Shown here piece after piece: positions 1 through 64,000 of a stretch of 64,000 bases of DNA. How positions within the stretch are numbered: the stretch's first letter is position 1; every line of letters begins with the position of its first letter. A program made the position numbers and the translations under genes. The stretch is from Candidatus Nitrotoga sp. SPKER (lineage in GTDB: Bacteria > Pseudomonadota > Gammaproteobacteria > Burkholderiales > Gallionellaceae), in contig QFXG01000016.1 in NCBI GenBank assembly GCA_003402285.1, positions 62,001 to 126,000 of the forward strand, read 5' to 3'. A model generated the notes under the pieces. The model worked only from the letters and a program-made list of their open reading frames with translations, was not told where the DNA came from and did not search any database.

Positions 1-470
1 CGGACGATTCGAATTTCTTCATTGGTTTATCCTAGCTAACGAGAACGGTGATGACGGATGGCGAGACACACCAAACACAGCGCACAAAGCTACCGACGTG
101 AGCAAAAATTGCTGTCACAAAGCGATACTACGATACCTTCAGTTATATCGAGAGGTGTAGTACCGTCCTTCTTGATCGCTACCTCTTTAAGTAGAACAAA
201 AATATACGTCAATCCAACCCCAGTCTGTTCGATAACGCACATAGGCCAAATATTTCTATTTGGTCGACGGTTTGCGCCAATCTATTCGCCAGGCTGTCGG
301 CAATGCCGCCTTACATCGGAATATTGTAGCAACTGATACTTTAAAATAAGGAATTTGCTTATATCAAATCTTTTAGTATTTTTTTATTATTTTGTTACTT
401 TGAATGTGTCCAGAAGAAATGATAGCCAACGTTCCTTCTATGCGGATCGGTGAGTTTTATCTCAAGCTTG
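1..470. other. Gene-poor AT-rich stretch
   Basis: No open reading frame here has recognisable protein character. The only long frame (58-336) reads as a low-complexity hydroxyl-rich peptide with no ribosome binding site and no family resemblance. The base composition is AT-rich, like the accessory segment that follows. I see nothing else that I can name. Confidence 0.5.
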
Positions 471-526
471 TTAATTATCAATGCCGAGATGAGGGCAATT
501 GCAACCTTCTCGGCATCAATAATTAA
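471..526. repeat. Large imperfect inverted repeat (hairpin)
   Basis: Arms at 471-489 and 508-526 are complementary at 17 of 19 positions. They enclose a 19-base centre that contains the self-complementary octamer GCAATTGC. A run of A follows the right arm, so a minus-strand transcript would have U before the hairpin rather than after it, and it is a poor simple terminator. It could be a recombination site, a cruciform or a bidirectional transcription stop in this remnant-rich region. Confidence 0.7.
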
Positions 527-546
527 AAACGAGATTCAAAATAACA

Positions 547-828
547 AGTGAAATTCTCAGAGATCCAGGTGATACATTTCCATGGAGTGTGCTGAAAGAT
601 GGGGCACGTCTACTATTAATGCGTACAGTGATTTCAGGACTTATTACCAAAAATAGTGAAATGGGTATTTGTATGGAAGGCTCAACACATCTTATTCATA
701 ATCCAAATGGTATAACAAGACTCAAAGGGCAAGATGACGTCACGAAGGCGTTAAATAAGGCAAGCGGTACTAGGCAGAATGTCACTGTCATTGGATACCT
801 CGTAGATGGTAAGTGTGAATATTTTTGA
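547..828 (+). pseudogene. Small coding-like frame, start missing; unknown function
   Basis: An open frame reads through to a TGA ending at 828. Its first in-frame start is a weak GTG at 589, but coding-like sequence (ILRDPGDTFPW) extends upstream of it to a stop near 526, so the real N-terminus seems lost. I do not recognise the family. The same RDPGD-x-W motif recurs in the next frame (847-1008), which follows in the same reading frame after the stop. This suggests a tandem duplication or one longer gene now interrupted. It lies just left of an IS481-type end. Confidence 0.35.
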
Positions 829-846
829 GTGCATGAAATTGCCACA

Positions 847-1008
847 ATGGTACCATTGAAATTATTCCGTGATCCAGGAGATGCTTGGTCATGGCATTCC
901 TTGATAGAAAATAGGCTAACCCAGCGGTCAAAGTGGGATTTGCCCCATATCCTTAAACCTGAGAGAAACCCGAAAAATTCGGTAACTGTCAGATCAGATT
1001 TTAGCTAG
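847..1008 (+). pseudogene. Second RDPGD-motif frame, truncated by an IS end
   Basis: This short frame (53 residues from ATG 847) begins with KLFRDPGDAWSWHSL. That resembles LRDPGDTFPWSVL near the start of the frame at 547-828 and lies in the same reading frame. Its last 14 or so codons are made of the IS481-type end at 969-1012, so the original 3' end was probably replaced by the insertion. No function can be assigned. Confidence 0.3.
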
Positions 1009-1012
1009 CACA
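969..1012 (+). mobile_element. IS481-type right-end copy 1
   Basis: These 44 bases match the outer right end of the IS481-family remnant at 55200-55249 and, in inverted orientation, the copy at 6129-6172. The shared core is GTAACTGTCAGAT followed a few bases later by the tip GCTAGxACA. The tip points right, so the lost element body lay to the left of 969. No transposase sequence survives beside this copy. Confidence 0.7.
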
Positions 1013-1092
1013 CCTAATATATCGATATATTGAACGTTTTTTTCGCCAGGTTTAAGCTTGAAACAAATAAATAACCATAAGGGATCAATAAC

Positions 1093-2859
1093 ATGAACAA
1101 TTTAAAAACTATACGTGTTTTTGCCTCAACTTCAAGCAAATGGTTATTATTTTTCTTTGCACTTATATTAATCCTGTTCAGCAACAAGTTTTCAAATGCA
1201 CAAAATCAGGATCTAACGACCGACAAGATTCCACCTCGAATGCCGCTTCATGAATTTGTCAAAGATGAAGAGCTCATGAAGGCGTTAATTAAAGGGGTAC
1301 GCGCTATGAAGGAAAGGAAACCTTCAGATCCCTTAAGTTGGTTCTACCAAGCTGCAATTCATGGAGTTACACCTGAAAAAATTGCTGAAGCGGCTGCGCA
1401 GGACCCAGATGTGCTAAATGTCGATCAAAAAAAATATTGGAACCAATGCCCCCACAATAGCCAAGAGTCTGCTAATTTCCTTCCTTGGCATCGAGCATAT
1501 ACTAGCCATTTTGAGAGAATTCTTCGAGCTCACACAGACGAACCACGATTTTCTTTACCATACTGGGATTACTCCAAACCTGAAAATTACCGTTTCCCGC
1601 GGGAATTTGGTATAACAAAATTATCTCCAAAGCTAGCTGCAACAGTCGGTCATAATTATGACAATCCTCTCTGGTATGAGGATAGGAACCTTTATTTTGC
1701 ATCTTGGGAACATTGGTCAAATAACTACTTGCCTTATGTCCAGTTGACACCAGAAGCAGTGGACTGGTCACTGGCGAAAGACTCGTTGGTCTTTTTTGGC
1801 GCCACAGAGCAGGAGGGCCTTGGCGGAGGTGTGGCAGACGACGATACAAACACACGCGGGCTCTTAGAATCATTTCCACATGACCCTCTTCACCGTATAA
1901 CTGGGATTGTCGTTCCCGATCAGATAGTTTTTGATCCGTCATCGCCTGGGAAAGTTATTACTAAAGCGGGTGACGGTTTAGGTATGGCAAAACCAGCCAC
2001 CGCGGGCTTCGATCCTATATTCTCTATTCATCATTCTAATATCGATCGTCTCTGGGCTGAATGGTCACTTATGCCAGATAAAGGCTGGGGACATTTCCCC
2101 CCTCAGGAATGGTTTGATGAAAAACCATGGTTTTTCTTCGACCCCACTGTCGTCTTCGACCCTATATCAAACACTGGTCAGCTTCAAGCAAAACCTATTA
2201 ACAGGGCTCGTAAGGAGTATTTTGATCATCGTGCGCTAGGAATAAGTTTCAAATATGAGAATCTAAACATAAGGCCACTTGCCCTACCTGACCAAATCCT
2301 GCTTACAGCTCATAAACCTATCACAGATTTGAAAAAACCATTATCACTCGCATCTTTTACTGTTAACGTTCGTGTTTCTGGACTCAGACCAGAACGTGTT
2401 TCTACAAGTTCTATTTCGCAATCCTTAAAAGTTCCAGCAGAAAAGACACGGGACCAAATATTGTTTGGCGCTTCGTCCAAACGTATCTTGATGCGAATTC
2501 ATGGAATTGATCTCTCTGCAATTCAGTCAACGGGATTCGACGTTCACATAGTTACTGACTCTACAAAGATTCCAAAAAGAATAGATAAAAGCTTTGTCGG
2601 GACTATAGCTCTTTTTCGTCATTCTCAAAAAAATCAAAGTCCATTAAAAGAGCATGGAAATCATAATGATCTAAAATCTACTGATTCCCACGATACATTT
2701 GATATCACACAGGCGCTCAAAGCTATCGATCTATCTGATCTTTCTAAGGTAAATGTCGTAATCGTTCCTTACAGTTTATCTGCTAGAGTGGACGATGGGA
2801 CAAAGATCGCTGAGACAAGTTCTCTTAGCTTTGATCGTATTGAGTTTCTTTCAGAGTAA
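1093..2859 (+). CDS. Secreted tyrosinase / polyphenol oxidase
   Basis: This 588-residue type-3 copper oxidase should oxidise phenols to o-quinones. Residues 1-36 form a signal peptide with a long hydrophobic core, so it is exported. CuA ligands are visible at H90, H121 (CPHNS) and H133 (FLPWHRAY). CuB ligands are at H263 and H267 (FPHDPLHR) and in FSIHHSNIDRLW (about 311-321). The Cys that forms the Cys-His thioether in plant enzymes is absent after H90. The region after about 370 resembles the beta-rich C-terminal domain of plant polyphenol oxidases, including a GFDVHIV segment (compare KFDV), so the enzyme may be made latent. AAGGG at 1078-1082 serves as ribosome binding site. No caddie or copper-chaperone gene is adjacent. 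The gene stands inside two inverted IS ends and is AT-rich, which suggests acquisition. Confidence 0.9.
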   Translation: MNNLKTIRVFASTSSKWLLFFFALILILFSNKFSNAQNQDLTTDKIPPRMPLHEFVKDEELMKALIKGVRAMKERKPSDPLSWFYQAAIHGVTPEKIAEAAAQDPDVLNVDQKKYWNQCPHNSQESANFLPWHRAYTSHFERILRAHTDEPRFSLPYWDYSKPENYRFPREFGITKLSPKLAATVGHNYDNPLWYEDRNLYFASWEHWSNNYLPYVQLTPEAVDWSLAKDSLVFFGATEQEGLGGGVADDDTNTRGLLESFPHDPLHRITGIVVPDQIVFDPSSPGKVITKAGDGLGMAKPATAGFDPIFSIHHSNIDRLWAEWSLMPDKGWGHFPPQEWFDEKPWFFFDPTVVFDPISNTGQLQAKPINRARKEYFDHRALGISFKYENLNIRPLALPDQILLTAHKPITDLKKPLSLASFTVNVRVSGLRPERVSTSSISQSLKVPAEKTRDQILFGASSKRILMRIHGIDLSAIQSTGFDVHIVTDSTKIPKRIDKSFVGTIALFRHSQKNQSPLKEHGNHNDLKSTDSHDTFDITQALKAIDLSDLSKVNVVIVPYSLSARVDDGTKIAETSSLSFDRIEFLSE

Positions 2860-2945
2860 TAAACAAATATGTGAACTCAGTGTCCTCACATTAAACTTCA
2901 CTGAGAGGTAGCAAAATAGATAGCAATTTTTAAGGGGAGAAAGCG

Positions 2946-4643
2946 ATGAACGTTACGCACGTGTTGTTTGGAATTTTCACCATTTTACTTACAGGTTGTG
3001 CAAATTTTACCACCGTGGAGCGAAGAACTGATCTTCCGGATGGGGGGAAAGCTATTCACCTAGATGCTCCACAACGCGTAGCAATCTCCAACAAGGTTGG
3101 AATGGTGTGTGCAGAACCATCGCCGGATTCTCTTCAGGCTTATGCTTCATCGCTAGGGGCGGGAATTTCCGCCCCTAGCAAGGAGTCTGTTTCTGTTGCA
3201 CAGGCATTATCTGCAAGTGCCGGTAGTATTGGCTTACGGACCCAGTCTATAACACTTATGCGCGACCAGCTTTACAGGATATGCGAACAATTCTATAACG
3301 GCTCTATTGATCAGAACTCTGTGCTTGTGCTTCTGGAACGATCTCAGGATTTGTCTCTAGCAATTTTGGCCATAGAGCAACTTACCGGCGCTGTAGTAGC
3401 ACAACAGGTGAACATCAACACAAGTTCGGCAGCTACTGCTGCGGCGTCTATCAACGACACGCAAAAGGAATTGGACAGAGCCAGGATTGACGAAAAAAAT
3501 AAGCAAATGAATTTAGATTCCGCAAAAACAGCTTTTGATAAGCAAGAGAAAATTGTTGCTGATAAGTCAATTGAGGCTTCTACGGCGAAGGAGAATGCTA
3601 AGGCAACCCAAGCTGAGCTCAACAAACTTGTTGAGCCTTTGGACACAGCGACAAAAGAACTGGAAAAAGCCGAACAAAAACGCTTTTTGTTGATAAGCAA
3701 TGTGGCGGGACTCACTGCAAGAATTAAGGTCCTGGAAGAAAATAAAACCGAACAGAAAGCACGAAAAGATGTGGCAGGTGTGAAAAAGACGGAAACTGAA
3801 GCTGCCTATCAAGAAGCTTTAACAGCAACTCCCCCCAACCAAGAACTGATTGATGAGTTAAAAAACAATCGCGATGAGGCAGTCAAAGAAGAGAAAAGTG
3901 CAGCTAAAAGCTTTGAACAGATTGAAAAAAGCGTGACCGATACAAAAAAAGAACGTCAAACTGCGATAGTGGCGGCCAATGATACAAATGAATCAATTCG
4001 GTTAGCTGAGTTAAACCTTGCTGAGAATAATGCTAAGATACAGGTTCTTCGCTTAGATCCTAAACAGGCATTAGCAGACAGTGCAGAAGAAGCGCTAAAA
4101 ATTGCGAAAGTGGAAGAGAAGAAGATGCTGGATGCTAAGCTTGAAGCGGAATCCTCATGGAAACAGGCGCACGAAAACACTAATGAAATCGCCAAATTAG
4201 GCAGCACAGCAACAACCTCCGCCAACGCTTCTGGAGGGGGCGCAGGAACATTTTCAACATCGACTAGTCGCTATGGCATAAACAAGGAGACGGTACAAGC
4301 GCTTTCAGATGCAACGGCTGATATAGTAGACATGGTATTAAGTAAGGGACATCTGACGGACTCGTGTATGTCAATATTTTTTTCTTATGTAAACAATCCC
4401 TTGAAGTTGAATAGCGTAATGGAAAGAATATTCCCTATTTGCACTAAAGCTATTGAAACTCAAGTCGAAGCTTATAGCAAATCCCTCAACGAATCCCCAA
4501 GAAGAAGCAGAAGAGGAAGGCCGGAACATCCGAGCACGCCGTTGGAGAGGACTGTTCCGGGGACAACCTTAGGGGAAGTTGGCGTTCCGATAACTACCTT
4601 AGATGTTGGCGTTCCGCGAACGACCTTAGGTATCAAAAAATAA
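2946..4643 (+). CDS. Large coiled-coil lipoprotein with C-terminal 9-residue repeats
   Basis: This 565-residue protein begins with a lipoprotein signal ending in LTGC (Cys18), so it should be membrane anchored. Residues about 165-400 are rich in Lys, Glu, Ala and Gln with heptad character, indicating a long coiled coil. A Gly/Ser/Thr-rich linker (about 415-435) and a smaller domain with Cys residues follow. The tail has three related units (TVPGTTLGE, VGVPITTLD, VGVPRTTLG), the last two encoded by 27-bp direct repeats. AAGGGGAGAAAG just upstream is a strong ribosome binding site. It lies 86 bases after the tyrosinase in the same direction, so co-transcription is likely. I do not recognise the family; a cell-envelope or scaffolding role is inference. 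Confidence 0.75.
   Translation: MNVTHVLFGIFTILLTGCANFTTVERRTDLPDGGKAIHLDAPQRVAISNKVGMVCAEPSPDSLQAYASSLGAGISAPSKESVSVAQALSASAGSIGLRTQSITLMRDQLYRICEQFYNGSIDQNSVLVLLERSQDLSLAILAIEQLTGAVVAQQVNINTSSAATAAASINDTQKELDRARIDEKNKQMNLDSAKTAFDKQEKIVADKSIEASTAKENAKATQAELNKLVEPLDTATKELEKAEQKRFLLISNVAGLTARIKVLEENKTEQKARKDVAGVKKTETEAAYQEALTATPPNQELIDELKNNRDEAVKEEKSAAKSFEQIEKSVTDTKKERQTAIVAANDTNESIRLAELNLAENNAKIQVLRLDPKQALADSAEEALKIAKVEEKKMLDAKLEAESSWKQAHENTNEIAKLGSTATTSANASGGGAGTFSTSTSRYGINKETVQALSDATADIVDMVLSKGHLTDSCMSIFFSYVNNPLKLNSVMERIFPICTKAIETQVEAYSKSLNESPRRSRRGRPEHPSTPLERTVPGTTLGEVGVPITTLDVGVPRTTLGIKK
3152..3179. repeat. Perfect 11-bp inverted repeat inside the coding sequence
   Basis: Arms 3152-3162 and 3169-3179 (GCTAGGGGCGG and its complement) flank a 6-base loop. 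The GC-rich stem stands out in an AT-rich gene. It encodes part of SLGAGISAPSKE in the lipoprotein and keeps the frame open, so it may be a captured repeat or an mRNA structure. Confidence 0.75.
4555..4632 (+). repeat. 27-bp tandem repeats at 3' end of lipoprotein gene
   Basis: Two copies of a 27-bp unit beginning GTTGGCGTTCCG, preceded by a more degenerate copy, encode 9-residue units ending in TTL. The copy number could vary by slippage without breaking the frame. Confidence 0.65.
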
Positions 4644-5389
4644 GTTATCGTCGATATTATATGACTTAAGAGAAGAATATCGAATTCATGGTCAATGTGC
4701 AAAAAGAATTTGCGGTTGCTTAAGGATCAGGCCGTCTTGATAATTTCACGATATAGGTTGTTGAGTTTTATAGCCAGCTGAACTTCGATTGTTAACTATG
4801 GTGGAAGGTAAGCTTCTGGTCTGATTTTTGTTGACATTAGCCCTGGTCAATTCTTATTTCTAAACTGATAGGGAACGAGGATATGGGATGAGTTTGTTAA
4901 CATACACTGAACCGCTGTATGCACTTACTTGCTGATTGCTGCGAACGACAGTTATGAACCAACAGAAAATAACCGCAGAGTACTGGAATGTCAAAAGCCC
5001 TTCCACTACTTGGTTATAGTAACTATATTCCTTGTTAGGCATGCCCTGCTATAGCTAAAAAAGACTTTCGATGTGACATTTCTAACAGCGTTTTACTGAA
5101 TTATAGCCACTTCATCGGTGAGTTGGAGGGTTCATATTAAGCGAGAGGCGCTGGAAAAGAACCCATTGAGCCTTACGGAGCATATATCAGCCTCATTTAT
5201 ACGTCTGTGATCCCGGCTAAACCAATGTAGCGGTCTTGTTATTTTTATATCTTCATATTTATCTAAAAATAGCAAAGAATCGATGAGAGATGAAAATCAT
5301 CGTAGTGACGCTCACGGTATAGAATATTTACACACACACGAAGTTGAATAATGTATGTACTTTGATCCGTCGTATTTTCCACTCAACCT
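4644..5389. other. About 750-bp intergenic region without a recognisable gene
   Basis: No frame here looks genuinely coding. On the minus strand 4727-4783 reads VQLAIKLNNLYREIIKTA then stop, which could be the end of a decayed gene, but nothing upstream supports it. The sequence is AT-rich and resembles the rest of the 1-7850 accessory segment. Confidence 0.5.
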
Positions 5390-5401
5390 TTGGAGATCGA
5401 A

Positions 5402-6109
5402 ATGAAAATTTGTACTATACAGATTCTAATTTTCTTGGCATTTGTAATTTCTGGCTGTGTCGGGACACAATCCGAAACAATTAAATATCCTGATTTTGTA
5501 AGGGTTCGGTTTCCCAGCGATGCCTACGCTCCTGGACAAATTATAGAAATCTCCCCATCAAAAAATAAAATTGAGAAAACCTTTGATCCAAAAGTTCCAA
5601 TATATCTAGTAGAATTTACTAAAGGGTGGAATATATCTGCTTCAGAGGAGCAAATATTACATTCAAATTTAGAAAACACAATTGCTAACCTAAAGTCCGC
5701 GATAAAGGAGACTCTCAAGAATAGTGCAAGTCCTAAGGCAGAAGAGCCTTATGTTAATATTGCTTTTGTTAAGATTCAGACCGAAAGTATCCCGAAGAAT
5801 ATTATATTTGCAGCAATCGAAAAAAGTTTTTATGAAAATCCAACGCTTACTAGGATGCTTTACAATTATAGAAAAAATGGAACACATTTCGATATTATTA
5901 CGCGGACGCTCGATGCGAAAATTACTATTTCTCTAGTTAACGTAAATGGCTCGCCACTGGATTTAGATCTCGAGGTAATAAAAAAAATTAACAGTACATT
6001 GAATCTACATTTTGAAAAGACGCCAGATAACAAAAAGATAATAACAAGAGAAAATGTTGTTGTCGGGATTCACTATGACAGAAAAATGTTAGATATAATA
6101 ATGAAGTAG
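5402..6109 (+). CDS. Small lipoprotein of unknown function
   Basis: This is a 235-residue protein. I place the start at ATG 5402, not at the upstream TTG, because GGAG at 5392-5395 sits at ideal spacing. The N-terminus is a lipoprotein signal with lipobox VISGC (Cys19). The mature protein is Lys- and Ile-rich with mixed alpha/beta character and no motif that I recognise. It is the last gene before the inverted IS481-type end at 6129, about 1.3 kb after the larger lipoprotein, so it belongs to the bracketed segment. No function can be assigned. Confidence 0.65.
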   Translation: MKICTIQILIFLAFVISGCVGTQSETIKYPDFVRVRFPSDAYAPGQIIEISPSKNKIEKTFDPKVPIYLVEFTKGWNISASEEQILHSNLENTIANLKSAIKETLKNSASPKAEEPYVNIAFVKIQTESIPKNIIFAAIEKSFYENPTLTRMLYNYRKNGTHFDIITRTLDAKITISLVNVNGSPLDLDLEVIKKINSTLNLHFEKTPDNKKIITRENVVVGIHYDRKMLDIIMK

Positions 6110-6128
6110 AGCTAATTTGCATTTAAAA

Positions 6129-6275
6129 TGTACTAGCTCAGGCTTAATCTGACAGTTACTGAATTTTTCGGGTGTCTGGCAGATAAAATTGGGTTTAGAT
6201 TCTTCCTCTCCAAATCTGGTTCCCATTAAGTAACGGTTCCAACGGCCTTCTGCCATTAAAAATATTGCCCTGATA
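6129..6275 (-). mobile_element. IS481-family right-end remnant with transposase C-terminus
   Basis: Reading the minus strand from about 6275, the frame gives YQGNIFNGRRPLEPLL then NGNQIW. This matches the usual C-terminus of IS481-family transposases (HQGKxxxGRTPxETLLxGKxIW). It runs into a terminal sequence whose last 44 bases (6172-6129) match the ends at 969-1012 and 55200-55249, with tip TGTACTAGC at 6129. The element is oriented opposite to copy 1, and both tips face the tyrosinase cluster. Confidence 0.75.
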
Positions 6276-6453
6276 TATTCAAGTTGACAATTGGATTAGT
6301 CAATTTGACTCGTCGATATGCATTGTTGCAGAACGTGCGGGTGACCCTACAGAATTATTATTAAAATTTATCGCTTGTGCAAAGCCCCTCAATGACAATA
6401 TCACCACAGCATCTCTAACAATAAATAATTTGAACTTTTTGTTTCGTTGCTAG
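6274..6453 (+). pseudogene. Coding-like C-terminal fragment, start missing
   Basis: A frame without a start codon reads a coding-like peptide (DNWISQFDSSICIVAERAGD, continuing to a TAG at 6451). It begins at the edge of the IS481-family remnant, so the 5' part of a gene was probably removed or displaced by that insertion. I do not recognise the family. Confidence 0.3.
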
Positions 6454-6707
6454 GGATGATTGTCGGCAGACAGTTGGTGGCGCTCGCCACGCAGAACACA
6501 CTAATGTGCTGACCCTTTATCGCGCAACTTATATCTGTCGCTAAAAATACCCATCATATTTGACGTTTATACCCCGAGCGAGAGAGATTTCAGACCGCCT
6601 TCGCGGGCGAGATATATAAAGCTGTGCCGAAGGGAATTTGGTCGGATCAACAGTGATCATGCGGAATGGCACCAGTATGTATGTTGAAATGCAATCACCG
6701 AAAGGCT

Positions 6708-6923
6708 CTATGGTATCCTGGTGTCTACATAAAAACATCGCCCAACATAATCTGTCCATGGATTTGCCTTCGGATCGATCTTTAATACGGCAGCGCCCTC
6801 GACCTGCACCCTACTTCCAATGCCAGCATAACTAAACGTACTGCGGTTATCCTCAGCGACGACTTGAATCGCGCCTTCGATTGCTCCTAAACACCAGTCT
6901 TTCGGTGAGAGGTTGACTGTCAT
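6708..6923 (-). CDS. Hypothetical protein, possibly truncated
   Basis: This 71-residue minus-strand frame starts at ATG 6923 and has plausible protein composition (VQVEGAAVLKIDPKANPW). A second minus-strand frame (6541-6759) overlaps its end, so the original gene may have been longer and frameshifted. A 66-residue minus frame at 6920-7120 overlaps the start by ATGA, but it lies antisense to the amidohydrolase remnant and may be a shadow. I recognise no family. Confidence 0.3.
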   Translation of the reverse strand: MTVNLSPKDWCLGAIEGAIQVVAEDNRSTFSYAGIGSRVQVEGAAVLKIDPKANPWTDYVGRCFYVDTRIP

Positions 6924-7026
6924 GACTTACCCGTCTTATCGCGCAGTGGAACCCCTGATCCCGATTCCTTTGCGCTATGAACATAGTAATACATCGCCCA
7001 AAGGTTAAAATTGGCGTGGTTTTGGC

Positions 7027-7520
7027 TTTGACGCATTCGATCCTCGCCGTCCCAATTGGCGGGATATTTTTTGATAAAGCGATCGCTATTGGATTCGAAG
7101 GATTTAAGTTTACTAGCCATGGGCTATCTGCCAATTGGCAACAAAGATTTACAAATGGAACAGCGAGTTCTCCAATTTTTCGATCAACGTATCGAACAAA
7201 AAATTCCTGTATGTGCTCACTGCACTACGAATGGATTTCAGATAAAACTGAAAGAAGGTTTGAATGCAGCCCCCCAGCACTGGGAGAAATTGCTCATAAA
7301 AGATGATGATAGATTTGCTAATCTTCGATTGTGCTTTTGTCACACTGGCGGAGGGAGAATGGAACATGATAGTTTCACTTCGCCAGGTTGGACCGCCAGC
7401 GAGACCGAGTGGGATGATCCCAATAATTACGCGTGCACGGTCGCGCGACTTTGCCGTACATTTAAGAACATATATTGTGAATTGGCTTACATCACAGAGC
7501 TTATTGTAGGTATAGAATGA
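7027..7520 (+). pseudogene. Amidohydrolase (COG2159-like) pseudogene, frameshifted and truncated
   Basis: Three plus-strand frames join into one amidohydrolase-like sequence. FDAFDPRRPNWRDIF (7027-7071) is followed by DKAIAIGFEGFKFTS (7073-7117), then MGYLPIGN from 7119 onward with PVCAHCTTNG and LRLCFCHTGGG. Each junction needs removal of one base: a T in the T-run at 7072 and a C at 7118. The segments correspond to the middle of metal-dependent TIM-barrel hydrolases, with the metal-binding His in AHC and FCH. Both the N-terminal HxH region and the C-terminal part are missing. It is a dead remnant. Confidence 0.7.
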
Positions 7521-7855
7521 CGTTGGAATGACAAATGTGGCCTTCTATTATCTATTAGCCGTTTACCTAAAACAAAAACTTATTCACTAGTGCTACTGAG
7601 GGCTGGGAAATACCCTTAGGGCTCAGCTTGGCCGGAAGTACCTAAGAGGGGGAGCACCCCCACCGACCTCCGTTGCGTTAAGACCCTTTTACCCTCCTAA
7701 TATATAAACCTTTATCACTCGCTGTGTGACATGGCAAATAGGGGGTAAATGATTTCTACGAGACAAAATGCAAGGCCAGTCTCATGAACAGGATCCTGCA
7801 GAGCATAATTTGTCCTCCGACTCCTTGCGAATTACTAAACGTCCACCCGTTTTAT
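7521..7855. other. Intergenic region with short GC hairpins
   Basis: No gene is apparent. The stretch 7600-7680 is GC-rich against its surroundings and contains GGGGGAGCACCCCC, able to form a 5-bp hairpin, about 190 bases beyond the stop of the DUF927 gene. There is no T-run, so a terminator is not clear. This could be near the left limit of the element integrated at tRNA-Ser, but I found no copy of the tRNA-Ser 3' end here. Confidence 0.4.
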
Positions 7856-9858
7856 AAATCAAGTTCAAATATCGCCGGTGGAATTCGATAGACCCATACA
7901 TTACCAATTCCTGGAAGACGTTGCTTACAATCAAACGTCCGACCATTGCCGGGGAGCAGGCAACCATGGTCCAGCAGTGCACGGCACACGGCCTTGTAGT
8001 CAAAGCTTTGGCATACTTCAGACCGGAACGTTTCCGGCAAGATGAAGTACTCAAAACTCACCTCCTCAACCTGAATAAGAGACATCTTCTCGGCATACTC
8101 AGCTGCGGGATGATTATTGCTTTTGATGGGTTCACCGTGAGCATTCACCATGCGCCTCACACCCGCTTTCAATAAAGTCTTTGGGGCATTGTCATCTCCT
8201 ACTCGATGCCACATTGAGAACCGGCTTTCACCGTTAGTTTCAAGAAAGCGTCGCACTTTCCTCAGCATGGCAATAATCTCACCATCACCCTGATCGCCGC
8301 GGGCTTCCAGCCAGGCATTAAAGCAGATAATTGCTGACCGCTTACTCTCACCCACCGGCCAGCCGGTAAGGCCCATTTCTGTAGCTATTTCTCCGGCCAC
8401 ACCTACGAGCGCAAAGCGTGTGGCAACCCGACCAACTTGCCCACTTGAATTTTTAGGGATCATCTTCGTAGCGAGTGCATCAATCCTGGGGCGGACTTTG
8501 GCCTTAAGAGTTTCTGTGTTGGCAGTCAACGCTACTAACCACGCATCGCCCGAGGCACCGTAGTTGATCTTGGCAAGATATTCAATGCGGTTCGCGAATG
8601 CTTTTCCATCCGCATAACCGTGCAGATTTTCAAACAGTCCGAGTCCCTTCCCAGCATCAGCCGGAATATCAGCCATACGTACATCTTGACCCGGACGAGT
8701 GCGTTTTTGTCCATCTAACACGTGGTCTGAAAGCTTCACCTCCCCCGAACTCAACCATATCAGCAGCCAGAATAGCTGGGGGCGCGAAGTCCCGATACGA
8801 GTCATTCGGCCTTTTCCTTGTCCGTTACCTAACATGTAAGCGGTTTCACCTACCGTCCTGGGGTCAGATTGGCCTAGTTCATTCAGAACCAGTAGCGCGT
8901 GGTTAAAGATAGCAGCGGTGCTTTCTAAGGCGTTATCAGTAGCGCGCCAAGATTGCATATAGTTTGAGCCACCGTTTACACTTGACGCCAGTCTCTGTGC
9001 GGCGGTTTTCCCGTTGGAAGAATTGCCTAGGAGATGAAATCCACCGCCCTCTTGATCCGCCCAAGGAAGTAGTGGAGCAGCAAAAGCACACGCAGCCGAA
9101 AAGACCAGGCGAGAGTTACCAATACACATGGCTCCCAGCCCATCGCACCATTGTTTAACCGTACCACTTGCTTTGAACAGATCTTCTATAGGGATGTCCC
9201 GCTGATAAACGATACGCTCATCATAATCGCCATATGTTTTCCCAGTCGTGACATAAGCTCTGTCTTGCCAGCCGCAGCGATCCGTGCAAACCGCATACGC
9301 TTGTGGGTCACTGGTCTGAATGTATCTTGTCAGCAATACCCGAGCCTCCCGTGTTGATGAAATTTGCACGCCCATGCTTAGCAGCATGCCGCGATATTCA
9401 CCGCCATCGCCAGACAACAGACGAGCTGGCATGATGCACCGCTTGATGGTACCTAACTTATCCTTAATCTCTAACTCATAGCCCCAGTTGTGGCCGGACT
9501 GATCCCGGGTAAGAGCTACAGGTTTGAGATAGCTACAAATCCATTCGGGTTGCTTGCGTTTGCCGTTTCTATCAAACTTCCCCGCATACCAAACGCCAGA
9601 AGGGTCAACAGTGAAGTCCTTTGCAACTTGGCCAATACTTTCAGAGCTCGAGACACTTGCCCTGCTCAGCTCGCTCTGTGGAGTTTCGTCTGTAGTACTC
9701 GAGTGCGCAACAGGGACAAGCGCTTGGGGCTCGACTGCGGTGCGGGTTTCAAAGAAAGGTGATTTTTGCATTTGTCGGGCTCCGGCTTGGATGGGATCAT
9801 GTTTCGTTAAAGGTTGCCCAGTCTTTCCCTTATTGTTTGGTACTTCGCCCTTTTCCAT
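7852..9858 (-). CDS. DUF927 domain protein (phage/satellite helicase-like ATPase)
   Basis: This is a 668-residue protein. I place the start at ATG 9858, which overlaps the stop of the upstream regulator as TAATG. The body matches the DUF927 family found in P4-like satellites, plasmids and integrative elements, thought to act as replication helicases or ATPases. A Walker A motif GNSSNGKT sits at about 278-285, and a Walker B-like LLVLNELGQ follows about 50 residues later. The N-terminal ~80 residues are a polar linker. The C-terminal part ends with a winged-helix-like region. The order integrase, unknown gene, AlpA regulator, DUF927 is typical of small tRNA-integrated elements. No separate primase domain is visible. 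Confidence 0.85.
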   Translation of the reverse strand: MEKGEVPNNKGKTGQPLTKHDPIQAGARQMQKSPFFETRTAVEPQALVPVAHSSTTDETPQSELSRASVSSSESIGQVAKDFTVDPSGVWYAGKFDRNGKRKQPEWICSYLKPVALTRDQSGHNWGYELEIKDKLGTIKRCIMPARLLSGDGGEYRGMLLSMGVQISSTREARVLLTRYIQTSDPQAYAVCTDRCGWQDRAYVTTGKTYGDYDERIVYQRDIPIEDLFKASGTVKQWCDGLGAMCIGNSRLVFSAACAFAAPLLPWADQEGGGFHLLGNSSNGKTAAQRLASSVNGGSNYMQSWRATDNALESTAAIFNHALLVLNELGQSDPRTVGETAYMLGNGQGKGRMTRIGTSRPQLFWLLIWLSSGEVKLSDHVLDGQKRTRPGQDVRMADIPADAGKGLGLFENLHGYADGKAFANRIEYLAKINYGASGDAWLVALTANTETLKAKVRPRIDALATKMIPKNSSGQVGRVATRFALVGVAGEIATEMGLTGWPVGESKRSAIICFNAWLEARGDQGDGEIIAMLRKVRRFLETNGESRFSMWHRVGDDNAPKTLLKAGVRRMVNAHGEPIKSNNHPAAEYAEKMSLIQVEEVSFEYFILPETFRSEVCQSFDYKAVCRALLDHGCLLPGNGRTFDCKQRLPGIGNVWVYRIPPAIFELDL

Positions 9859-10079
9859 TATTGGCCACCTGCTTTGATGCGCTCTTGAATCCAAGTTTCT
9901 ATAGCAAGCAAATTCCAGCACACAGCACGTCGGCTAAGTTTGAGAGGTCGCGGAAATGCGGGAGGATTGCGTCCCATCATTTCATAGATGCTGGATTTAC
10001 GTAGACCTACTAGATGCTCAACTTCTGGCAGTCTAATTAGTCGCTCAGTTCTGATATTTTCGTTTGGATGGGTTTGCAC
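9858..10079 (-). CDS. AlpA-family transcriptional regulator
   Basis: This 73-residue protein has the AlpA/MerR-like winged helix-turn-helix of phage and satellite regulators: RLPEVEHLVGLRKSSIYEMM, then PRPLKLSRRAVCW and an aromatic-rich C-terminus LLAIETWIQERI. Family members control excision or integrase expression in P4-like elements. Its TAA stop overlaps the ATG of the DUF927 gene, so the two are translationally coupled. Confidence 0.88.
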   Translation of the reverse strand: MQTHPNENIRTERLIRLPEVEHLVGLRKSSIYEMMGRNPPAFPRPLKLSRRAVCWNLLAIETWIQERIKAGGQ

Positions 10080-10197
10080 TTGTTCGACCTTTCATGTAAA
10101 TGAAGATCAAATTTTGCGCGTCAGCAGCCCTACAATCTACGACAAATTTGGTGAAATTTTGGGGGGATTTTATCCTAGACGCGGTCGGATAAATATG

Positions 10198-10920
10198 CTA
10201 GAGGCAGTAACCTTGTGCTTTTACTTGTGGCCGGATATTTTTCATAAAAAATTGTATTTCCTTTCCTGACAATGTAACCCCTCCATCAGCAAAAACCGCA
10301 ATGGATATTTCTTTGAATGGTCCAGAATAGCTAGGAATTATATTTGCCGGCTTAAGGGCTTGAGCAATACACCGAATAAAATCAGCAGAACGTTCTGGTT
10401 TACAAACACCTTTCATTCGCGCTTGAACCTTTTTAGCTGCATTTTCAATATCCGGTAATACTTTGTCACCTAAACTAAACATTGACGTGTCCTTAACCAG
10501 GCCCATTAAATGGTCAAAGTGAGGATCCCCTGGTGCCCCAAAATATGCATCATCCAAATTATATCGGTCCGCGAAAGGCAAGCCTACAATCAATAACTTT
10601 AACTCGTTCGCTTTTGCGATTATCTCGCGAAGCACTTCTTTGCGTTCACCCGGAGTGTTTGATTCAGCCCAAACTTTTTCTTTGACTACTTGCAAACTTG
10701 TCACCAGTATTTGAAGCTTTGATTCAACCTGAGCGGAGATACCATACAGCTCGCAAACTCTATGAACGTCATTGTTCTCAAAGTCACCACGGACTTCAGA
10801 TTCATCCGTTTTCGGGGGCGGTGGCTCGGAAGTTTCCCGTACCAAGGGTTGCGGTGCATTAGCAGCCAATGCTGCTGCATAGTCACTTAAAGTCCAGTTC
10901 GTTCTGTCGGATTTATCCAT
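10198..10920 (-). CDS. Hypothetical protein of the tRNA-Ser element
   Basis: This is a 240-residue protein. I prefer ATG 10920 (MDKSDRTNWTL) over the upstream ATG at 10962 because a purine-rich GAGGGTGAAG precedes it. The N-terminal third is polar and proline-rich (EPPPPKTDE). The middle looks helical and the C-terminus mixed. I recognise no domain. It lies between the AlpA gene and the integrase on the same strand and is presumably cargo or a control gene of the element. Confidence 0.6.
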   Translation of the reverse strand: MDKSDRTNWTLSDYAAALAANAPQPLVRETSEPPPPKTDESEVRGDFENNDVHRVCELYGISAQVESKLQILVTSLQVVKEKVWAESNTPGERKEVLREIIAKANELKLLIVGLPFADRYNLDDAYFGAPGDPHFDHLMGLVKDTSMFSLGDKVLPDIENAAKKVQARMKGVCKPERSADFIRCIAQALKPANIIPSYSGPFKEISIAVFADGGVTLSGKEIQFFMKNIRPQVKAQGYCL

Positions 10921-10962
10921 AATCTTCACCCTCATGTTTTGACATTGACGCATTATTATCAC

Positions 10963-11417
10963 CAGATATTCAGAATGTACACGTGGTAAGTTATTCTATT
11001 AAAGCAAAAATAAGCTCCAAATCTAAGGCAATCATTTTTCACCTCGTCCTTTATTTACGATGTAACTCGGCTTTGAGCGATCATATTCGATCTATGTTAT
11101 GTAAATAATGTGTCCCTCCTACGAGTGAGCAAATCCTTGTCTTATATAGCATCGAGTATGGACCATAGAATATGGCCAAAGTACTGACTCAAGCAAAAGG
11201 CAAAATAAATCGCAAAAAATAATAGGCGTTTACAAGAAGAGGGGTGAATCAAATCATTTAAATAAAATAAAGGTATTAAAGAAATCACCACTCATTCTGC
11301 TGCATTAGAATGTCCCACAGTTCCCCTTTTGTTCCCATTCTGTCCCACTTCATATCATAACGTGAGCACGTACTGGCTATGATTTTGGGGGCTGTTCCCA
11401 ATGTCTCACTTTGCGAG
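10963..11417. other. Intergenic region between cargo and integrase
   Basis: About 450 AT-rich bases hold no convincing gene on either strand. By position it could contain the promoter of the cargo genes, but I see no clear operator or terminator. Confidence 0.45.
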
Positions 11418-12611
11418 CTAATTTACGCACTTCCTCATTTTGTCTATATGATTTGCCCATGCGTGCATCATCGTTAAGCGGTCTGCTAGATGAGTAGCAT
11501 GGTTGTAGGATGCAGATACCGCGTCACGTTTCTGATGCGCGAGTTGTAGTTCTATCAAGTGATGTCCAAAGCCTTGTTCATGCAGTATGGTTGAAGCGAC
11601 CCCCCGAAAGCCGTGGCCAGTCATTCTGCCCTTGAAGCCCATGCGTTCTAAGGCCTTCAAGATCGTGTTGTTGCTCATAGGCTTGTCCTGGTCACGTTCT
11701 CCGGGGAATACTAAGGCGCCATTTGCAATGGTTTGCAGTGCTTGCAATACTTCTACTGCTTGAGGTGATAAGGGTACAATATGAGGCGTGCGCATTTTCA
11801 TACGCTCCGCTGGAATTCGCCATTGGCCCGCTGTAAGGTCAAATTCTGTCCAGCGTGCTGCAATCAACTCGCCCGTCCGAACAAACGTCAAGGCCATCAG
11901 TTTCATCGCAAGCCGAGTGTACGCGCTGCCTTGATATGCCTCGATTTTACGCAGTAATTCGGGCATTTCTCTGCCGTCGAGCCTAGCGTAATTAACTCTT
12001 TTGTGTTGCTTAAGAGCATCCGATGGCTTCACGTCTGCAGCCGGGTTACGTTCAAGTAAGCCATGTGCAACAGCAAAACGCATAACCTGGCCACAGGTCT
12101 GCAAAGATCGTTTTGCAATGTCTACAGCTCCCCGCGCTTCAATGGCTTTAGCTACCGCCAAAAGCTGGGGGGCGGTAACGCTTAGTATCGGGCGCGGCCC
12201 GAGTGCCGGAAATACATCGGCTTCCAATCGACGCAGGACGTAATCAGCATGACGGGGGCTTTTGGGACCACGCCAGTGCTCCCACCATTGCCGGGCTACG
12301 CCCTCGAAAGTATTAGCATCATTGACCTTCCTTGAAAGCTTGGCATCACGCTTAAGTTGTGCTGGATCATCACCGTTAGCCAATATCTCTCGTGCCTGAT
12401 CACGAGCTTTACGAGCCTGTGCTAGCGAAATAGTGGGGTAAACTCCAAAGGCCAGGCGTTTTTCTTTACCGCCGTGGCGATATTTCAGTCTCCAGTACTT
12501 TCCCCCGGCCTTGGTAATTTCCAGGTACATTCCCTTTTCGTCAGAAAGGCGTATATAAGGCTTGTCGACAGGACAAACCGTTCGGTCACATTTGACGTTG
12601 GTTAGGGGCAT
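11418..12611 (-). CDS. Tyrosine-type integrase (P4-like, DUF4102 N-terminus)
   Basis: This 397-residue site-specific recombinase has an N-terminal arm-binding DUF4102-type domain (YLEITKAGGKYWRLKYRHGG, VYPTISLAQAR), a core-binding SAM-like domain, and a catalytic domain. The catalytic signature is visible as Arg in TFVRTGELIAARW, HGFR, the later His in LAHQ, and Tyr in ASYNH. It lies 185 bases from the 3' end of tRNA-Ser(GGA), whose 3' end faces it. This is the standard arrangement for an element integrated into that tRNA. It should catalyse integration and, with an excisionase, excision. Confidence 0.93.
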   Translation of the reverse strand: MPLTNVKCDRTVCPVDKPYIRLSDEKGMYLEITKAGGKYWRLKYRHGGKEKRLAFGVYPTISLAQARKARDQAREILANGDDPAQLKRDAKLSRKVNDANTFEGVARQWWEHWRGPKSPRHADYVLRRLEADVFPALGPRPILSVTAPQLLAVAKAIEARGAVDIAKRSLQTCGQVMRFAVAHGLLERNPAADVKPSDALKQHKRVNYARLDGREMPELLRKIEAYQGSAYTRLAMKLMALTFVRTGELIAARWTEFDLTAGQWRIPAERMKMRTPHIVPLSPQAVEVLQALQTIANGALVFPGERDQDKPMSNNTILKALERMGFKGRMTGHGFRGVASTILHEQGFGHHLIELQLAHQKRDAVSASYNHATHLADRLTMMHAWANHIDKMRKCVN

Positions 12612-12719
12612 TTGGGGGCACTTTTTAAGTGTAGGTAATGAGAGGCGATTTGTTTCCCCTATTGTGCCCCCTGATTCAACTGGATGTCAACGAACTAAGA
12701 TGGACGTTAAAAAACTAAA

Positions 12720-12750
12720 AAGCCCCGTAGTATCTATAACTACGGGGCTT
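12720..12750 (-). terminator. Rho-independent terminator after tRNA-Ser
   Basis: An 11-bp perfect stem (AAGCCCCGTAG with its complement) flanks a 9-base loop and is followed on the minus strand by T-rich sequence. It lies just beyond the 3' end of tRNA-Ser and before the integrase gene, so it should end the gloB/tRNA-Ser transcript and shield the integrase. Confidence 0.85.
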
Positions 12751-12795
12751 ATCACTTCTTTCTTGAGCTTCAATGGAAGCTAAAAAACTCATTGT

Positions 12796-12886
12796 TGGCG
12801 GAGAGGGCGGGATTCGAACCCGCGTTAAGATATTATCCTAAACACGCTTTCCAGGCGTGCGACTTAAACCGCTCATCCACCTCTCC
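12796..12886 (-). tRNA. tRNA-Ser (GGA)
   Basis: The minus strand folds into a class II tRNA. The acceptor stem is GGAGAGG with CCTCTCC, the anticodon loop is CTGGAAA (anticodon GGA), there is a long variable arm, the T-loop is GTTCGAATCC, and the CCA end is encoded. Its 3' end faces the integrase at 11418-12611 and probably served as the attachment site. Confidence 0.95.
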
Positions 12887-12940
12887 GAAGGTCGCGCAGA
12901 ATAAACCAGAAAAGGCTTTATCGCAATCTAAAATATTTTT

Positions 12941-13705
12941 TTAAAATTTATTTTTAAAGGTACGCAAGGCAGTGAAGATACTGATTTCGTCGGTCTTTTC
13001 AATTTGTGACATACGTAACGTGGTGGCAACGATACCTGGCTCAGCGCAGCGCAAAAATGGGTTGGTATCTTTTTCCAGGGCAATAGTTGAGGGCAACGTC
13101 GGATAACCGGCGGCACGTAACACTTGCACGTCTGCTTGACGTTGTTTGAGTCGAGCATTATCGGGTTCGCAGATTAATGCGAAGTATATATTGGCCTCGG
13201 TATATTCATGTCCACAATATACTTTTGTTTTATCAGGTAACTTTGCCAGCCGTTGCAAAGAATAAAATAATTGCGTGGCTGTTCCTTCAAATAATCTGCC
13301 ACAGCCACAACCAAACAAGGTGTCACCACAAAACACGCCACCAGCCCCCAGATAAGCGATATGCCCGTGGGTATGACCAGGGATATCCATCACACTCAAT
13401 TTTATTTCCAATTCCGGAATTTCAATTACATCACCCTCGCCAAGTATATGACTGATGCAGGGGATATTTTCACGCTGTGGCCCATATACAGGCACGTTGT
13501 ATAATTCAACCAGTTTGCAGACGCCACCCACGTGATCATTGTGATGGTGAGTACACAGGATGGCGGTAAGTTTGAGTTTATGTAAATTAAGATAAGCCAA
13601 TACCGGGGCTGCATCACCTGGATCGACCACTACCACATGTTGATGGTCATGCAACATCCAGATGTAGTTGTCCTTAAATGCAGGAATGGGAATAATATTT
13701 AACAT
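12941..13705 (-). CDS. gloB: Hydroxyacylglutathione hydrolase (glyoxalase II)
   Basis: GloB hydrolyses S-lactoylglutathione to lactate and glutathione, the second step of methylglyoxal detoxification in the cytoplasm. The metallo-beta-lactamase binuclear site is clear: THHHNDH near the N-terminus, PGHTHGH, GDTLF and the later CGHEYT. The length (254 residues from MLNIIPIPAF at 13705) is normal for the family. An in-frame ATG four codons earlier (13717) is also possible. It is divergent from the methyltransferase gene at 13754 with a short shared control region. Confidence 0.96.
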   Translation of the reverse strand: MLNIIPIPAFKDNYIWMLHDHQHVVVVDPGDAAPVLAYLNLHKLKLTAILCTHHHNDHVGGVCKLVELYNVPVYGPQRENIPCISHILGEGDVIEIPELEIKLSVMDIPGHTHGHIAYLGAGGVFCGDTLFGCGCGRLFEGTATQLFYSLQRLAKLPDKTKVYCGHEYTEANIYFALICEPDNARLKQRQADVQVLRAAGYPTLPSTIALEKDTNPFLRCAEPGIVATTLRMSQIEKTDEISIFTALRTFKNKF

Positions 13706-13753
13706 GGGGATATCCATTTTTTATTTGGCTATACTCGAGTGAAAGAGTATTGC

Positions 13754-14497
13754 ATGTCAACCACAAATACACTGAATGATTGGTTTGCCACACCCCCAGG
13801 AAAATATTTACTGGAATGCGAGCAAACATTATTTGATCACAGTGTGACTGATATTTTTGGCTTTAATGCGCTGCAACTTGGGCTGGCCGAGCATGATTTT
13901 CTGCGTGCCAGTCGTATGCCACTACGCGCCGTCGTGGGAAACGAAGTCGGTGTGCAAGTCCAGCTTAATATGAATGAATTATCATTCAGATGCAGTAGTT
14001 TGGATTTGGTACTTTTGCCACATGTACTGGAATTCCATGCCCATCCTCATCAAATTTTACGCGAGGTTGAGCGTGTGTTAAGACCGGCGGGAAATGTCAT
14101 CATTAGCGGCTTTAATCCACGTAGCCTGTGGGGCGCGCGGCGCATATTAGGTTCACGTACAAATTTCCCGTGGCGGGGAGATTTTATTGCTTTGTCACGA
14201 TTGAAAGATTGGCTGGCATTACTGGGATTTGTAGTGGTAACAGGGCGCTTTGCCTGTTACGCCCCTCCGCTCACCAATCCAAATTGGCTTAACCACTTTA
14301 ATTTTATGGAACCAGCGGGTGACCGCTGGTGGGCGGTATGGGGCGGAGTCTATTTTTTACAAGCGATTAAGCATGTGCCGGGAATGAACCTGATCAAGCC
14401 AAAATGGAATGAGGGACTGGTTGGCAAGCTACTACCAGCAACACCCAAGCTGAATAAGGAAATATCACCGTATAAAAAACGGAACCAAAATGAGTGA
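13754..14497 (+). CDS. SAM-dependent methyltransferase (class I)
   Basis: This 247-residue protein starts at ATG 13754 ([11 protein letters not shown]). It belongs to the methyltransferase group found next to gloB and rnhA in many betaproteobacteria. The core is visible in [32 protein letters not shown] and [13 protein letters not shown], the post-motif region of class I methyltransferases. The usual glycine-rich motif I is weak, as is typical for this group. The substrate is unknown. The 3' end overlaps rnhA by 8 bases, indicating an operon. Confidence 0.85.
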
Positions 14498-14963
14498 ACT
14501 TGTGACAATGAGTGAAGATATAGTAGAAATTTATACGGATGGCGCTTGCAAAGGGAACCCTGGCGTGGGCGGCTGGGGCGCGCTGTTACAAATTATGGGC
14601 AAAGAACGCGAGCTATGGGGTGGTGAGGCACATACAACCAACAATCGCATGGAGCTACTAGCTGCAATCCGCGCACTAGAGGCATTGAAACGACCTTGCC
14701 GGGTGATTCTGCATACTGATTCAAAATATGTGCAGCAAGGCATTAGTATCTGGGTGCATAACTGGAAGCAGCGGGGATGGAAGACTGCCGACAAGAAACC
14801 GGTCAAAAATGAGGACTTGTGGCGCACACTGGATGAGCTAGCGAACAAGCATCATGTTCAGTGGGAGTGGATAAAAGGACATGCTGGGCATGATGGAAAT
14901 GAGCGTGCGGATGAATTAGCCAATCGCGGGATTGAACAATTTTTGAATGAGAGCATGAAATGA
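14490..14963 (+). CDS. rnhA: Ribonuclease HI
   Basis: RNase HI degrades the RNA strand of RNA-DNA hybrids, removing primers and R-loops. The four catalytic acidic residues are present: D17 ([12 protein letters not shown]), E55 (NNRMELLAA), D77 (LHTDSKYV) and D141 (NERADELA), along with the handle region and H131. The length of 157 is normal. A start at the in-frame ATG 14508 would remove six residues and the overlap with the upstream gene. The stop overlaps dnaQ by ATGA. Confidence 0.97.
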
Positions 14964-15679
14964 GACAAATTGTATTGGATACCGAAACCACTGGCCTTGA
15001 TCCAGGGAAAGGCCACCGCATCATTGAACTGGCAGCTATCGAATTATGCAACCGCAAAATTTCTGATCGACGTTTTCACCGCTATCTCAACCCGGAACGG
15101 GAGATTGATGCGGGAGCGGCGGAGATACACGGCCTGACGCTGGAGCGTCTGCAGGATGAACCAAAATTTGCTGAAATTGCACCCGCGCTACTCGAATTTA
15201 TTAGCGGCGCGGAGCTCATCATTCACAATGCACCGTTTGATATCGGGTTCCTCAATAAGGAGCTGGAACGTTGCGAGCTGCCTGCATTGAATAGCTATTG
15301 TGTAAGCGTCATTGACACACTGAAACTGGCCAAGGAGTTGCATCCCGGCAAGAAAAATAATCTGAACGCTTTGTGTGACCGTTACCAGATAGATAATTCT
15401 CACCGCACCTTGCATGGTGCACTATTGGATACTGAGCTGTTGGCAGAGGTTTATTTGTCCATGACGCGCGGTCAAAAAAGTTTACTGGATGATGGGAGCA
15501 ATGAACAGAAAGAAGAACCAATCATGGTTTTTGCAGATTTATCACGTTTGCAACTGCGTGTGCTCCCTGCCAGCACTGATGAATTGGCGCAACACGCGCA
15601 ACAGTTGACGGATATCGATAAAGCCAGCAAAGGCGCATGTCTATGGAAACAGTTGGAACTTTTGGAGGTGCAGCCGTGA
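14960..15679 (+). CDS. dnaQ: DNA polymerase III epsilon subunit (proofreading exonuclease)
   Basis: DnaQ is the 3'-5' proofreading exonuclease of the replicative polymerase. DEDDh motifs are visible: LDTETTGL (D7, E9), [11 protein letters not shown], and [19 protein letters not shown] with the catalytic His and Asp. The C-terminal tail carries the alpha-subunit-binding region. Length 239. It overlaps rnhA by four bases; the rnhA-dnaQ pairing is conserved in proteobacteria. Confidence 0.95.
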
Positions 15680-15742
15680 TACATAATCTTAGAAGCATGT
15701 CCAAGCTGACAGGCTGTTGATAGCCCCTAGCTGTCTGTTGAG

Positions 15743-16993
15743 ATGAGTGTCAATGTAGATGTGTTGATCATCGGTGCTGGCGCAGCGGGCATGATGTGTG
15801 CTATCGAGGCGGCACGTCGTGGGCGGTCTGTGCAGTTACTTGATCACTCTAAGAAACTGGCAGAAAAGATTCGCATCTCCGGCGGTGGTCGCTGCAACTT
15901 CACCAATTTGTACGCCAAGTCGGAAAATTACTTATCTGGCAATCCGCATTTTTGTCGCTCTGCATTAGCGCGCTACACCCCTCAACATTTCATCACATGG
16001 CTTAACCAACAAGGCATCGGTTATCACGAAAAAAAACTAGGGCAACTATTTTGTGACGAAGGATCAGCAACCATTATTGCGATGCTAAAAAACGAATGTG
16101 ATGCAGCGGGTGTACGTTGGCTTATGTCTTGCGAAGTGCATAAGGTTGATCATCTCAATCCCTGTTTCCCGCAAACAGAAAAGGAACCCGAAGTAAAAAA
16201 CAGTATGCATCCATCAACCGAACGATTTAGTTGCACTACCAATCATGGCACATTTCACGCGCAGTCCTTGGTAATCGCCAGCGGCGGCCTATCTATTCCC
16301 AAGATTGGCGCAACACCATTTGGTTATCAAGTCGCACAACAATTCAACATTCCCGTGACCAAACTCAAGCCGGGGTTAGTACCATTAAGTTTTCATCCAG
16401 ACGATTGGGCACCTTATATTGATCTCGCCGGAATTTCTATAGATGCGGTGGTAAGTTATGGAAAGAATTTTTTTCGTGAAAATCTCCTTTTTACCCATCG
16501 CGGCCTTAGTGGTCCGGCCATCTTACAAATCTCTTCTTATTGGGAACCGGGCCAACCGCTACACATTAATTTGTTGCCGGATCATGACACACTAAAACTG
16601 CTCGCACAGCAACGAGACAATCGCATGTTGCTAAGCAATTTTTTTGCACAATATTTACCCAAACGATTTATCGAAACATGGTGTGCTCAATTAGTCGGAA
16701 ATAATCTTTCCAGTAACATGCCAATTAACCAATATTCAGATAAAGAGATCGCTGCACTTGCCGTTAAACTGCATAATTGGCAAATTACGCCTAGCGGCAC
16801 ATTGGGCTATACCAAGGCAGAAGTTACCTGTGGAGGTGTTGACACCCATGCTTTATCGTCTAAAACAATGGAAGCCAATAAGGTGAATGGTCTGTATTTC
16901 ATCGGAGAAGTCGTTGATGTAACAGGTCAACTAGGCGGCTACAACTTTCAATGGGCGTGGTCATCGGGTTATGCTGCCGGGCAATATTGCTGA
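15743..16993 (+). CDS. HI0933/YhiN-family flavoprotein
   Basis: This 416-residue NAD(P)/FAD-dependent oxidoreductase belongs to the HI0933/YhiN (aminoacetone oxidase-like) family. The N-terminal dinucleotide-binding motif is IIGAGAAGMMCAIEAARRG, followed by KIRISGGGRCNFTN, the family signature. The C-terminal FAD motif is GLYFIGEVVDVTGQLGGYNF. The true substrate of the family is unsettled. It follows dnaQ by 63 bases and may be co-transcribed. Confidence 0.9.
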   Translation: MSVNVDVLIIGAGAAGMMCAIEAARRGRSVQLLDHSKKLAEKIRISGGGRCNFTNLYAKSENYLSGNPHFCRSALARYTPQHFITWLNQQGIGYHEKKLGQLFCDEGSATIIAMLKNECDAAGVRWLMSCEVHKVDHLNPCFPQTEKEPEVKNSMHPSTERFSCTTNHGTFHAQSLVIASGGLSIPKIGATPFGYQVAQQFNIPVTKLKPGLVPLSFHPDDWAPYIDLAGISIDAVVSYGKNFFRENLLFTHRGLSGPAILQISSYWEPGQPLHINLLPDHDTLKLLAQQRDNRMLLSNFFAQYLPKRFIETWCAQLVGNNLSSNMPINQYSDKEIAALAVKLHNWQITPSGTLGYTKAEVTCGGVDTHALSSKTMEANKVNGLYFIGEVVDVTGQLGGYNFQWAWSSGYAAGQYC

Positions 16994-17132
16994 ATTTTAG
17001 ATAGTTATGTTTGTACTGAAAAGATGACGATGGCTGTGAGTCAGAAAAAGCAAACATCCAATGAATTAGAACTTTTTTCAGTTAGTTAGATTAAATTTTC
17101 GATACAAGATATGTTATGGTGAGGAGAGCAAA

Positions 17133-17849
17133 GTGCCAAATAAAATAAATATGTCTACCGCTTTAACAATATCTAGCTTGATACTTTCGACTCCAGCTAT
17201 TGCCGCAAAAGATATAAACGATTTTCAAACATGGGGCACTGCAACGGCAGTTGGTAGCCTAGACAATGTCAATCCAGCATTAAAGTATTTCAAATACTGG
17301 GCGGAATTTCAAGGGCGTTTTGGCGATGACACGTCACGCTTTTCTCAGGCTATCATTCGTCCAGGGATAGGATATGCAATTAACAATACGACTAGTGTTT
17401 GGGTGGGTTATGCATTTGTTCCCACTGCAGCACCATTTTCCAAAACAACATTCAACGAACGAAGATTCTGGCAACAATTATTGTGGAACAATAAATTTTC
17501 ATTTGGATCAGTCACCAGTCGAAGCCGCCTGGAAGAACGCTTAGCACCTCGTTTAGGGGATGATACCGCTATACGTTTTCGGCAAATGTTTAAAGTATCT
17601 GTACCACTGACTGCTGCTCCAGCTTATAGCATAGTGGCTAGCAATGAATACTTTCTAAACCTCAACAACAACGATTGGGGGCCTCGTAAAGGATTCGATC
17701 AAAACAGAGCGTTCCTAGGAATAGGCTATAACTTCAATAAAGAAATTAAATCAGAAATCGGCTATATGAATCAATACATTAACCGGCCACTTACCTCAGT
17801 AAACAGGAACGATCATATTTTATCGATTAATTTCTATTTCAATTATTAA
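17133..17849 (+). CDS. DUF2490 family exported protein
   Basis: A 238-residue protein with a GTG start at 17133 supported by GAGGAGAG upstream. Residues 1-24 form a signal peptide ending APAIAA-like. The mature part is rich in aromatic beta-strand segments (RFSQAIIRPGIGYAI, VWVGYAFVP, RLEERLAPRLGDDTAIRFR) and ends in a terminal aromatic (FYFNY), as in outer-membrane beta-barrels. It matches the DUF2490 family, whose function is unknown. It is preceded by an AT-rich intergenic region and stands alone. Confidence 0.82.
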   Translation: MPNKINMSTALTISSLILSTPAIAAKDINDFQTWGTATAVGSLDNVNPALKYFKYWAEFQGRFGDDTSRFSQAIIRPGIGYAINNTTSVWVGYAFVPTAAPFSKTTFNERRFWQQLLWNNKFSFGSVTSRSRLEERLAPRLGDDTAIRFRQMFKVSVPLTAAPAYSIVASNEYFLNLNNNDWGPRKGFDQNRAFLGIGYNFNKEIKSEIGYMNQYINRPLTSVNRNDHILSINFYFNY

Positions 17850-17937
17850 CTTTAGTACCCTATAAAAGCACAGCTGAATGCCGCTTAACGTCAAAAATAT
17901 CCACATTGCGCGATATTTTCAACTCAAGAAATTGGCA

Positions 17938-19314
17938 TCAAAATGGTAACTGTAATTCTGAATTGGCATTCAGCAGCACGCGACGAAAGTCTTGCTTGAT
18001 TCTGGTTAGCGCTTCCTCATTATCTGCTTCAAAGCGTAATACGACCACGGGCGTTGTATTGCTGGATCGTATCAAGCCAAAACCGTCGACATATTCCACG
18101 CGCAAACCGTCTATGGTGATAATGTCCTGTGCATCGGTAAATTTTGCGTCCTTCTGCAGCCGTGTGATCAATGCGTAATTCTCACCCTCCTTTAGCTTAA
18201 TTTGCAGTTCCGGTGTGTTAATTGAATTAGGCAAGCCATTTAATATGCCATTAGCATCTGACTGTTTGCTCAAGCATTCGAGCAAACGAGCACCCGCATA
18301 CAAACCGTCATCGAATCCATACCATCGTTCCTTGAAAAATATATGACCGCTCATTTCGCCTGCCAACAATGCGCCACATTCCTTCATTTTTGCCTTGATG
18401 AACGAATGGCCAGTTTTCCAGAGTGTCGGCTTACCACCATGTTGTGTGATCCAACCAAACAGCTTGCGCGTGGATTTAACGTCGAAGATAATTTCTGCAC
18501 CAGGATTACGTGTCAGCACATCGGCGGCGAACAGCATTAACTGTCTGTCCGGAAAAATGATATTGCCATTTTTAGTGACAACACCCAAACGGTCACCGTC
18601 ACCATCGAAGGCTAAACCCAGTTCACTATCATTACTGGAAAGTGCATGAATTAAATCTTGCAAATTTTCCGGTTGTGAAGGGTCAGGATGATGATTAGGG
18701 AAGTTGCCATCCACTTCGCAAAACAGTTCCGTGACAGTACAACCCAATTGGCGATACAAAGTAGGAGCAAAATCCCCGGCCACGCCATTTCCGCAATCGA
18801 CCGTGATCTTCATGGGTCGTGCCAACTTGATGTCGGAAACGATGCGTGCAATATATACAGGACCTATATCGTATTGCGAATAAGCGCCCACACCATGACT
18901 GAGATTATTTTGCTCGATACGTATGCGTAAAGCTTGTATAGTATCCCCGGAGAGCGTCTCACCACCCAGCACCATTTTCAGTCCATTATAATCGGGGGGG
19001 TTGTGGCTGCCGGTAATCATGACTGCAGAATGTGTGTCCAGATGATAAGCTGCAAAATACACCATGGGCGTGGCAACACGCCCAACATCAATGACGTTGA
19101 TACCGCTCTTCTGGATGCCACGTGCTAAAGCGACAGCAAACTCCACACCTGACAGACGACCGTCGCGGCCAATTGCAATCGTGTGCTGGCCACGTGCTTT
19201 GGCTTCTGAGCCGATAGCATGGCCAATGATCTCGATAATTTCCTGGGTCAATGATTTACCGACAATGCCGCGAATATCGTAGGCCTTAAAAATTTCTTTA
19301 GGTAAGTTTTGCAT
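17938..19314 (-). CDS. Phosphomannomutase / phosphoglucomutase
   Basis: This 458-residue alpha-D-phosphohexomutase (AlgC/ManB type) interconverts hexose 1- and 6-phosphates for nucleotide-sugar, LPS and exopolysaccharide synthesis. The catalytic phosphoserine is S103 in MITGSHNPPDYNG. The metal loop is LAFDGDGDRLG and the sugar-binding loop is GEMSGHIFF. The C-terminal phosphate loop is RSSNTTPVVVLRFEA. Full length. It is convergent with the DUF2490 gene. The preferred sugar cannot be decided from sequence here. Confidence 0.94.
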   Translation of the reverse strand: MQNLPKEIFKAYDIRGIVGKSLTQEIIEIIGHAIGSEAKARGQHTIAIGRDGRLSGVEFAVALARGIQKSGINVIDVGRVATPMVYFAAYHLDTHSAVMITGSHNPPDYNGLKMVLGGETLSGDTIQALRIRIEQNNLSHGVGAYSQYDIGPVYIARIVSDIKLARPMKITVDCGNGVAGDFAPTLYRQLGCTVTELFCEVDGNFPNHHPDPSQPENLQDLIHALSSNDSELGLAFDGDGDRLGVVTKNGNIIFPDRQLMLFAADVLTRNPGAEIIFDVKSTRKLFGWITQHGGKPTLWKTGHSFIKAKMKECGALLAGEMSGHIFFKERWYGFDDGLYAGARLLECLSKQSDANGILNGLPNSINTPELQIKLKEGENYALITRLQKDAKFTDAQDIITIDGLRVEYVDGFGLIRSSNTTPVVVLRFEADNEEALTRIKQDFRRVLLNANSELQLPF

Positions 19315-19444
19315 GGTTTTACTCCATGGATTAGATAGGAATGTGGCATGACTCTATCAAGAGGCACAAAACAGTGTAAGAGAAAATACTCAATCCTGAT
19401 GCGATCAACTTAAAGCGCCCCATGATTGCATCTGGCAGAAATTT

Positions 19445-19645
19445 TTAATGATGTCCTTTAGGTAATTCACCCTTAAACTTGTATAGGGTGCCGCAATAGG
19501 GACAGCGCGCTTCACCGATCTTGTCGACTGGGATGGCCACTCTGGGATGTGCATTCCATAGACTCGTATTAGGCATCGGACAATAAAGCGGCAAATCTGT
19601 GGCGGTCACTTCGATATAACGTAGCTTGGCATGTTCGGTTTGCAT
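19445..19645 (-). CDS. zf-CHCC zinc-finger protein
   Basis: A 66-residue protein starting at ATG 19645 with AAGGGAA as ribosome binding site. It has the zf-CHCC pattern: CPMP, then NAHPRVAIP, then CPYCGTLYKFKG, giving one Cys, one His and two Cys ligands. This domain is shared with the NDUFS6 subunit of complex I, but the bacterial stand-alone role is unknown. It follows ilvE by 10 bases, an arrangement common in betaproteobacteria. Confidence 0.9.
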   Translation of the reverse strand: MQTEHAKLRYIEVTATDLPLYCPMPNTSLWNAHPRVAIPVDKIGEARCPYCGTLYKFKGELPKGHH

Positions 19646-19655
19646 GTAATTCCCT

Positions 19656-20576
19656 TTAAACGTGTGCCAACCAATCGGCATATTGCGGATTTTTTCCACT
19701 GACACAATCAAAAAACAACGCTTGCAGGCGCGTTGTGATCGGACCGCGCGAGCCATTGCCTATGGTGCGGTTGTCCAGCTCACAAATCGGTGTAACTTCG
19801 GCCGCAGTACCTGTAAAGAAAGCTTCATCGGCACAATATACCTCATCACGCGTGATGCGTTTTTCAATCAACTCTATACCAAGATCAGCCGCTAGCGTGA
19901 TGATAGAGTCACGCGTGATGCCTTCCAGGCAGGAAGTCAAATCTGGAGTATACAGCTTACCTTTTTTCACAATAAAGATGTTCTCGCCCGCTCCTTCTGC
20001 AACATAACCATCCACATCCAATAACAGTGCTTCGTCATAGCCGTCGTGCGCCACTTCTTGATGGGCCAAAATGGAGTTGGTGTAAGTACCGACCGATTTG
20101 GAACGACACATATTGATATTTACATGATGCCGAGTGAAACTGGAAGTTTTGACACGAATACCTTTTTCCATTCCCTCTACACCAAGATACGCGCCCCATG
20201 GCCAAGCTGCAACGGCAACGTGGGTACTAATAGCAGTGGCAGCGATACCCATAGCTTCTGAACCATAAAACACAATAGGGCGAATATAACAGGACTCCAG
20301 TTTATTGACGCGTACCACTTCACGTTGCGCTTCCATCAGAGTGTCTTTATCGAATGGCATCTTCATCTTGAAGATATAAGCTGAATTAAAGAGGCGGTCA
20401 GTATGATCCTTCAGGCGAAAAATTGCCGTGCCCTCAGTAGTTTTGTAGGCACGCACCCCCTCAAACACGCCCATACCATAGTGCAGTGTATGCGTCAGTA
20501 CGTGCGTTGTGGCATCTCGCCAAGGTACAAGTTTGCCGTCATACCAAATAAAGCCATCGCGGTCAGCCATAGACAT
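19656..20576 (-). CDS. ilvE: Branched-chain amino acid aminotransferase
   Basis: IlvE is a fold-type IV PLP enzyme that catalyses the last step of Leu, Ile and Val synthesis and the first step of their breakdown. The catalytic Lys is K160 (CRSKSVGTYTNS). The family signature is LLLDVDGYVAEGAGENIFIV, followed by GITRDSI. The length of 306 is typical. It is the first gene of a two-gene unit with the zf-CHCC gene. Confidence 0.95.
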   Translation of the reverse strand: MSMADRDGFIWYDGKLVPWRDATTHVLTHTLHYGMGVFEGVRAYKTTEGTAIFRLKDHTDRLFNSAYIFKMKMPFDKDTLMEAQREVVRVNKLESCYIRPIVFYGSEAMGIAATAISTHVAVAAWPWGAYLGVEGMEKGIRVKTSSFTRHHVNINMCRSKSVGTYTNSILAHQEVAHDGYDEALLLDVDGYVAEGAGENIFIVKKGKLYTPDLTSCLEGITRDSIITLAADLGIELIEKRITRDEVYCADEAFFTGTAAEVTPICELDNRTIGNGSRGPITTRLQALFFDCVSGKNPQYADWLAHV

Positions 20577-20842
20577 GGTTGAATTTCCTTAAGTTTATTG
20601 CAAAGACCGCAATTCTAACGTTTTCCGTGTACTTTATGAAGTAATAGTATTTTTCAAAAATGAAATTCAAGAAAACAAGATTTTCAGATGACACCCTGAA
20701 TTTTTTAGGCTTTAAAAATGGCTTTACGTTTTGTTAAATTTAAAACAGGGGGGCCAAATTATGAAAAGAGTACCTTAAACGATGTGCTCAAATCCCATAT
20801 TGACAACCTACTTCAAATTATCCCAAATTGACTTAACGCATT

Positions 20843-21871
20843 CTAAGGCAATAAAGGAATGCTGGTCAGCGCTGTCGTTTCGCGTAAGCCGAACATAATA
20901 TTCATATTCTGTACTGCTTGACCGGCCGCACCTTTGACCAAGTTATCAATAACTGACAATACAACCACAGTATTACCTTGTTGCGGCCGATGTACCGCAA
21001 TACGGCAGCAATTCGCACCGCGTACCGTACGCGTTTCCGGATGACTGCCGGCTGGCATTACATCCACAAATGTCTCATTGGCGTAACGCTGCTCATATAG
21101 CGCTTGCAGGTCAGTATCACATACTATGCGTGCATACAATGTGGCATGAATACCTCGTATCATTGGGGTGAGATGTGGCACAAAAGTCAAACCAATTTTT
21201 TGTTGTGCCACTCGCGCGAGCCCTTGACTAATTTCTGGTAAATGGCGATGCCCAGATACACCATAAGCTTTGAAATTATCCGCCGCTTCGGAAAACATGA
21301 TGCCAACCTCTGCCTTGCGTCCCGCGCCAGACACACCTGATTTTGCGTCTGCAATCAAACTGCTGCAATCCACAATCCCTGATTCCAACAAGGGGAGAAA
21401 ACCGAGCTGCACAGCCGTTGGATAGCAACCCGGGTTAGCCACTAACCGTGCCTGTTTTATCTGCTCGCGGTTGATTTCTGGCAAACCATATATTGCTTCA
21501 GAAATCAGATCAGGACAGGCGTGACTCATACCATACCATTTCTCCCAAACCGCCACGTCTTGAATACGAAAGTCCGCCGCTAAATCTATTATCCGCACAC
21601 CTGCGTCAAGCAATGTACGCGCATGATTCATAGCAATGCCATTAGGTGTGGCAAAAAACACTAGATCACATTGATCCAGATGTGCTTCATCTTGATGGGT
21701 AAAACGTAAATCTACATAGCCACGCAAACTGGGAAACATCTGGCTAACTGACATTCCTTGGTCAGCGCGCGAGGTAATGACGCACAACTCCACTTGCGGA
21801 TGTTGTGCCAGTAGTCGTAACAGCTCGACTCCCGTATAACCTGTTCCTCCAACGATACCAACTTTAATCAC
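20843..21871 (-). CDS. argC: N-acetyl-gamma-glutamyl-phosphate reductase
   Basis: ArgC reduces N-acetylglutamyl phosphate to the semialdehyde in arginine biosynthesis, using NADPH. The nucleotide-binding motif is [17 protein letters not shown]. The catalytic Cys is C149 in [10 protein letters not shown], and GVSGAGR and HRHLPEI follow. Length 342. It lies downstream of rplM-rpsI on the same strand, a conserved order, but the rpsI terminator at 21991 separates them. Confidence 0.96.
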
Positions 21872-21990
21872 TTCATTTCCCCTATTTTGCGTTATCGATG
21901 GCGATACATTGCAGATGAAGATCCAAGATTACAGCCTGTTTTCGCGCACACTCAAATTGTCAGGGTAATTTTTTCAATAAAAATGAAAAA

Positions 21991-22004
21991 CCGCCCAAAG
22001 GCGG
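21991..22004 (-). terminator. Rho-independent terminator of rplM-rpsI
   Basis: CCGCC-CAAA-GGCGG pairs to form a tight stem that is followed on the minus strand by TTTTTCATTTTT. It sits 25 bases after the rpsI stop. Confidence 0.88.
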
Positions 22005-22028
22005 CTTTTCCAAACACTCCAAATATAC

Positions 22029-22421
22029 TTAACGCTTGGAGAATTGCTTGCGACGGCGCGCCTTGCGCAAACCAACTTTTTTACGCTCAACTTCACGCGC
22101 ATCGCGGGTAACGAGTCCAGCTTTGCTCAACATTGGCTTCAAGCTCGCATCAAAATCTATCAGGGCGCGAGTAATGCCATGACGCACCGCTCCAGCTTGA
22201 CCAGATTCACCCCCTCCACATACGTTTACCATAATATCGAATTTGTTAAGCATGTCGGTCAGCTCCAGCGGCTGACGTACGATCATACGACCAGTTTCTC
22301 TCGAAAAAAATATATCGAGTGGCTTATCGTTAACCACGATATCACCCTTGCCTGGTTTAATGAATACACGAGCTATTGCGCTCTTGCGGCGACCAGTGCC
22401 ATAGTTGTAAGTCACGTTCAT
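22029..22421 (-). CDS. rpsI: 30S ribosomal protein S9
   Basis: S9 is a 130-residue small-subunit protein whose C-terminal tail reaches the P-site tRNA. The family signature [19 protein letters not shown] and [19 protein letters not shown] are present, and the tail ends in basic [12 protein letters not shown]. It starts 2 bases after the rplM stop, the universal L13-S9 operon. Confidence 0.98.
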
Positions 22422-22423
22422 GA

Positions 22424-22861
22424 TTAAGCTTTCAATAGATCAATAGGTTTAGGTTGCTGCGCCGAATGCGGATGTTCAGCACCACCGTAAATCTTAAGCT
22501 TGCGTAACATGGCATAGCCTAATGGGCCTTTGGGCAACATACCTTTAACCGCTTTTTGCAGCACGCGATCTGGGTAACGTTCCTGCAATTTGCTAAAATT
22601 AGTCGTATAAATTCCGCCAGGATAACCAGTATGACGATGATAGACTTTATCTTGCGTCTTGTTACCGGTCACGCGCAGCTTTTCAGCATTAACAACGACA
22701 ATAAAGTCGCCTGTATCCACGTGCGGTGTGTATATCGCCTTATGTTTGCCGCGCAGACGGGCTGCAATTTGGCTAGCTAAACGACCTAAAATCTTGTCGG
22801 CAGCATCTACCAAATACCAGTCATGCTGGACTTCATGGGGCTTAGCTGAAAATGTTTTCAT
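22424..22861 (-). CDS. rplM: 50S ribosomal protein L13
   Basis: L13 is an early-assembling large-subunit protein. The 145-residue sequence has the family features [31 protein letters not shown] and [18 protein letters not shown] precedes the ATG. It is the first gene of the rplM-rpsI operon. Confidence 0.98.
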
Positions 22862-23064
22862 GGCGCTTCCTAAAACAAAAAATAGTGAACTTCGAAGGGC
22901 GCGAATTTTATGTTAAAAAACTAGCCCCTGTCAAACAAATTCAATTCTCAGTTTTAGCATCCAGATAGCTGCTATTTATATAGCCTGCTTTTTCTGACAC
23001 TTTGAGTTCAATCAGATTGATCGTTCGAAAACTAATAATCTCAACCGCTTAACAGCAATTCTAA

Positions 23065-24585
23065 TTACGGGTTCGCTACTAAATCAAGATCCAGCTGGCT
23101 GACATCATCGTCTGTATTGACCTTGCCATTTTCACGCGCCGCTTCAATTTCATCGAGATATTCTAATGTGACATCTCCAGTGATGTAATCACCATCAAAA
23201 CATGAAGCATCGAAGTACTGAATATCCTGATTCGTCTTGCGCACTGCCGCTTTGAGGTCATCAAGATCCTGATAAATCAATCTGTCTGCACCGATTTCAC
23301 GGCAAATTTCCTCATCACTGCGGCCAGTGGCAATCAACTCTTTGCGGCTCGGCATGTCTATGCCATACACATTAGGAAAACGTACCGGAGGGGCGGCGGA
23401 GGCGAAGTACACTTTGCGTGCTCCAGCATCCCGCGCCATTTGAACAATTTCACGGCTCGTAGTACCTCGTACGATGGAATCATCTACCAACAGGACATTT
23501 TTATCCTTAAATTCCACGCTAATTGCATTTAGTTTTTGGCGCACCGATTTTTTCCGCATTGCCTGTCCCGGCATGATGAAGGTACGTCCAATATAACGAT
23601 TTTTCACGAAACCTTCGCGAAATGAAATACCTAAACGATTAGCCAATTGCAAAGCACTAGGACGACTGGAATCCGGAATGGGGATAACGACATCAATATC
23701 ATGTTGCTGCCATTCACGGGTAATTTTATCGGCCAGATTTTCGCCCATATTCAAGCGTGTTTCATAGACCGAAATTCCATTAATCACGGAATCTGGACGC
23801 GCCAGATAAACATACTCAAAAATACAGGGATTAAGCGTTGGATTTTCTGCACATTGCTGACTATGAAGATTTCCATCAAAGTCAACAAATACCGCTTCAC
23901 CTGGTGCAATATCACGAAGAAATTTGAAGCCGAACGTATCTAACGCTACGCTTTCCGAAGCAATCAAATATTCCGTGCCATTCTCAGTTTGATGACTGCC
24001 TAATACCAATGGCCGGATACCATAAACATCACGGAAGGCTAGCAGGCCATAACCCGCAATCATTGCCACCACTGCGTAAGCACCCCGGCAGCGACGATGC
24101 ACCCCGGATACGGCGTCAAAAATATTCTTAATGTCTAAACGATAGCGCATTGTTGAATTAGCTTGTAATTCATGCGCAAGCACATTGAGCAGGACTTCCG
24201 AATCAGAGTTGGTATTAACATGACGTCTGTCTTCTAGAAACAATTCTTGCTGCAATTGCTCGGTATTGGTCAAATTTCCGTTATGTCCAAGCACGATTCC
24301 GAATGGCGAATTGACATAAAACGGCTGTGCTTCATTGTGATCGATAGCGGAACCCGCAGTAGGATAACGTACATGAGCGATGCCCGCATTCCCACGCAAC
24401 GCTCGCATGTTACGCGTTCGGAACACATCGCGTACCAGGCCATTACCCTTGTGCAAATGAAAGGTATTTCCTTCAATAGTGGCAATACCGGCGGCATCCT
24501 GCCCACGATGCTGCAGCACTAACAAACCCTCATATAGAATTTGATTGGCCGATGTTTGCGCGACAACGCCTAGAATGCCACACAT
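23065..24585 (-). CDS. purF: Amidophosphoribosyltransferase
   Basis: PurF makes 5-phosphoribosylamine from PRPP and glutamine, the first committed step of purine synthesis. The N-terminal nucleophile Cys follows Met (MCGILGVV). The glutaminase domain contains [10 protein letters not shown] and LGHNGNLTN. The PRPP loop is [14 protein letters not shown]. Length 506, normal. It is the last gene of folC-dedD-cvpA-purF, the classical cluster linking folate and purine metabolism. Confidence 0.97.
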
Positions 24586-24601
24586 GTTTTAACCCCAATA
24601 T

Positions 24602-25102
24602 TCATTTTCTCAATCCAAAGTGCACACGGCGTGCCACGCTATCTGGCAACCAGACCAGACTAGCTAGCGCCATACTTTCTAATGGCTTACTTAACTTTGC
24701 CTCGCGCCAGAACGGTTTTTTCGGCAAATCAGTCAACCCCGCTAGCAGAACTAGCATCAGTACCAATAACATGCCGCGTAGCATGCCAAATAAACTACCA
24801 AATAGACCATCTATCCAACCGAGGCCGGTCAATTTGATCAGTTTCGATAACAACCATATAACAATGCCACTGACGATCAAGGTCGCCACAAACAACACAA
24901 CGAAAGCCACCGTGACCTTGATCGCATCTGCCCCCAGTTCTGCCGGCATTACTGCTGCCAAATTAACTGCCTGCCAACGTGCCATCAAGTAAGCTACCAC
25001 CCAACCGAGTAGCGACAACACTTCATATACAAAGCCTCGCCACCATCCCAGAAAGACCGACCAAGTGGCGATTGTAATGACAGTATAATCAAACCACGTC
25101 AT
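24602..25102 (-). CDS. cvpA: Colicin V production family membrane protein
   Basis: A 166-residue inner-membrane protein with four predicted hydrophobic helices. It has the CvpA pattern near the N-terminus (WFDYTVITIATWSVFLGWWRG, then EVLSLLGWVVAYLMA). The molecular function is unclear; the family is linked to envelope homeostasis. It sits 16 bases before purF and 2 bases after dedD. Confidence 0.93.
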   Translation of the reverse strand: MTWFDYTVITIATWSVFLGWWRGFVYEVLSLLGWVVAYLMARWQAVNLAAVMPAELGADAIKVTVAFVVLFVATLIVSGIVIWLLSKLIKLTGLGWIDGLFGSLFGMLRGMLLVLMLVLLAGLTDLPKKPFWREAKLSKPLESMALASLVWLPDSVARRVHFGLRK

Positions 25103-25104
25103 GC

Positions 25105-25725
25105 CTAATACGCTGGACTTACCGTTGGTTTCAGTCCTTGCGCTTCCAGCTTTTTATATACCGTGTCTGCCGCGTCACGCGTGGCATACGGACCGGCACG
25201 TACGCGGATTTTGTTACCCACCTTCTCGGTATAAACTTTGATATTTTGTTCACTCAATTTTTTCTGCCATTGGTGCGCAGTGTCGGCATTCGCAAATGCA
25301 CCAACCTGCACCACAAAACCAGAGTGTGTCGTGACCTGCTTATTCTCTACATGAATATCCCCCACAGACTTAACTTCAGATTTGACTGGAGCAAGCTTAC
25401 TTTCAAGCGCTCGCGATGCCGCGATGACCTGTTCTTTAATGACAGGGGCGCTGGGCACAGCTGAAACAGGAGCAGCAACCGGTGAAGAAACCGCAAGAAC
25501 AGAGCCAGGCGCTGACGACATCCCCATCTTGGGCATAAACTCACCCACCTTATCTTTGTCCGGAATGCGCAACTCAATATCCTGACCGCCTAACTTGGGT
25601 TCACTATCCAACACCATGGGCAGCACCACCACAATGACGATGACCAGCGCCACTGCGCCAAGCAACCGACGTCTTGCACGACGCTTCAGGCTGAATTCAT
25701 CATCCATGAGTTGCTTTGCCATCAT
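25105..25725 (-). CDS. dedD: SPOR-domain cell-division protein (DedD-like)
   Basis: A 206-residue bitopic membrane protein. A cytoplasmic basic tail is followed by a membrane segment (about 20-41, LLGAVALVIVIVVVLPMVL), then a Pro/Ala/Val-rich periplasmic linker. A C-terminal SPOR domain (about 130-206, FVVQVGAFANADTAHQWQKK and VRAGPYATRDAAD) binds denuded septal peptidoglycan. It overlaps the folC stop by four bases (ATGA). Confidence 0.92.
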   Translation of the reverse strand: MMAKQLMDDEFSLKRRARRRLLGAVALVIVIVVVLPMVLDSEPKLGGQDIELRIPDKDKVGEFMPKMGMSSAPGSVLAVSSPVAAPVSAVPSAPVIKEQVIAASRALESKLAPVKSEVKSVGDIHVENKQVTTHSGFVVQVGAFANADTAHQWQKKLSEQNIKVYTEKVGNKIRVRAGPYATRDAADTVYKKLEAQGLKPTVSPAY

Positions 25726-27071
25726 GTCTCTCCGCGCAAATCAAAGCGTAGCGCAGACTGCGCACGCATCACTTCTGCTACTGTATAGAATGAACCAAAT
25801 ACTACAATTCTATCATTTTCGACGGCCTCATTACAGGCATGCTGCAGTGCATCTGTTACCGTGACAAACATCAACACGTCACTTTCCACTCCCTCGGCAT
25901 ATAACACTGTGGATAATTCCACGTCCGTTGCACCGCGCGGTGCGGCTATACCAGCCACTAGCCAGACATCCACTTGCTTTTTGAGCGCACGTGCAACACT
26001 GGCCATATCCTTGTCCTTAAGCATGGCGAACACAGCGAAAGTCTTATGACAAGGCGGCAAGTCGGCCAAATTTTGCGCCAGCGAACGCGCGGCCTGGGGA
26101 TTGTGCGCCACATCCAAAATCAGCATCGGTCTGCCGGGCACAATCTGAAAACGACCTGGCAGCACTACCTCGACCAAGCCACGTCGCACCGCCGCCATGC
26201 TCACCGGCAATTTATTCTTCAGCGCATCCAACACCGCCAGTGCGGCGCTGGCATTGTGCAATTGAAATACTCCACGCAAAGCAGGATAGGGCAAAGCGCT
26301 GCGAGTGCCACTCACACCATGATAATTCCACTGTTGCGCGCCTGCCGTGAAACTGAATTGCTCACCCAGACACCACAATTGCGCGCCGACATGCTGCGCT
26401 TGCGTGCGAATCGCATTAGGCACATCCCTATCGCCAAATACCGCTACTTTTCCAGCACGAAAAATTCCCGCCTTCTCAAATGCAATTTGTTCACGCGTAT
26501 CACCCAGATACTCCATATGATCCAAGTCTATACTGGTAACCACCGCACAATCGTGGTCGAACACATTCACCGCATCCAGCCGTCCACCCAAACCCACTTC
26601 CAGTATCGCCACCTCTACCGCTTGATCAATAAAACATTGCATCGCAGCCAGCGTGCCAAACTCAAAATAGGTTAACGAAATTTCTGATAATTCATCATTA
26701 CACTGCAAACTGGTATCCCTATTTTGCAAAGATGGCACAACACGCGCCTGCTCTACTCGCTCGAATGCTGCGCACAGCATCGCATCACTGGCCTGCCGCT
26801 GGCCGATACGGACGCGTTCGTTGTAATCCAGCAAATGCGGCGAGGTGTAGCAGCCAACACGATAACCCGCCACGTGCAGCATGCTTTCAAGCATTGCGCA
26901 CACCGAGCCTTTGCCGTTAGTACCGCCAACCACAATAACCGGGAAAGTTGGCTTAAGTCCCAGTCGCTTTTTAACTTTTGCAACGCGCTCAAGACCCAGA
27001 TCAATGATTTTAGGATGCTTGGTTTCAAGATAGGCGAGCCAGTCGCTCAATGCGCTATGCTCATCTAGCAT
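25722..27071 (-). CDS. folC: Bifunctional folylpolyglutamate / dihydrofolate synthase
   Basis: FolC adds glutamates to folates and makes dihydrofolate from dihydropteroate. The Mur-ligase-type P-loop is VVGGTNGKGSVCAMLE. Further signatures are YTSPHLLDYNERVRI, LEVGLGGRLDAVN and LDVAHNPQAA. Length 449. First gene of the folC-dedD-cvpA-purF operon. Confidence 0.96.
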   Translation of the reverse strand: MLDEHSALSDWLAYLETKHPKIIDLGLERVAKVKKRLGLKPTFPVIVVGGTNGKGSVCAMLESMLHVAGYRVGCYTSPHLLDYNERVRIGQRQASDAMLCAAFERVEQARVVPSLQNRDTSLQCNDELSEISLTYFEFGTLAAMQCFIDQAVEVAILEVGLGGRLDAVNVFDHDCAVVTSIDLDHMEYLGDTREQIAFEKAGIFRAGKVAVFGDRDVPNAIRTQAQHVGAQLWCLGEQFSFTAGAQQWNYHGVSGTRSALPYPALRGVFQLHNASAALAVLDALKNKLPVSMAAVRRGLVEVVLPGRFQIVPGRPMLILDVAHNPQAARSLAQNLADLPPCHKTFAVFAMLKDKDMASVARALKKQVDVWLVAGIAAPRGATDVELSTVLYAEGVESDVLMFVTVTDALQHACNEAVENDRIVVFGSFYTVAEVMRAQSALRFDLRGET

Positions 27072-27176
27072 AGCGACCTAACTTTTGGTTTTTTGCAGAT
27101 TTGTATGGAAAATCTCTCATGCAGGTATACGTAACAGCTTCAGTCGTCAATATTCATTACAGACAGCATCCATTAA

Positions 27177-28646
27177 TCAGGATGAGCAACTTACCACGAC
27201 ATGACGTGCCCAATCCGGAGCTGGCGCAGCATAATCTTCCATCTCTGGTTGTTCATCGAATGGTCGACTAAGCAATGCCAGCAAGCGGTCTACTTCCGAA
27301 AAATCACGTTCCCGCTCTGCGAGTGCAATTGCACTTTGCGCCATGGAATTACGCAAAATATATTTAGGATTGACCTTGTCCATACGTGCCTTTCGCTCCT
27401 CGTCCGTTCCTGGCTCGCTTTGCAAGCGCGTACGATAAACGTCAGCCCAAGCGTCGAACGCCTGTCGGTCGATGAATTGATCACGTAACTCGCTGTTTTT
27501 CTCATCCGGCGCAAATTTGAACAGACCTAAACTGCGAAACAAATTGGTGTAATCCAACTGGCTTGTGCGCATCATTTCCAACAGAGGGGTAATAAGAGAA
27601 ATATCGTCTTTGGTAACGTTGGTTAGTCCCAGTTTCTTACTCATTAATTCAATATAGTATTCAAAGTATGTCGGCTCGTAATTTTCCAGAGCTGCTTGCG
27701 CTTCTTCCACCGCGATAATCGGTGTCAAAGCCTGCGCCAGACAAGCCAGATTCCATAAACCGATTTGCGGCTGCTGATCAAAGGCATAGCGTCCGCCATG
27801 ATCAGAGTGATTACAAATAAAAGCCGGATCATAAGTTTCCATGAAACCAAAGGGGCCATAATCGAAAGTCAGCCCAAGAATCGACATGTTGTCCGTATTC
27901 ATCACGCCATGTGCAAAACCGACAGCTTGCCATTGAGCCATCAAACTTGCGGTACGCGTGATTACCTCATTCAAAAAACGCAAATACTTGTCCGGTGCAT
28001 CACTAATATCAGGAAAATGCTTGGCAATCACATAATCAGCGAGCACGGCAAGCGGTTCATGCTGATCCCTATAGGCGAACACTTCAAATGAACCAAAACG
28101 CACATGCGACGGTGATAAACGCGTAACCACAGCGGCACTTTCGATCGTCTCGCGGTACACCTCTGCATCACTGCCCACAATGCACAAAGCGCGAGAAGTA
28201 GGAATACCCAAACCATGCATCGCTTCTGAGCACAAATACTCACGAATGCTGGATCGCAGCACCGCACGTCCATCGCCTTCTCGCGAAAACGGTGTGACAC
28301 CGGCCCCTTTCAATTGAATGTCCCAATACTCTCCATCGCTATTTTTTATTTCACCAAGCAAAATTGCGCGTCCGTCTCCCAGTTGCGGCACGAAGTAACC
28401 AAATTGGTGCCCGGCATAGAGCATCGACAATGGCTCGCTACCGGGCAACAAACGGTTGCCGATAAAATATTCGACAAAGTCCGCGCGTTCAACTTCGCTT
28501 ACATCCAGATTAATTAATTCGGCGGCACTCACATTAAAGCTAACCAGATAGGGATCTGGCAAAGGCGTAGGGTTCAGACGACTATGGAAAACATCTGGTA
28601 AACGAGAAAACGTATTATCAAAATTTAATTGGTCAAGTTTTTTCAT
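27177..28646 (-). CDS. selO: Protein adenylyltransferase SelO (YdiU/UPF0061)
   Basis: SelO is a pseudokinase-fold enzyme that transfers AMP to protein hydroxyls, linked to redox stress. The family signature is visible: YAGHQFGYFVPQLGDGRA, LKGAGVTPFSREGDGRAVLR, and GVMNTDNMSILGLTFDYGPF with the metal-binding Asn and Asp. The length of 489 is normal. In E. coli the C-terminus carries a regulatory Cys pair; here the tail is HVVVSCSS with a single Cys. Confidence 0.95.
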   Translation of the reverse strand: MKKLDQLNFDNTFSRLPDVFHSRLNPTPLPDPYLVSFNVSAAELINLDVSEVERADFVEYFIGNRLLPGSEPLSMLYAGHQFGYFVPQLGDGRAILLGEIKNSDGEYWDIQLKGAGVTPFSREGDGRAVLRSSIREYLCSEAMHGLGIPTSRALCIVGSDAEVYRETIESAAVVTRLSPSHVRFGSFEVFAYRDQHEPLAVLADYVIAKHFPDISDAPDKYLRFLNEVITRTASLMAQWQAVGFAHGVMNTDNMSILGLTFDYGPFGFMETYDPAFICNHSDHGGRYAFDQQPQIGLWNLACLAQALTPIIAVEEAQAALENYEPTYFEYYIELMSKKLGLTNVTKDDISLITPLLEMMRTSQLDYTNLFRSLGLFKFAPDEKNSELRDQFIDRQAFDAWADVYRTRLQSEPGTDEERKARMDKVNPKYILRNSMAQSAIALAERERDFSEVDRLLALLSRPFDEQPEMEDYAAPAPDWARHVVVSCSS

Positions 28647-28720
28647 GGCGATACTTTAAATTTGATTTACCGAAATCTATAACAGAGTAATAAATTAAGC
28701 ACCATAGCGTGCGAGCCCTA

Positions 28721-29269
28721 TCATCGCCGCCGTGATGCACGCTTGCGCCATTCCCATATCACAATCGCACGCCACAACATGCGTACACTAAAATAACCCG
28801 CAATAGCAAAACTTAACGCTAAAAGCGGCAAACCCGCAGCGAGAGGTTTGCCCAATGACACAATCCAATCCAGCATGACGACAGGCCAGTTAACCCAAGT
28901 CATTTCCGGTAGAGACAAATTTACGGACGACTGGCCGTTATGATACCCGGTAACAAATACACCAAGCTCATATGCCAAAGCATAGAGAGGCACGATGGTA
29001 AATGGGTTGGTATACAGCGTAGTGACCACAGCTACCGGCAAATTAACGCGGAATAGCACCGCCAGCAAAGTTGCGCCTATCATTTGCAGCGGACCAGGAA
29101 TCAACCCGGTGAAGAGGCCGACGGCTACGCCACCCGACACTGAATGGCGATTAAGATGCCACAGGTTGGGATGATGAAGCCAGCCACCAAGCCAACGCGT
29201 CCAACGGCTTTGTTTGAATGTTTCATGGCTGGGCAGAAATTTTCTGAAATATTTTTTCGGCACGAGCAA
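28721..29269 (-). CDS. DUF2062 membrane protein
   Basis: A 182-residue protein with the DUF2062 arrangement: an N-terminal polar region (LHHPNLWHLNRHSVSGGVAVG) followed by three hydrophobic segments and the conserved LYTNPFTIVPLYALAYELG motif. It is predicted to be an inner-membrane protein of unknown function. It is divergent from the P-type ATPase. Confidence 0.88.
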   Translation of the reverse strand: MLVPKKYFRKFLPSHETFKQSRWTRWLGGWLHHPNLWHLNRHSVSGGVAVGLFTGLIPGPLQMIGATLLAVLFRVNLPVAVVTTLYTNPFTIVPLYALAYELGVFVTGYHNGQSSVNLSLPEMTWVNWPVVMLDWIVSLGKPLAAGLPLLALSFAIAGYFSVRMLWRAIVIWEWRKRASRRR

Positions 29270-29366
29270 TCGTTTAATAAGGCAGAATCATTACTAAGCA
29301 AAATCAGGATGGTAGATTACCTGATTATATTTGATATGCCAGCCCCTCTTTGAGAAGTTTGCACAC

Positions 29367-31910
29367 GTGAGCCAGGAAACACCCGATCCAACCGATATGA
29401 GCGGCCTGACGCATGCCGAAGCACGTCGGCGACTGCAAGCAGAAGGCATGAACGAATTGCCCGCAGCCAGAAGCCGCGACATTCCGGCGATTGCACTTGA
29501 AGTGGTGCGAGAACCAATGTTCTTGCTGTTATGGGTGGCGGGCGTAATTTATCTGCTGTTGGGCGATGTCAGCGATGCGCTGATGTTGCTGGGTTTTGTG
29601 TGCATGGTGATGGGAATCACCATTTATCAGGAACGCAAGACGGAACGGGTGTTGGAGGCATTGCGCGACATCAGCAGCCCGCGCGCGCTAGTGTTGCGTA
29701 AAGGTGTCGCGCAACGCATCGCCGGACGTGAAGTGGTACGCGACGATATCCTGATTCTAGCTGAAGGTGACCGGGTGCCAGCAGATGCGGCACTAATTTC
29801 CTGCAATGATTTTGCGACAGATGAATCGATGCTCACCGGCGAATCGGTGCCGGTACGCAAGATCGGTCAACCTGATGCCCATACACTGCGTCCACCCGGC
29901 GGCGATGATTTGCCGTTTGTGTATTCCGGCACGCTAGTGGTGCAAGGACATGGCACAGCACGTGTACTGGCAACCGGATCACACACCGAACTCGGCAAGA
30001 TCGGCAAAGCGTTGCAGGAATTAAATAACGAAACCACACCGTTACAAAAAGAGATCAACAAGCTGGTGCGCAACCTCGCTATTGTCGGCACCTTGCTAAG
30101 CTTGCTATTGGTAATGGTTTACGGCCTTAGCCGGGGTGATTGGCTGCATGGGTTTCTGGCTGGCATCACACTAGCAATGTCGATTTTGCCGGAAGAATAT
30201 CCATTTGTGCTGATCGTATTCATGGCGATGGGGGCATGGCGCATTTCACGCCATCAGGTACTGACCCGCCGCATGCCCACGGTGGAAACGCTGGGCTCGG
30301 CCACTGTGCTGTGTGTAGACAAGACCGGCACACTTACACTCAATCAAATGACGGTACAGCAGTTAATTGCTGGCGATGCATCGTTCGTAGTAGCTGCATC
30401 GCACACGCCACTACCCGAGACATTTCATGAATTGGTCGAATTCAGCATTCTGGCAAGTAAAACCGATCCCTTTGACCCAATGGAAAAAGCCATCCATACG
30501 CTCGGCGAATATTATCTGAGCGACACAGAACATCTGCACCATAATTGGGCGTTGGTGCATGAGTATTCATTGTCCCCGGAACTGCTCGCGCTTTCGCACG
30601 TATGGCGGGCAAACGACCGCGACGAATACGTAGTAGCAACCAAAGGTGCGCCAGAAGCAGTGGCTGACTTATGCCATCTGAACGAGCATCAATTATCCAT
30701 ACTTTCTACTCGGGTAAATACGCTCGCAGCGCAGGGTATGCGCGTACTAGGGGTAGCCAAGGCCAGCTATCGCGGTCGTGAATGGCCAGGTATCCAGCAT
30801 GATTTCGAGTTTGAATTTATCGGACTGATCGGATTGGCTGATCCAATCCGCCCCACCGTTGCAGCGGCGCTCAAAGAATGTACGGCGGCAAGCATCCGCG
30901 TAGTGATGATTACCGGCGACTATCCTGTTACCGCTGGCGCAATTGCTCAACAGATCGGCCTGCCCGGCAGGCCGGACGGTATTATTACCGGTATAGAGCT
31001 TAATAAAATGGATGATGCAACATTGCGCGAACGCATCCGTCACAACAATATTTTCGCGCGCATGGTGCCGGAACAAAAACTGCGATTAGTGAACGCGCTC
31101 AAGGCAAACGACGAAGTGGTGGCGATGACCGGCGACGGAGTAAACGATGCGCCCGCGTTAAAAGCGGCGCACATCGGCATCGCTATGGGTGGGCGTGGCA
31201 CCGATGTGGCACGCGAAGCAGCCGCACTGGTATTGCTGGATGATGATTTTTTCTCAATCGTGCGCGCCGTGCGTATCGGACGCAGCATCTTCGATAATCT
31301 ACGCAAAGCGATGGCCTATATTTTTGCAGTACACATACCCATCGCCGGCTTGTCACTGATCCCACTGCTATTAGACTGGCCAACGGTATTCGCTCCGGTC
31401 CATATCGTGTTTCTGGAAATGATCATCAACCCGGCCTGCTCCATCGCCTTTGAAGCCGAACCGGCAGAGCGCAATGTCATGCAACGTCCGCCGCGCAGCC
31501 CACAGGAGCCGCTGTTCGGAAGACAGGTCATTCTGCTCAGCCTATTACAGGGTACAGTGCTGTTGCTAACCACACTCGCAGTACTGGGTTATGCACTGCA
31601 TCATAGCGCAACAGAAGATGAAGCTCGCGCACTGACTTTTTCGACGCTGGTCATCGGTAATCTTGGACTCATTTTGGTCAACCGTTCCTGGCAACTTAAC
31701 ATCTTCAGTTCGCTCAACAGCCGCAACTCTGCGCTGTGGTGGGTGGTGGGCGGAGCACTTTTCTTCCTGCTACTAAGCCTGCACTTACCATTTTTACGCG
31801 AAATATTTCATTTCGCGCCGCTTACACCCTATCAACTCGCGCTGAGTTTTGCTGCCGGTCTGTGCAGCGTGCTCTGGTTCGAATTGCTCAAATCCATTCG
31901 ACGGCACTAA
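29367..31910 (+). CDS. Cation-transporting P-type ATPase
   Basis: An 847-residue P-type ATPase. I place the start at GTG 29367, supported by GAGAAG at 29352-29357. Visible elements are the N-terminal cation-ATPase domain (GLTHAEARRRLQAEGMNELP), TGES in the actuator, and SILPEEYPF in the ion-binding helix. The phosphorylated Asp is D318 in CVDKTGTLTL, followed by the nucleotide domain, MTGDGVNDAPALK, and a C-terminal block of helices. There is no heavy-metal-binding Cys domain, so it belongs to the Ca/Mg/Mn-type (P2/P3-like) group; the ion cannot be decided. IMMEDIATE downstream neighbour is comEC, 7 bases after the stop. Confidence 0.92.
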   Translation: MSQETPDPTDMSGLTHAEARRRLQAEGMNELPAARSRDIPAIALEVVREPMFLLLWVAGVIYLLLGDVSDALMLLGFVCMVMGITIYQERKTERVLEALRDISSPRALVLRKGVAQRIAGREVVRDDILILAEGDRVPADAALISCNDFATDESMLTGESVPVRKIGQPDAHTLRPPGGDDLPFVYSGTLVVQGHGTARVLATGSHTELGKIGKALQELNNETTPLQKEINKLVRNLAIVGTLLSLLLVMVYGLSRGDWLHGFLAGITLAMSILPEEYPFVLIVFMAMGAWRISRHQVLTRRMPTVETLGSATVLCVDKTGTLTLNQMTVQQLIAGDASFVVAASHTPLPETFHELVEFSILASKTDPFDPMEKAIHTLGEYYLSDTEHLHHNWALVHEYSLSPELLALSHVWRANDRDEYVVATKGAPEAVADLCHLNEHQLSILSTRVNTLAAQGMRVLGVAKASYRGREWPGIQHDFEFEFIGLIGLADPIRPTVAAALKECTAASIRVVMITGDYPVTAGAIAQQIGLPGRPDGIITGIELNKMDDATLRERIRHNNIFARMVPEQKLRLVNALKANDEVVAMTGDGVNDAPALKAAHIGIAMGGRGTDVAREAAALVLLDDDFFSIVRAVRIGRSIFDNLRKAMAYIFAVHIPIAGLSLIPLLLDWPTVFAPVHIVFLEMIINPACSIAFEAEPAERNVMQRPPRSPQEPLFGRQVILLSLLQGTVLLLTTLAVLGYALHHSATEDEARALTFSTLVIGNLGLILVNRSWQLNIFSSLNSRNSALWWVVGGALFFLLLSLHLPFLREIFHFAPLTPYQLALSFAAGLCSVLWFELLKSIRRH

Positions 31911-31917
31911 GCAAACC

Positions 31918-34386
31918 ATGCGTTATGCCGTTTTATTTTTTGCATTGGGCGTATGGCTTTTGCAGCAACAGGCAATACTTCCCAATTTCGCTTGGAGTGG
32001 GCTGACTTTATTGCTCGCTGGTACTTTGATGCTACCGCGTAGCAATCTTTTGCAGCGCAAAGCATACCCCATTCTTCTTGCAGCATTTGTCTGTACCTTT
32101 GGTTTTTTCTACGCAGCATTTTTTGCCCAGCAACGCTTATCCGATGCTCTACCTGCCGAATGGCAGGGTAAAGACATTGAAATCATAGGCGTGGTGGCAA
32201 AGCTTCCCATACAGCATGAACGCGGACTTCGTTTTGTCTTCAATGTAGAACAAGTGCTCACCCCTAGTGCCATTGTTCCACCACACATCCTGCTAGCCAG
32301 TTACGATGGCATACGGGAACAATCGCTTGAAATCCACGCCGGTGAACGTTGGCGGCTCACAGTACGCTTGAAGCAGCCGCACGGCAGCAGCAATCCTCAC
32401 GATTTTGATTTTGAAGCATGGATGCTGGAAAACAAGCTACGCGCTACTGGTTATATTAATCGGAAGCAAGATTACGTGCGACTGGATGCGTTAGTACCAT
32501 CGCCGGATTACTATATCCAAAGCCTACGCGAAAAAGTGCGCGACCATATCCATAAAACGTTAAACCCATTCCCCAATCAGCTTCATCCATTACAAATTCC
32601 CCACACCGCAAGCGGAAAAGAAGTTCTCGATAGCGCTGAAGTGAGTGTCATCGAAAAAAACAATTACGTCGGCGTGTTAACCGCTCTGGCCATCGGCGAT
32701 CAGACTGGCATTCCAGCGGCACAATGGCAAATTTTCACGCGCACGGGCGTTAATCATTTGATGAGTATTTCCGGACTGCATATCACCATGCTGTCAGGGC
32801 TGGCATTCGCTGCAAGCTATTGGTTATGGCGACGCAGTGCGCGCCTCACGCGCGCGCTACCGGCGCGCAAGGCTGCTGCCCTCATCGGCTTGCTGGTGGC
32901 ACTCGGCTATGCACTGCTGGCGGGGTTCGGTGTGCCGGCGCAACGCACAGTGTATATGCTGGCGACGATCGCTTCCGTGTTGTGGCTTTCACGCACTGTC
33001 GCACCGTCACAAATTCTTGCAGCCGCATTGCTCGCTGTGTTGTTGCTCGACCCATGGGCGGTGTTGTCGCCGGGATTCTGGCTCTCTTTCGGTGCTGTGG
33101 CATTGATTTTTTATGTGACGGCGCACCGGTTGCGCCCTCCACACTGGTTAGTAACCTATGGTCGCGTACAGTGGGCGATGAGCATCGGATTGATTCCGCC
33201 GCTGTTGGCAATGTTCCAGCAAGTTTCACTGGTATCGCCCATCGCTAATGCTTTTGCCATTCCGTTAGTCAGCTTCGTGGTGGTGCCGCTCACCCTGCTG
33301 AGCGCGGTGCTTCCCTTCGATTGGCCGTTGTGGCTGGCACATCAGGCCATGGGAATATGTATCAGCCTGCTGGAGTGGCTGAATAATTTGCCAGAGGTAG
33401 TATGGACACAGCACGCACCACCCACATGGAGCATAGCCATCGGTATGTTAGGTGTGTTATGGATGTTATTGCCGCGTGGATTTCCTGCACGCTGGCTGGG
33501 ATTGATCGCCCTGCTACCCATGTTTCTGGTACTGCCTGTAGTACCGCCAGAAGGTACGCTACACCTGGTAATTTTCGATGTCGGGCAAGGCTTGGCGGTA
33601 GCCGCACAGACACACAACCATGCGCTGCTGTATGACACCGGCCCCAATTTTAATAGCGAAGCCAACAGTGGCAACCGTATCCTCATTCCGGCGCTGCGCG
33701 GCATGGGCATCGCTCAACTCGACGGCCTGATTCTTACCCACGATGACAACGACCACACCGGCGGCGCATTATCCATTTTGCAAGGGTTGCCGGTAGGCTG
33801 GCTATCATCCTCGCTCGCCGCAAACCATCCCCTGTTACAACAAGCTTCGAACACCCAACGCTGCACAGATGGGCAAAGCTGGGAATGGGACGGCGTACAC
33901 TTTGAAGTGCTACATCCGACAGCGGAAAGTTATGCAGCAGAAAAAATCCGCGACAATAACCGCGGCTGCGTGTTAAAAATCAGCACGGGCAAAAATAGTG
34001 TGTTGCTGGCCGCCGACATTGAAAAAGATTCCGAATGGCGATTACTGAAACAGCATGAGGAAGCACTCCCCTCTACACTTTTGGTGGTGCCACATCACGG
34101 CAGCAAAACCTCGTCGGTGAATGCCTTCGTAACAGCCGTGCATCCACTCTATGCAGTATTCACCGTGGGTTACCGCAATCGCTTTAATCATCCTAATAAG
34201 GAAGTGGTCGAACGCTATCTTGCAGTGGATAGCGAACTATTACGTTCGGATCGGGATGGCGCCATTCTCGTGGAAATGAATGCGCAAAATATTAGCGTGG
34301 AGCGATACCGTAAAAGCCACGCTCGATACTGGCACCAAGACATTGCTGGCGAAACTATAGATGCAAGCATCTCTGCCATAAAATAG
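31918..34386 (+). CDS. comEC: DNA internalization competence protein ComEC/Rec2
   Basis: An 822-residue inner-membrane channel for uptake of single-stranded DNA in natural transformation. The order is: N-terminal helices, a DUF4131 beta domain, the ComEC competence membrane domain (GDQTGIPAAQWQIFTRTGVN, HLMSISGLHITM), and a C-terminal metallo-beta-lactamase domain (LVIFDVGQGLAVAAQ, ILTHDDNDHTGGALSIL, VVPHHGSKTSS). All main motifs are intact, so the strain may be transformable. It starts 7 bases after the P-type ATPase stop. Confidence 0.95.
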   Translation: MRYAVLFFALGVWLLQQQAILPNFAWSGLTLLLAGTLMLPRSNLLQRKAYPILLAAFVCTFGFFYAAFFAQQRLSDALPAEWQGKDIEIIGVVAKLPIQHERGLRFVFNVEQVLTPSAIVPPHILLASYDGIREQSLEIHAGERWRLTVRLKQPHGSSNPHDFDFEAWMLENKLRATGYINRKQDYVRLDALVPSPDYYIQSLREKVRDHIHKTLNPFPNQLHPLQIPHTASGKEVLDSAEVSVIEKNNYVGVLTALAIGDQTGIPAAQWQIFTRTGVNHLMSISGLHITMLSGLAFAASYWLWRRSARLTRALPARKAAALIGLLVALGYALLAGFGVPAQRTVYMLATIASVLWLSRTVAPSQILAAALLAVLLLDPWAVLSPGFWLSFGAVALIFYVTAHRLRPPHWLVTYGRVQWAMSIGLIPPLLAMFQQVSLVSPIANAFAIPLVSFVVVPLTLLSAVLPFDWPLWLAHQAMGICISLLEWLNNLPEVVWTQHAPPTWSIAIGMLGVLWMLLPRGFPARWLGLIALLPMFLVLPVVPPEGTLHLVIFDVGQGLAVAAQTHNHALLYDTGPNFNSEANSGNRILIPALRGMGIAQLDGLILTHDDNDHTGGALSILQGLPVGWLSSSLAANHPLLQQASNTQRCTDGQSWEWDGVHFEVLHPTAESYAAEKIRDNNRGCVLKISTGKNSVLLAADIEKDSEWRLLKQHEEALPSTLLVVPHHGSKTSSVNAFVTAVHPLYAVFTVGYRNRFNHPNKEVVERYLAVDSELLRSDRDGAILVEMNAQNISVERYRKSHARYWHQDIAGETIDASISAIK

Positions 34387-34522
34387 ACAAATCATCGCCC
34401 CCTGCTGTCATTTCTGGGCAAATTTTGAACAATCATTCCTGCTTACCATTCGACATTTTCCTGCGCGAGCAGTAGCATCGCGCTCCATTTTTTATAGGTT
34501 CGACTTAAGCTCCTCTCCTGCT

Positions 34523-35788
34523 ATGTCTATTGAAGCTCCCGCCCGCGCCTGCGGCATCGATTTCGGTACGTCCAACTCCACCGTGGGTTGGCTGCGCCCT
34601 TACCATCACCCCATGCTGGCGCTGGAAAACGGCAAGCCCACCCTACCCTCCGTGGTTTTTTTCAATGCCGAAGAAAACACCGTAAGCGTCGGCCAAGCCG
34701 GCCTCAAGGAATATCTGGAAGGCTACGAAGGCCGTTTGATGCGCGCCTTGAAGAGCCTGCTGGGCAGCAGCCTGATGGAAGGCAAAACCGAAATCCAGGG
34801 ACGCTCGCTGCCCTACAAGGAATTACTGACCCAGTTTATCACCGAACTCAAGCGCCGCGCCGAAACAGCGGCGAACCGTACTTTCGACCAGGCCGTGTTT
34901 GGCCGACCGGTGTTTTTTGTGGATGACGATACGGCTGCCGATCAAAAAGCCGAGGCAACGCTCGAAGCTATCGCCCGTACCGCCGGCTTCCGCGAGATAA
35001 GCTTCCAATACGAGCCCATCGCCGCCGCCTATCACTACGAACGCCAGATAGACCGCGAGGAACTGGTACTAATCGCCGACATCGGCGGTGGCACTTCCGA
35101 TTTTTCCCTGATCCGGCTCTCGCCGCAACGCGCACTGGCAGCCGACAGGCGCGACGATCTACTGGCCAACAGCGGCGTGCACATCGGCGGCACCAACTTT
35201 GACCGGCAACTCAGCTTGGAAAGCGTGATGCCCCTGTTGGGCTATGGCAGCCTGCTCAAACGCGGCCTGACCATGCCCTCCAGCTGCTACATGAACCTTG
35301 CCACCTGGCACACCATTAACCAGGCCTATTCCAGCCGCACCTGGGCCGATTTGCAAGAGCTGTATCTGGACACCCAGGCGCCTGAAGCCATGGACCGCCT
35401 GCTCAAGCTCATCCGCGACCGCGCCGGCCATTGGCTGGCGGTGCAAGTGGAAGAGGCCAAGATCGCCTTGTCCACCGGCAATAGCGCAGCCCTACATTTG
35501 GATAGGCTCGCACCCGGCATGCGCCACACCTTGACCCGCATCGAGTTTGAAGAAGCGTCAGCAGAATTGGTAGAGCAGATTGGCAACACCCTGAGCACCT
35601 TGCTGGCAAAGGCAGGTGTACGTAACGAATCGGTGGATACAATATTTTTCACTGGCGGTGCCAGCGGCGTACCGGTGTTACGCGAACGCATTGCCACAAT
35701 TTTGCCTATGGCCCGGCGCATGGAAGGCGACTTGTTCGGCAGCGTTGGCGCTGGACTTGCGGTTGAGGCGCAGCGGCGCTTCGGCTGA
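34523..35788 (+). CDS. Hsp70-family chaperone (YegD-like)
   Basis: A 421-residue Hsp70-fold protein that keeps only the actin-like ATPase domain. Phosphate-1 is GIDFGTSNSTVGWL. The connect/phosphate-2 region is LIADIGGGTSDFSLIRL and the adenosine motif is IFFTGGASGVPVLRERI. The substrate-binding domain of DnaK is absent, as in E. coli YegD. The client is unknown. The final 22 codons recur in altered form at 36833-36895. Confidence 0.9.
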   Translation: MSIEAPARACGIDFGTSNSTVGWLRPYHHPMLALENGKPTLPSVVFFNAEENTVSVGQAGLKEYLEGYEGRLMRALKSLLGSSLMEGKTEIQGRSLPYKELLTQFITELKRRAETAANRTFDQAVFGRPVFFVDDDTAADQKAEATLEAIARTAGFREISFQYEPIAAAYHYERQIDREELVLIADIGGGTSDFSLIRLSPQRALAADRRDDLLANSGVHIGGTNFDRQLSLESVMPLLGYGSLLKRGLTMPSSCYMNLATWHTINQAYSSRTWADLQELYLDTQAPEAMDRLLKLIRDRAGHWLAVQVEEAKIALSTGNSAALHLDRLAPGMRHTLTRIEFEEASAELVEQIGNTLSTLLAKAGVRNESVDTIFFTGGASGVPVLRERIATILPMARRMEGDLFGSVGAGLAVEAQRRFG

Positions 35789-35869
35789 TAGCGAGGCAAT
35801 TCGTAGCCAAGCCCGCACATCACTGCTTGCACTTTGAAGATTCTGCAAGAAGCTCCATCAAAAAATATT

Positions 35870-36754
35870 TTAAAATTTCTGCCCCAGCTTCTGTTCAAAC
35901 AGAGTAACGATGGCAGATGAATCCTCTTCACCCATTCCCGCCTCAACAAGGGCATTGATATACACACTCGCCATCGTGGTGCCCGGCAATTCAATCGCCA
36001 GTTCATCTGCAAATTGCCGCACGATGCCCAAGTCTTTTTGGTGCAGCTTGGCTTTGAAACCAGGTGTGAAATTATGCGTGAGCATGCGTTGCCCCTGCAC
36101 TTCAAGTATTCGGCTGCCTGCTGATCCTCCCAGCAAAGCTTGTCTTACTTTTGCCGGATCTACACCGGACGCAACAGCCAGCGCAAAAGCTTCGGCAATC
36201 GCGGCGAGCGTCTGTGTTATCACCACCTGATTGCATGCTTTGCTTACTTGCCCGGCACCATGATCACCGATATGCACAATGTTTTTTCCCATCACTTGCA
36301 GCACAACCAATGCTTGCTGGAATACGTCGGCCTTGCCACCCACCATGATGGAGAGCGTGCCATCGATGGCACCCTGGCTGCCACCCGACACCGGTGCATC
36401 AAGCATGTTGATTTTTTTCTGTGCCAGCGCCGACGCTATTTGACGGGTGATTGAGGGTGAGATGGTGCTCATGTCAATTACCGTGCTACCGGTTTGTGCG
36501 CCGTGAATGATGCCCTGTTCGCCGAGGATAACTTCCCGTACATCTTCGGTGTTGGAAACATTGGTAAAGATCAGGTCACAATGTTTTGCCAGTGCTTGCG
36601 GAGTGTTGCATGCCTGCGCACCGGCCTGCACCAGTTGCTGCATTTGTTCGGAGCGACGCGCATACACCCACAACGGATAACCCGCTTTAAGCAAATTGCT
36701 GGCGCAGGCATGTCCCATCACGCCCAGGCCGATGTAACCAATATTGGGTTTCAT
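35870..36754 (-). CDS. Beta-hydroxyacid dehydrogenase (tartronate semialdehyde reductase-like)
   Basis: A 294-residue NAD(P)-dependent enzyme of the 3-hydroxyisobutyrate / 2-hydroxy-3-oxopropionate reductase family. The cofactor loop is GYIGLGVMGHACASNLLKAGY. The substrate loop is MLDAPVSGGSQGAIDGTLSI. The catalytic Lys lies in GQVSKACNQVVITQTL, and LHQKDLGIVRQFADEL follows near the C-terminus. The exact substrate (tartronate semialdehyde, succinate semialdehyde or hydroxyisobutyrate) is open. No glycerate pathway genes are nearby. Confidence 0.9.
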   Translation of the reverse strand: MKPNIGYIGLGVMGHACASNLLKAGYPLWVYARRSEQMQQLVQAGAQACNTPQALAKHCDLIFTNVSNTEDVREVILGEQGIIHGAQTGSTVIDMSTISPSITRQIASALAQKKINMLDAPVSGGSQGAIDGTLSIMVGGKADVFQQALVVLQVMGKNIVHIGDHGAGQVSKACNQVVITQTLAAIAEAFALAVASGVDPAKVRQALLGGSAGSRILEVQGQRMLTHNFTPGFKAKLHQKDLGIVRQFADELAIELPGTTMASVYINALVEAGMGEEDSSAIVTLFEQKLGQKF

Positions 36755-36832
36755 AGAATCTCACAACTCAATAATCAAAAAAACAGGCTAACGCATTGCG
36801 GTCATTTTGGCGAGAAGCAAAAATATAAAACT

Positions 36833-36895
36833 ATGGAAGGCAACTTGTATGGAAGGGTCGGAGCGGACCTCGCGGTTGAAGCGCAACGACCATTT
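36833..36895 (+). pseudogene. Duplicated 3' tail of the Hsp70-like gene
   Basis: These 21 codons read MEGNLYGRVGADLAVEAQRP and correspond to the end of the Hsp70-like protein (MEGDLFGSVGAGLAVEAQRR, 35720-35785). They are about 1.1 kb further on, beyond the dehydrogenase gene. The bases differ at many third positions, so the duplication or a lost paralogue is old. It marks the left edge of the next accessory patch. Confidence 0.75.
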
Positions 36896-37007
36896 GCTGC
36901 ATCAGCCAGAGATCGTATCTGTCGCCATCGAACAATTGGGAGAGAACATCGCATTAAATGAAGCGACATAAGTTACGCCATTTTGTATATTATTGATAAT
37001 GTAAAAA

Positions 37008-37288
37008 ATGCTTAATTTGACCAACATTATCGGTTTTGATTGGGACGACGGTAATGACCGTAAGAACGATAAGCACGGTGTTTCAATGTCAGAAACAGAG
37101 CAGTTATTTTTTAATGATCCGCTGCTTCTGCTAAAGATGCCAAACACAGCCAGGAGGAATCGCGCATTCACGCATCGGGCAAAACTGACGAAGGACGGAT
37201 GTGGCACATTACTTTTACCCTTCGAAAAAAGAACACGTTAATTCGAGTTATTTTTGCAAGAAATATGCACAAAAAAAGCGAGCAAACT
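37008..37288 (+). pseudogene. brnT: brnT toxin gene with a frameshift
   Basis: The first part (LTNIIGFDWDDGNDRKNDKHGVSMSE, then EQLFFNDPLLLL) is a classical BrnT RelE-like RNase toxin. Near 37160-37175 the frame changes. The continuation HASGKTDEGRMWHITFTLR, then TLIRVIFARNMHKK, lies in another frame and matches the BrnT C-terminus. One indel therefore breaks the toxin. The second frame runs directly into brnA without a stop, so a fused reading frame exists from 37199. In intact systems the toxin blocks translation and is neutralised by BrnA. Confidence 0.8.
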
Positions 37289-37555
37289 ATGAGAAAGCAA
37301 CTTAAACCCCTTCTAAAATTCGCTAACGAAGCGGAAGAGCGGAGCTTTGGGAAAAGCTACGATTCATCTGAATATATGGATTGGCGTAAAGCTCAGCGTA
37401 TTGTGCTACCCAAACTGAGACCGACTACCAAGACCATTTCCTTGCGTCTGCCGCAGCACTTATTGGACTCGATAAAATCAGCGGCCAATTCGCGTGACGT
37501 ACCCTATCAGTCACTGATAAAAGTGTGGCTGCAAGACAAGCTGCATAGCAATTAA
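37289..37555 (+). CDS. brnA: BrnA-type antitoxin
   Basis: I take ATG 37289 as start, giving 88 residues that begin KQLKPLLKFANEAEERSFG. The N-terminal part is the BrnA toxin-binding region with YMDWRKAQRIVLPKLRPT. The C-terminus is a ribbon-helix-helix DNA-binding domain (TKTISLRLPQHLLDSIK). The upstream toxin is frameshifted, so this is probably an orphan antitoxin. The intact reading frame suggests either recent toxin loss or retained regulation. An intact but distinct brnT-brnA pair lies at 57034-57568. Confidence 0.82.
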   Translation: MRKQLKPLLKFANEAEERSFGKSYDSSEYMDWRKAQRIVLPKLRPTTKTISLRLPQHLLDSIKSAANSRDVPYQSLIKVWLQDKLHSN

Positions 37556-37587
37556 ATTCGAGTCTACATTTTCCAATTTTCAAAATT

Positions 37588-38370
37588 ATGCACGCACTCG
37601 CCTACAGCAATACTCAGGACTCCATAAGCTGGAATGGCATTCAGTTTGCTTATGGGATCGAGTTCAATGCTTTCATGGCTGATGAGGTTACTGCACGTCT
37701 GCATGACGAGGTCGGCAAGGCCGACTTCACCGCCCATCTGAATAGTCTCGCCTCCACAGGGTTCGCGCAAGAAAACCTGCAAGTCATTCTGGAAGCAGAA
37801 CAACCTGAAGAACGCGACTGGGCGGTAGGTGAAGCGTTAGCCGAAGCTTGGCTGAGCCGCGAGCATGGCGTGGTCTGGCCCTGGAATATGGAGCGTGACA
37901 AGCGTACGCCCCAGGCCAGTCTTCCCGGCGCTGACTTAGTGGGGTTTGTCACTCAAGGCTGCGAAACACGTTTGGTGTTGGGGGAAGTCAAAAGCTCTTC
38001 CGATAGCCGCACGCCGCCGAACGTAATGACGGGGCGCAGCGGCATGGCTCATCAGTTGGAAAATTTGGTTACGGACACAAGTTTGTTGTTTACGCTGCTT
38101 CGCTGGTTGCAGCCGCGCTGCCGTGACAATATTTCTAAGCCATTGTTTGATGCGGCAGTAGGTTTGCTGCTCCAGACGGGCAACAAGGCAATGACGTTGT
38201 TTGGCGTCTTGGTGCGCGACACACAGCCTGACGAGCTTGACCTCCGTAGCCGTGGCGAACATTTAAGCAGCATCGTTCAATCGCCTGCCCGTTGCAACTT
38301 GGTGGCGCTCTATCTCCCTTGCCTGGTTTCCAGTCTCCCTGATCTTGTTCAAGTGGGAGGCGGATCATGA
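37588..38370 (+). CDS. Putative HamA-like nuclease (DUF1837-like) of a Hachiman-type system
   Basis: A 260-residue protein with a plausible PD-(D/E)xK-type nuclease core: E82 in VGEALAEAWLS, D116 in LPGADLVGF, and E133-x-K135 in RLVLGEVKSSS. The size and motif order agree with HamA of the Hachiman anti-phage system, which pairs a DUF1837 nuclease with a Ski2-like helicase. The next gene is such a helicase and overlaps it by ATGA, so the two are translationally coupled. Family assignment by eye is tentative; another nuclease-helicase defence pair is the main alternative. It starts 32 bases after brnA. Confidence 0.65.
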   Translation: MHALAYSNTQDSISWNGIQFAYGIEFNAFMADEVTARLHDEVGKADFTAHLNSLASTGFAQENLQVILEAEQPEERDWAVGEALAEAWLSREHGVVWPWNMERDKRTPQASLPGADLVGFVTQGCETRLVLGEVKSSSDSRTPPNVMTGRSGMAHQLENLVTDTSLLFTLLRWLQPRCRDNISKPLFDAAVGLLLQTGNKAMTLFGVLVRDTQPDELDLRSRGEHLSSIVQSPARCNLVALYLPCLVSSLPDLVQVGGGS

Positions 38371-41300
38371 GCCACTGGATGCTGGAATCGCTAGGCGATA
38401 TGCGCGCCCAAGCGTTGCATGAGGCGGCGCGTACCCAGGTGCTGAGCGAGCTTTCGAGTTTGCCATATGAAGTGGACTACAGCTTGATCGAGCGGGTTGC
38501 GCAAGTGTTGGAAACCGTGGTGATGGATTTGTTGCTCAGTCCATCCGATGAGAACGGGCAACTGCTTACGCTGCGCCAGTGTGCAGCGGATGCCTATCGT
38601 CTCTATCGCGTACTGCCTGCGCAAAAAACTGCGCTGGCTGAAGCAGAGCTGCACTTGCGCCAGAGCTCACTGGCCGTGCTGGGCGATCTTGGCGCTGATG
38701 CGGCGCGCAATTTGCGCGAGCGAGAATGGCCCGTTCTTGAGCTTGAATCCGAGGACTGGCGCACACGCACCCTGTGTACGATCATCGACATCTGGCTGCG
38801 CTTGATCCGCAAGCGTGGATGGGATGACCGCGACACAGTTCTGCAACGCATCGCCATGCTGCGGCAAGCGCAGGAGGCCTTCGAGGCTAGCTATCTCAAA
38901 AATGCAGCTGGCAGCGGGGCTAGGGCGGCAGCGCTCGAGTTGATGGCGCTTTACCACTTGGCGAAAGCGGCGGAAATTCTCGCGCTGTATGTGACTGACG
39001 GTGTGGTCGAAGGCAACTTCCAGATCAACATCCTCCTGGACATACAATTCGACCGCGCCATAGCGGCATCCCAGGCCAGCGCTTTTTTTCAATTGGAACC
39101 GCTTATCCGTTTGTTGGCCGCGACGGCGCAGCAAATGGTCAGAAATGCGCTGTGGTCGGTTACCCGTGCGGTCAATTCGCGTGTAACGAAGTTTGTTCAG
39201 ACGCTGGTCGCCAAGGGGCGAGGTGACAAGGCATTGTTTGATGTATTGCCGCCTCAGCGCCGCGCGTTGGCAGAGCAGGGTTTGCTCGGTTCCAGTCGTC
39301 GCGCCGTAGTGGTGAGTTTGCCGACCTCCAGCGGCAAGACCCTGATCGCCCAGTTTCGCATCCTTCAGGCATTAAACCAGTTTGAACACGAGCGGGGTTG
39401 GGTCGTCTATCTTGCGCCCACGCGCACGTTGGTACGTCAGGTCGCGCGGCGGCTCAGGCGCGATTTTGAGCCGCTCGGTGTGGTGGTGGAACAAGTGAGT
39501 CCCGCGCTCGAAGTCGATGGCGTGGAATCGGGATTGCTGAGCGAACAAAATGCGAGTCGCGCGTTCCGTATTCTCGTGACGACCCCTGAAAAGCTCGACC
39601 TCATGTTGCGCCAGGATTGGGAAGAAAAAATCGGTCGCCCGCTGACACTGGTGGTGGTTGACGAGGCGCATAACATCCAGGAAGGCGCGCGCGGCTTAAA
39701 GCTGGAGTTGCTGCTTGCGACAATCAATTCCGAATGCAGATTGGCGCAGTTCCTTTTGCTGACACCGTTTATCAGCAATGCACGTGAAGTTGCCCGCTGG
39801 CTCGGAGAGGCCAATTCAGACGACATCAGTTTGGCGATAGATTGGCAGCCTAATGATCGGGTGATCGGCATTGTGAAGCCTGAGAAAGGGGCGCTCATCA
39901 AAGGCAAGAGCTACGATTATCAGCTTAGTCTGGAAACGGTGCATACCACTCGCGCTACGTTAAATATTGATGAGTTGGTTTCTCTCGGCAAAGACCCGAG
40001 CTGCAAGAAAACATTCAGTAAAATTTCCACATCGGCTCACGTTGCAGTGGCCACCGCACAACAGATAAAAAAACGCGGGCCGGTGATCGTCATGCACCAA
40101 ACGCCAAGAAACGTTTGGTCTTTAGCCAGCAAGCTGAAGTCTGGCTGCAATCGCCACACAGGAATCTCCGACAAATTGAAGTTGGCGCAAGATTATCTTG
40201 CGCTTGAAATGGGGCAGGATTTTCCGCTGATAGACTTGCTTGCCCATGGCATTGGTGTCCATCACGCAGGCTTGTCCGATGATACTCGCGCCTTGATGGA
40301 GTGGCTGTTTGAAGAACAGGAACTAAATTTTCTGGTCGCCACGACGACGATTGCCCAAGGCGTCAATTTTCCTGTGATGGGTGTGGTTATGGCATCGCAC
40401 CAATATCCATACGGCCAGGATATACCACCTGCGGATTTCTGGAATATCGCTGGCCGTGCGGGAAGGGTGGATCATGGCAGTTTGGGCGTGGTTGCTTTGG
40501 CTGCTGGCGATGATGTTAAGGCCGATAAACTTAGAGAGTTCATTCATAGGCAAACCGGCGAACTTAACTCGGCATTGATTCGTCTTGTTGCGGATGCAGG
40601 CGATTTGATTGACGATCTTCAGGGCATCGTTTATTTCAGGCCAGAGTGGTCAGCGTTTTTGCAATACCTCGCGCACACCTACAAACAGATGGGGCGACCG
40701 CAGTCTTTTGCAGACCAGATCGAGCAAATTTTGCGCGGCACGTTAGGGTTCGGCAAGCTCAGAGCTGCAAATGCTAATCAGGCCAATCGGCTGCTTATTA
40801 GTATCCGTACTTATGCGGACTATTTGAGCCAACCTAGCCAGCCGTTGAAGCTGGTAGACAGCACGGGCTTCTCTTTGCAAAGCATCAAGACCGCCATGGT
40901 CGCGGCGGGGCAGGAAGGCATAGGAAAAGAAGCGTGGAATGCCGAAACATTATTCACCAGAGAAAGTGACATGCTGAAAAAAATGATGGGGGTCTTGCTC
41001 AAGGTGCCCGAACTCAGGGAAAACCTCGAAGCTGTCACCGGGAAAGAAGGCTCCAATGGCGACAAGCTGGCCTTGATTCTTAAAGACTGGGTGGGCGGAT
41101 CTCCTATACCCGATATTGCCCAGCGCTATTTCTCCAAGGATGGACGCAGTGAAACAGATGCACTAACTGAATGCGGACGAAACCTCTTCGGTAAGCTGAC
41201 GCAAACAGCGGCTTGGGGCTTGGGGGCTTTGCTGTCGATCACCGGGGGCGACATCCCGGAAGAAGAGCGGCAGTCATTGAACAACTTGGCATCACGGGTT

Positions 41301-41528
41301 TATTACGGGGTGACCGATGAGAATGCCATCGCATTGCGTTTGCTGGGCATCCCTCGCATGGCAGCCGAGCCCCTGGCCTCGCAGATGCGCGGCAACGCCC
41401 AGCGCCCACTCACTGAAATTCGCGATGTGCTTCGCAGCGCGGATTCATCATTCTGGGATCATGCACTCGGATCAAAAAAGGGACAGATCTATAGAAAAAT
41501 TTGGCGTGTACTGGAAGGACTTGATTGA
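38367..41528 (+). CDS. Ski2-like DEAH helicase, putative HamB of a Hachiman-type system
   Basis: A 1053-residue superfamily 2 helicase. After a ~300-residue N-terminal helical domain come motif I (SLPTSSGKTLIAQF, about 317-330), motif Ia (YLAPTRTLVRQV), TTPEKLDLM, motif II DEAH (about 431-434) and motif III-like LLTPFIS. The second RecA domain has GVHHAGLSDDTR, VATTTIAQGVNFP and NIAGRAGRVD (about 691-700), the Ski2/Brr2 pattern. A ~300-residue C-terminal helical region follows. Motif III lacks the usual Ser-Ala-Thr. In Hachiman, HamB senses DNA intermediates and controls the HamA nuclease. Partner, length and coupling fit that system. Confidence 0.75.
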   Translation: MSHWMLESLGDMRAQALHEAARTQVLSELSSLPYEVDYSLIERVAQVLETVVMDLLLSPSDENGQLLTLRQCAADAYRLYRVLPAQKTALAEAELHLRQSSLAVLGDLGADAARNLREREWPVLELESEDWRTRTLCTIIDIWLRLIRKRGWDDRDTVLQRIAMLRQAQEAFEASYLKNAAGSGARAAALELMALYHLAKAAEILALYVTDGVVEGNFQINILLDIQFDRAIAASQASAFFQLEPLIRLLAATAQQMVRNALWSVTRAVNSRVTKFVQTLVAKGRGDKALFDVLPPQRRALAEQGLLGSSRRAVVVSLPTSSGKTLIAQFRILQALNQFEHERGWVVYLAPTRTLVRQVARRLRRDFEPLGVVVEQVSPALEVDGVESGLLSEQNASRAFRILVTTPEKLDLMLRQDWEEKIGRPLTLVVVDEAHNIQEGARGLKLELLLATINSECRLAQFLLLTPFISNAREVARWLGEANSDDISLAIDWQPNDRVIGIVKPEKGALIKGKSYDYQLSLETVHTTRATLNIDELVSLGKDPSCKKTFSKISTSAHVAVATAQQIKKRGPVIVMHQTPRNVWSLASKLKSGCNRHTGISDKLKLAQDYLALEMGQDFPLIDLLAHGIGVHHAGLSDDTRALMEWLFEEQELNFLVATTTIAQGVNFPVMGVVMASHQYPYGQDIPPADFWNIAGRAGRVDHGSLGVVALAAGDDVKADKLREFIHRQTGELNSALIRLVADAGDLIDDLQGIVYFRPEWSAFLQYLAHTYKQMGRPQSFADQIEQILRGTLGFGKLRAANANQANRLLISIRTYADYLSQPSQPLKLVDSTGFSLQSIKTAMVAAGQEGIGKEAWNAETLFTRESDMLKKMMGVLLKVPELRENLEAVTGKEGSNGDKLALILKDWVGGSPIPDIAQRYFSKDGRSETDALTECGRNLFGKLTQTAAWGLGALLSITGGDIPEEERQSLNNLASRVYYGVTDENAIALRLLGIPRMAAEPLASQMRGNAQRPLTEIRDVLRSADSSFWDHALGSKKGQIYRKIWRVLEGLD

Positions 41529-41553
41529 TTCACACTTCAATTAGCATTGATAT

Positions 41554-42210
41554 ATGAACCTTAATTCCGATTTTTCCCAACGTGTTGTCATCGAAGCTGA
41601 CACTCTGACCCGGTCGTCCGGCACATCAAATGGAATTGAACAAAAAATACTTGAGCAGGATGGAGCGGAAACAGCACGCACCACATCCATTGTGCGCTAG
41701 GCCACCGGGACAAGTTTTCCTAATCAGGGGCACGATCTTGGTGTAGAGATTTTCGTACTGGAAGGTATTTTCAGCGATAAAAACGGAGACTATGGTCCGG
41801 GCAGCTATATTAAGAATGCCTCAGGCTCTATGCATGCATCACGTTCTGCTGAGGGCTGCACTTTATTCGTCAAGCGCGGCCACCTGAGCGTGAGAGATCG
41901 TCAAAGCGTGGTTGTGGATACACTCAAAACGAACTGGCATCCAGGGCTGGTACCCGGCCTTGCGGTTATGCCTCTATCCAACTTTGAAACCCAAAATACT
42001 GCCCTGGTGCGCTGGTCGCCTGAAACTTACTTCAGCGCGCATCGGCACTATGGTGGTGAGGAAATACTGGTGATCTCCGGGATTTTTGAGGATGAGCATG
42101 GGTGCTATCCGCAAGGCACCTGGATACGCAGCCCGCATTTGAGTCTGCACCAGCCTTACAGCAAAGAGGGTTGCACGATTTTGGTCAAGACCAGACATTT
42201 ACCTTTTTGA
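41554..42210 (+). pseudogene. Double-cupin (ChrR-like) gene with one internal stop
   Basis: A single frame of 218 codons is broken only by TAG at 41698-41700. The frame before it (ending TTSIVR) and after it (ATGTSFPNQGHDLGVEIFVL) joins into the first cupin domain. The second half repeats the pattern (FSAHRHYGGEEILVISGIF). The stop replaces the position where relatives usually have Tyr (VRYAxGxxF), so one base change from TAT or TAC explains it. The family is the anti-ECF-sigma/ChrR-type cupin group. A product initiating at 41830 would lack the first domain. Confidence 0.8.
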
Positions 42211-42467
42211 AAGTTGGGTTCGGTCAAAAAATACCGAGACCCTGAAAATCACATTCTTACTCGCTTTTATCATCAACTTTTTGCTGGTTTATACATCAGA
42301 CACCTTAGTAGAGCGCATGTAATTCACCCTTAGGTTTGCTTCAAGATGAGCTTCTGATTTTCATCCAGATTTTTGCCTGCAAACTGCTTTCCCTAGCGAT
42401 ATTGTTACAAGACAGTGCCTTTTTCATCGTTGCTCGCGTAAAATAAAAATCCATTAAGGAGTCAGTC

Positions 42468-43847
42468 ATGTTTATAAGCGTTTTAGATCTTTTCAAAATC
42501 GGGATCGGCCCGTCCAGCTCACACACCGTCGGCCCCATGGTGGCCGCGAAGGAATTTACCGGTTGCGTTGAAAAATATTTTTCGTCACACCCGTACATCC
42601 CGAACAGCCACATACGCTGTACTCTCAAGGGCTCTTTGGCGTTTACCGGCAAGGGCCACAGTACCGATCGCGCGATTGCCCTGGGGTTGCATGGCTACAC
42701 AGCGGTGGGCCTGGCGGGCGAAAATGTCGATAGCGTGATTGGGCGCATCTGGGGCAAGGGTTGCATTGCAGTGGGTGATCAACTATCCATTCTGTTTGTT
42801 CCAGAACAGCATATCGTGTTTGACCGTGGCGCACCGCTGCCGCAGCACCCCAATGGCATGATCTTTGAACTGATAGGGCCGTCCGAAGAATCATTGCTGA
42901 GCGAGACTTATTTTTCTATCGGCGGTGGCTTCATCAGCACCCTGACGGAAATCTCGGAACTGGTTGCGCCGCTCAAAATGGAATCCGTCAAGTCCTGCCC
43001 CTATCCTTTCAATTCTGCTCGCTCAATGCTGAGAATGGCGCAGGAGAGCAAACTTTCTATAGCTGAAATGAAGCTTAAAAACGAGCTCGCACATCACTCC
43101 GAAGAAGCGCTGAATCAAGGCCTGGACGCCGTCTGGAATGCCATGCAAGTTTGCATCCGACAGGGTCTTGTAGCCGAAGGCATTTTGCCCGGTGGCCTGA
43201 ATGTGCCGCGGAGAGCAAAGAATCTGCATCACCAACTAATGAGTCAGCCGACAACGGCGAATGTCAACGATTGGCTATGCGCCTACGCCATGGCCGTGAA
43301 TGAAGAAAATGCAGCCGGTCACATGGTGGTCACCGCCCCCACCAACGGGGCTGCCGGCGTCATCCCCGCCGTGCTTTACCAGCTCATCACCCATGAAAAT
43401 GGCACAGCGGAACAGGTGCGGGATTTCTTGCTCACCGCCAGTGCGATTGGCGGCATCATCAAACACCGCAGCTCTATCTCCGGTGCCGAAGTGGGATGCC
43501 AGGGAGAAGTTGGTTCTGCTGCTTCCATGGCGGCTGCCGGGCTGTGTGCCGCACGCGGAGGCACGCCCGAGCAGATAGAAAATGCCGCAGAGATCGCTCT
43601 GGAACACCACCTCGGCATGACCTGCGACCCGGTAAAAGGGCTGGTGCAGGTTCCCTGCATAGAACGCAACGGCTTTGGCGCGATTAAGGCACACACCGCC
43701 GCTTCACTGGCTATGCGCGGTAACGGCCAGCATTTTATGCCCTTGGATAGCTGCATCGCCGCGATGAAACAAACCGGGCTGGAAATGTCTACGAAATACA
43801 AGGAAACCTCCCTGGGAGGTCTGGCCACAAGCATTACCGAATGTTGA
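42468..43847 (+). CDS. sdaA: L-serine dehydratase, single-chain iron-sulfur type
   Basis: SdaA deaminates L-serine to pyruvate and ammonia with a labile [4Fe-4S] cluster. The N-terminal beta domain begins SVLDLFKIGIGPSSSHTVGP, the family signature. The alpha domain has VTAPTNGAAGVIPAVLY and SAIGGIIKHRSSISGAEVG. Cluster Cys residues are likely in GCQGEVG, LGMTCDPVKGLVQVPCIERN and the C-terminal SITEC. Length 459. AAGGAG precedes the start. Confidence 0.96.
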   Translation: MFISVLDLFKIGIGPSSSHTVGPMVAAKEFTGCVEKYFSSHPYIPNSHIRCTLKGSLAFTGKGHSTDRAIALGLHGYTAVGLAGENVDSVIGRIWGKGCIAVGDQLSILFVPEQHIVFDRGAPLPQHPNGMIFELIGPSEESLLSETYFSIGGGFISTLTEISELVAPLKMESVKSCPYPFNSARSMLRMAQESKLSIAEMKLKNELAHHSEEALNQGLDAVWNAMQVCIRQGLVAEGILPGGLNVPRRAKNLHHQLMSQPTTANVNDWLCAYAMAVNEENAAGHMVVTAPTNGAAGVIPAVLYQLITHENGTAEQVRDFLLTASAIGGIIKHRSSISGAEVGCQGEVGSAASMAAAGLCAARGGTPEQIENAAEIALEHHLGMTCDPVKGLVQVPCIERNGFGAIKAHTAASLAMRGNGQHFMPLDSCIAAMKQTGLEMSTKYKETSLGGLATSITEC

Positions 43848-43858
43848 TGCGCTAACAC

Positions 43859-43879
43859 GGGCTGCGTCAGCGCAGCCCC
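43859..43879 (+). terminator. Possible terminator hairpin after sdaA
   Basis: GGGCTGCG and CGCAGCCC pair around a four-base loop 14 bases after the sdaA stop. There is no T-run, so it could be a Rho-assisted stop or a 3' stabilising hairpin. Confidence 0.5.
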
Positions 43880-43882
43880 ATT

Positions 43883-44158
43883 GACGAGCGTGTTGAACGC
43901 GTTTTGCGTGACGTCAGTTTATGGGAAGTAGCCCCCAACTGACTGGATGTGTCAGCGCTGGCATTGGAACCTTCCATCCTGCTAATAGATAAGCCGTGCG
44001 GCGCACTCAATCCGAGTACATCGGCTGTCGTCGAAGAACTCATACAGCACAATTGCTATACAGTCGTGATCGAGGCTCACAATCTTGCGCAGATGCGCTG
44101 AGTTGCCAATTACGCGGTATTTTTTGGATGGCAGACCCTGCTGGGAAACTCATCATGA
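43883..44158 (+). pseudogene. pstB: pstB remnant (phosphate ABC transporter ATPase)
   Basis: The plus strand reads ERVERVLRDVSLWEVA, like the PstB segment before the signature motif. The signature region itself is deleted or scrambled. It then reads LALEPSILLIDKPCGALNPS, VVEELIQHN and YTVVIEAHNLAQMR, matching Walker B, the D-loop and the H-loop of PstB. In-frame stops (near 43936 and 44099), an altered Walker B (DKP for DEP) and loss of the first half show a dead fragment. No other pst or phoU genes are in the window. Confidence 0.8.
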
Positions 44159-44222
44159 AAGCAATTTCGGTCAAGACGCACCCGGCTCGATTACGTATAT
44201 TTCCTCTCAAGGAGAAGTAACG

Positions 44223-45089
44223 GTGAAAACTACGAGAGAACAGATATATGCTGAGAGGTTTAACAAGGTATTCGACTACATCGATAAACACCTTGAAGAA
44301 GAATTGAGCGTAGATTTGCTGAGTCAGTTTGCGAATTTCTCAAAATTTCATTTTCACCGCCAATTCTCTGAATACTGCGGCATCAGTGTCATTAGATATA
44401 TCCAGTTAATGCGGCTCAAGCGTGCCTCCTACAGGCTGGCGTTCAACCCTCTTGAACGGATTATCGACATAGCGCTCGATGCCGGATTTGAAAACCCGGA
44501 ATCATTTTCACGAGCATTCAAAAACACGATAGGACAAACCCCGTCTGATTTCAGAAAGAAACCGGCATGGGAGCCGTGGATTGAACGCTATCAATTCCCC
44601 AATAAAAAATGGAATGCAAATATGGAAGTCAAAATCGTCAATTTCGAATACACCAAAGTGGCTGCACTTGAGCATCGTGGCAACCCAAATTTAGTCAACA
44701 ATTCGGTCAAAAAATTTATTGAATGGCGCAAGGAATGGGGCTTGTCACCTGTTACTTCAAGCAAAACCATGGGCATTGTCTATGACAATCCTGAAACTAC
44801 CGCGCCTGATCAATTCCGTTTCGATATCTGCGGCTCAGTAACAGAATGGGTTCCAGAAAACCAACAGGGCATCATCAATAAACAGATACCAGCGGGTCGC
44901 TGTGCCGTCGTTTGCCATGTGGGTTCGTATGACAAGATTGGAGAAGCAGCCTATTATTTGTACAGAGATTGGTTACCCGGCAGTGGGGAAGAGTTGCGCG
45001 ATTTTCCGTTGTTTTTTAACTACCTGAATTTGGCTTCAGATACACCAGAACACGAATTGATGACAGACGTTTACCTTCCGTTGAAATAG
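44223..45089 (+). CDS. AraC-family regulator with GyrI-like effector domain
   Basis: A 288-residue protein. I choose GTG 44223, preceded by AAGGAGAAG at ideal spacing, over an upstream ATG that would run through the pstB remnant. The N-terminal AraC DNA-binding domain has two helix-turn-helices: VDLLSQFANFSKFHFHRQF and IDIALDAGFENPESFSRAF, then IGQTPSDFRK. The C-terminal GyrI/effector-binding domain (about 135-288) contains VAALEHRGNPNLVNNSVKKF and PAGRCAVVCHVGSYDKIGE. Like Rob or SbmC-type proteins it probably senses small amphipathic ligands. Targets are unknown. Confidence 0.92.
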   Translation: MKTTREQIYAERFNKVFDYIDKHLEEELSVDLLSQFANFSKFHFHRQFSEYCGISVIRYIQLMRLKRASYRLAFNPLERIIDIALDAGFENPESFSRAFKNTIGQTPSDFRKKPAWEPWIERYQFPNKKWNANMEVKIVNFEYTKVAALEHRGNPNLVNNSVKKFIEWRKEWGLSPVTSSKTMGIVYDNPETTAPDQFRFDICGSVTEWVPENQQGIINKQIPAGRCAVVCHVGSYDKIGEAAYYLYRDWLPGSGEELRDFPLFFNYLNLASDTPEHELMTDVYLPLK

Positions 45090-45293
45090 CCAGCTCATTC
45101 TATCAACATGTCTGAATCCAACCGCTCATCCGGATTTAATTCCGGACTGAAGTTGGAAAAATAAAAGCATTCTATTTTTTCCTTGCTTATTTCCTGTCAA
45201 GCCTTTAGGGGTATGCTGTGGTGCAGTCTCAAATATTCAAAATCAAGAACACTTTTCTTCCAGCATCTTTGATCAGTAGTTCAAGGAATTCAT

Positions 45294-46358
45294 CTAGACC
45301 GTGACGATTGGCACCCGCTCGGTCAGCGCGCATAGCAACTCATAGCTGATAGTATTAGCTGCATGGGCTACCTGTTCCACCGGCAACCCTTCTCCCCATA
45401 ACGTAACGCTGCTGCCCACATCTGCAGCCGACAATGCAGTTAAATCGACAGTCAGCATGTCCATCGAAATGCGCCCCAAGATGCAGGTACGCTGGCCGTC
45501 GACCAGTATTGGCGTACCTGTTGGAGCATGGCGCGGGTAACCGTCTGCATAGCCACAGGCGACCACGCCAATACGCATGAGAGACTCCGCACGAAAGGTT
45601 CCGCCATAGCCAATACCTTCGCCCGGACTCAATTCTTGCACCGCAATAATACGGCTTTCCAGTGTCATCACCGGTCGCAAACCAAGTTGCTGCGCACTAT
45701 TTTCCACGAACGGCGATGCGCCATACAACATGATACCGGGGCGCACCCAATCAGCATGGGTTGCAGGATAACGCAATAGAGCGGCAGAGTTAGCCAGCGA
45801 GCGGGGCATTCGGTACGGAGCGGACAGTTCATTAAAGACGTTCAATTGTGCAGCCACCCCTGTCGAGTCATCTGCATGGGCAAAATGCGTCATCAACGTG
45901 ATGTCGCGCACGGCACGATGCTTTTTAAGAGCTTGCATTGCAGCGGAAAATTGATCCGGCGCAAAACCCAGACGGTTCATCCCAGTGCCAATCTTAAGCC
46001 AAGCTTCCAGACCGCGACGTTTAGGATAAGCCTCCAGCATATCAATCTGCTGCTGGTTGTGAATTACACAGGCGAGGTCATATTCGGCCATCAGCGGCAA
46101 ATCGTCCGGCGTAAAAAACCCTTCCAGCAGCAGGATAGTCTGACTAAACCCCGCATCGCGCAAACGTATCGCATCGCGGATATCCAGCAGTGCGAAACCT
46201 TCCGCCTCATTTAGCGCTTCAGCAGCACGTAATAAACCATGGCCATACGCATTGGCCTTAATCACCGCCATAATGCGTGCGCTACTCGCGCGACGTACGA
46301 CTTGCAGGTTGCGCTCTAACGCGGAAAGATCAATGCGGGCTTGGATCGGACGGGGCAT
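45294..46358 (-). CDS. alr: Alanine racemase
   Basis: Alr makes D-alanine for peptidoglycan, using PLP. From ATG 46358 the protein has 354 residues (MPRPIQARIDLSALERN). The PLP Lys is K34 in MAVIKANAYGHGL. The second catalytic Tyr lies in GEGIGYGGTFRA, and RISMDMLTVDL is present. The longer frame upstream of 46358 has no family similarity and runs antisense into lplT, so the shorter start is used. It is divergent from lplT. Confidence 0.96.
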   Translation of the reverse strand: MPRPIQARIDLSALERNLQVVRRASSARIMAVIKANAYGHGLLRAAEALNEAEGFALLDIRDAIRLRDAGFSQTILLLEGFFTPDDLPLMAEYDLACVIHNQQQIDMLEAYPKRRGLEAWLKIGTGMNRLGFAPDQFSAAMQALKKHRAVRDITLMTHFAHADDSTGVAAQLNVFNELSAPYRMPRSLANSAALLRYPATHADWVRPGIMLYGASPFVENSAQQLGLRPVMTLESRIIAVQELSPGEGIGYGGTFRAESLMRIGVVACGYADGYPRHAPTGTPILVDGQRTCILGRISMDMLTVDLTALSAADVGSSVTLWGEGLPVEQVAHAANTISYELLCALTERVPIVTV

Positions 46359-46453
46359 GGATGCAAGATTGCAGGATAAATAAGGGGTGGTTAATGATAG
46401 CAGGCATCCTATTTTCGTGATATAAAACGGCCTCTTAAAAATTGCGCCTCCCA

Positions 46454-47692
46454 ATGAATCGCGGATTTTATATAATACTTGCGGCGCAGTTCTTTTCCGC
46501 TCTCGCAGACAATGCTCTACTCTTTGCCGCCATCGCATTACTTCATGAAGTGCATGCGCCGGAATGGCATACGCCTATATTGCAAGCCGCATTTGTGGTG
46601 TCCTATATTGTGTTGGCGCCTTTTGTAGGTGCTTTCGCTGATTCACTGCCCAAGGGTCGCGTGATGTTCATCAGCAACAGCATCAAGCTGTTCGGTTGTA
46701 TCGCCATGTTGATAGGGGTAAATCCGCTTCTCGCCTACGCCGTCGTGGGTTTGGGCGCGGCGGCTTATTCCCCGGCAAAATACGGTATCCTTACTGAATA
46801 TTTATCGTCCGACAAATTAGTACTGGCCAACAGTTGGATGGAAGGATTGACTGTCGCCGCCATCGTGCTGGGCGCAGTAGTGGGGGGCATACTTATCGGC
46901 CCAAGTATTTCAAGCCATATGCTGCAATGGTGGGACGTACCCATAATAGAAACCGGCATCGACTCAGCGCCGAAACTGGCTATCACCATTATCACGATTA
47001 TTTATCTCATCGCAGCGTTGTTCAATCTCTACATCCCGCGCGTGCCGATCGAACACAAGCCGCTAAGCCGCAATCTAGGATTTTTGGTAAGTGAGTTCGC
47101 GCATTGCTTCAAACTGCTATGGAAAGACCCGCTAGGACAAGTATCACTAAGCGTCACCACGCTTTTCTGGGGGGCAGGTGCCACATTACGTTTAATCGTG
47201 TTGGCATGGGCCGTCACCGTACTTCACTATGATATGGGCGAAGCCGCCAAGCTCACCGCTTGGGTCGCCATTGGCATTGCTATCGGCTCCGTACTGGCGG
47301 CTAAATACGTCAAACTGGAACACTCGGTGAAAGTGTTACCAATAGGCATCGCTATGGGGCTAATGGTGCTGGCCATGATCCCGGTTACCAGTTCACCACT
47401 TGCCATCACGCTACTCATCATTATTGGCGCAATGGGTGGCTATCTCTTGGTGCCCATGAATGCGCTGTTACAACATCGCGGCCACTTACTGATGGGGGCG
47501 GGCAGATCAATTGCTGTGCAAAACTTTAATGAAAATATCAGTATTTTCGCCATGCTTGCATTGTTTGCCTTAATGCAGAAATTGGAATTAAGCATTTACA
47601 CGATTACTTTAGTATTTGGCTTGCTGCTCGCAGGCATCATGACGGTATTGTATAAAAAACATGGTCATGATCAGGATGCGGGACAAATGTAA
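46454..47692 (+). CDS. lplT: Lysophospholipid transporter LplT (MFS)
   Basis: A 412-residue inner-membrane MFS protein that flips lysophospholipids to the cytoplasmic leaflet for reacylation. Family features are MNRGFYIILAAQFFSALADN, AFADSLPKGRVMF, PAKYGILTEYL and LVLANSWMEGLTV. About 12 membrane segments are visible. The start at 46454 matches relatives, though no clear ribosome binding site precedes it. The partner acyltransferase gene aas is not adjacent. alr-lplT divergence is common in betaproteobacteria. Confidence 0.94.
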   Translation: MNRGFYIILAAQFFSALADNALLFAAIALLHEVHAPEWHTPILQAAFVVSYIVLAPFVGAFADSLPKGRVMFISNSIKLFGCIAMLIGVNPLLAYAVVGLGAAAYSPAKYGILTEYLSSDKLVLANSWMEGLTVAAIVLGAVVGGILIGPSISSHMLQWWDVPIIETGIDSAPKLAITIITIIYLIAALFNLYIPRVPIEHKPLSRNLGFLVSEFAHCFKLLWKDPLGQVSLSVTTLFWGAGATLRLIVLAWAVTVLHYDMGEAAKLTAWVAIGIAIGSVLAAKYVKLEHSVKVLPIGIAMGLMVLAMIPVTSSPLAITLLIIIGAMGGYLLVPMNALLQHRGHLLMGAGRSIAVQNFNENISIFAMLALFALMQKLELSIYTITLVFGLLLAGIMTVLYKKHGHDQDAGQM

Positions 47693-47701
47693 TCTTTAAT
47701 T

Positions 47702-48451
47702 TCACCCCAACCCCTGCATCGTAGCAACTGCTAGGCACAGATCATCCCATGCTTCTGCTTTTTTTAGCGGGGTGTGCAATAGATAGGCCGGATGGTGAGT
47801 GATGATGAGTGGAATACCTTTTACCAAAGTATGAGTAGGTGAACCACAATAGTGGTGCAATTTCCCACGCATGCCAGACAACGCGGCGCCATACCCTAAT
47901 AATAATGCGGCGGTTTCACCCAAAGCCACGATCAGCTTGGGTTGGATAAGCTGAATCTGGCGTTCCAGGTAAGGCCCGCATTGAGCAATCTCATTGGCTT
48001 CTGGCGTGCGATTACCAGATGGATAGCATTTAACGAAGTTAGTAATATAAACATTGTGACCGCGCTTCAACTTAATTGCAGCCAGCATATTATCAAGCAA
48101 CTTGCCGGATTGCCCCACAAATGGTTCACCTTGAGCATCTTCGTCCATGCCCGGCCATTCGCCGACAAACAGCCAATCTGCCCGCACATCACCCATACCA
48201 AAAACCGTCTGTGTACAACTCGCGCGTAGCTTGCACGCCGTGCAATTTTTCACCAATGCTTGCAACTCAGGCCAGTTGTAACTATCCAGATTCTGCATGT
48301 CTGCTTTTTCCACTACAGACTTGCTGGCTACTTGCTCTGTAGCCGGTTGAACAGTTGCTGTTACTTGCTCAAGTATAGACTGGTCTTGTTCGCGCCGTTG
48401 CCACAGCGGATAGAGATTGAACTCACGTAGTATTGCTTCTTCTCGAATCAC
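47702..48451 (-). CDS. Uracil-DNA glycosylase, family 4
   Basis: A 249-residue family-4 iron-sulfur uracil-DNA glycosylase that removes uracil from DNA. Active-site motif A is FVGEWPGMDEDAQGEPFVG and motif B is ITHHPAYLLHTP. Cluster Cys are probably CTACKLRASC plus the later FVKCYPSGNRTPE and AQCGPYL Cys residues. The N-terminal ~70 residues are a poorly conserved extension. It overlaps rimI by four bases in the tsaB-rimI-udg unit. Confidence 0.93.
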   Translation of the reverse strand: MIREEAILREFNLYPLWQRREQDQSILEQVTATVQPATEQVASKSVVEKADMQNLDSYNWPELQALVKNCTACKLRASCTQTVFGMGDVRADWLFVGEWPGMDEDAQGEPFVGQSGKLLDNMLAAIKLKRGHNVYITNFVKCYPSGNRTPEANEIAQCGPYLERQIQLIQPKLIVALGETAALLLGYGAALSGMRGKLHHYCGSPTHTLVKGIPLIITHHPAYLLHTPLKKAEAWDDLCLAVATMQGLG

Positions 48452-48912
48452 AATAAATATTCCATCACAATTCCGTCTTCACGCGCATTACCTGCTGAAT
48501 AATAGCCAGGGCGCAGACCAATTTGACGAAACCCGACATCACGATATAGTCCCAACGCAGCCGCGTTAGAATGCCGCACTTCCAGCAGCATACGTCGCAT
48601 GTTATAACCGCACGCCATTTCCATGGTTGCGCCTAGCAGCCTACGACCCAGCCCCTTGCGTTGATAGTCGGCGACGATGCTGATATTAAGCAAGTGAACT
48701 TCATCCACTGCAAACATAAAAACAACATAGCCTAATATCTCACCCTCTGCTTCATACACCTTGCATACATAATTACTGTTAAGCGCATCGGTAAAATTCC
48801 CGCTAGACCACGGACTAGCATGCACGCGTTGCTCAATGCACACTATCTCGGCCACGTCTGCTAGATTCATATCACGCAAAACGGTGTGACTATGCAATAA
48901 GGGAAAATTCAT
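48448..48912 (-). CDS. rimI: Ribosomal protein S18 alanine N-acetyltransferase
   Basis: A 154-residue GNAT acetyltransferase. The acetyl-CoA loop is VADYQRKGLGRRLLGATM, preceded by EVHLLNISI and followed by LLEVRHSNAAALGLYRDVGF. RimI acetylates the N-terminus of S18. It overlaps tsaB and the glycosylase gene by four bases each, a conserved arrangement. Confidence 0.94.
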   Translation of the reverse strand: MNFPLLHSHTVLRDMNLADVAEIVCIEQRVHASPWSSGNFTDALNSNYVCKVYEAEGEILGYVVFMFAVDEVHLLNISIVADYQRKGLGRRLLGATMEMACGYNMRRMLLEVRHSNAAALGLYRDVGFRQIGLRPGYYSAGNAREDGIVMEYLL

Positions 48913-49580
48913 CGCTCGCTGGTTTTCAACGCCACCTTGTCGCGTAAATAAAATGGCATGGCTTGCGCCGCATCCATGCCTTGACCAGCAGAAAATAATG
49001 GCGCGGCAAATTCTGCAATGGCGCTGGCCTGTGGCACGGCCTGAATATCGCAGCCAGAAATTTGCTCGGCATAACGATTACCCAATACAGCACCATACAA
49101 GGCGAAACCACTGCCTGTGCCAAACCATCCCGAACCTTGAATCTGCGGAGCTTGTTGCGGCAAACACAAATTCGGCTCGCAAATTGTCACCCATGACCCC
49201 GCCCGTTTTTCATATACTGCATGATAAATCTCGCCCATGCGTGCATCCAGTGCAGCGATCACTTTATCGTGACCAGCAGCTTGCGCTAATGCTTGCAACG
49301 TACACACTCCCACCACCGGCAAATCCGCTCCCAGCGCCAATCCTTGCGTCACCCCACAAGCAATACGCACGCCGGTGAATGAGCCCGGCCCAGCGCCAAA
49401 TGCAATGCCATCTAATTCCGAAATTTTAACGCCCGCTTCATGCAATAAACTATCCAGTATCCCTATCAGCAATTCGGAATGGCGCTGCCCAACCAGTTCG
49501 TAACGATTGGCAACATTGCCATCCTGCCATAGGGCGATGGAGCAATATTCAGTGGACGTTTCTAGCGCCAATATACGCAT
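48909..49580 (-). CDS. tsaB: tRNA t6A threonylcarbamoyltransferase subunit TsaB
   Basis: TsaB is the scaffold subunit that works with TsaD and TsaE to make t6A37 on ANN-decoding tRNAs. The 223-residue ASKHA-fold protein has ILALETSTEYCSIAL, HSELLIGILDSLL, IAFGAGPGSFTGVRIA and ALDARMGEIYHAVY. First gene of tsaB-rimI-udg. Confidence 0.95.
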   Translation of the reverse strand: MRILALETSTEYCSIALWQDGNVANRYELVGQRHSELLIGILDSLLHEAGVKISELDGIAFGAGPGSFTGVRIACGVTQGLALGADLPVVGVCTLQALAQAAGHDKVIAALDARMGEIYHAVYEKRAGSWVTICEPNLCLPQQAPQIQGSGWFGTGSGFALYGAVLGNRYAEQISGCDIQAVPQASAIAEFAAPLFSAGQGMDAAQAMPFYLRDKVALKTSER

Positions 49581-49682
49581 TATTATTAAAAATTAGTCCA
49601 TTGAATGACATGGTTATTCTCATTCCAATTTAATTGGTAAACATTAAAATAATGAAGTGGAATAGTCATAATTTATGTGGAT

Positions 49683-50153
49683 TCAAACTAACAATAGCAC
49701 TACAGCTTGTGCCGCGATACCTTCCCCGCGCCCGCTAAAGCCCAGCTTTTCAGTGGTGGTCGCTTTCACATTTACAGCATTCACCGCCACACCCAAATCA
49801 GCGGCAATATTTTCTACCATGCGCGGAATATGCGGTGCCATCTTGGGTGCTTGTGCAATGATCGTGGCATCCAAATTGCCAATACGGAAACCCGCATTGG
49901 TCACCATACGCGCTACTTCGCGCAATAAAATACGGCTATCAATATTTTTAAACTTTGCATCAGCATCTGAAAAGTGACGCCCGATATCACCCAGTGCTGC
50001 TGCACCCAGCAAGGCATCACAAATGGCATGCAGCAAGACATCAGCATCGGAATGGCCAAGCAGCCCCTTGTCATACAATATCTCCACGCCACCAATAATT
50101 AACTTGCGCCCCTCAACCAATTGATGAACGTCAAAACCCTGTCCGATTCTCAT
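49683..50153 (-). CDS. ispF: 2-C-methyl-D-erythritol 2,4-cyclodiphosphate synthase
   Basis: IspF catalyses a middle step of the MEP isoprenoid pathway. The zinc ligands D8 and H10 are in [12 protein letters not shown], and the third is in [34 protein letters not shown] ends the 156-residue protein. It starts 2 bases after ispD. Confidence 0.97.
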
Positions 50154-50155
50154 AT

Positions 50156-50866
50156 TTATTTTCTTTGAGCTAAAAGCAATTCAGCTAACTCAATATCTTG
50201 CGGATAAGTTACCTTGAAATTACTGGAACTGCTTGCAACTAGCTTGGGATGAAACCCAAGCGCCTCTACTGCGGAAGCTTCATCCGTTACATTTGAGGTG
50301 GTTCGCAACGCCTGTAGCAACAGCCCCGTACGGAACATCTGCGGAGTCTGCGCCTGCCATACTCCCTCACGATTCTCGGTATACACAATTCGACATTCAA
50401 CATCCGCACGCTTCAAAGTGTCCGCCACTGGCACAGCAAGAATGCCGCCAACCTCATCATCCCGCACTACTTCAATCAAACGTGCCAACTGCTTATGGCT
50501 TAAACAAGGCCGTGCGGCATCATGCACCAGCAACCAGTCATCAAGTTCAAGTTCTGCGGCCATTAGTCCATTCAGCACACTTTCTGCCCGCGTTGCACCA
50601 CCACAAAATAATGGCTGCAACTTATCTCCGAATAGCGACCAGTCATAACCATTCCAGTATCTGTCATCCGGCGCGAGCACTACAAAAACAGTTTTAACGT
50701 CTAAGCTGGCACACAACGTTAAAAGTGCGTGATAAATCATCGGCTGTCCAGCCAACTGTAGGTATTGTTTTGGTAACTGACTACCCATACGAGAACCGTA
50801 ACCAGCGGCGGGGACAAGTGCGAAAATCTCAGACATTGCTTGCAGAGGAAATACGGACTTATTCAC
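50156..50866 (-). CDS. ispD: 2-C-methyl-D-erythritol 4-phosphate cytidylyltransferase
   Basis: IspD transfers CMP to MEP in the isoprenoid pathway. The nucleotide-binding motif is [19 protein letters not shown], and [15 protein letters not shown] is the family signature. The 236-residue form starts at ATG 50866; MSEIFAL at 50836 is an equally plausible start. Operon with ispF. Confidence 0.96.
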
Positions 50867-50939
50867 TTAAATTGTCGCAAGCCCAATATGAACTACGGCA
50901 TCACATGAATTTCTTTCCACCAATGTAAGAATGAACATG

Positions 50940-51330
50940 GTTGCCATCTTTTAAAAACATCCTATCATCTTCATTTCTCGGTATACCTAATTCTTATTAA
51001 ACTGAAATATCCGCTTTCATATCGCCATAAACAGCCATGCAAACTTTTCTGATTGTATCAAAACTTTGATCCTTAACCTCTAAAATACCGTCCTAGAACA
51101 TTACACTGCCAGATATCTAAAAAAACGCCAAAAATAGATTACAAGCATTTTGGGTAATCAAAAATGTACACCTTAAGTGTCAGCTGGTATCGTTTTTTTA
51201 TTACGCGAATTATGTGGCACGCCAAAATTGAAGCGGGAATATTGCGCAGGAGGGGATTAAGTTTGTGCCAGTACAAACGGATTTGCGAGTGGTGAACACT
51301 ACAACATAAAGATAAAGTTCAAAATTAAAA
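50940..51330. other. Intergenic region without genes
   Basis: About 390 AT-rich bases between ispD and the terminator of the EF-hand gene contain no convincing frame or RNA structure. It marks the start of the third accessory patch. Confidence 0.5.
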
Positions 51331-51348
51331 AACCCGCCGAAGCGGGTT
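51331..51348 (-). terminator. Rho-independent terminator of the EF-hand gene
   Basis: AACCCGC-CGAA-GCGGGTT is a 7-bp stem. On the minus strand it is followed by TTTTAATTTT. It lies 12 bases after the stop of the EF-hand gene. Confidence 0.9.
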
Positions 51349-51359
51349 TAGGTTCAACG

Positions 51360-51923
51360 TTAACTACCAGACGGACTACTGGATTTACCCGCAGATCCAG
51401 TGGGATCCATAGCTTCATCGCGGTTTTCAATTTTCAACCTTTCTTGATTCAAAATTTTTCCCGATGCGGCCTTATCTTTCCCTGGATTTCCTGTCTCCCT
51501 ATAACTACCTTGATTGTTCGAAGCCCCGCTTTTAGTGCGTTCACTCTGTGAACGGTCACTGTCACCATGCCTAACACTTTGATGGTCTCTATCACCACTC
51601 ATGTCAGTGGATCGTTCCATGCCTTTGGGATCTTTTCCCTCATCATCCATTTTATTTCTTACACTTCCGCTGCCATCCATAGTTTTATGCGCGGCCTTCA
51701 TTTCCGGCCCCGATATTTGTCCATCATTATTAAGATCCATTTCTTGAAATTTCTTTTCGCGGAAACTATTAGACTCTTCTCTGGTAATCATGCCATCAGA
51801 ATTGGTATCCATAGCTTTAAACATATTTTCTTGCATTTTTCCTTTTGATGAATCCGCCTGAGCTATAGCCGGACTTAATACGAAACATGATGTGATAACG
51901 AGAGACATAAAAGTTTTTTTCAT
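51360..51923 (-). CDS. Exported EF-hand calcium-binding protein
   Basis: A 187-residue protein starting at ATG 51923 with GGAG upstream. Residues 1-23 form a signal peptide ending AIAQA. Two canonical EF-hand loops follow: D39 to E50 (DTNSDGMITREE) and D63 to E74 (DLNNDGQISGPE). The remaining ~110 residues are a highly polar Ser/Asp/Gly/Lys tail that is probably disordered. It should bind calcium in the periplasm or outside the cell. The role is unknown. A strong terminator follows. Confidence 0.85.
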   Translation of the reverse strand: MKKTFMSLVITSCFVLSPAIAQADSSKGKMQENMFKAMDTNSDGMITREESNSFREKKFQEMDLNNDGQISGPEMKAAHKTMDGSGSVRNKMDDEGKDPKGMERSTDMSGDRDHQSVRHGDSDRSQSERTKSGASNNQGSYRETGNPGKDKAASGKILNQERLKIENRDEAMDPTGSAGKSSSPSGS

Positions 51924-52212
51924 TTGTAACTCCATTTAAAAGTTTTACGGAAGATTTCTTAAATTGACATTACTGAAGTGTGTCGCTTTCGAGAGTTGTA
52001 TCCGAATAGTTATTGGCTAACTCTGAAACAAGAATAACAAGTGATGTTTTAATGGTCTGTGCATTACCGAACGGACGCCCCTAACATATTTAACTATCAT
52101 GCAAACGCTTCCCGCTATTTGCTATAAGGGTACAGATATTTTTATGAACTTATTTGTATCTGAAAAATCTTCGGACGCGCACTTAGCGGGGGCTTCATGT
52201 AGCTCTCCTCTT

Positions 52213-52242
52213 GCCTTCATTCATCCCGATGAAGGCTTTTTT
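52213..52242 (+). terminator. Strong plus-strand terminator with no obvious gene
   Basis: GCCTTCAT and ATGAAGGC pair around an 8-base loop and are followed by six T. No recognisable plus-strand gene precedes it. The weak frame at 52099-52290 runs straight through the hairpin and is unlikely to be coding. It may end a small RNA transcribed from 51950-52212. Confidence 0.8.
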
Positions 52243-52358
52243 CTGTGTGTTCAACAACCCTTAAATGATTCGAGGAAGGCTAAGATTTAAGAACTCAAAG
52301 TAGTGAAAGATTCCCGTAACATCACAGGTTTCATTTAGGACAACCGTAGCAGTTATCG

Positions 52359-52631
52359 TCAATTCGCTAAATTAATAATACTCTCTACCTCATCTGGGCT
52401 GATATTAAAGTAATTAGAAAGCCGTCTAACAAGGTGTCTGTGCCTGGAGTACCAATAGTTCTTGTAATCAAAAATAGTAACTCCAACAAATTTATGCGTT
52501 TTATAGTCATAACGTAGTACTAACCCCGCCTCATCTTCTAAACTTTTAGTAGGGATACCATGTGCGTAAGATAAATGCATCACATCAGTTAAATCGTCAT
52601 ATGACATTTTAATGTGTAAGTTAGGCCTCAT
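52359..52631 (-). CDS. DUF2283 family protein
   Basis: A 90-residue protein with the DUF2283 pattern: IKMSYDDLTDVMHLSYAHG, then LEDEAGLVLRYD and FVGVTIFDYKNY. The family is small, common in accessory regions and of unknown function, often near toxin-antitoxin genes. The last third is an extra helical segment. Confidence 0.7.
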   Translation of the reverse strand: MRPNLHIKMSYDDLTDVMHLSYAHGIPTKSLEDEAGLVLRYDYKTHKFVGVTIFDYKNYWYSRHRHLVRRLSNYFNISPDEVESIINLAN

Positions 52632-53227
52632 TGGTTTGTAATCAGAATATTTGAACGAATAATACAGGTCAAAGATCGTTTTTCTTAACTATAAGCACAA
52701 TAAAAAAGATGATGCATACGACTCAGTTGAACTGCTTTCAGAGACTGTAGCCCTCCATTGAAGCATGATAGAACTATAGAAAAGTGGGGTAGTAAATGTC
52801 TAGCGGGTGTTAAGCTAAAAACCGGTGCCTTACTTTACACACATCCTCGAATTGGAAAGTTTTTTCAGGTTATCACGAGAGGTCAAACGCCTCACAACAA
52901 AAGTTTTCAACCCACAAACCCATAGAACCTGGCTGAAAATCTATAGAGATCAAATGATTCACTGGGCTAACTTAGTTGACAAATTTATCAAGAGTCCGAA
53001 TATCTGTTCCCAAGGGGGTTCTCGACAATTTACAAAGTGACGTTCTCCGATTACGCCAATGTGATTTATCGAACAGACCTTGCTTATCTATGCATTTAAG
53101 CTGTGACCGTTGTCTGCTACTTGCTATAGAGTGTTGTTGATCAGCTAACTTACAACATTTGGAGTCTCTTCTGGCGCGCATCTAGCAGAAAACATTTCAA
53201 AATTTAATTTTAATATGAATGCTTATT
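52632..53227. other. Gene-poor stretch of about 600 bp
   Basis: A plus-strand frame at 52825-53040 and a minus-strand frame at 52972-53181 overlap, but neither has a ribosome binding site or a family match. Some peptides (LKTGALLYTHPRIGKFF) look like gene remains, without enough to identify a source. Confidence 0.4.
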
Positions 53228-53566
53228 ATGTCTACTAATATTAATACTCAGAGTGATGAATCCATCACGACCGTTGCCAGCAAGACTGAACATGCCGTTA
53301 ACAAAAAGCCCAGCATTACAAAGAATGCGGTGATTAACGCCTTTAATGGTTTACATTTTAATCATGCGCAATGGGGATTGTATTTAGCAGATCCACCTGA
53401 ATGGCTAAAAGTGTGCCGGGTAGATAAGGGCTATAAAAAGATTCCCGCCACATGGGATCCAGTGTGTATTGGTAAAGCACTTTTAACAAAAGGTGTCCCC
53501 ATGAGTAAACTTGATGAAGTATTTATCCGCTTGAAAGATTGGACTACAAAGTGGAATGCAGCTTGA
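53228..53566 (+). CDS. Hypothetical protein
   Basis: A 112-residue protein from ATG 53228. The first ~35 residues are polar and Thr/Ser-rich. The rest reads as a compact helical domain with several Trp (HAQWGLYLADPPEWLKVC, IPATWDPVCIGKALLTKGVP, FIRLKDWTTKWNAA). Composition and sharp boundaries support a real gene, but I do not recognise the family. Confidence 0.55.
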   Translation: MSTNINTQSDESITTVASKTEHAVNKKPSITKNAVINAFNGLHFNHAQWGLYLADPPEWLKVCRVDKGYKKIPATWDPVCIGKALLTKGVPMSKLDEVFIRLKDWTTKWNAA

Positions 53567-53599
53567 AATTAATTTATTTATTAATGCAAGGTTGTTTGT

Positions 53600-53753
53600 A
53601 TCGCTGAGTTCAAAATCGGCGATGTAGTATATTAATTCTGGTAAACCACGGATGATAGCTCACCATGTTGATATCAAAGACGGGACATTAATGACGTGTA
53701 AATGATTTATAGATGAAAATTTAGTAAAAGCAAATTTTACAATCCAAGTTTGA
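53600..53753 (+). pseudogene. DUF2158 (YodC-like) pseudogene
   Basis: The frame AEFKIGDVVY is followed, after restoring one missing base near 53632, by NSGKPRMIAHHVDIKDGT and LMTCK. A TGA at 53703-53705 stands where relatives have Trp, and FIDENLVKANFTIQV ends the frame. This fits the small DUF2158 family (FKVGDxVxLKSGGPxMTV ... CxWF). One deletion and one nonsense change have killed it. No standard annotation would call this. Confidence 0.7.
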
Positions 53754-53999
53754 AATTGTAGCTACCAGCCTAAAGATAGAGGAGTTTGAATCTCTATAAC
53801 TTGTCATTCTCAAAACCCTATACTTACTTTTTTATTTGCGCGTGCAATTGACGAAAACGGTTTTTCAACTCACACATCTATTGCTCAAGTTTTTGCTTGC
53901 AAGCCAATAAAGACGGACTTTTTTATCTGTTTTTAAAAAGCTCGTATGAGCTATAATTGCCGCTAGCGTTCGTAAAAAGCGATTGCCAAAGGAGATATT

Positions 54000-54344
54000 A
54001 TGAGCAATTATTTTAACTATAAAGGTTACTCTGGATCGTATAGAGCAAGTTTAGACGATGATTGCATGCAGGGACATATTTTATACATCGAAGATTTAAT
54101 TACCTATGAGGCAACAAGCTATTCATTGCTGGAATCTTCCTTTAGAAAAGCTGTAGATGACTATTTGCAGCATTGTGAGGAAATAGGTAAGCAGGCAGAA
54201 AAACCTTATAGCGGCTCTATTAACATTCAAATTGGCACTCATCTGCATAGATTGGCGGCTGAATATGCCAACATAAAAAACATCAGCCTTAATGAACTGG
54301 TTCGAAGTGCGTTGGAAAAAGAAATAAAACTAGCTCAAGTTTAA
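54000..54344 (+). CDS. hicB: HicB-family antitoxin, orphan
   Basis: A 114-residue protein with AAGGAGATATT before the ATG. The N-terminus is the partly decayed-RNase-H fold of HicB (GSYRASLDDDCMQGHILYI, then ESSFRKAVDDYLQHCEEIGK). The C-terminus is a ribbon-helix-helix domain (INIQIGTHLHRLAAEYA, LNELVRSALEKEI). HicB binds and neutralises the HicA RNase and represses its own operon. No hicA frame is found upstream or downstream, so it is an orphan or works with a distant partner. Confidence 0.85.
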   Translation: MSNYFNYKGYSGSYRASLDDDCMQGHILYIEDLITYEATSYSLLESSFRKAVDDYLQHCEEIGKQAEKPYSGSINIQIGTHLHRLAAEYANIKNISLNELVRSALEKEIKLAQV

Positions 54345-54436
54345 AATAGGGAACTCATCAGTCATCATAGAGAATGGCAGGAATGAAGGTGGAGTTGTCA
54401 CAAGCTTAATTTTAGTACTTAAAGAATGTTATTACA

Positions 54437-55249
54437 TGAACTAGTCTCAATCTGATCTGAAAATGTACTTGTAAAAGCGAGCGTTACCGAGTTTGATATG
54501 GGTATCAAATCCGTCATCAAACTTAAAGAAAGGTAACGCTCATCTTTCATACTAGCAACCCAATCATTAAACATAAAGCAGGATTGCTCAATCTTGCTTC
54601 AGAACTTCAAAACATCTCTAAAGCCTGCAAGATTATGGGCGTATCGAGAGACACGTTTTATCGTTATAAAGAACTCGTTGAAACTGATGGTTTAGAAGGA
54701 CTCATCAATCACAAACGCCGAGTCCCTAATCTTAAAAACCGTGTTGACGACGACACAGAACAAACTGTCATCGGTTATGCAGTAGATTTTCCTGCGCATG
54801 GTCAGCACCCTACCCGTAATGAATTAAGTAAACGCGGTGTATTTGTTTCAGACAGTGGCGCCTCTATTTGCGCTGCGGCACAAGCTTGAGAATTTCCAAG
54901 GCCGCTTAAGCGCACTGGAGGCCAAAGTTGCTAATGCGGGTTGCTTAACGATGCGCAAATTGCCGCACTTGAACGCAAGCATAAGGACGATGTCGCCTGA
55001 GTAAAATTGAAACGGCTTATTCCGACTACCTGGGTGCGCAAGACACTTTCTACGTAGGCAATCTATAAAAGTCCTAAGCCGCATTTACCAAATGAAAGAA
55101 CTCATCAGGGCAAAGTTGTGAGGGCAGAACGCCGTTTGAAACTTTACTTAGTGGAAACTGATTTAAGATGGAAAAAAACCTAAACCAAATTTAATCTGAC
55201 AGATACCCCAAAAATTAGGTAACTGTCAGATCAGGTCTAAGCTAGTACA
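54437..55249 (+). mobile_element. Decayed IS481-family insertion sequence
   Basis: The left end (54437 on, ACTAGTCTCAATCTGATCTGA) and the right end (to 55249, tip GCTAGTACA) are imperfect inverted repeats. Between them is a transposase pseudogene of only about 600 bp, well short of a full IS481 element, so the middle is deleted. The right end is the reference for the two end copies around the tyrosinase cluster. Confidence 0.8.
54584..55190 (+). pseudogene. IS481-family transposase pseudogene
   Basis: The first frame (54584 on) has the IS481 helix-turn-helix: LNLASELQNISKACKIMGVS, DTFYRYKELV and LKNRVDDDTE. Near 54860 the frame shifts; LRHKLENFQGRLSALEAKVA and AQIAALERKHKDDVA continue in other frames. 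After DTFYVGNL (about 55050) the catalytic core with DDE residues is deleted. The sequence resumes with ERTHQGKVV, the C-terminus of the family. It cannot encode an active enzyme. Confidence 0.85.
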
Positions 55250-55352
55250 TCATCAAAGGATTTCAAATCAATCAGCAAATGCCGAGTACGTCAGTTTGGG
55301 CATCAATCAATGGCTTCCTGAAAAGCCTACATAGAGAAAAACAGATTGATGT

Positions 55353-55433
55353 AAAAAAGGCCTGTACCGCTGCAAGCCTTATGGATACTGGTGCTGCTTG
55401 TCGGATTCGAACTGACGACCTACCGCTTACAAG
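55353..55433. repeat. attL: 81-bp direct repeat derived from tRNA-Thr 3' end
   Basis: This matches 62830-62910 at 79 of 81 bases; the two differences are at about 55365 and 55395. It contains the 3' half of tRNA-Thr from the anticodon loop to CCA, plus its terminator hairpin (55357-55380). It marks the outer boundary of the element whose other boundary is inside the intact tRNA-Thr gene. Confidence 0.93.
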
Positions 55434-55602
55434 TCCGAGAAAGCATGTATTTCCCTGTGTTGATTTCCATTCTTAAAAAACATGTAATCCATATAAAACA
55501 ATAAATTGTTAGTAGACATCCTGTTTATTGTGTTGATAAGTATTCCGACATATACTGCAACTGTGGTTACAAAATGGTTACAACTTTTCAGCGGGCGATA
55601 CC

Positions 55603-56994
55603 GTGGCAAAGGTCAAAAAGATAATTAAAGCGGAAAAGGTGAAACTGACAGCCGGGCGCATTGCAGGCTTTGAATGCCCCAGAGATAAGCCTCAAACCTT
55701 TCTTTGGAGCAGTGACTTGTTAGGGCTGGCAGTGCGCGCCTATCCATCCGGTGCAAAGTCATTCATATTTCAAGCCAAGGTTAAGGGGCAAACGATGCGC
55801 CTGACCATTGGTGACGTTAAGGCGTGGGGTATTGCAAAGGCCGAAGCCGAAGCCCGCCGCCTACAAATCCTGATAGACAACGGCAAAGACCCGCGCCAGG
55901 TGATGGCTGATGCAATCATTGCCCAGGAAACAGAAGCCGCCGCTCAACGTGAGCAGGAAGCCCGCGAAATAGTAACAGTGGCCGAAGCATGGCAAGTCTA
56001 TGTTGCCGAACGTAGCGCCGCCAAGATAGACGGAAAACCAGTATGGGGGGAAAGACACAAAGCGCACCATGCCTATTTTGTGCAAGCTGGTGGTGTCAAG
56101 CGTAAACGTGGAACCCGCCCCGGCGAATCGAAAAAGACCCGCCCCGGCGTCTTGGTTCCATTGATGAACATGCGCCTTACTGCCCTGGACGCCGATGCCT
56201 TGGCTGCATGGTTAGACAAGGAAACCAAACAAGCCCCTACAACTGCCGCTCAAGCCTTCCGCGCACTTCGTGCCTTCCTGACATGGTGTACCAAACATAA
56301 AACCTACAGTGGCGCCGTTAACGCTGGTGCATGTCAGTCCGAAGACGTGAAAAATAAAGTACCTTCACCGAAAATCAAAAAAGATGACAGCCTACGCAAA
56401 GCACAGATTAAGCCATGGTTTGAAACCGTGAAAAAAATTGGTAATCCAGTAATCGCCGCCTATTTACAAGGCTTGCTACTGACAGGCGCAAGGCGTAACG
56501 AACTGGCTACGTTACGTTGGCAAGACGTGGATTTTCAATGGAAGAGTTTGACCATTCACGACAAGGTGGAAGGGGAGCGCACCATACCGCTAACCCCTTA
56601 TCTGGAACATTTAATAGCCGCCCTGCCCCGCCGTAATGAGTTTGTTTTCAGTAGCCCTACCGCTGCATCAGGAAGGATTGAAGAGCCGCGTATTCAGCAC
56701 GTCAAGGCACTGACAGCCGCCGCACTTCCCGCGCTTTCCCTACATGGTTTACGTCGCTCCTTTGGCACGTTGTCCGAATGGGTGGAAGTTCCTGCCGGTA
56801 TTGTTGCGCAGATAATGGGGCATAAACCCAGCGCGATAGCTGAAAAGCATTACATACAGCGGGAACTTGATTTACTGCACATGTGGCACGTCAAAATAGA
56901 GAAATGGATATTGGAACAGGCAGAAATTGAATTTGAGAGGGGGCAAATAGGTTTGCACGTGGTGGAGCAGGGAAATAAACGCAACTACAAATAA
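55603..56994 (+). CDS. Tyrosine-type integrase of the tRNA-Thr element
   Basis: A 463-residue integrase with a GTG start at 55603. An N-terminal DUF4102-like arm-binding domain (LRLTIGDVKAWGIAKAEAEA-like region) precedes a core-binding region and the catalytic domain. The catalytic residues are visible in LLTGARRNELATLRWQDV, SLHGLRRSFGTL, IMGHKP and the Tyr in EKHYIQ. It lies 170 bases inside attL, at the end away from the intact tRNA gene. It is unrelated at close range to the integrase at 11418-12611. Confidence 0.93.
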   Translation: MAKVKKIIKAEKVKLTAGRIAGFECPRDKPQTFLWSSDLLGLAVRAYPSGAKSFIFQAKVKGQTMRLTIGDVKAWGIAKAEAEARRLQILIDNGKDPRQVMADAIIAQETEAAAQREQEAREIVTVAEAWQVYVAERSAAKIDGKPVWGERHKAHHAYFVQAGGVKRKRGTRPGESKKTRPGVLVPLMNMRLTALDADALAAWLDKETKQAPTTAAQAFRALRAFLTWCTKHKTYSGAVNAGACQSEDVKNKVPSPKIKKDDSLRKAQIKPWFETVKKIGNPVIAAYLQGLLLTGARRNELATLRWQDVDFQWKSLTIHDKVEGERTIPLTPYLEHLIAALPRRNEFVFSSPTAASGRIEEPRIQHVKALTAAALPALSLHGLRRSFGTLSEWVEVPAGIVAQIMGHKPSAIAEKHYIQRELDLLHMWHVKIEKWILEQAEIEFERGQIGLHVVEQGNKRNYK

Positions 56995-57033
56995 TACTTG
57001 ACTGCCGAAATAAACATAACTACATTAAATATC

Positions 57034-57303
57034 ATGCGCATCACATTCGATGAAGCAAAAGACGCTCTGAATAAAAACAAGCATGGCTTGTCACTATCCG
57101 AAGCGGAAAAATTGGAATGGGATGACGCATTGGTATGGCATGACACCCGTCGCGATTATGGTGAAATCCGAATGATTGCATTGTGTGTGATTGGTGAACG
57201 GCTGTATTGCGTGGTTTATGTTGACCGTGAAGATACGCGCAGAATAATCAGCTTGCGCAAAGCGAATATTAGAGAGGTTACAAATTATGCAAATCAAAAC
57301 TAA
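57034..57303 (+). CDS. brnT: BrnT-type toxin
   Basis: An 89-residue RelE-like RNase toxin from ATG 57034. The family pattern is ITFDEAKDALNKNKHGLSLSEAEKL, VWHDTRRDYGEIR and RRIISLRKANIREVTNY. It overlaps brnA by 17 bases, as in other brnTA operons. It is intact, unlike the copy at 37008. In an integrated element this pair probably stabilises the element by post-segregational killing. Confidence 0.9.
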   Translation: MRITFDEAKDALNKNKHGLSLSEAEKLEWDDALVWHDTRRDYGEIRMIALCVIGERLYCVVYVDREDTRRIISLRKANIREVTNYANQN

Positions 57304-57568
57304 ATCAGGCCGGACACTGATATTGCCAACCCCGGAAGAAGATGCGCAGATTACCGCTGCCGCCATGACTGACCCCGACAATTTACCGCTGACTGATACC
57401 GAGTTAAAACAATTCAAACAAGGGCGCGGAAGGCCACCTGGAAGTGGGAAAAAAGAACAAGTAACGCTTCGTCTGGACACGGAAATTCTGGAGCAATTCC
57501 GGGCGACCGGTAACGGCTGGCAGACTCGCATAAATGAAGCATTACGCGATTGGGCAAAACATCACTGA
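57287..57568 (+). CDS. brnA: BrnA-type antitoxin
   Basis: A 93-residue antitoxin. The N-terminal region (ILPTPEEDAQITAAAMTDPD, PLTDTELKQF) is the toxin-binding part, and the C-terminal ribbon-helix-helix reads KEQVTLRLDTEILEQFRATG then WQTRINEALRDW. It overlaps brnT and should repress the pair. Confidence 0.9.
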   Translation: MQIKTKSGRTLILPTPEEDAQITAAAMTDPDNLPLTDTELKQFKQGRGRPPGSGKKEQVTLRLDTEILEQFRATGNGWQTRINEALRDWAKHH

Positions 57569-57592
57569 TAAGGAGCATGCAGGTAGTTAAAA

Positions 57593-57646
57593 GTATCACC
57601 GCCGCCTGACGGTATCAGGCAAAAGCGGCGGGTAAGATGCTGATAC
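57593..57646. other. Three-stem structured intergenic element
   Basis: Nested complementary segments are present. GTATCA (57593-57598) pairs with TGATAC (57641-57646), CCGCCGC (57599-57605) with GCGGCGG (57625-57631), and CTGA (57606-57609) with TCAG (57615-57618). The total is 17 bp of pairing in 54 bases, between brnA and the HEIGH gene. There is no T-run. It could be an RNA leader for the downstream gene, a processing site or a DNA-level site. Confidence 0.65.
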
Positions 57647-57694
57647 ATCAAACCCGCCTCACCACAATGCACGACCACTAAAAGGAATTGCACC

Positions 57695-58441
57695 ATGGCT
57701 AAGAAGCATTCTAACGATTTTTGCAACACAACTTTGCATATTACGCGCTTGCAATACCGCGCATTAGCTGAAATAACTAAAACATTCGGCATGGGCCTGA
57801 ACCTATCTACTGTTAAAAACATGGGGTGCTGGGGAGCATATTCACCTTGGGCGCTGCTAGTTTGCAAAGATACCAGCGAACCGGATACAAAGTGGAGCGA
57901 ACGAGCCTTGATTACGCTTGCTAGTTCGATTAACACTGGTAAGTTCCGTGCCGCTGGAGCCCAGCGCCCAGAGCTGAACTGGGCCGCGCTGAAAAATGAC
58001 GAAATTTATCCCTTCGTGGTATGGCATGAGATTGGCCATCGCATGGACAACTTCGATAGCTGGGGAATTATGGCCATAAAAGACTTGAAGGTACGCGATA
58101 AATGCCATCGTCAAATTAGGCTCGTAAATGAAGTACTGGCCGACCGCTATGCATGGGAACGCATCAGGCCAGGGGAGCCTATTCCGCTCAGCGATGCAAG
58201 CGTTATCTATACGGAAAAGACCGCTGAAGCAATGGGGTACCTGAACACCCATGCACCACGTATGAACGGGCGTAAGGTTCGACCACTGGAGCCAGGACAA
58301 TATAAAGACGTACCCGAATACATGCTAGCGACACCTAAGCGCGCCGCATTCATCGGGGCTAAGGTTAACAAACAATTGTTGCAAGAGCGTGTCTCCTACC
58401 ACCGAAAGCGTACCGAACAAGGGCGGCGACCGCTGTACTAA
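57695..58441 (+). CDS. HEIGH-motif putative zinc metallopeptidase-like protein
   Basis: A 248-residue protein with AAAGGAATT as ribosome binding site. Residues 111-115 are HEIGH, a HEXXH zinc site, preceded by hydrophobic YPFVVW. NEVLADRYAWE 30 residues later offers E146 or D150 as the third ligand, as in gluzincin- or ImmA-like peptidases. No signal peptide is visible, so it is probably cytoplasmic. ImmA-type peptidases cleave repressors of mobile elements, so a regulatory role in this element is a reasonable guess, but the family is not recognised. Confidence 0.65.
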   Translation: MAKKHSNDFCNTTLHITRLQYRALAEITKTFGMGLNLSTVKNMGCWGAYSPWALLVCKDTSEPDTKWSERALITLASSINTGKFRAAGAQRPELNWAALKNDEIYPFVVWHEIGHRMDNFDSWGIMAIKDLKVRDKCHRQIRLVNEVLADRYAWERIRPGEPIPLSDASVIYTEKTAEAMGYLNTHAPRMNGRKVRPLEPGQYKDVPEYMLATPKRAAFIGAKVNKQLLQERVSYHRKRTEQGRRPLY

Positions 58442-58574
58442 ATAAGCCGCCAGCACGCTAACCGCATAACGAGCTCGAAGCACCAGACTATCCCGACGGG
58501 GAGAAAAGCAGGAAACCTTCACCTGCCTGTTTGGTGCTCCTATTTTGAAGGCTGACACAAGAAGGGGTGGCGCA

Positions 58575-59738
58575 ATGGATTTCCGCACTTATCAACAAAT
58601 CCGTACTTACTGTTGCAACGACCTGCACGCCTATCTCGACTTGCCGGGCTATGACTCTATGCGCAAGTTTTGGGGAAAGTTAAACGGGCAAGTTGGTTTA
58701 ATTCAGCGTGAGCAACAACTCGCAGTCTCACTGCATCAATGTAGCGACTTGACGCCCCGCGAAAGAGCAGCCGCCGAGCTGCTTGCAGTCATATCAAATC
58801 ATCGGGCAATCGCATGGCAACGGGAGCCGGAACCACCCAATGGCAACAAACCCGCGCCACCACTTGAAAAGATAGACGTAGATGCGCTGGCGAATCAGAC
58901 TCGCGATGCAGTAAGAAGGTATGCCGCCTTCCTGCCGGAACCCGAACGCGATGTGCTGCTTGCCGATTGCGAGGTGACTCTTGAAGCCGCGCCCCATGTC
59001 ACAACCGTAAGGGAAGAAGCCTCGAAAAAAACTGAGGGTGATATAAAAAACCCTTACACTTTTGAATTAATGCAATTGCGGGATAAGGCAATCGATTATT
59101 TACCAGCTGCACAGAATACCCGCGACCGATGCAAGAAATTAAGGACAACCCCAATGGATTATGCACGCTCTCTATGGGCAACATCACGTTTGATTCGTAG
59201 TGATGCCACTCTCACCGCTGTAGAGCGTGCGGCCGCCGAACTATTAAAGGCCGTATGTATGTGGCAAGCTTATGACCCGAGCGACCCAAAATTAGCGGGA
59301 ATTAACCCATTCGACCACCGAGAAGCATCCATGCGCGAAATTATGGACGCTGCAAAAACACTGGCCTATGTGACAGGTCAGAAAATACAGTTTGATGACA
59401 CCCTACTGTGCATAACACCTACAGATGCGCCCACCGCCGTGAAGATGGAAGCCGTGCCAGTCACAAACCCAAGCGGTGGTGATATAGAACAAACGCTGAT
59501 TGATGAAAAGATTAGGACAAACAAAAAGATTTGGGACGATTCAAAACTGAAAGCATTATGGGAAGAAAGCATCCTACCTGGCGTAACGAATAAAAGCCTA
59601 GCAAAAAAGCACGGCGTATCACGTCAACGCATCGCTGCTCTGATAAAAACAGCAAAAAATAAATTAAGCACTAAAAATTCCTGGCAAAATTCACAGCACC
59701 CACCACAAATTCGAGTCATAAAGGGCAAGAAATACTGA
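58575..59738 (+). CDS. Hypothetical protein with internal duplication and C-terminal HTH
   Basis: A 387-residue protein; the start at ATG 58575 is preceded by AAGGGGTGG. Two similar segments, DLTPRERAAAELLAVI (about 58-73) and TLTAVERAAAELLKAV (about 211-226), indicate an internal duplication of a helical domain. The C-terminus contains a helix-turn-helix-like stretch (VTNKSLAKKHGVSRQRIAAL, about 344-363). It is likely DNA-binding. It follows the HEIGH gene by 133 bases in the same direction. I do not recognise the family; a role in replication or control of the element is inference. Confidence 0.6.
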   Translation: MDFRTYQQIRTYCCNDLHAYLDLPGYDSMRKFWGKLNGQVGLIQREQQLAVSLHQCSDLTPRERAAAELLAVISNHRAIAWQREPEPPNGNKPAPPLEKIDVDALANQTRDAVRRYAAFLPEPERDVLLADCEVTLEAAPHVTTVREEASKKTEGDIKNPYTFELMQLRDKAIDYLPAAQNTRDRCKKLRTTPMDYARSLWATSRLIRSDATLTAVERAAAELLKAVCMWQAYDPSDPKLAGINPFDHREASMREIMDAAKTLAYVTGQKIQFDDTLLCITPTDAPTAVKMEAVPVTNPSGGDIEQTLIDEKIRTNKKIWDDSKLKALWEESILPGVTNKSLAKKHGVSRQRIAALIKTAKNKLSTKNSWQNSQHPPQIRVIKGKKY

Positions 59739-59744
59739 AACCCT

Positions 59745-59830
59745 ATTGCGTTGCGCTATTGCGCTATCGCCCCTAAATCCTAAGCCCCGCATGGGGTGCG
59801 CCATTGCATTGCCGTTGCGCAATAGTTGCA
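59745..59830. repeat. Short repeats upstream of the excisionase-like gene
   Basis: The stretch contains several near-copies of TTGCGCTAT and ATTGC(G), including GCGCTATTGCGCTAT, and a further TTGCGCAATAG that is partly inverted. It lies directly before the small HTH gene at 59886. Repeats in such a position can be operators or origin iterons; nothing proves either. Confidence 0.4.
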
Positions 59831-59885
59831 CTGTATTAAATGCGAACCATCTTCAACACGCAGCAATGCGGAAAGGTGGTTCAAC

Positions 59886-60104
59886 ATGCAAACAGTCACA
59901 CATCAAAACTTCACACCAATTGAGCAGGAAACACGAAGCCACGTAGAAACTGCGTGCATGTGCTTCCACCTCAACCGAAAACCGCAAACCGGTAGAGCTT
60001 GGGCGTGCCTAGAAAACGGCCCCCTTCGCCCTATTCGAATTCATGGCCGCCTTTTTTGGCCGGTAGCAGATATCCGCAAGCTGCTAAATGGGGAGGCCAT
60101 ATAA
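59886..60104 (+). CDS. Excisionase/AlpA-like small DNA-binding protein
   Basis: A 72-residue protein starting at ATG 59886 with AAAGGTGG upstream. The pattern CFHLNRKPQTGRAWACLENG, then LRPIRIHGRLFWPVADIRKLL, is that of small winged-helix regulators carried by betaproteobacterial integrated elements. It probably controls excision or the downstream operon. Its TAA is directly followed by the next ATG. Confidence 0.7.
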   Translation: MQTVTHQNFTPIEQETRSHVETACMCFHLNRKPQTGRAWACLENGPLRPIRIHGRLFWPVADIRKLLNGEAI

Positions 60105-60452
60105 ATGAAAACTCCCCCATTATTTACAGAATTGAGCCTTGCTAACAAAAGCGATACTGCACCATCAAAGACTGCAAGCAAATTCAGCGGAACTAATAAC
60201 CCACGACACTTGCGTGTTATTGCGGCCTTGATGACGCGTTCCCAAAAACGTGAACACATAGACCGGATTGCAGGTGCAAGCAACGGGCCGGAACTGATTG
60301 CCGAATTGCGCCGCCGTGGTTTGGATGCACCATGCAGCCGTGTGCCTGCAATAGACCGTGACGGGTACCCTGTCCGATTTGGTGTTTATGATTTTACCGA
60401 TGGAGACCGGCGTAAGGTTCACGCATGGTTACGCCAGCGAGGTGCCGCATGA
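60105..60452 (+). CDS. Small element-associated protein
   Basis: A 115-residue protein. The N-terminus is polar and the middle helical (VIAALMTRSQKREHIDRIAG, then PELIAELRRRGLDAPC). The C-terminus is DRDGYPVRFGVYDFTDGDRR, then a helical end. The middle resembles a winged-helix segment seen in helix-turn-helix proteins of phage islands. It starts immediately after the previous stop and overlaps the next gene by ATGA, so it is part of a tight operon. Confidence 0.65.
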   Translation: MKTPPLFTELSLANKSDTAPSKTASKFSGTNNPRHLRVIAALMTRSQKREHIDRIAGASNGPELIAELRRRGLDAPCSRVPAIDRDGYPVRFGVYDFTDGDRRKVHAWLRQRGAA

Positions 60453-61057
60453 AATCCAAAACATCCAAAAAGCATCCTTTCGCTGCAATCGAGCATCGAG
60501 TGATAGATAGCCCTGCCTATGCTGACTTGTCATTCTCTGCACGTTCCTTGCTGGTGCAGATTACACGTCAACTGACCGTGCCAAACAATAACGGTCACTT
60601 ACAAGCCACGTTCGCTTACATGAAGCTGTTCGGGTTTAGCGTTAACACTCTGAGCCGCGCTACCAACGAGCTAATAACACACGGCTTCATCTACAAAACT
60701 AAAAGCGGCGGTTTTCATCAAGGGGCGGCCCAATTCACGGTTACTTGGCTATCTGTCACAAATACCCAGGGCATTTTTATGCAAGGTTTTAAGATTTGCG
60801 CTTGGCGTGATTGGCAGCAAGAACAAAAAAAATCCCGCCCCCCAAAAGTGAGGGCGCACAGCCTCAAAAATGGTGAGCTGACACAGGCCACAACCTCCAA
60901 AAGTGAGGCTATACCGCACCCCAAAAGTGAACATATTGAATTAATACCAATATACACCCATTCAGCACACAGAGAATCAGCAAGAACAACAGCAAGTATT
61001 CATCGGCTGCCTCATGTTGCTCGTGGCCGAATGCAGCCCATTAGAAATTACGCTTGA
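60449..61057 (+). CDS. Winged-helix replication/regulatory-type protein
   Basis: A 202-residue protein starting at ATG 60449 inside the previous stop. Residues about 10-95 look like a winged helix of phage replication proteins: YADLSFSARSLLVQITRQ, HLQATFAYMKLFGFSVNTLS and RATNELITHGFIYKTKSGG. The C-terminal half is basic, proline-rich and probably disordered. It may initiate or load replication of the element, but the family is not certain. Confidence 0.6.
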   Translation: MKSKTSKKHPFAAIEHRVIDSPAYADLSFSARSLLVQITRQLTVPNNNGHLQATFAYMKLFGFSVNTLSRATNELITHGFIYKTKSGGFHQGAAQFTVTWLSVTNTQGIFMQGFKICAWRDWQQEQKKSRPPKVRAHSLKNGELTQATTSKSEAIPHPKSEHIELIPIYTHSAHRESARTTASIHRLPHVARGRMQPIRNYA

Positions 61058-61068
61058 AAGGGAAAAAC

Positions 61069-61587
61069 ATGAATCAACAATTCTACGACCTGAACATTGA
61101 AACTTTGGATGATGGCACTATCCGACTAAAGCAACGCGACTATTGCGGCGAACCCGCAATTCTTGACCTACACCCAGCACAGCTTGCCTATATCGCTGAC
61201 AGCCTATCTGCAAACGCACCTGAACACGTCCAGACGCAACCGAACTGGGCAATGGAAAGAATCGCCACTCTTGAGCGCCGTTTGCTGTGGGTACGTGACC
61301 GCTTTGAAGAATGCCATGAAGCCCTGCCGCCAGATATGTATGAACGATGTGGCGATGCTTTCGAATTTGCTGCATGGCTGACGGCGAGCAAAACCGTATC
61401 CAGTGAGTTTTGCACTGACTTCCCCGATGCTTCAAGCAATGCGTCGAGCAATGCTACTGCAAGCCCTCTGAAAGCGTCTTTGCTGCCCTTGGATGATGGA
61501 TACCTGCCGAGTGGAGTTAAAAGCGATAGCGCACATCCTGAGCAGGTGGCTAATATCCACAATGGCGAATTGTTTTCTAAGACTTGA
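61069..61587 (+). CDS. Hypothetical protein of the tRNA-Thr element
   Basis: A 172-residue protein from ATG 61069, with GAAAGGG upstream. The N-terminal ~105 residues are well ordered (YDLNIETLDDGTIRLKQRDY, then LDLHPAQLAYIADSL and a helical WVRDRFEECHEALP region). The rest is Ser/Ala/Asn-rich. I recognise no domain. Confidence 0.6.
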   Translation: MNQQFYDLNIETLDDGTIRLKQRDYCGEPAILDLHPAQLAYIADSLSANAPEHVQTQPNWAMERIATLERRLLWVRDRFEECHEALPPDMYERCGDAFEFAAWLTASKTVSSEFCTDFPDASSNASSNATASPLKASLLPLDDGYLPSGVKSDSAHPEQVANIHNGELFSKT

Positions 61588-61641
61588 TAAAACAGAAAAA
61601 ATACCAGATGGCAGCCCAATATTTAAAATGAAAGATGAAGC

Positions 61642-62247
61642 ATGAAGACAGTTAAGCCTGCTTATACAAAAAACGAAAAGGTAAACCTTAAAGACACAAT
61701 CCAGGCGAAAACACTAATAAGCAAATTGAAGAAAATTGATAAAGATGTCCTCGCAATTCGTAAGGAGCCAGGTGAAGATTTACAAGCCGCCATAGTAAGA
61801 GCTCATTTACATCCGGTTACCAATGCCGCTTGGACTGCCACTAAATTTCAACAGTCGCTGGCTGATTCCGGCATGGTTCCATTGGTTGCCGAGTTGAGCA
61901 AACATGTCGAGGCTGTCAAAATAGGCAATATGAACAGGCCTGAAACAATGCTTTTAGCCCAAGCTCATACACTTGATGTGATTTTCAATTCATTAGCGCA
62001 GAGAGCGGGGGTAAATATCGAGAGTAATCGTGACGCAGCTGAGAAATATCTTCGCATGGCACTGAAAGCACAAGCGCAATGCCGCACGACATTAGAAACA
62101 CTTGCAGAAATCAAAGCACCCAAGTCTGCTACATTCATCAAACAGACCAACATAGCGGAACAGCAGCAAGTAAATAATGGCGATGTTAGAAATGGCAATA
62201 CGAATCCCGCGCACGAGAAAAAACTTAATCCCTCAAACGAACTATAA
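61642..62247 (+). CDS. Hypothetical helical protein of the tRNA-Thr element
   Basis: A 201-residue protein, strongly helical and charged, with no signal peptide. A central block (PLVAELSKHVEAVKIGNMNR, ETMLLAQAHTLDVIFNSLAQ, AEKYLRMALKAQAQCRTTLE) resembles conserved hypothetical proteins of betaproteobacterial prophage islands. It is followed within 13 bases by the next small gene, an association that I recall from such islands. The function is unknown. Confidence 0.6.
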   Translation: MKTVKPAYTKNEKVNLKDTIQAKTLISKLKKIDKDVLAIRKEPGEDLQAAIVRAHLHPVTNAAWTATKFQQSLADSGMVPLVAELSKHVEAVKIGNMNRPETMLLAQAHTLDVIFNSLAQRAGVNIESNRDAAEKYLRMALKAQAQCRTTLETLAEIKAPKSATFIKQTNIAEQQQVNNGDVRNGNTNPAHEKKLNPSNEL

Positions 62248-62260
62248 ACGGAGACTTTAG

Positions 62261-62485
62261 ATGCGACATTGGACACCAGAGGAACGGGCACGGCAGTCAA
62301 TGCAGATTCGCAAGTGGAGACCATGGGAACTGGCAACTGGGCCGAGGACAACCGAAGGCAAGGCTCACAGCAGTCAAAATGCATTTATCCACGGTGCGTA
62401 TTCACAGGAGGGAAAAGATGAAACCCGGCGGGTAACCAACTTGATTCGAGAGTGTAAGGCATTGTTATTTGGTTATGGCAGGTGA
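62261..62485 (+). CDS. Small conserved element protein
   Basis: A 74-residue basic protein: HWTPEERARQSMQIRKWRPW, ATGPRTTEGKAHSSQNAF, IHGAYSQEGK. The TGPRTxEGKAxSSxNA motif is typical of short proteins carried by prophages and genomic islands, with possible DNA binding. Function unknown. Confidence 0.65.
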   Translation: MRHWTPEERARQSMQIRKWRPWELATGPRTTEGKAHSSQNAFIHGAYSQEGKDETRRVTNLIRECKALLFGYGR

Positions 62486-62829
62486 ATGGGGGGCAGGTTA
62501 AATCTCTAAAGCTTCATCTGCTCTAGACCGCATGTCTTCCCACGCGCAGATTTTTTCCCCATTTCAAAAATGGTTTTCAGCAAATGGCAGTAATCGAAAT
62601 CGGCTACGAACCGCTAATAGCGGGAGGGTTGCAGCCCATTTGATGAAAAAACAATCAAATGATTTCAAATCAATCAACGCCGCCGCGCCCATCCCAGCTC
62701 CGGCACAAACACCGCAGCTAAATGTCCTGAGGCGAACAGCCTAAGGCATAGATATTAAAGTCCGTAAACTGACCGTATTGAAAAAATGTGGTTACGGATT
62801 GGTTACAGACTTAAAAACTTTCCAAGAAT
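62486..62829. other. Right end of the tRNA-Thr element, no clear gene
   Basis: The frame at 62532-62744 gives a low-complexity Ser/Asn/Pro-rich peptide without a ribosome binding site. I treat it as non-coding. GGTTACGGATTGGTTACAGAC at 62791-62811 has a partial counterpart before the integrase (TGGTTACAAAATGGTTACAA at 55563-55582). That is consistent with integrase arm-type sites near both att sites. Confidence 0.4.
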
Positions 62830-62910
62830 AAAAAAGGCCTGCACCGCTGCAAGCCTTATGGATACTGGTGCCGCTTGTCGGATTCGAACTGACGACCTAC
62901 CGCTTACAAG
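62830..62910. repeat. attR: 81-bp direct repeat inside intact tRNA-Thr
   Basis: This is the intact-tRNA copy of the repeat at 55353-55433. It covers the terminator hairpin (62834-62857) and tRNA-Thr from the CCA end to the anticodon. Recombination between the two copies would excise a circle of about 7.5 kb and leave one functional tRNA-Thr. Confidence 0.93.
62834..62857 (-). terminator. Rho-independent terminator of the tRNA-Thr transcript
   Basis: A 10-bp stem with one G-U pair and a 4-base loop is followed on the minus strand by TTTTTT. It lies 9 bases after the tRNA CCA end and is part of the duplicated att sequence. Confidence 0.88.
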
Positions 62911-62941
62911 GCGGTTGCTCTACCAACTGAGCTAAAGCGGC
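62866..62941 (-). tRNA. tRNA-Thr (TGT)
   Basis: The minus strand gives a 76-base cloverleaf: acceptor GCCGCTT with AAGCGGC, anticodon loop CTTGTAA (anticodon TGT), T-loop GTTCGAATCC and an encoded CCA. It hosts the att site of the adjacent integrated element and is reconstituted by it. Confidence 0.96.
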
Positions 62942-63000
62942 GATATAACTATTGATGTGTCATTCATATATTCTGATTCAACTGAACCACACACTGAAAC

Positions 63001-63076
63001 TGGTAGGTCGTGCCAGATTCGAACTGGCGACCAACGGATTAAAAGTCCGCTGCTCTACCGGCTGAGCTAACGACCC
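63001..63076 (-). tRNA. tRNA-Lys (TTT)
   Basis: A 76-base minus-strand cloverleaf with acceptor GGGTCGT, anticodon loop CTTTTAA (anticodon TTT), T-loop GTTCGAATCT and encoded CCA. It lies 59 bases upstream of tRNA-Thr and is probably co-transcribed with it. Confidence 0.96.
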
Positions 63077-63138
63077 ATATCCCTAAAGAAGGGCGCATTA
63101 TACGGACTTTACCTGCCCTGTCAACGCGGCGGGATGTA

Positions 63139-63816
63139 TCATCCTGCAATGTGATAGCGCGTCGGATCAACTATTCCAGCGGTCTTAAAACCGGCTCGGC
63201 GTAATTGGCAAGAATCACACAAAGCACATGCACGACCATCCGAATCTGCTTGGTAGCACGACACTGTCAGGCTGTAATCCACACCAAGTTCCATACCTAG
63301 TTTGACTATGTCAGCCTTGGACAAACGTAATAAAGGCGCATGCAATGTCAAATATTTGCCCTCTACCGCTGCCTTGGTGGCGAGATTGGCCATGCTTTCG
63401 AAGGCTGCTATATATTCTGGACGACAGTCAGGATAGCCGGAAAAGTCAACTGCATTCACCCCAATAAATATGTCCTGCACTTGCAATACTTCCGCCCAAG
63501 CCAAAGCGAGTGACAACATGATGGTGTTGCGCGCTGGTACATAGGTCAGCGGAATGCCTGATGTTGCCTGTTCCGGCACTGCAATACGCTTATCCGTCAA
63601 AGCAGAGCCACCAAATCCGGTCAGATCTACACTAACAACTCGCTGCTCAATCGCACCCAGTGCCTGTGCTACACGCTCTGCTGCAGCAAGTTCGGCATAA
63701 TGGCGCTGCCCATAGTCCACACTCAAAGTATAACAAATATAGCCCTGCCGTTTCGCCATGGCCATCACGGTGGCTGAATCCAAGCCGCCTGACAATAACA
63801 CTACGGCTTTCTTCAT
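63139..63816 (-). CDS. queC: 7-cyano-7-deazaguanine synthase
   Basis: QueC converts 7-carboxy-7-deazaguanine to preQ0 on the queuosine pathway, using ATP and ammonia. The PP-loop is [16 protein letters not shown]. Zinc Cys residues are in [20 protein letters not shown]. From ATG 63816 it has 225 residues. The start overlaps the queE stop by ATGA. Confidence 0.96.
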
Positions 63817-64000
63817 GTTCCCTGCTGACCGCCCCACAATAACTTGTGCAATTGTACTTGCAGCCGCACTGGCAAACTATCGCGTAGAATCCAATCGGCC
63901 AGAGCTGTAGGTGACAATTGGTCTTGTGCGGGCGAAAATAATACGGTGCATTTGCCAGATAGATCATGTTCTCGCAACACCTGCCTGGCCCATATGTAAT
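63813..64000 (-). CDS. queE: 7-carboxy-7-deazaguanine synthase, 3' part only
   Basis: The minus-strand frame entering from the window edge ends at a TGA overlapping queC. Its last residues are [20 protein letters not shown] then KLLWGG, the C-terminus of the radical-SAM enzyme QueE (LPVRxQVQLHKxxWG). The radical SAM CxxxCxxC motif lies outside the window. queE-queC form one operon. Confidence 0.9.

Follow-up and report, generated by a model that had tools for sequence, protein, structure and literature searches.

The window, i.e. the whole stretch of 64,000 nucleotides of Candidatus Nitrotoga sp. SPKER that was analysed, contained two adjacent genes on the plus strand. The upstream gene (ORF A, 37588..38370) encoded a putative HamA-like nuclease of 260 residues, which was assigned to PDC-M23A by the PADLOC model PDLC04527, its motif and a fold model. 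The downstream gene (ORF B, 38367..41528) encoded a HamB-like Ski2-type SF2 helicase of 1053 residues, which was assigned to PDC-M23B by the PADLOC model PDLC04531, Foldseek and its motifs. The stop codon of ORF A and the start codon of ORF B overlapped in the sequence ATGA (38367..38370, plus strand), as the original prediction had it, pointing to translational coupling, and this 4-bp overlap recurred in most of the complete relatives. Compared with three relatives, A had a dN/dS of ~0.1 and B one of ~0.08, therefore both genes were considered to be under purifying selection.

The pair was preceded by a brnT toxin remnant (37008..37288, plus strand) and an intact brnA antitoxin gene of the CopG/BrnA type (37289..37555, plus strand; PF12441, E 1.8e-26). 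The match of brnT to PF04365 reached 26.7 bits (cut-off 34.5) and covered the profile positions 1-43 only, and the halves of the gene lay in different frames. A ChrR-like cupin gene (41554..42210, plus strand, read in frame 2) followed the pair; it carried an in-frame TAG, and its 3' part matched PF12973 with an E value of 3.2e-30. Both the brnTA genes upstream and the broken cupin gene downstream had been recognized originally.

Together, brnTA, the pair and the cupin gene made up a 5.4-kb insertion (36831..42249) absent from the congeners; in blastn comparisons, conservation extended to 36830 and resumed at ~42250. In four congeners (G003, G006, G008 and G017), the gap between garR and araC was a few hundred bases or less and held no gene. 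In a further congener, G015, brnA occupied the corresponding slot and the pair was missing, therefore the pair was either added next to a brnTA or lost beside one. A second, separate insertion within this slot (42317..44059), also visible as a blastn gap in the congeners, held an L-serine dehydratase gene that was present in 2 of the 19 genomes of the genus. The pair sits in a small variable slot that is empty in congeners, not in a large defence island. The "typical defence-island setting" proposed earlier held only in part for the window itself, whereas the relatives of the pair were strongly tied to defence operons.

At the left edge of the insertion, positions 36831-36900 resembled, when translated, the C-terminal end of an HSP70/YegD-like protein (MEGNLYGRVGADLAVEAQRPF). 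The resemblance to the end of the nearby HSP70 gene was seen at the protein level only, a nucleotide duplication of that gene end was not found by blastn, and G015 seemed to carry the adjoining part. This segment may be the scar left by a divergent HSP70 locus.

No R-M gene was found beside the pair in the window, and the hsdS genes of the same genome lay on other contigs; on these grounds, the pair was rejected as a leftover of an R-M-embedded copy. The same genome encoded a true Hachiman system (G000 contig C17, ~220.9-223.9 kb; L029:10902-13940), in which HamA matched PF08878 with an E value of 2e-57 and was immediately followed by a 701-aa HamB2.

The nuclease gene and its relation to HamA

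ORF A matched the PDC-M23A model (PDLC04527) of PADLOC-DB 2.0 over residues 4-254 of 260 with an E value of 1.5e-100. The next-best PADLOC match outside PDC-M23 was a weak one to HamA1 (E 4.9e-4). A Pfam search with E values up to 1 returned nothing for ORF A, PF08878 (DUF1837) included, no similarity to solved structures was found at the sequence level, and no ORF A matches were found on named phages or plasmids.

The catalytic pattern originally noted in the 260-residue protein was located by alignment at E82 (37831-37833), D116 (37933-37935) and E133-x-K135 (37984-37992), all on the plus strand. When the window protein was aligned with ten homologues of 33-75% identity, E82, D116, G132, E133 and K135 were invariant in all 11 M23A proteins. 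The nuclease of Hachiman, HamA, is a DUF1837 protein whose active site has the motif D-GEXK (PMC12799240), of which E138 and K140 have been shown by mutation (PMC12278908). In a joint alignment, D116, G132, E133 and K135 of M23A were collinear with the D-GExK of HamA.

The similarity was further assessed by profile-profile comparison, in which M23A matched a set of long-type HamA proteins with a probability of 92-93 and an E value of 2.8e-7. A comparison of one HamA group with another gave a probability of 94.6 and an E value of 6.4e-8, thirty column-shuffled decoys gave at most 1.4, and the unrelated families DUF1016, HsdS and HsdR remained below 0.4. Judged by these profiles, M23A resembles one HamA group almost as strongly as two HamA groups resemble each other. 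In a search of 1156 ORFs with an HMM of the HamA set, all 11 M23A proteins outranked every non-HamA ORF, and in the reverse search with the M23A HMM, the HamA proteins ranked next after the M23A members themselves.

The AF2 model of A had a pLDDT of 81 and a pTM of 0.81. Along the chain, a helix with E82 came first, followed by a strand just behind D116, a strand with ExK, helices, a strand, a helix and a last strand. This order is the one expected of a PD-(D/E)xK core, with which the predicted model of A appears to agree. The top fold match in the viral library BFVD was a phage protein annotated as "Anti-bacteriophage protein A/HamA C-terminal domain-containing" (E 7.7e-6, probability 1.00). 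A Foldseek search of the PDB library with the A model returned nothing significant, HamA itself included. Because the PDB contains the HamAB complex, this result weighs weakly against a relation to HamA; because the viral library returned a HamA-domain protein, it was read as uninformative and not as a refutation.

The helicase gene and its relation to HamB

ORF B matched the PDC-M23B model (PDLC04531) of PADLOC-DB 2.0 over residues 2-1051 of 1053 with an E value of 0. Its strongest PADLOC match outside PDC-M23 was HamB1 (E 2e-59), and Pfam recognized generic helicase domains only. In agreement with the predicted Ski2-type DEAH helicase, the Walker A motif PTSSGKT (39321-39341), the DEAH box (39660-39671) and NIAGRAGR (with GRAGR at 40452-40466) were all intact on the plus strand. 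Motif III, which had been singled out as unusual (LLTPFIS), was indeed so: LLLTPFI (39753-39773, plus strand) was near-invariant across M23B and, as LLLTPFV, in the rhizobial cousins, and the related long HamBs carried SAxLP-like versions. The LLLTPFI motif III of M23B is lineage-specific.

The AF2 model of B was moderately confident (pLDDT 68). It contained ten long N-terminal helices up to residue 282, with the pLDDT below 50 from residue 262 on. In Hachiman, the N-terminal helical bundle of HamB holds HamA (PMC12278908), and the all-helical residues 1-290 of the B model (38367..39236, plus strand) are a candidate equivalent of this bundle.

The top three PDB matches of the B model in Foldseek were the HamB chains 8vx9_B, 8vxy_B and 8vxa_A, with a best E value of 3.3e-18, ahead of Hel308. 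In sequence searches, Ski2-family relatives such as ASCC3 and Brr2 outscored the solved HamB chain. In the helicase tree, M23B grouped with the rhizobial helicases with a support of 99/99, and this clade was tentatively placed with Hel308 rather than HamB, at a poorly supported join (80/68) with long branches.

The rhizobial cousin pairs were observed on plasmids of Ensifer canadensis (L025:6737-11496) and Rhizobium etli (L026:6740-10712), and three plasmid records were found. Each comprised a helicase with ~29% identity to M23B and a protein of 285 aa that showed the pattern D-xQxK and matched no PADLOC model. The Ensifer pair was followed by HamC2 (DUF3223), and the Rhizobium pair lay beside a CBASS operon. 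These cousins possibly represent an uncatalogued HamAB-like branch.

Relationship to Hachiman and a proposed mode of action

The pair is already known as a catalogued defence candidate, since PADLOC-DB lists its two genes as PDC-M23A and PDC-M23B. It had the same gene order as PDC-M23 of PADLOC-DB 2.0 (PDLC04527-04532), and both proteins matched along their full length. PDCs are candidates derived from a guilt-by-embedding approach (preprint of Payne et al. 2024, cited in PMC12988326), and most of them are untested. In the papers searched, PDC-M23 was not mentioned, and neither a published function nor a phage experiment was found for it.

Outside PDC-M23, the best fold match for both subunits was Hachiman (E. 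coli ECOR31; PDB 8vx9, 8vxa, 8vxy), which shares with the pair the order of a nuclease followed by a Ski2-like helicase and the D-GExK motif, and to whose N-terminal helical region a predicted one in B may correspond. The likeness to HamA-HamB in size, order and domain type, on which the original prediction was built, agrees with the HamB1 match and the HamB folds of ORF B. Unlike Hachiman, the pair had no DUF1837 Pfam match, its A protein was beyond BLAST range, its motif III was LLLTPFI and it formed a PADLOC family of its own. It was rejected as a true Hachiman by the curated models, and because it fails the curated HamA models (DUF1837), "related system" is a safer label than "Hachiman subtype". 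Of the proposed "divergent Hachiman subtype or a related, unnamed nuclease-helicase system", the nearness to HamA and HamB stood, as profiles, motif alignment and both folds indicated, whereas "unnamed" did not, the system being PDC-M23. Of the checks suggested at that time, the HMM search gave no DUF1837 match, a weak HamA1 match and a HamB1 match; in structure prediction of the single proteins, the element order of A was that expected of the PD-(D/E)xK core with a viral HamA-domain match, and B found its best PDB matches among HamB chains.

A likeness to AbpAB (E. coli K-12 abpA/abpB), the defence of which is triggered by DNA damage and SSB (PMC10732053), lay in the combination of a HamA-like domain with a helicase. 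However, the nuclease activity of AbpA resides in an additional Cap4 domain, and the catalytic residues are missing from its HamA domain, whereas A, with its 260 residues, gave no Cap4 match and had an intact HamA-like active site of its own. In the helicase tree, AbpB grouped with the short HamBs and not with M23B. The archaeal helicase Hel308/Hjm shares the Ski2-type SF2 core with B, but it has no paired nuclease and its fold score was below that of HamB.

Based on all comparisons, it is probable that the pair is a PDC-M23 system that is distantly related to Hachiman and most likely HamAB-like in action. The homology to HamAB is shown, as are the pairing of the genes, the intact catalytic motifs, the purifying selection and the association with defence operons, and a HamAB-like mechanism would be expected by analogy. 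Judging by homology, A would act as the effector nuclease and B would be the helicase that serves as sensor, and the most likely function would be that of a Hachiman-like DNA-integrity sensor coupled to a suicide nuclease.

In HamAB, a free ssDNA end leads to ATPase activity, by which HamA is unleashed and both phage and host DNA are destroyed (PMC12278908). We proposed that A and B would likewise form a complex, in which the helicase would survey DNA and load on exposed ends or ssDNA arising from phage replication, damage or restriction. The ATP-driven movement of B, relayed via the N-terminal helical region, would then free or switch on the PD-(D/E)xK nuclease, which would degrade DNA and halt the production of phage, and the cell would probably be sacrificed. 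Here the complex, the trigger, the DNA target and the cell suicide are all modelled on HamAB. Restriction fragments or R-M failure may also act as PDC-M23 triggers, a hypothesis that was put forward because relatives sit inside type I R-M operons.

Neighbourhoods of the relatives and alternative explanations

PDC-M23A was found in 2 of 398 genomes of the phylum and in 3 of 158 genomes of the family, and DUF1837 HamA in 10 of 299. Its relatives were found in MAGs with the labels Pseudomonadota, Verrucomicrobiota and Chloroflexota, as well as on IMG/VR contigs. A and B were neighbours at each of the 14 other loci, and in most cases the two genes overlapped slightly. Eight of these loci lay within type I R-M genes or immediately next to them, a count that is not fully independent because L004, L005 and L011 are close relatives (L005 and L011 appear identical to contigs of the family genomes G481 and G565). 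A type I HsdS gene was directly upstream of the pair in L004, L005, L006, L008, L011 and L060. In L059, HsdM was directly upstream and HsdR downstream, HsdR was downstream in L060 too, and in L010 the pair lay between an HsdR fragment and HsdM. One further pair followed BrxL (L024), and another was flanked by the tail and head genes of a phage (tape measure, major capsid, portal) in L062:2182-17889 (IMGVR_UViG_3300032770_001058) and is phage cargo. These neighbourhoods back a defence role and mobility. A weak HamA match and a model agreeing with a nuclease core were obtained for the first protein and a link to defence operons for its homologues; what had been set down beforehand as speaking against the prediction did not occur.

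In L011 and L008, the type I R-M operons that host PDC-M23 also held a PDC-S02 gene (L011:6993-8063 and L008:1513-2676; DUF1016-like, PD-(D/E)xK), so that more than one candidate was embedded in each operon.

Most of the other PDC-M23 loci are embedded in type I R-M or adjoin it, whereas the copy in the window stands on its own. A bolder reading, which is possible but rather unlikely, is that PDC-M23 is a separate HamAB-type lineage that evolved as a built-in second layer of type I R-M operons, which would sense DNA ends or R-M failure and respond with DNA-degrading suicide. The window copy would then have escaped and would work alone, in a genome that also has a classical Hachiman.

It is rather unlikely that PDC-M23 chiefly serves type I R-M as an accessory layer, in which the helicase would answer ends, stalled complexes or inhibition of the restriction enzyme and the nuclease would finish the DNA, and of which the window copy would be a relocated, stand-alone descendant. 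The eight R-M loci among the 14, the several A genes that overlap or abut the stop codon of hsdS or hsdM, and the discovery of PDCs by "guilt-by-embedding" (PMC12988326) all favour such a role. However, according to the ORF lists, the window, Thiomargarita, Gammaproteobacteria, G182 and prophage-borne copies had no adjacent R-M gene, embedding may mean shared regulation or mobility with no working partnership, and the R-M cases include the close relatives already mentioned.

A nuclease-helicase module for DNA repair or plasmid exclusion, Hel308-like and without a role in phage defence, is very unlikely. The resemblance of the helicase to Hel308, PolQ and Brr2 would suit such a module, and two Hachiman-type systems in one genome could divide jobs, but the spread is patchy, as the phylum and family counts indicate, the pairs are placed in defence operons and mobile elements, and the closest fold is HamB, not Hel308. 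Hardly credible is a three-way unit with brnTA, in which the antitoxin gene would drive or guard expression of the pair: brnA does share the strand of the nuclease gene and ends 32 bp before it, but brnT is broken, G015 has brnA without the pair, and the gene directly upstream in most relatives, in a survey covering very small ORFs unsystematically, differs and is usually HsdS.

With the pair regarded as a PDC-M23 system related to Hachiman, an unexplained catalogue entry is now tied to a system of known structures and mechanism, and this tie yields the testable residues E133 and K135 and the DEAH box. As a Hachiman-like pair often lies inside type I R-M operons, it becomes possible to test whether a DNA-integrity sensor is fed by restriction fragments or by R-M failure.
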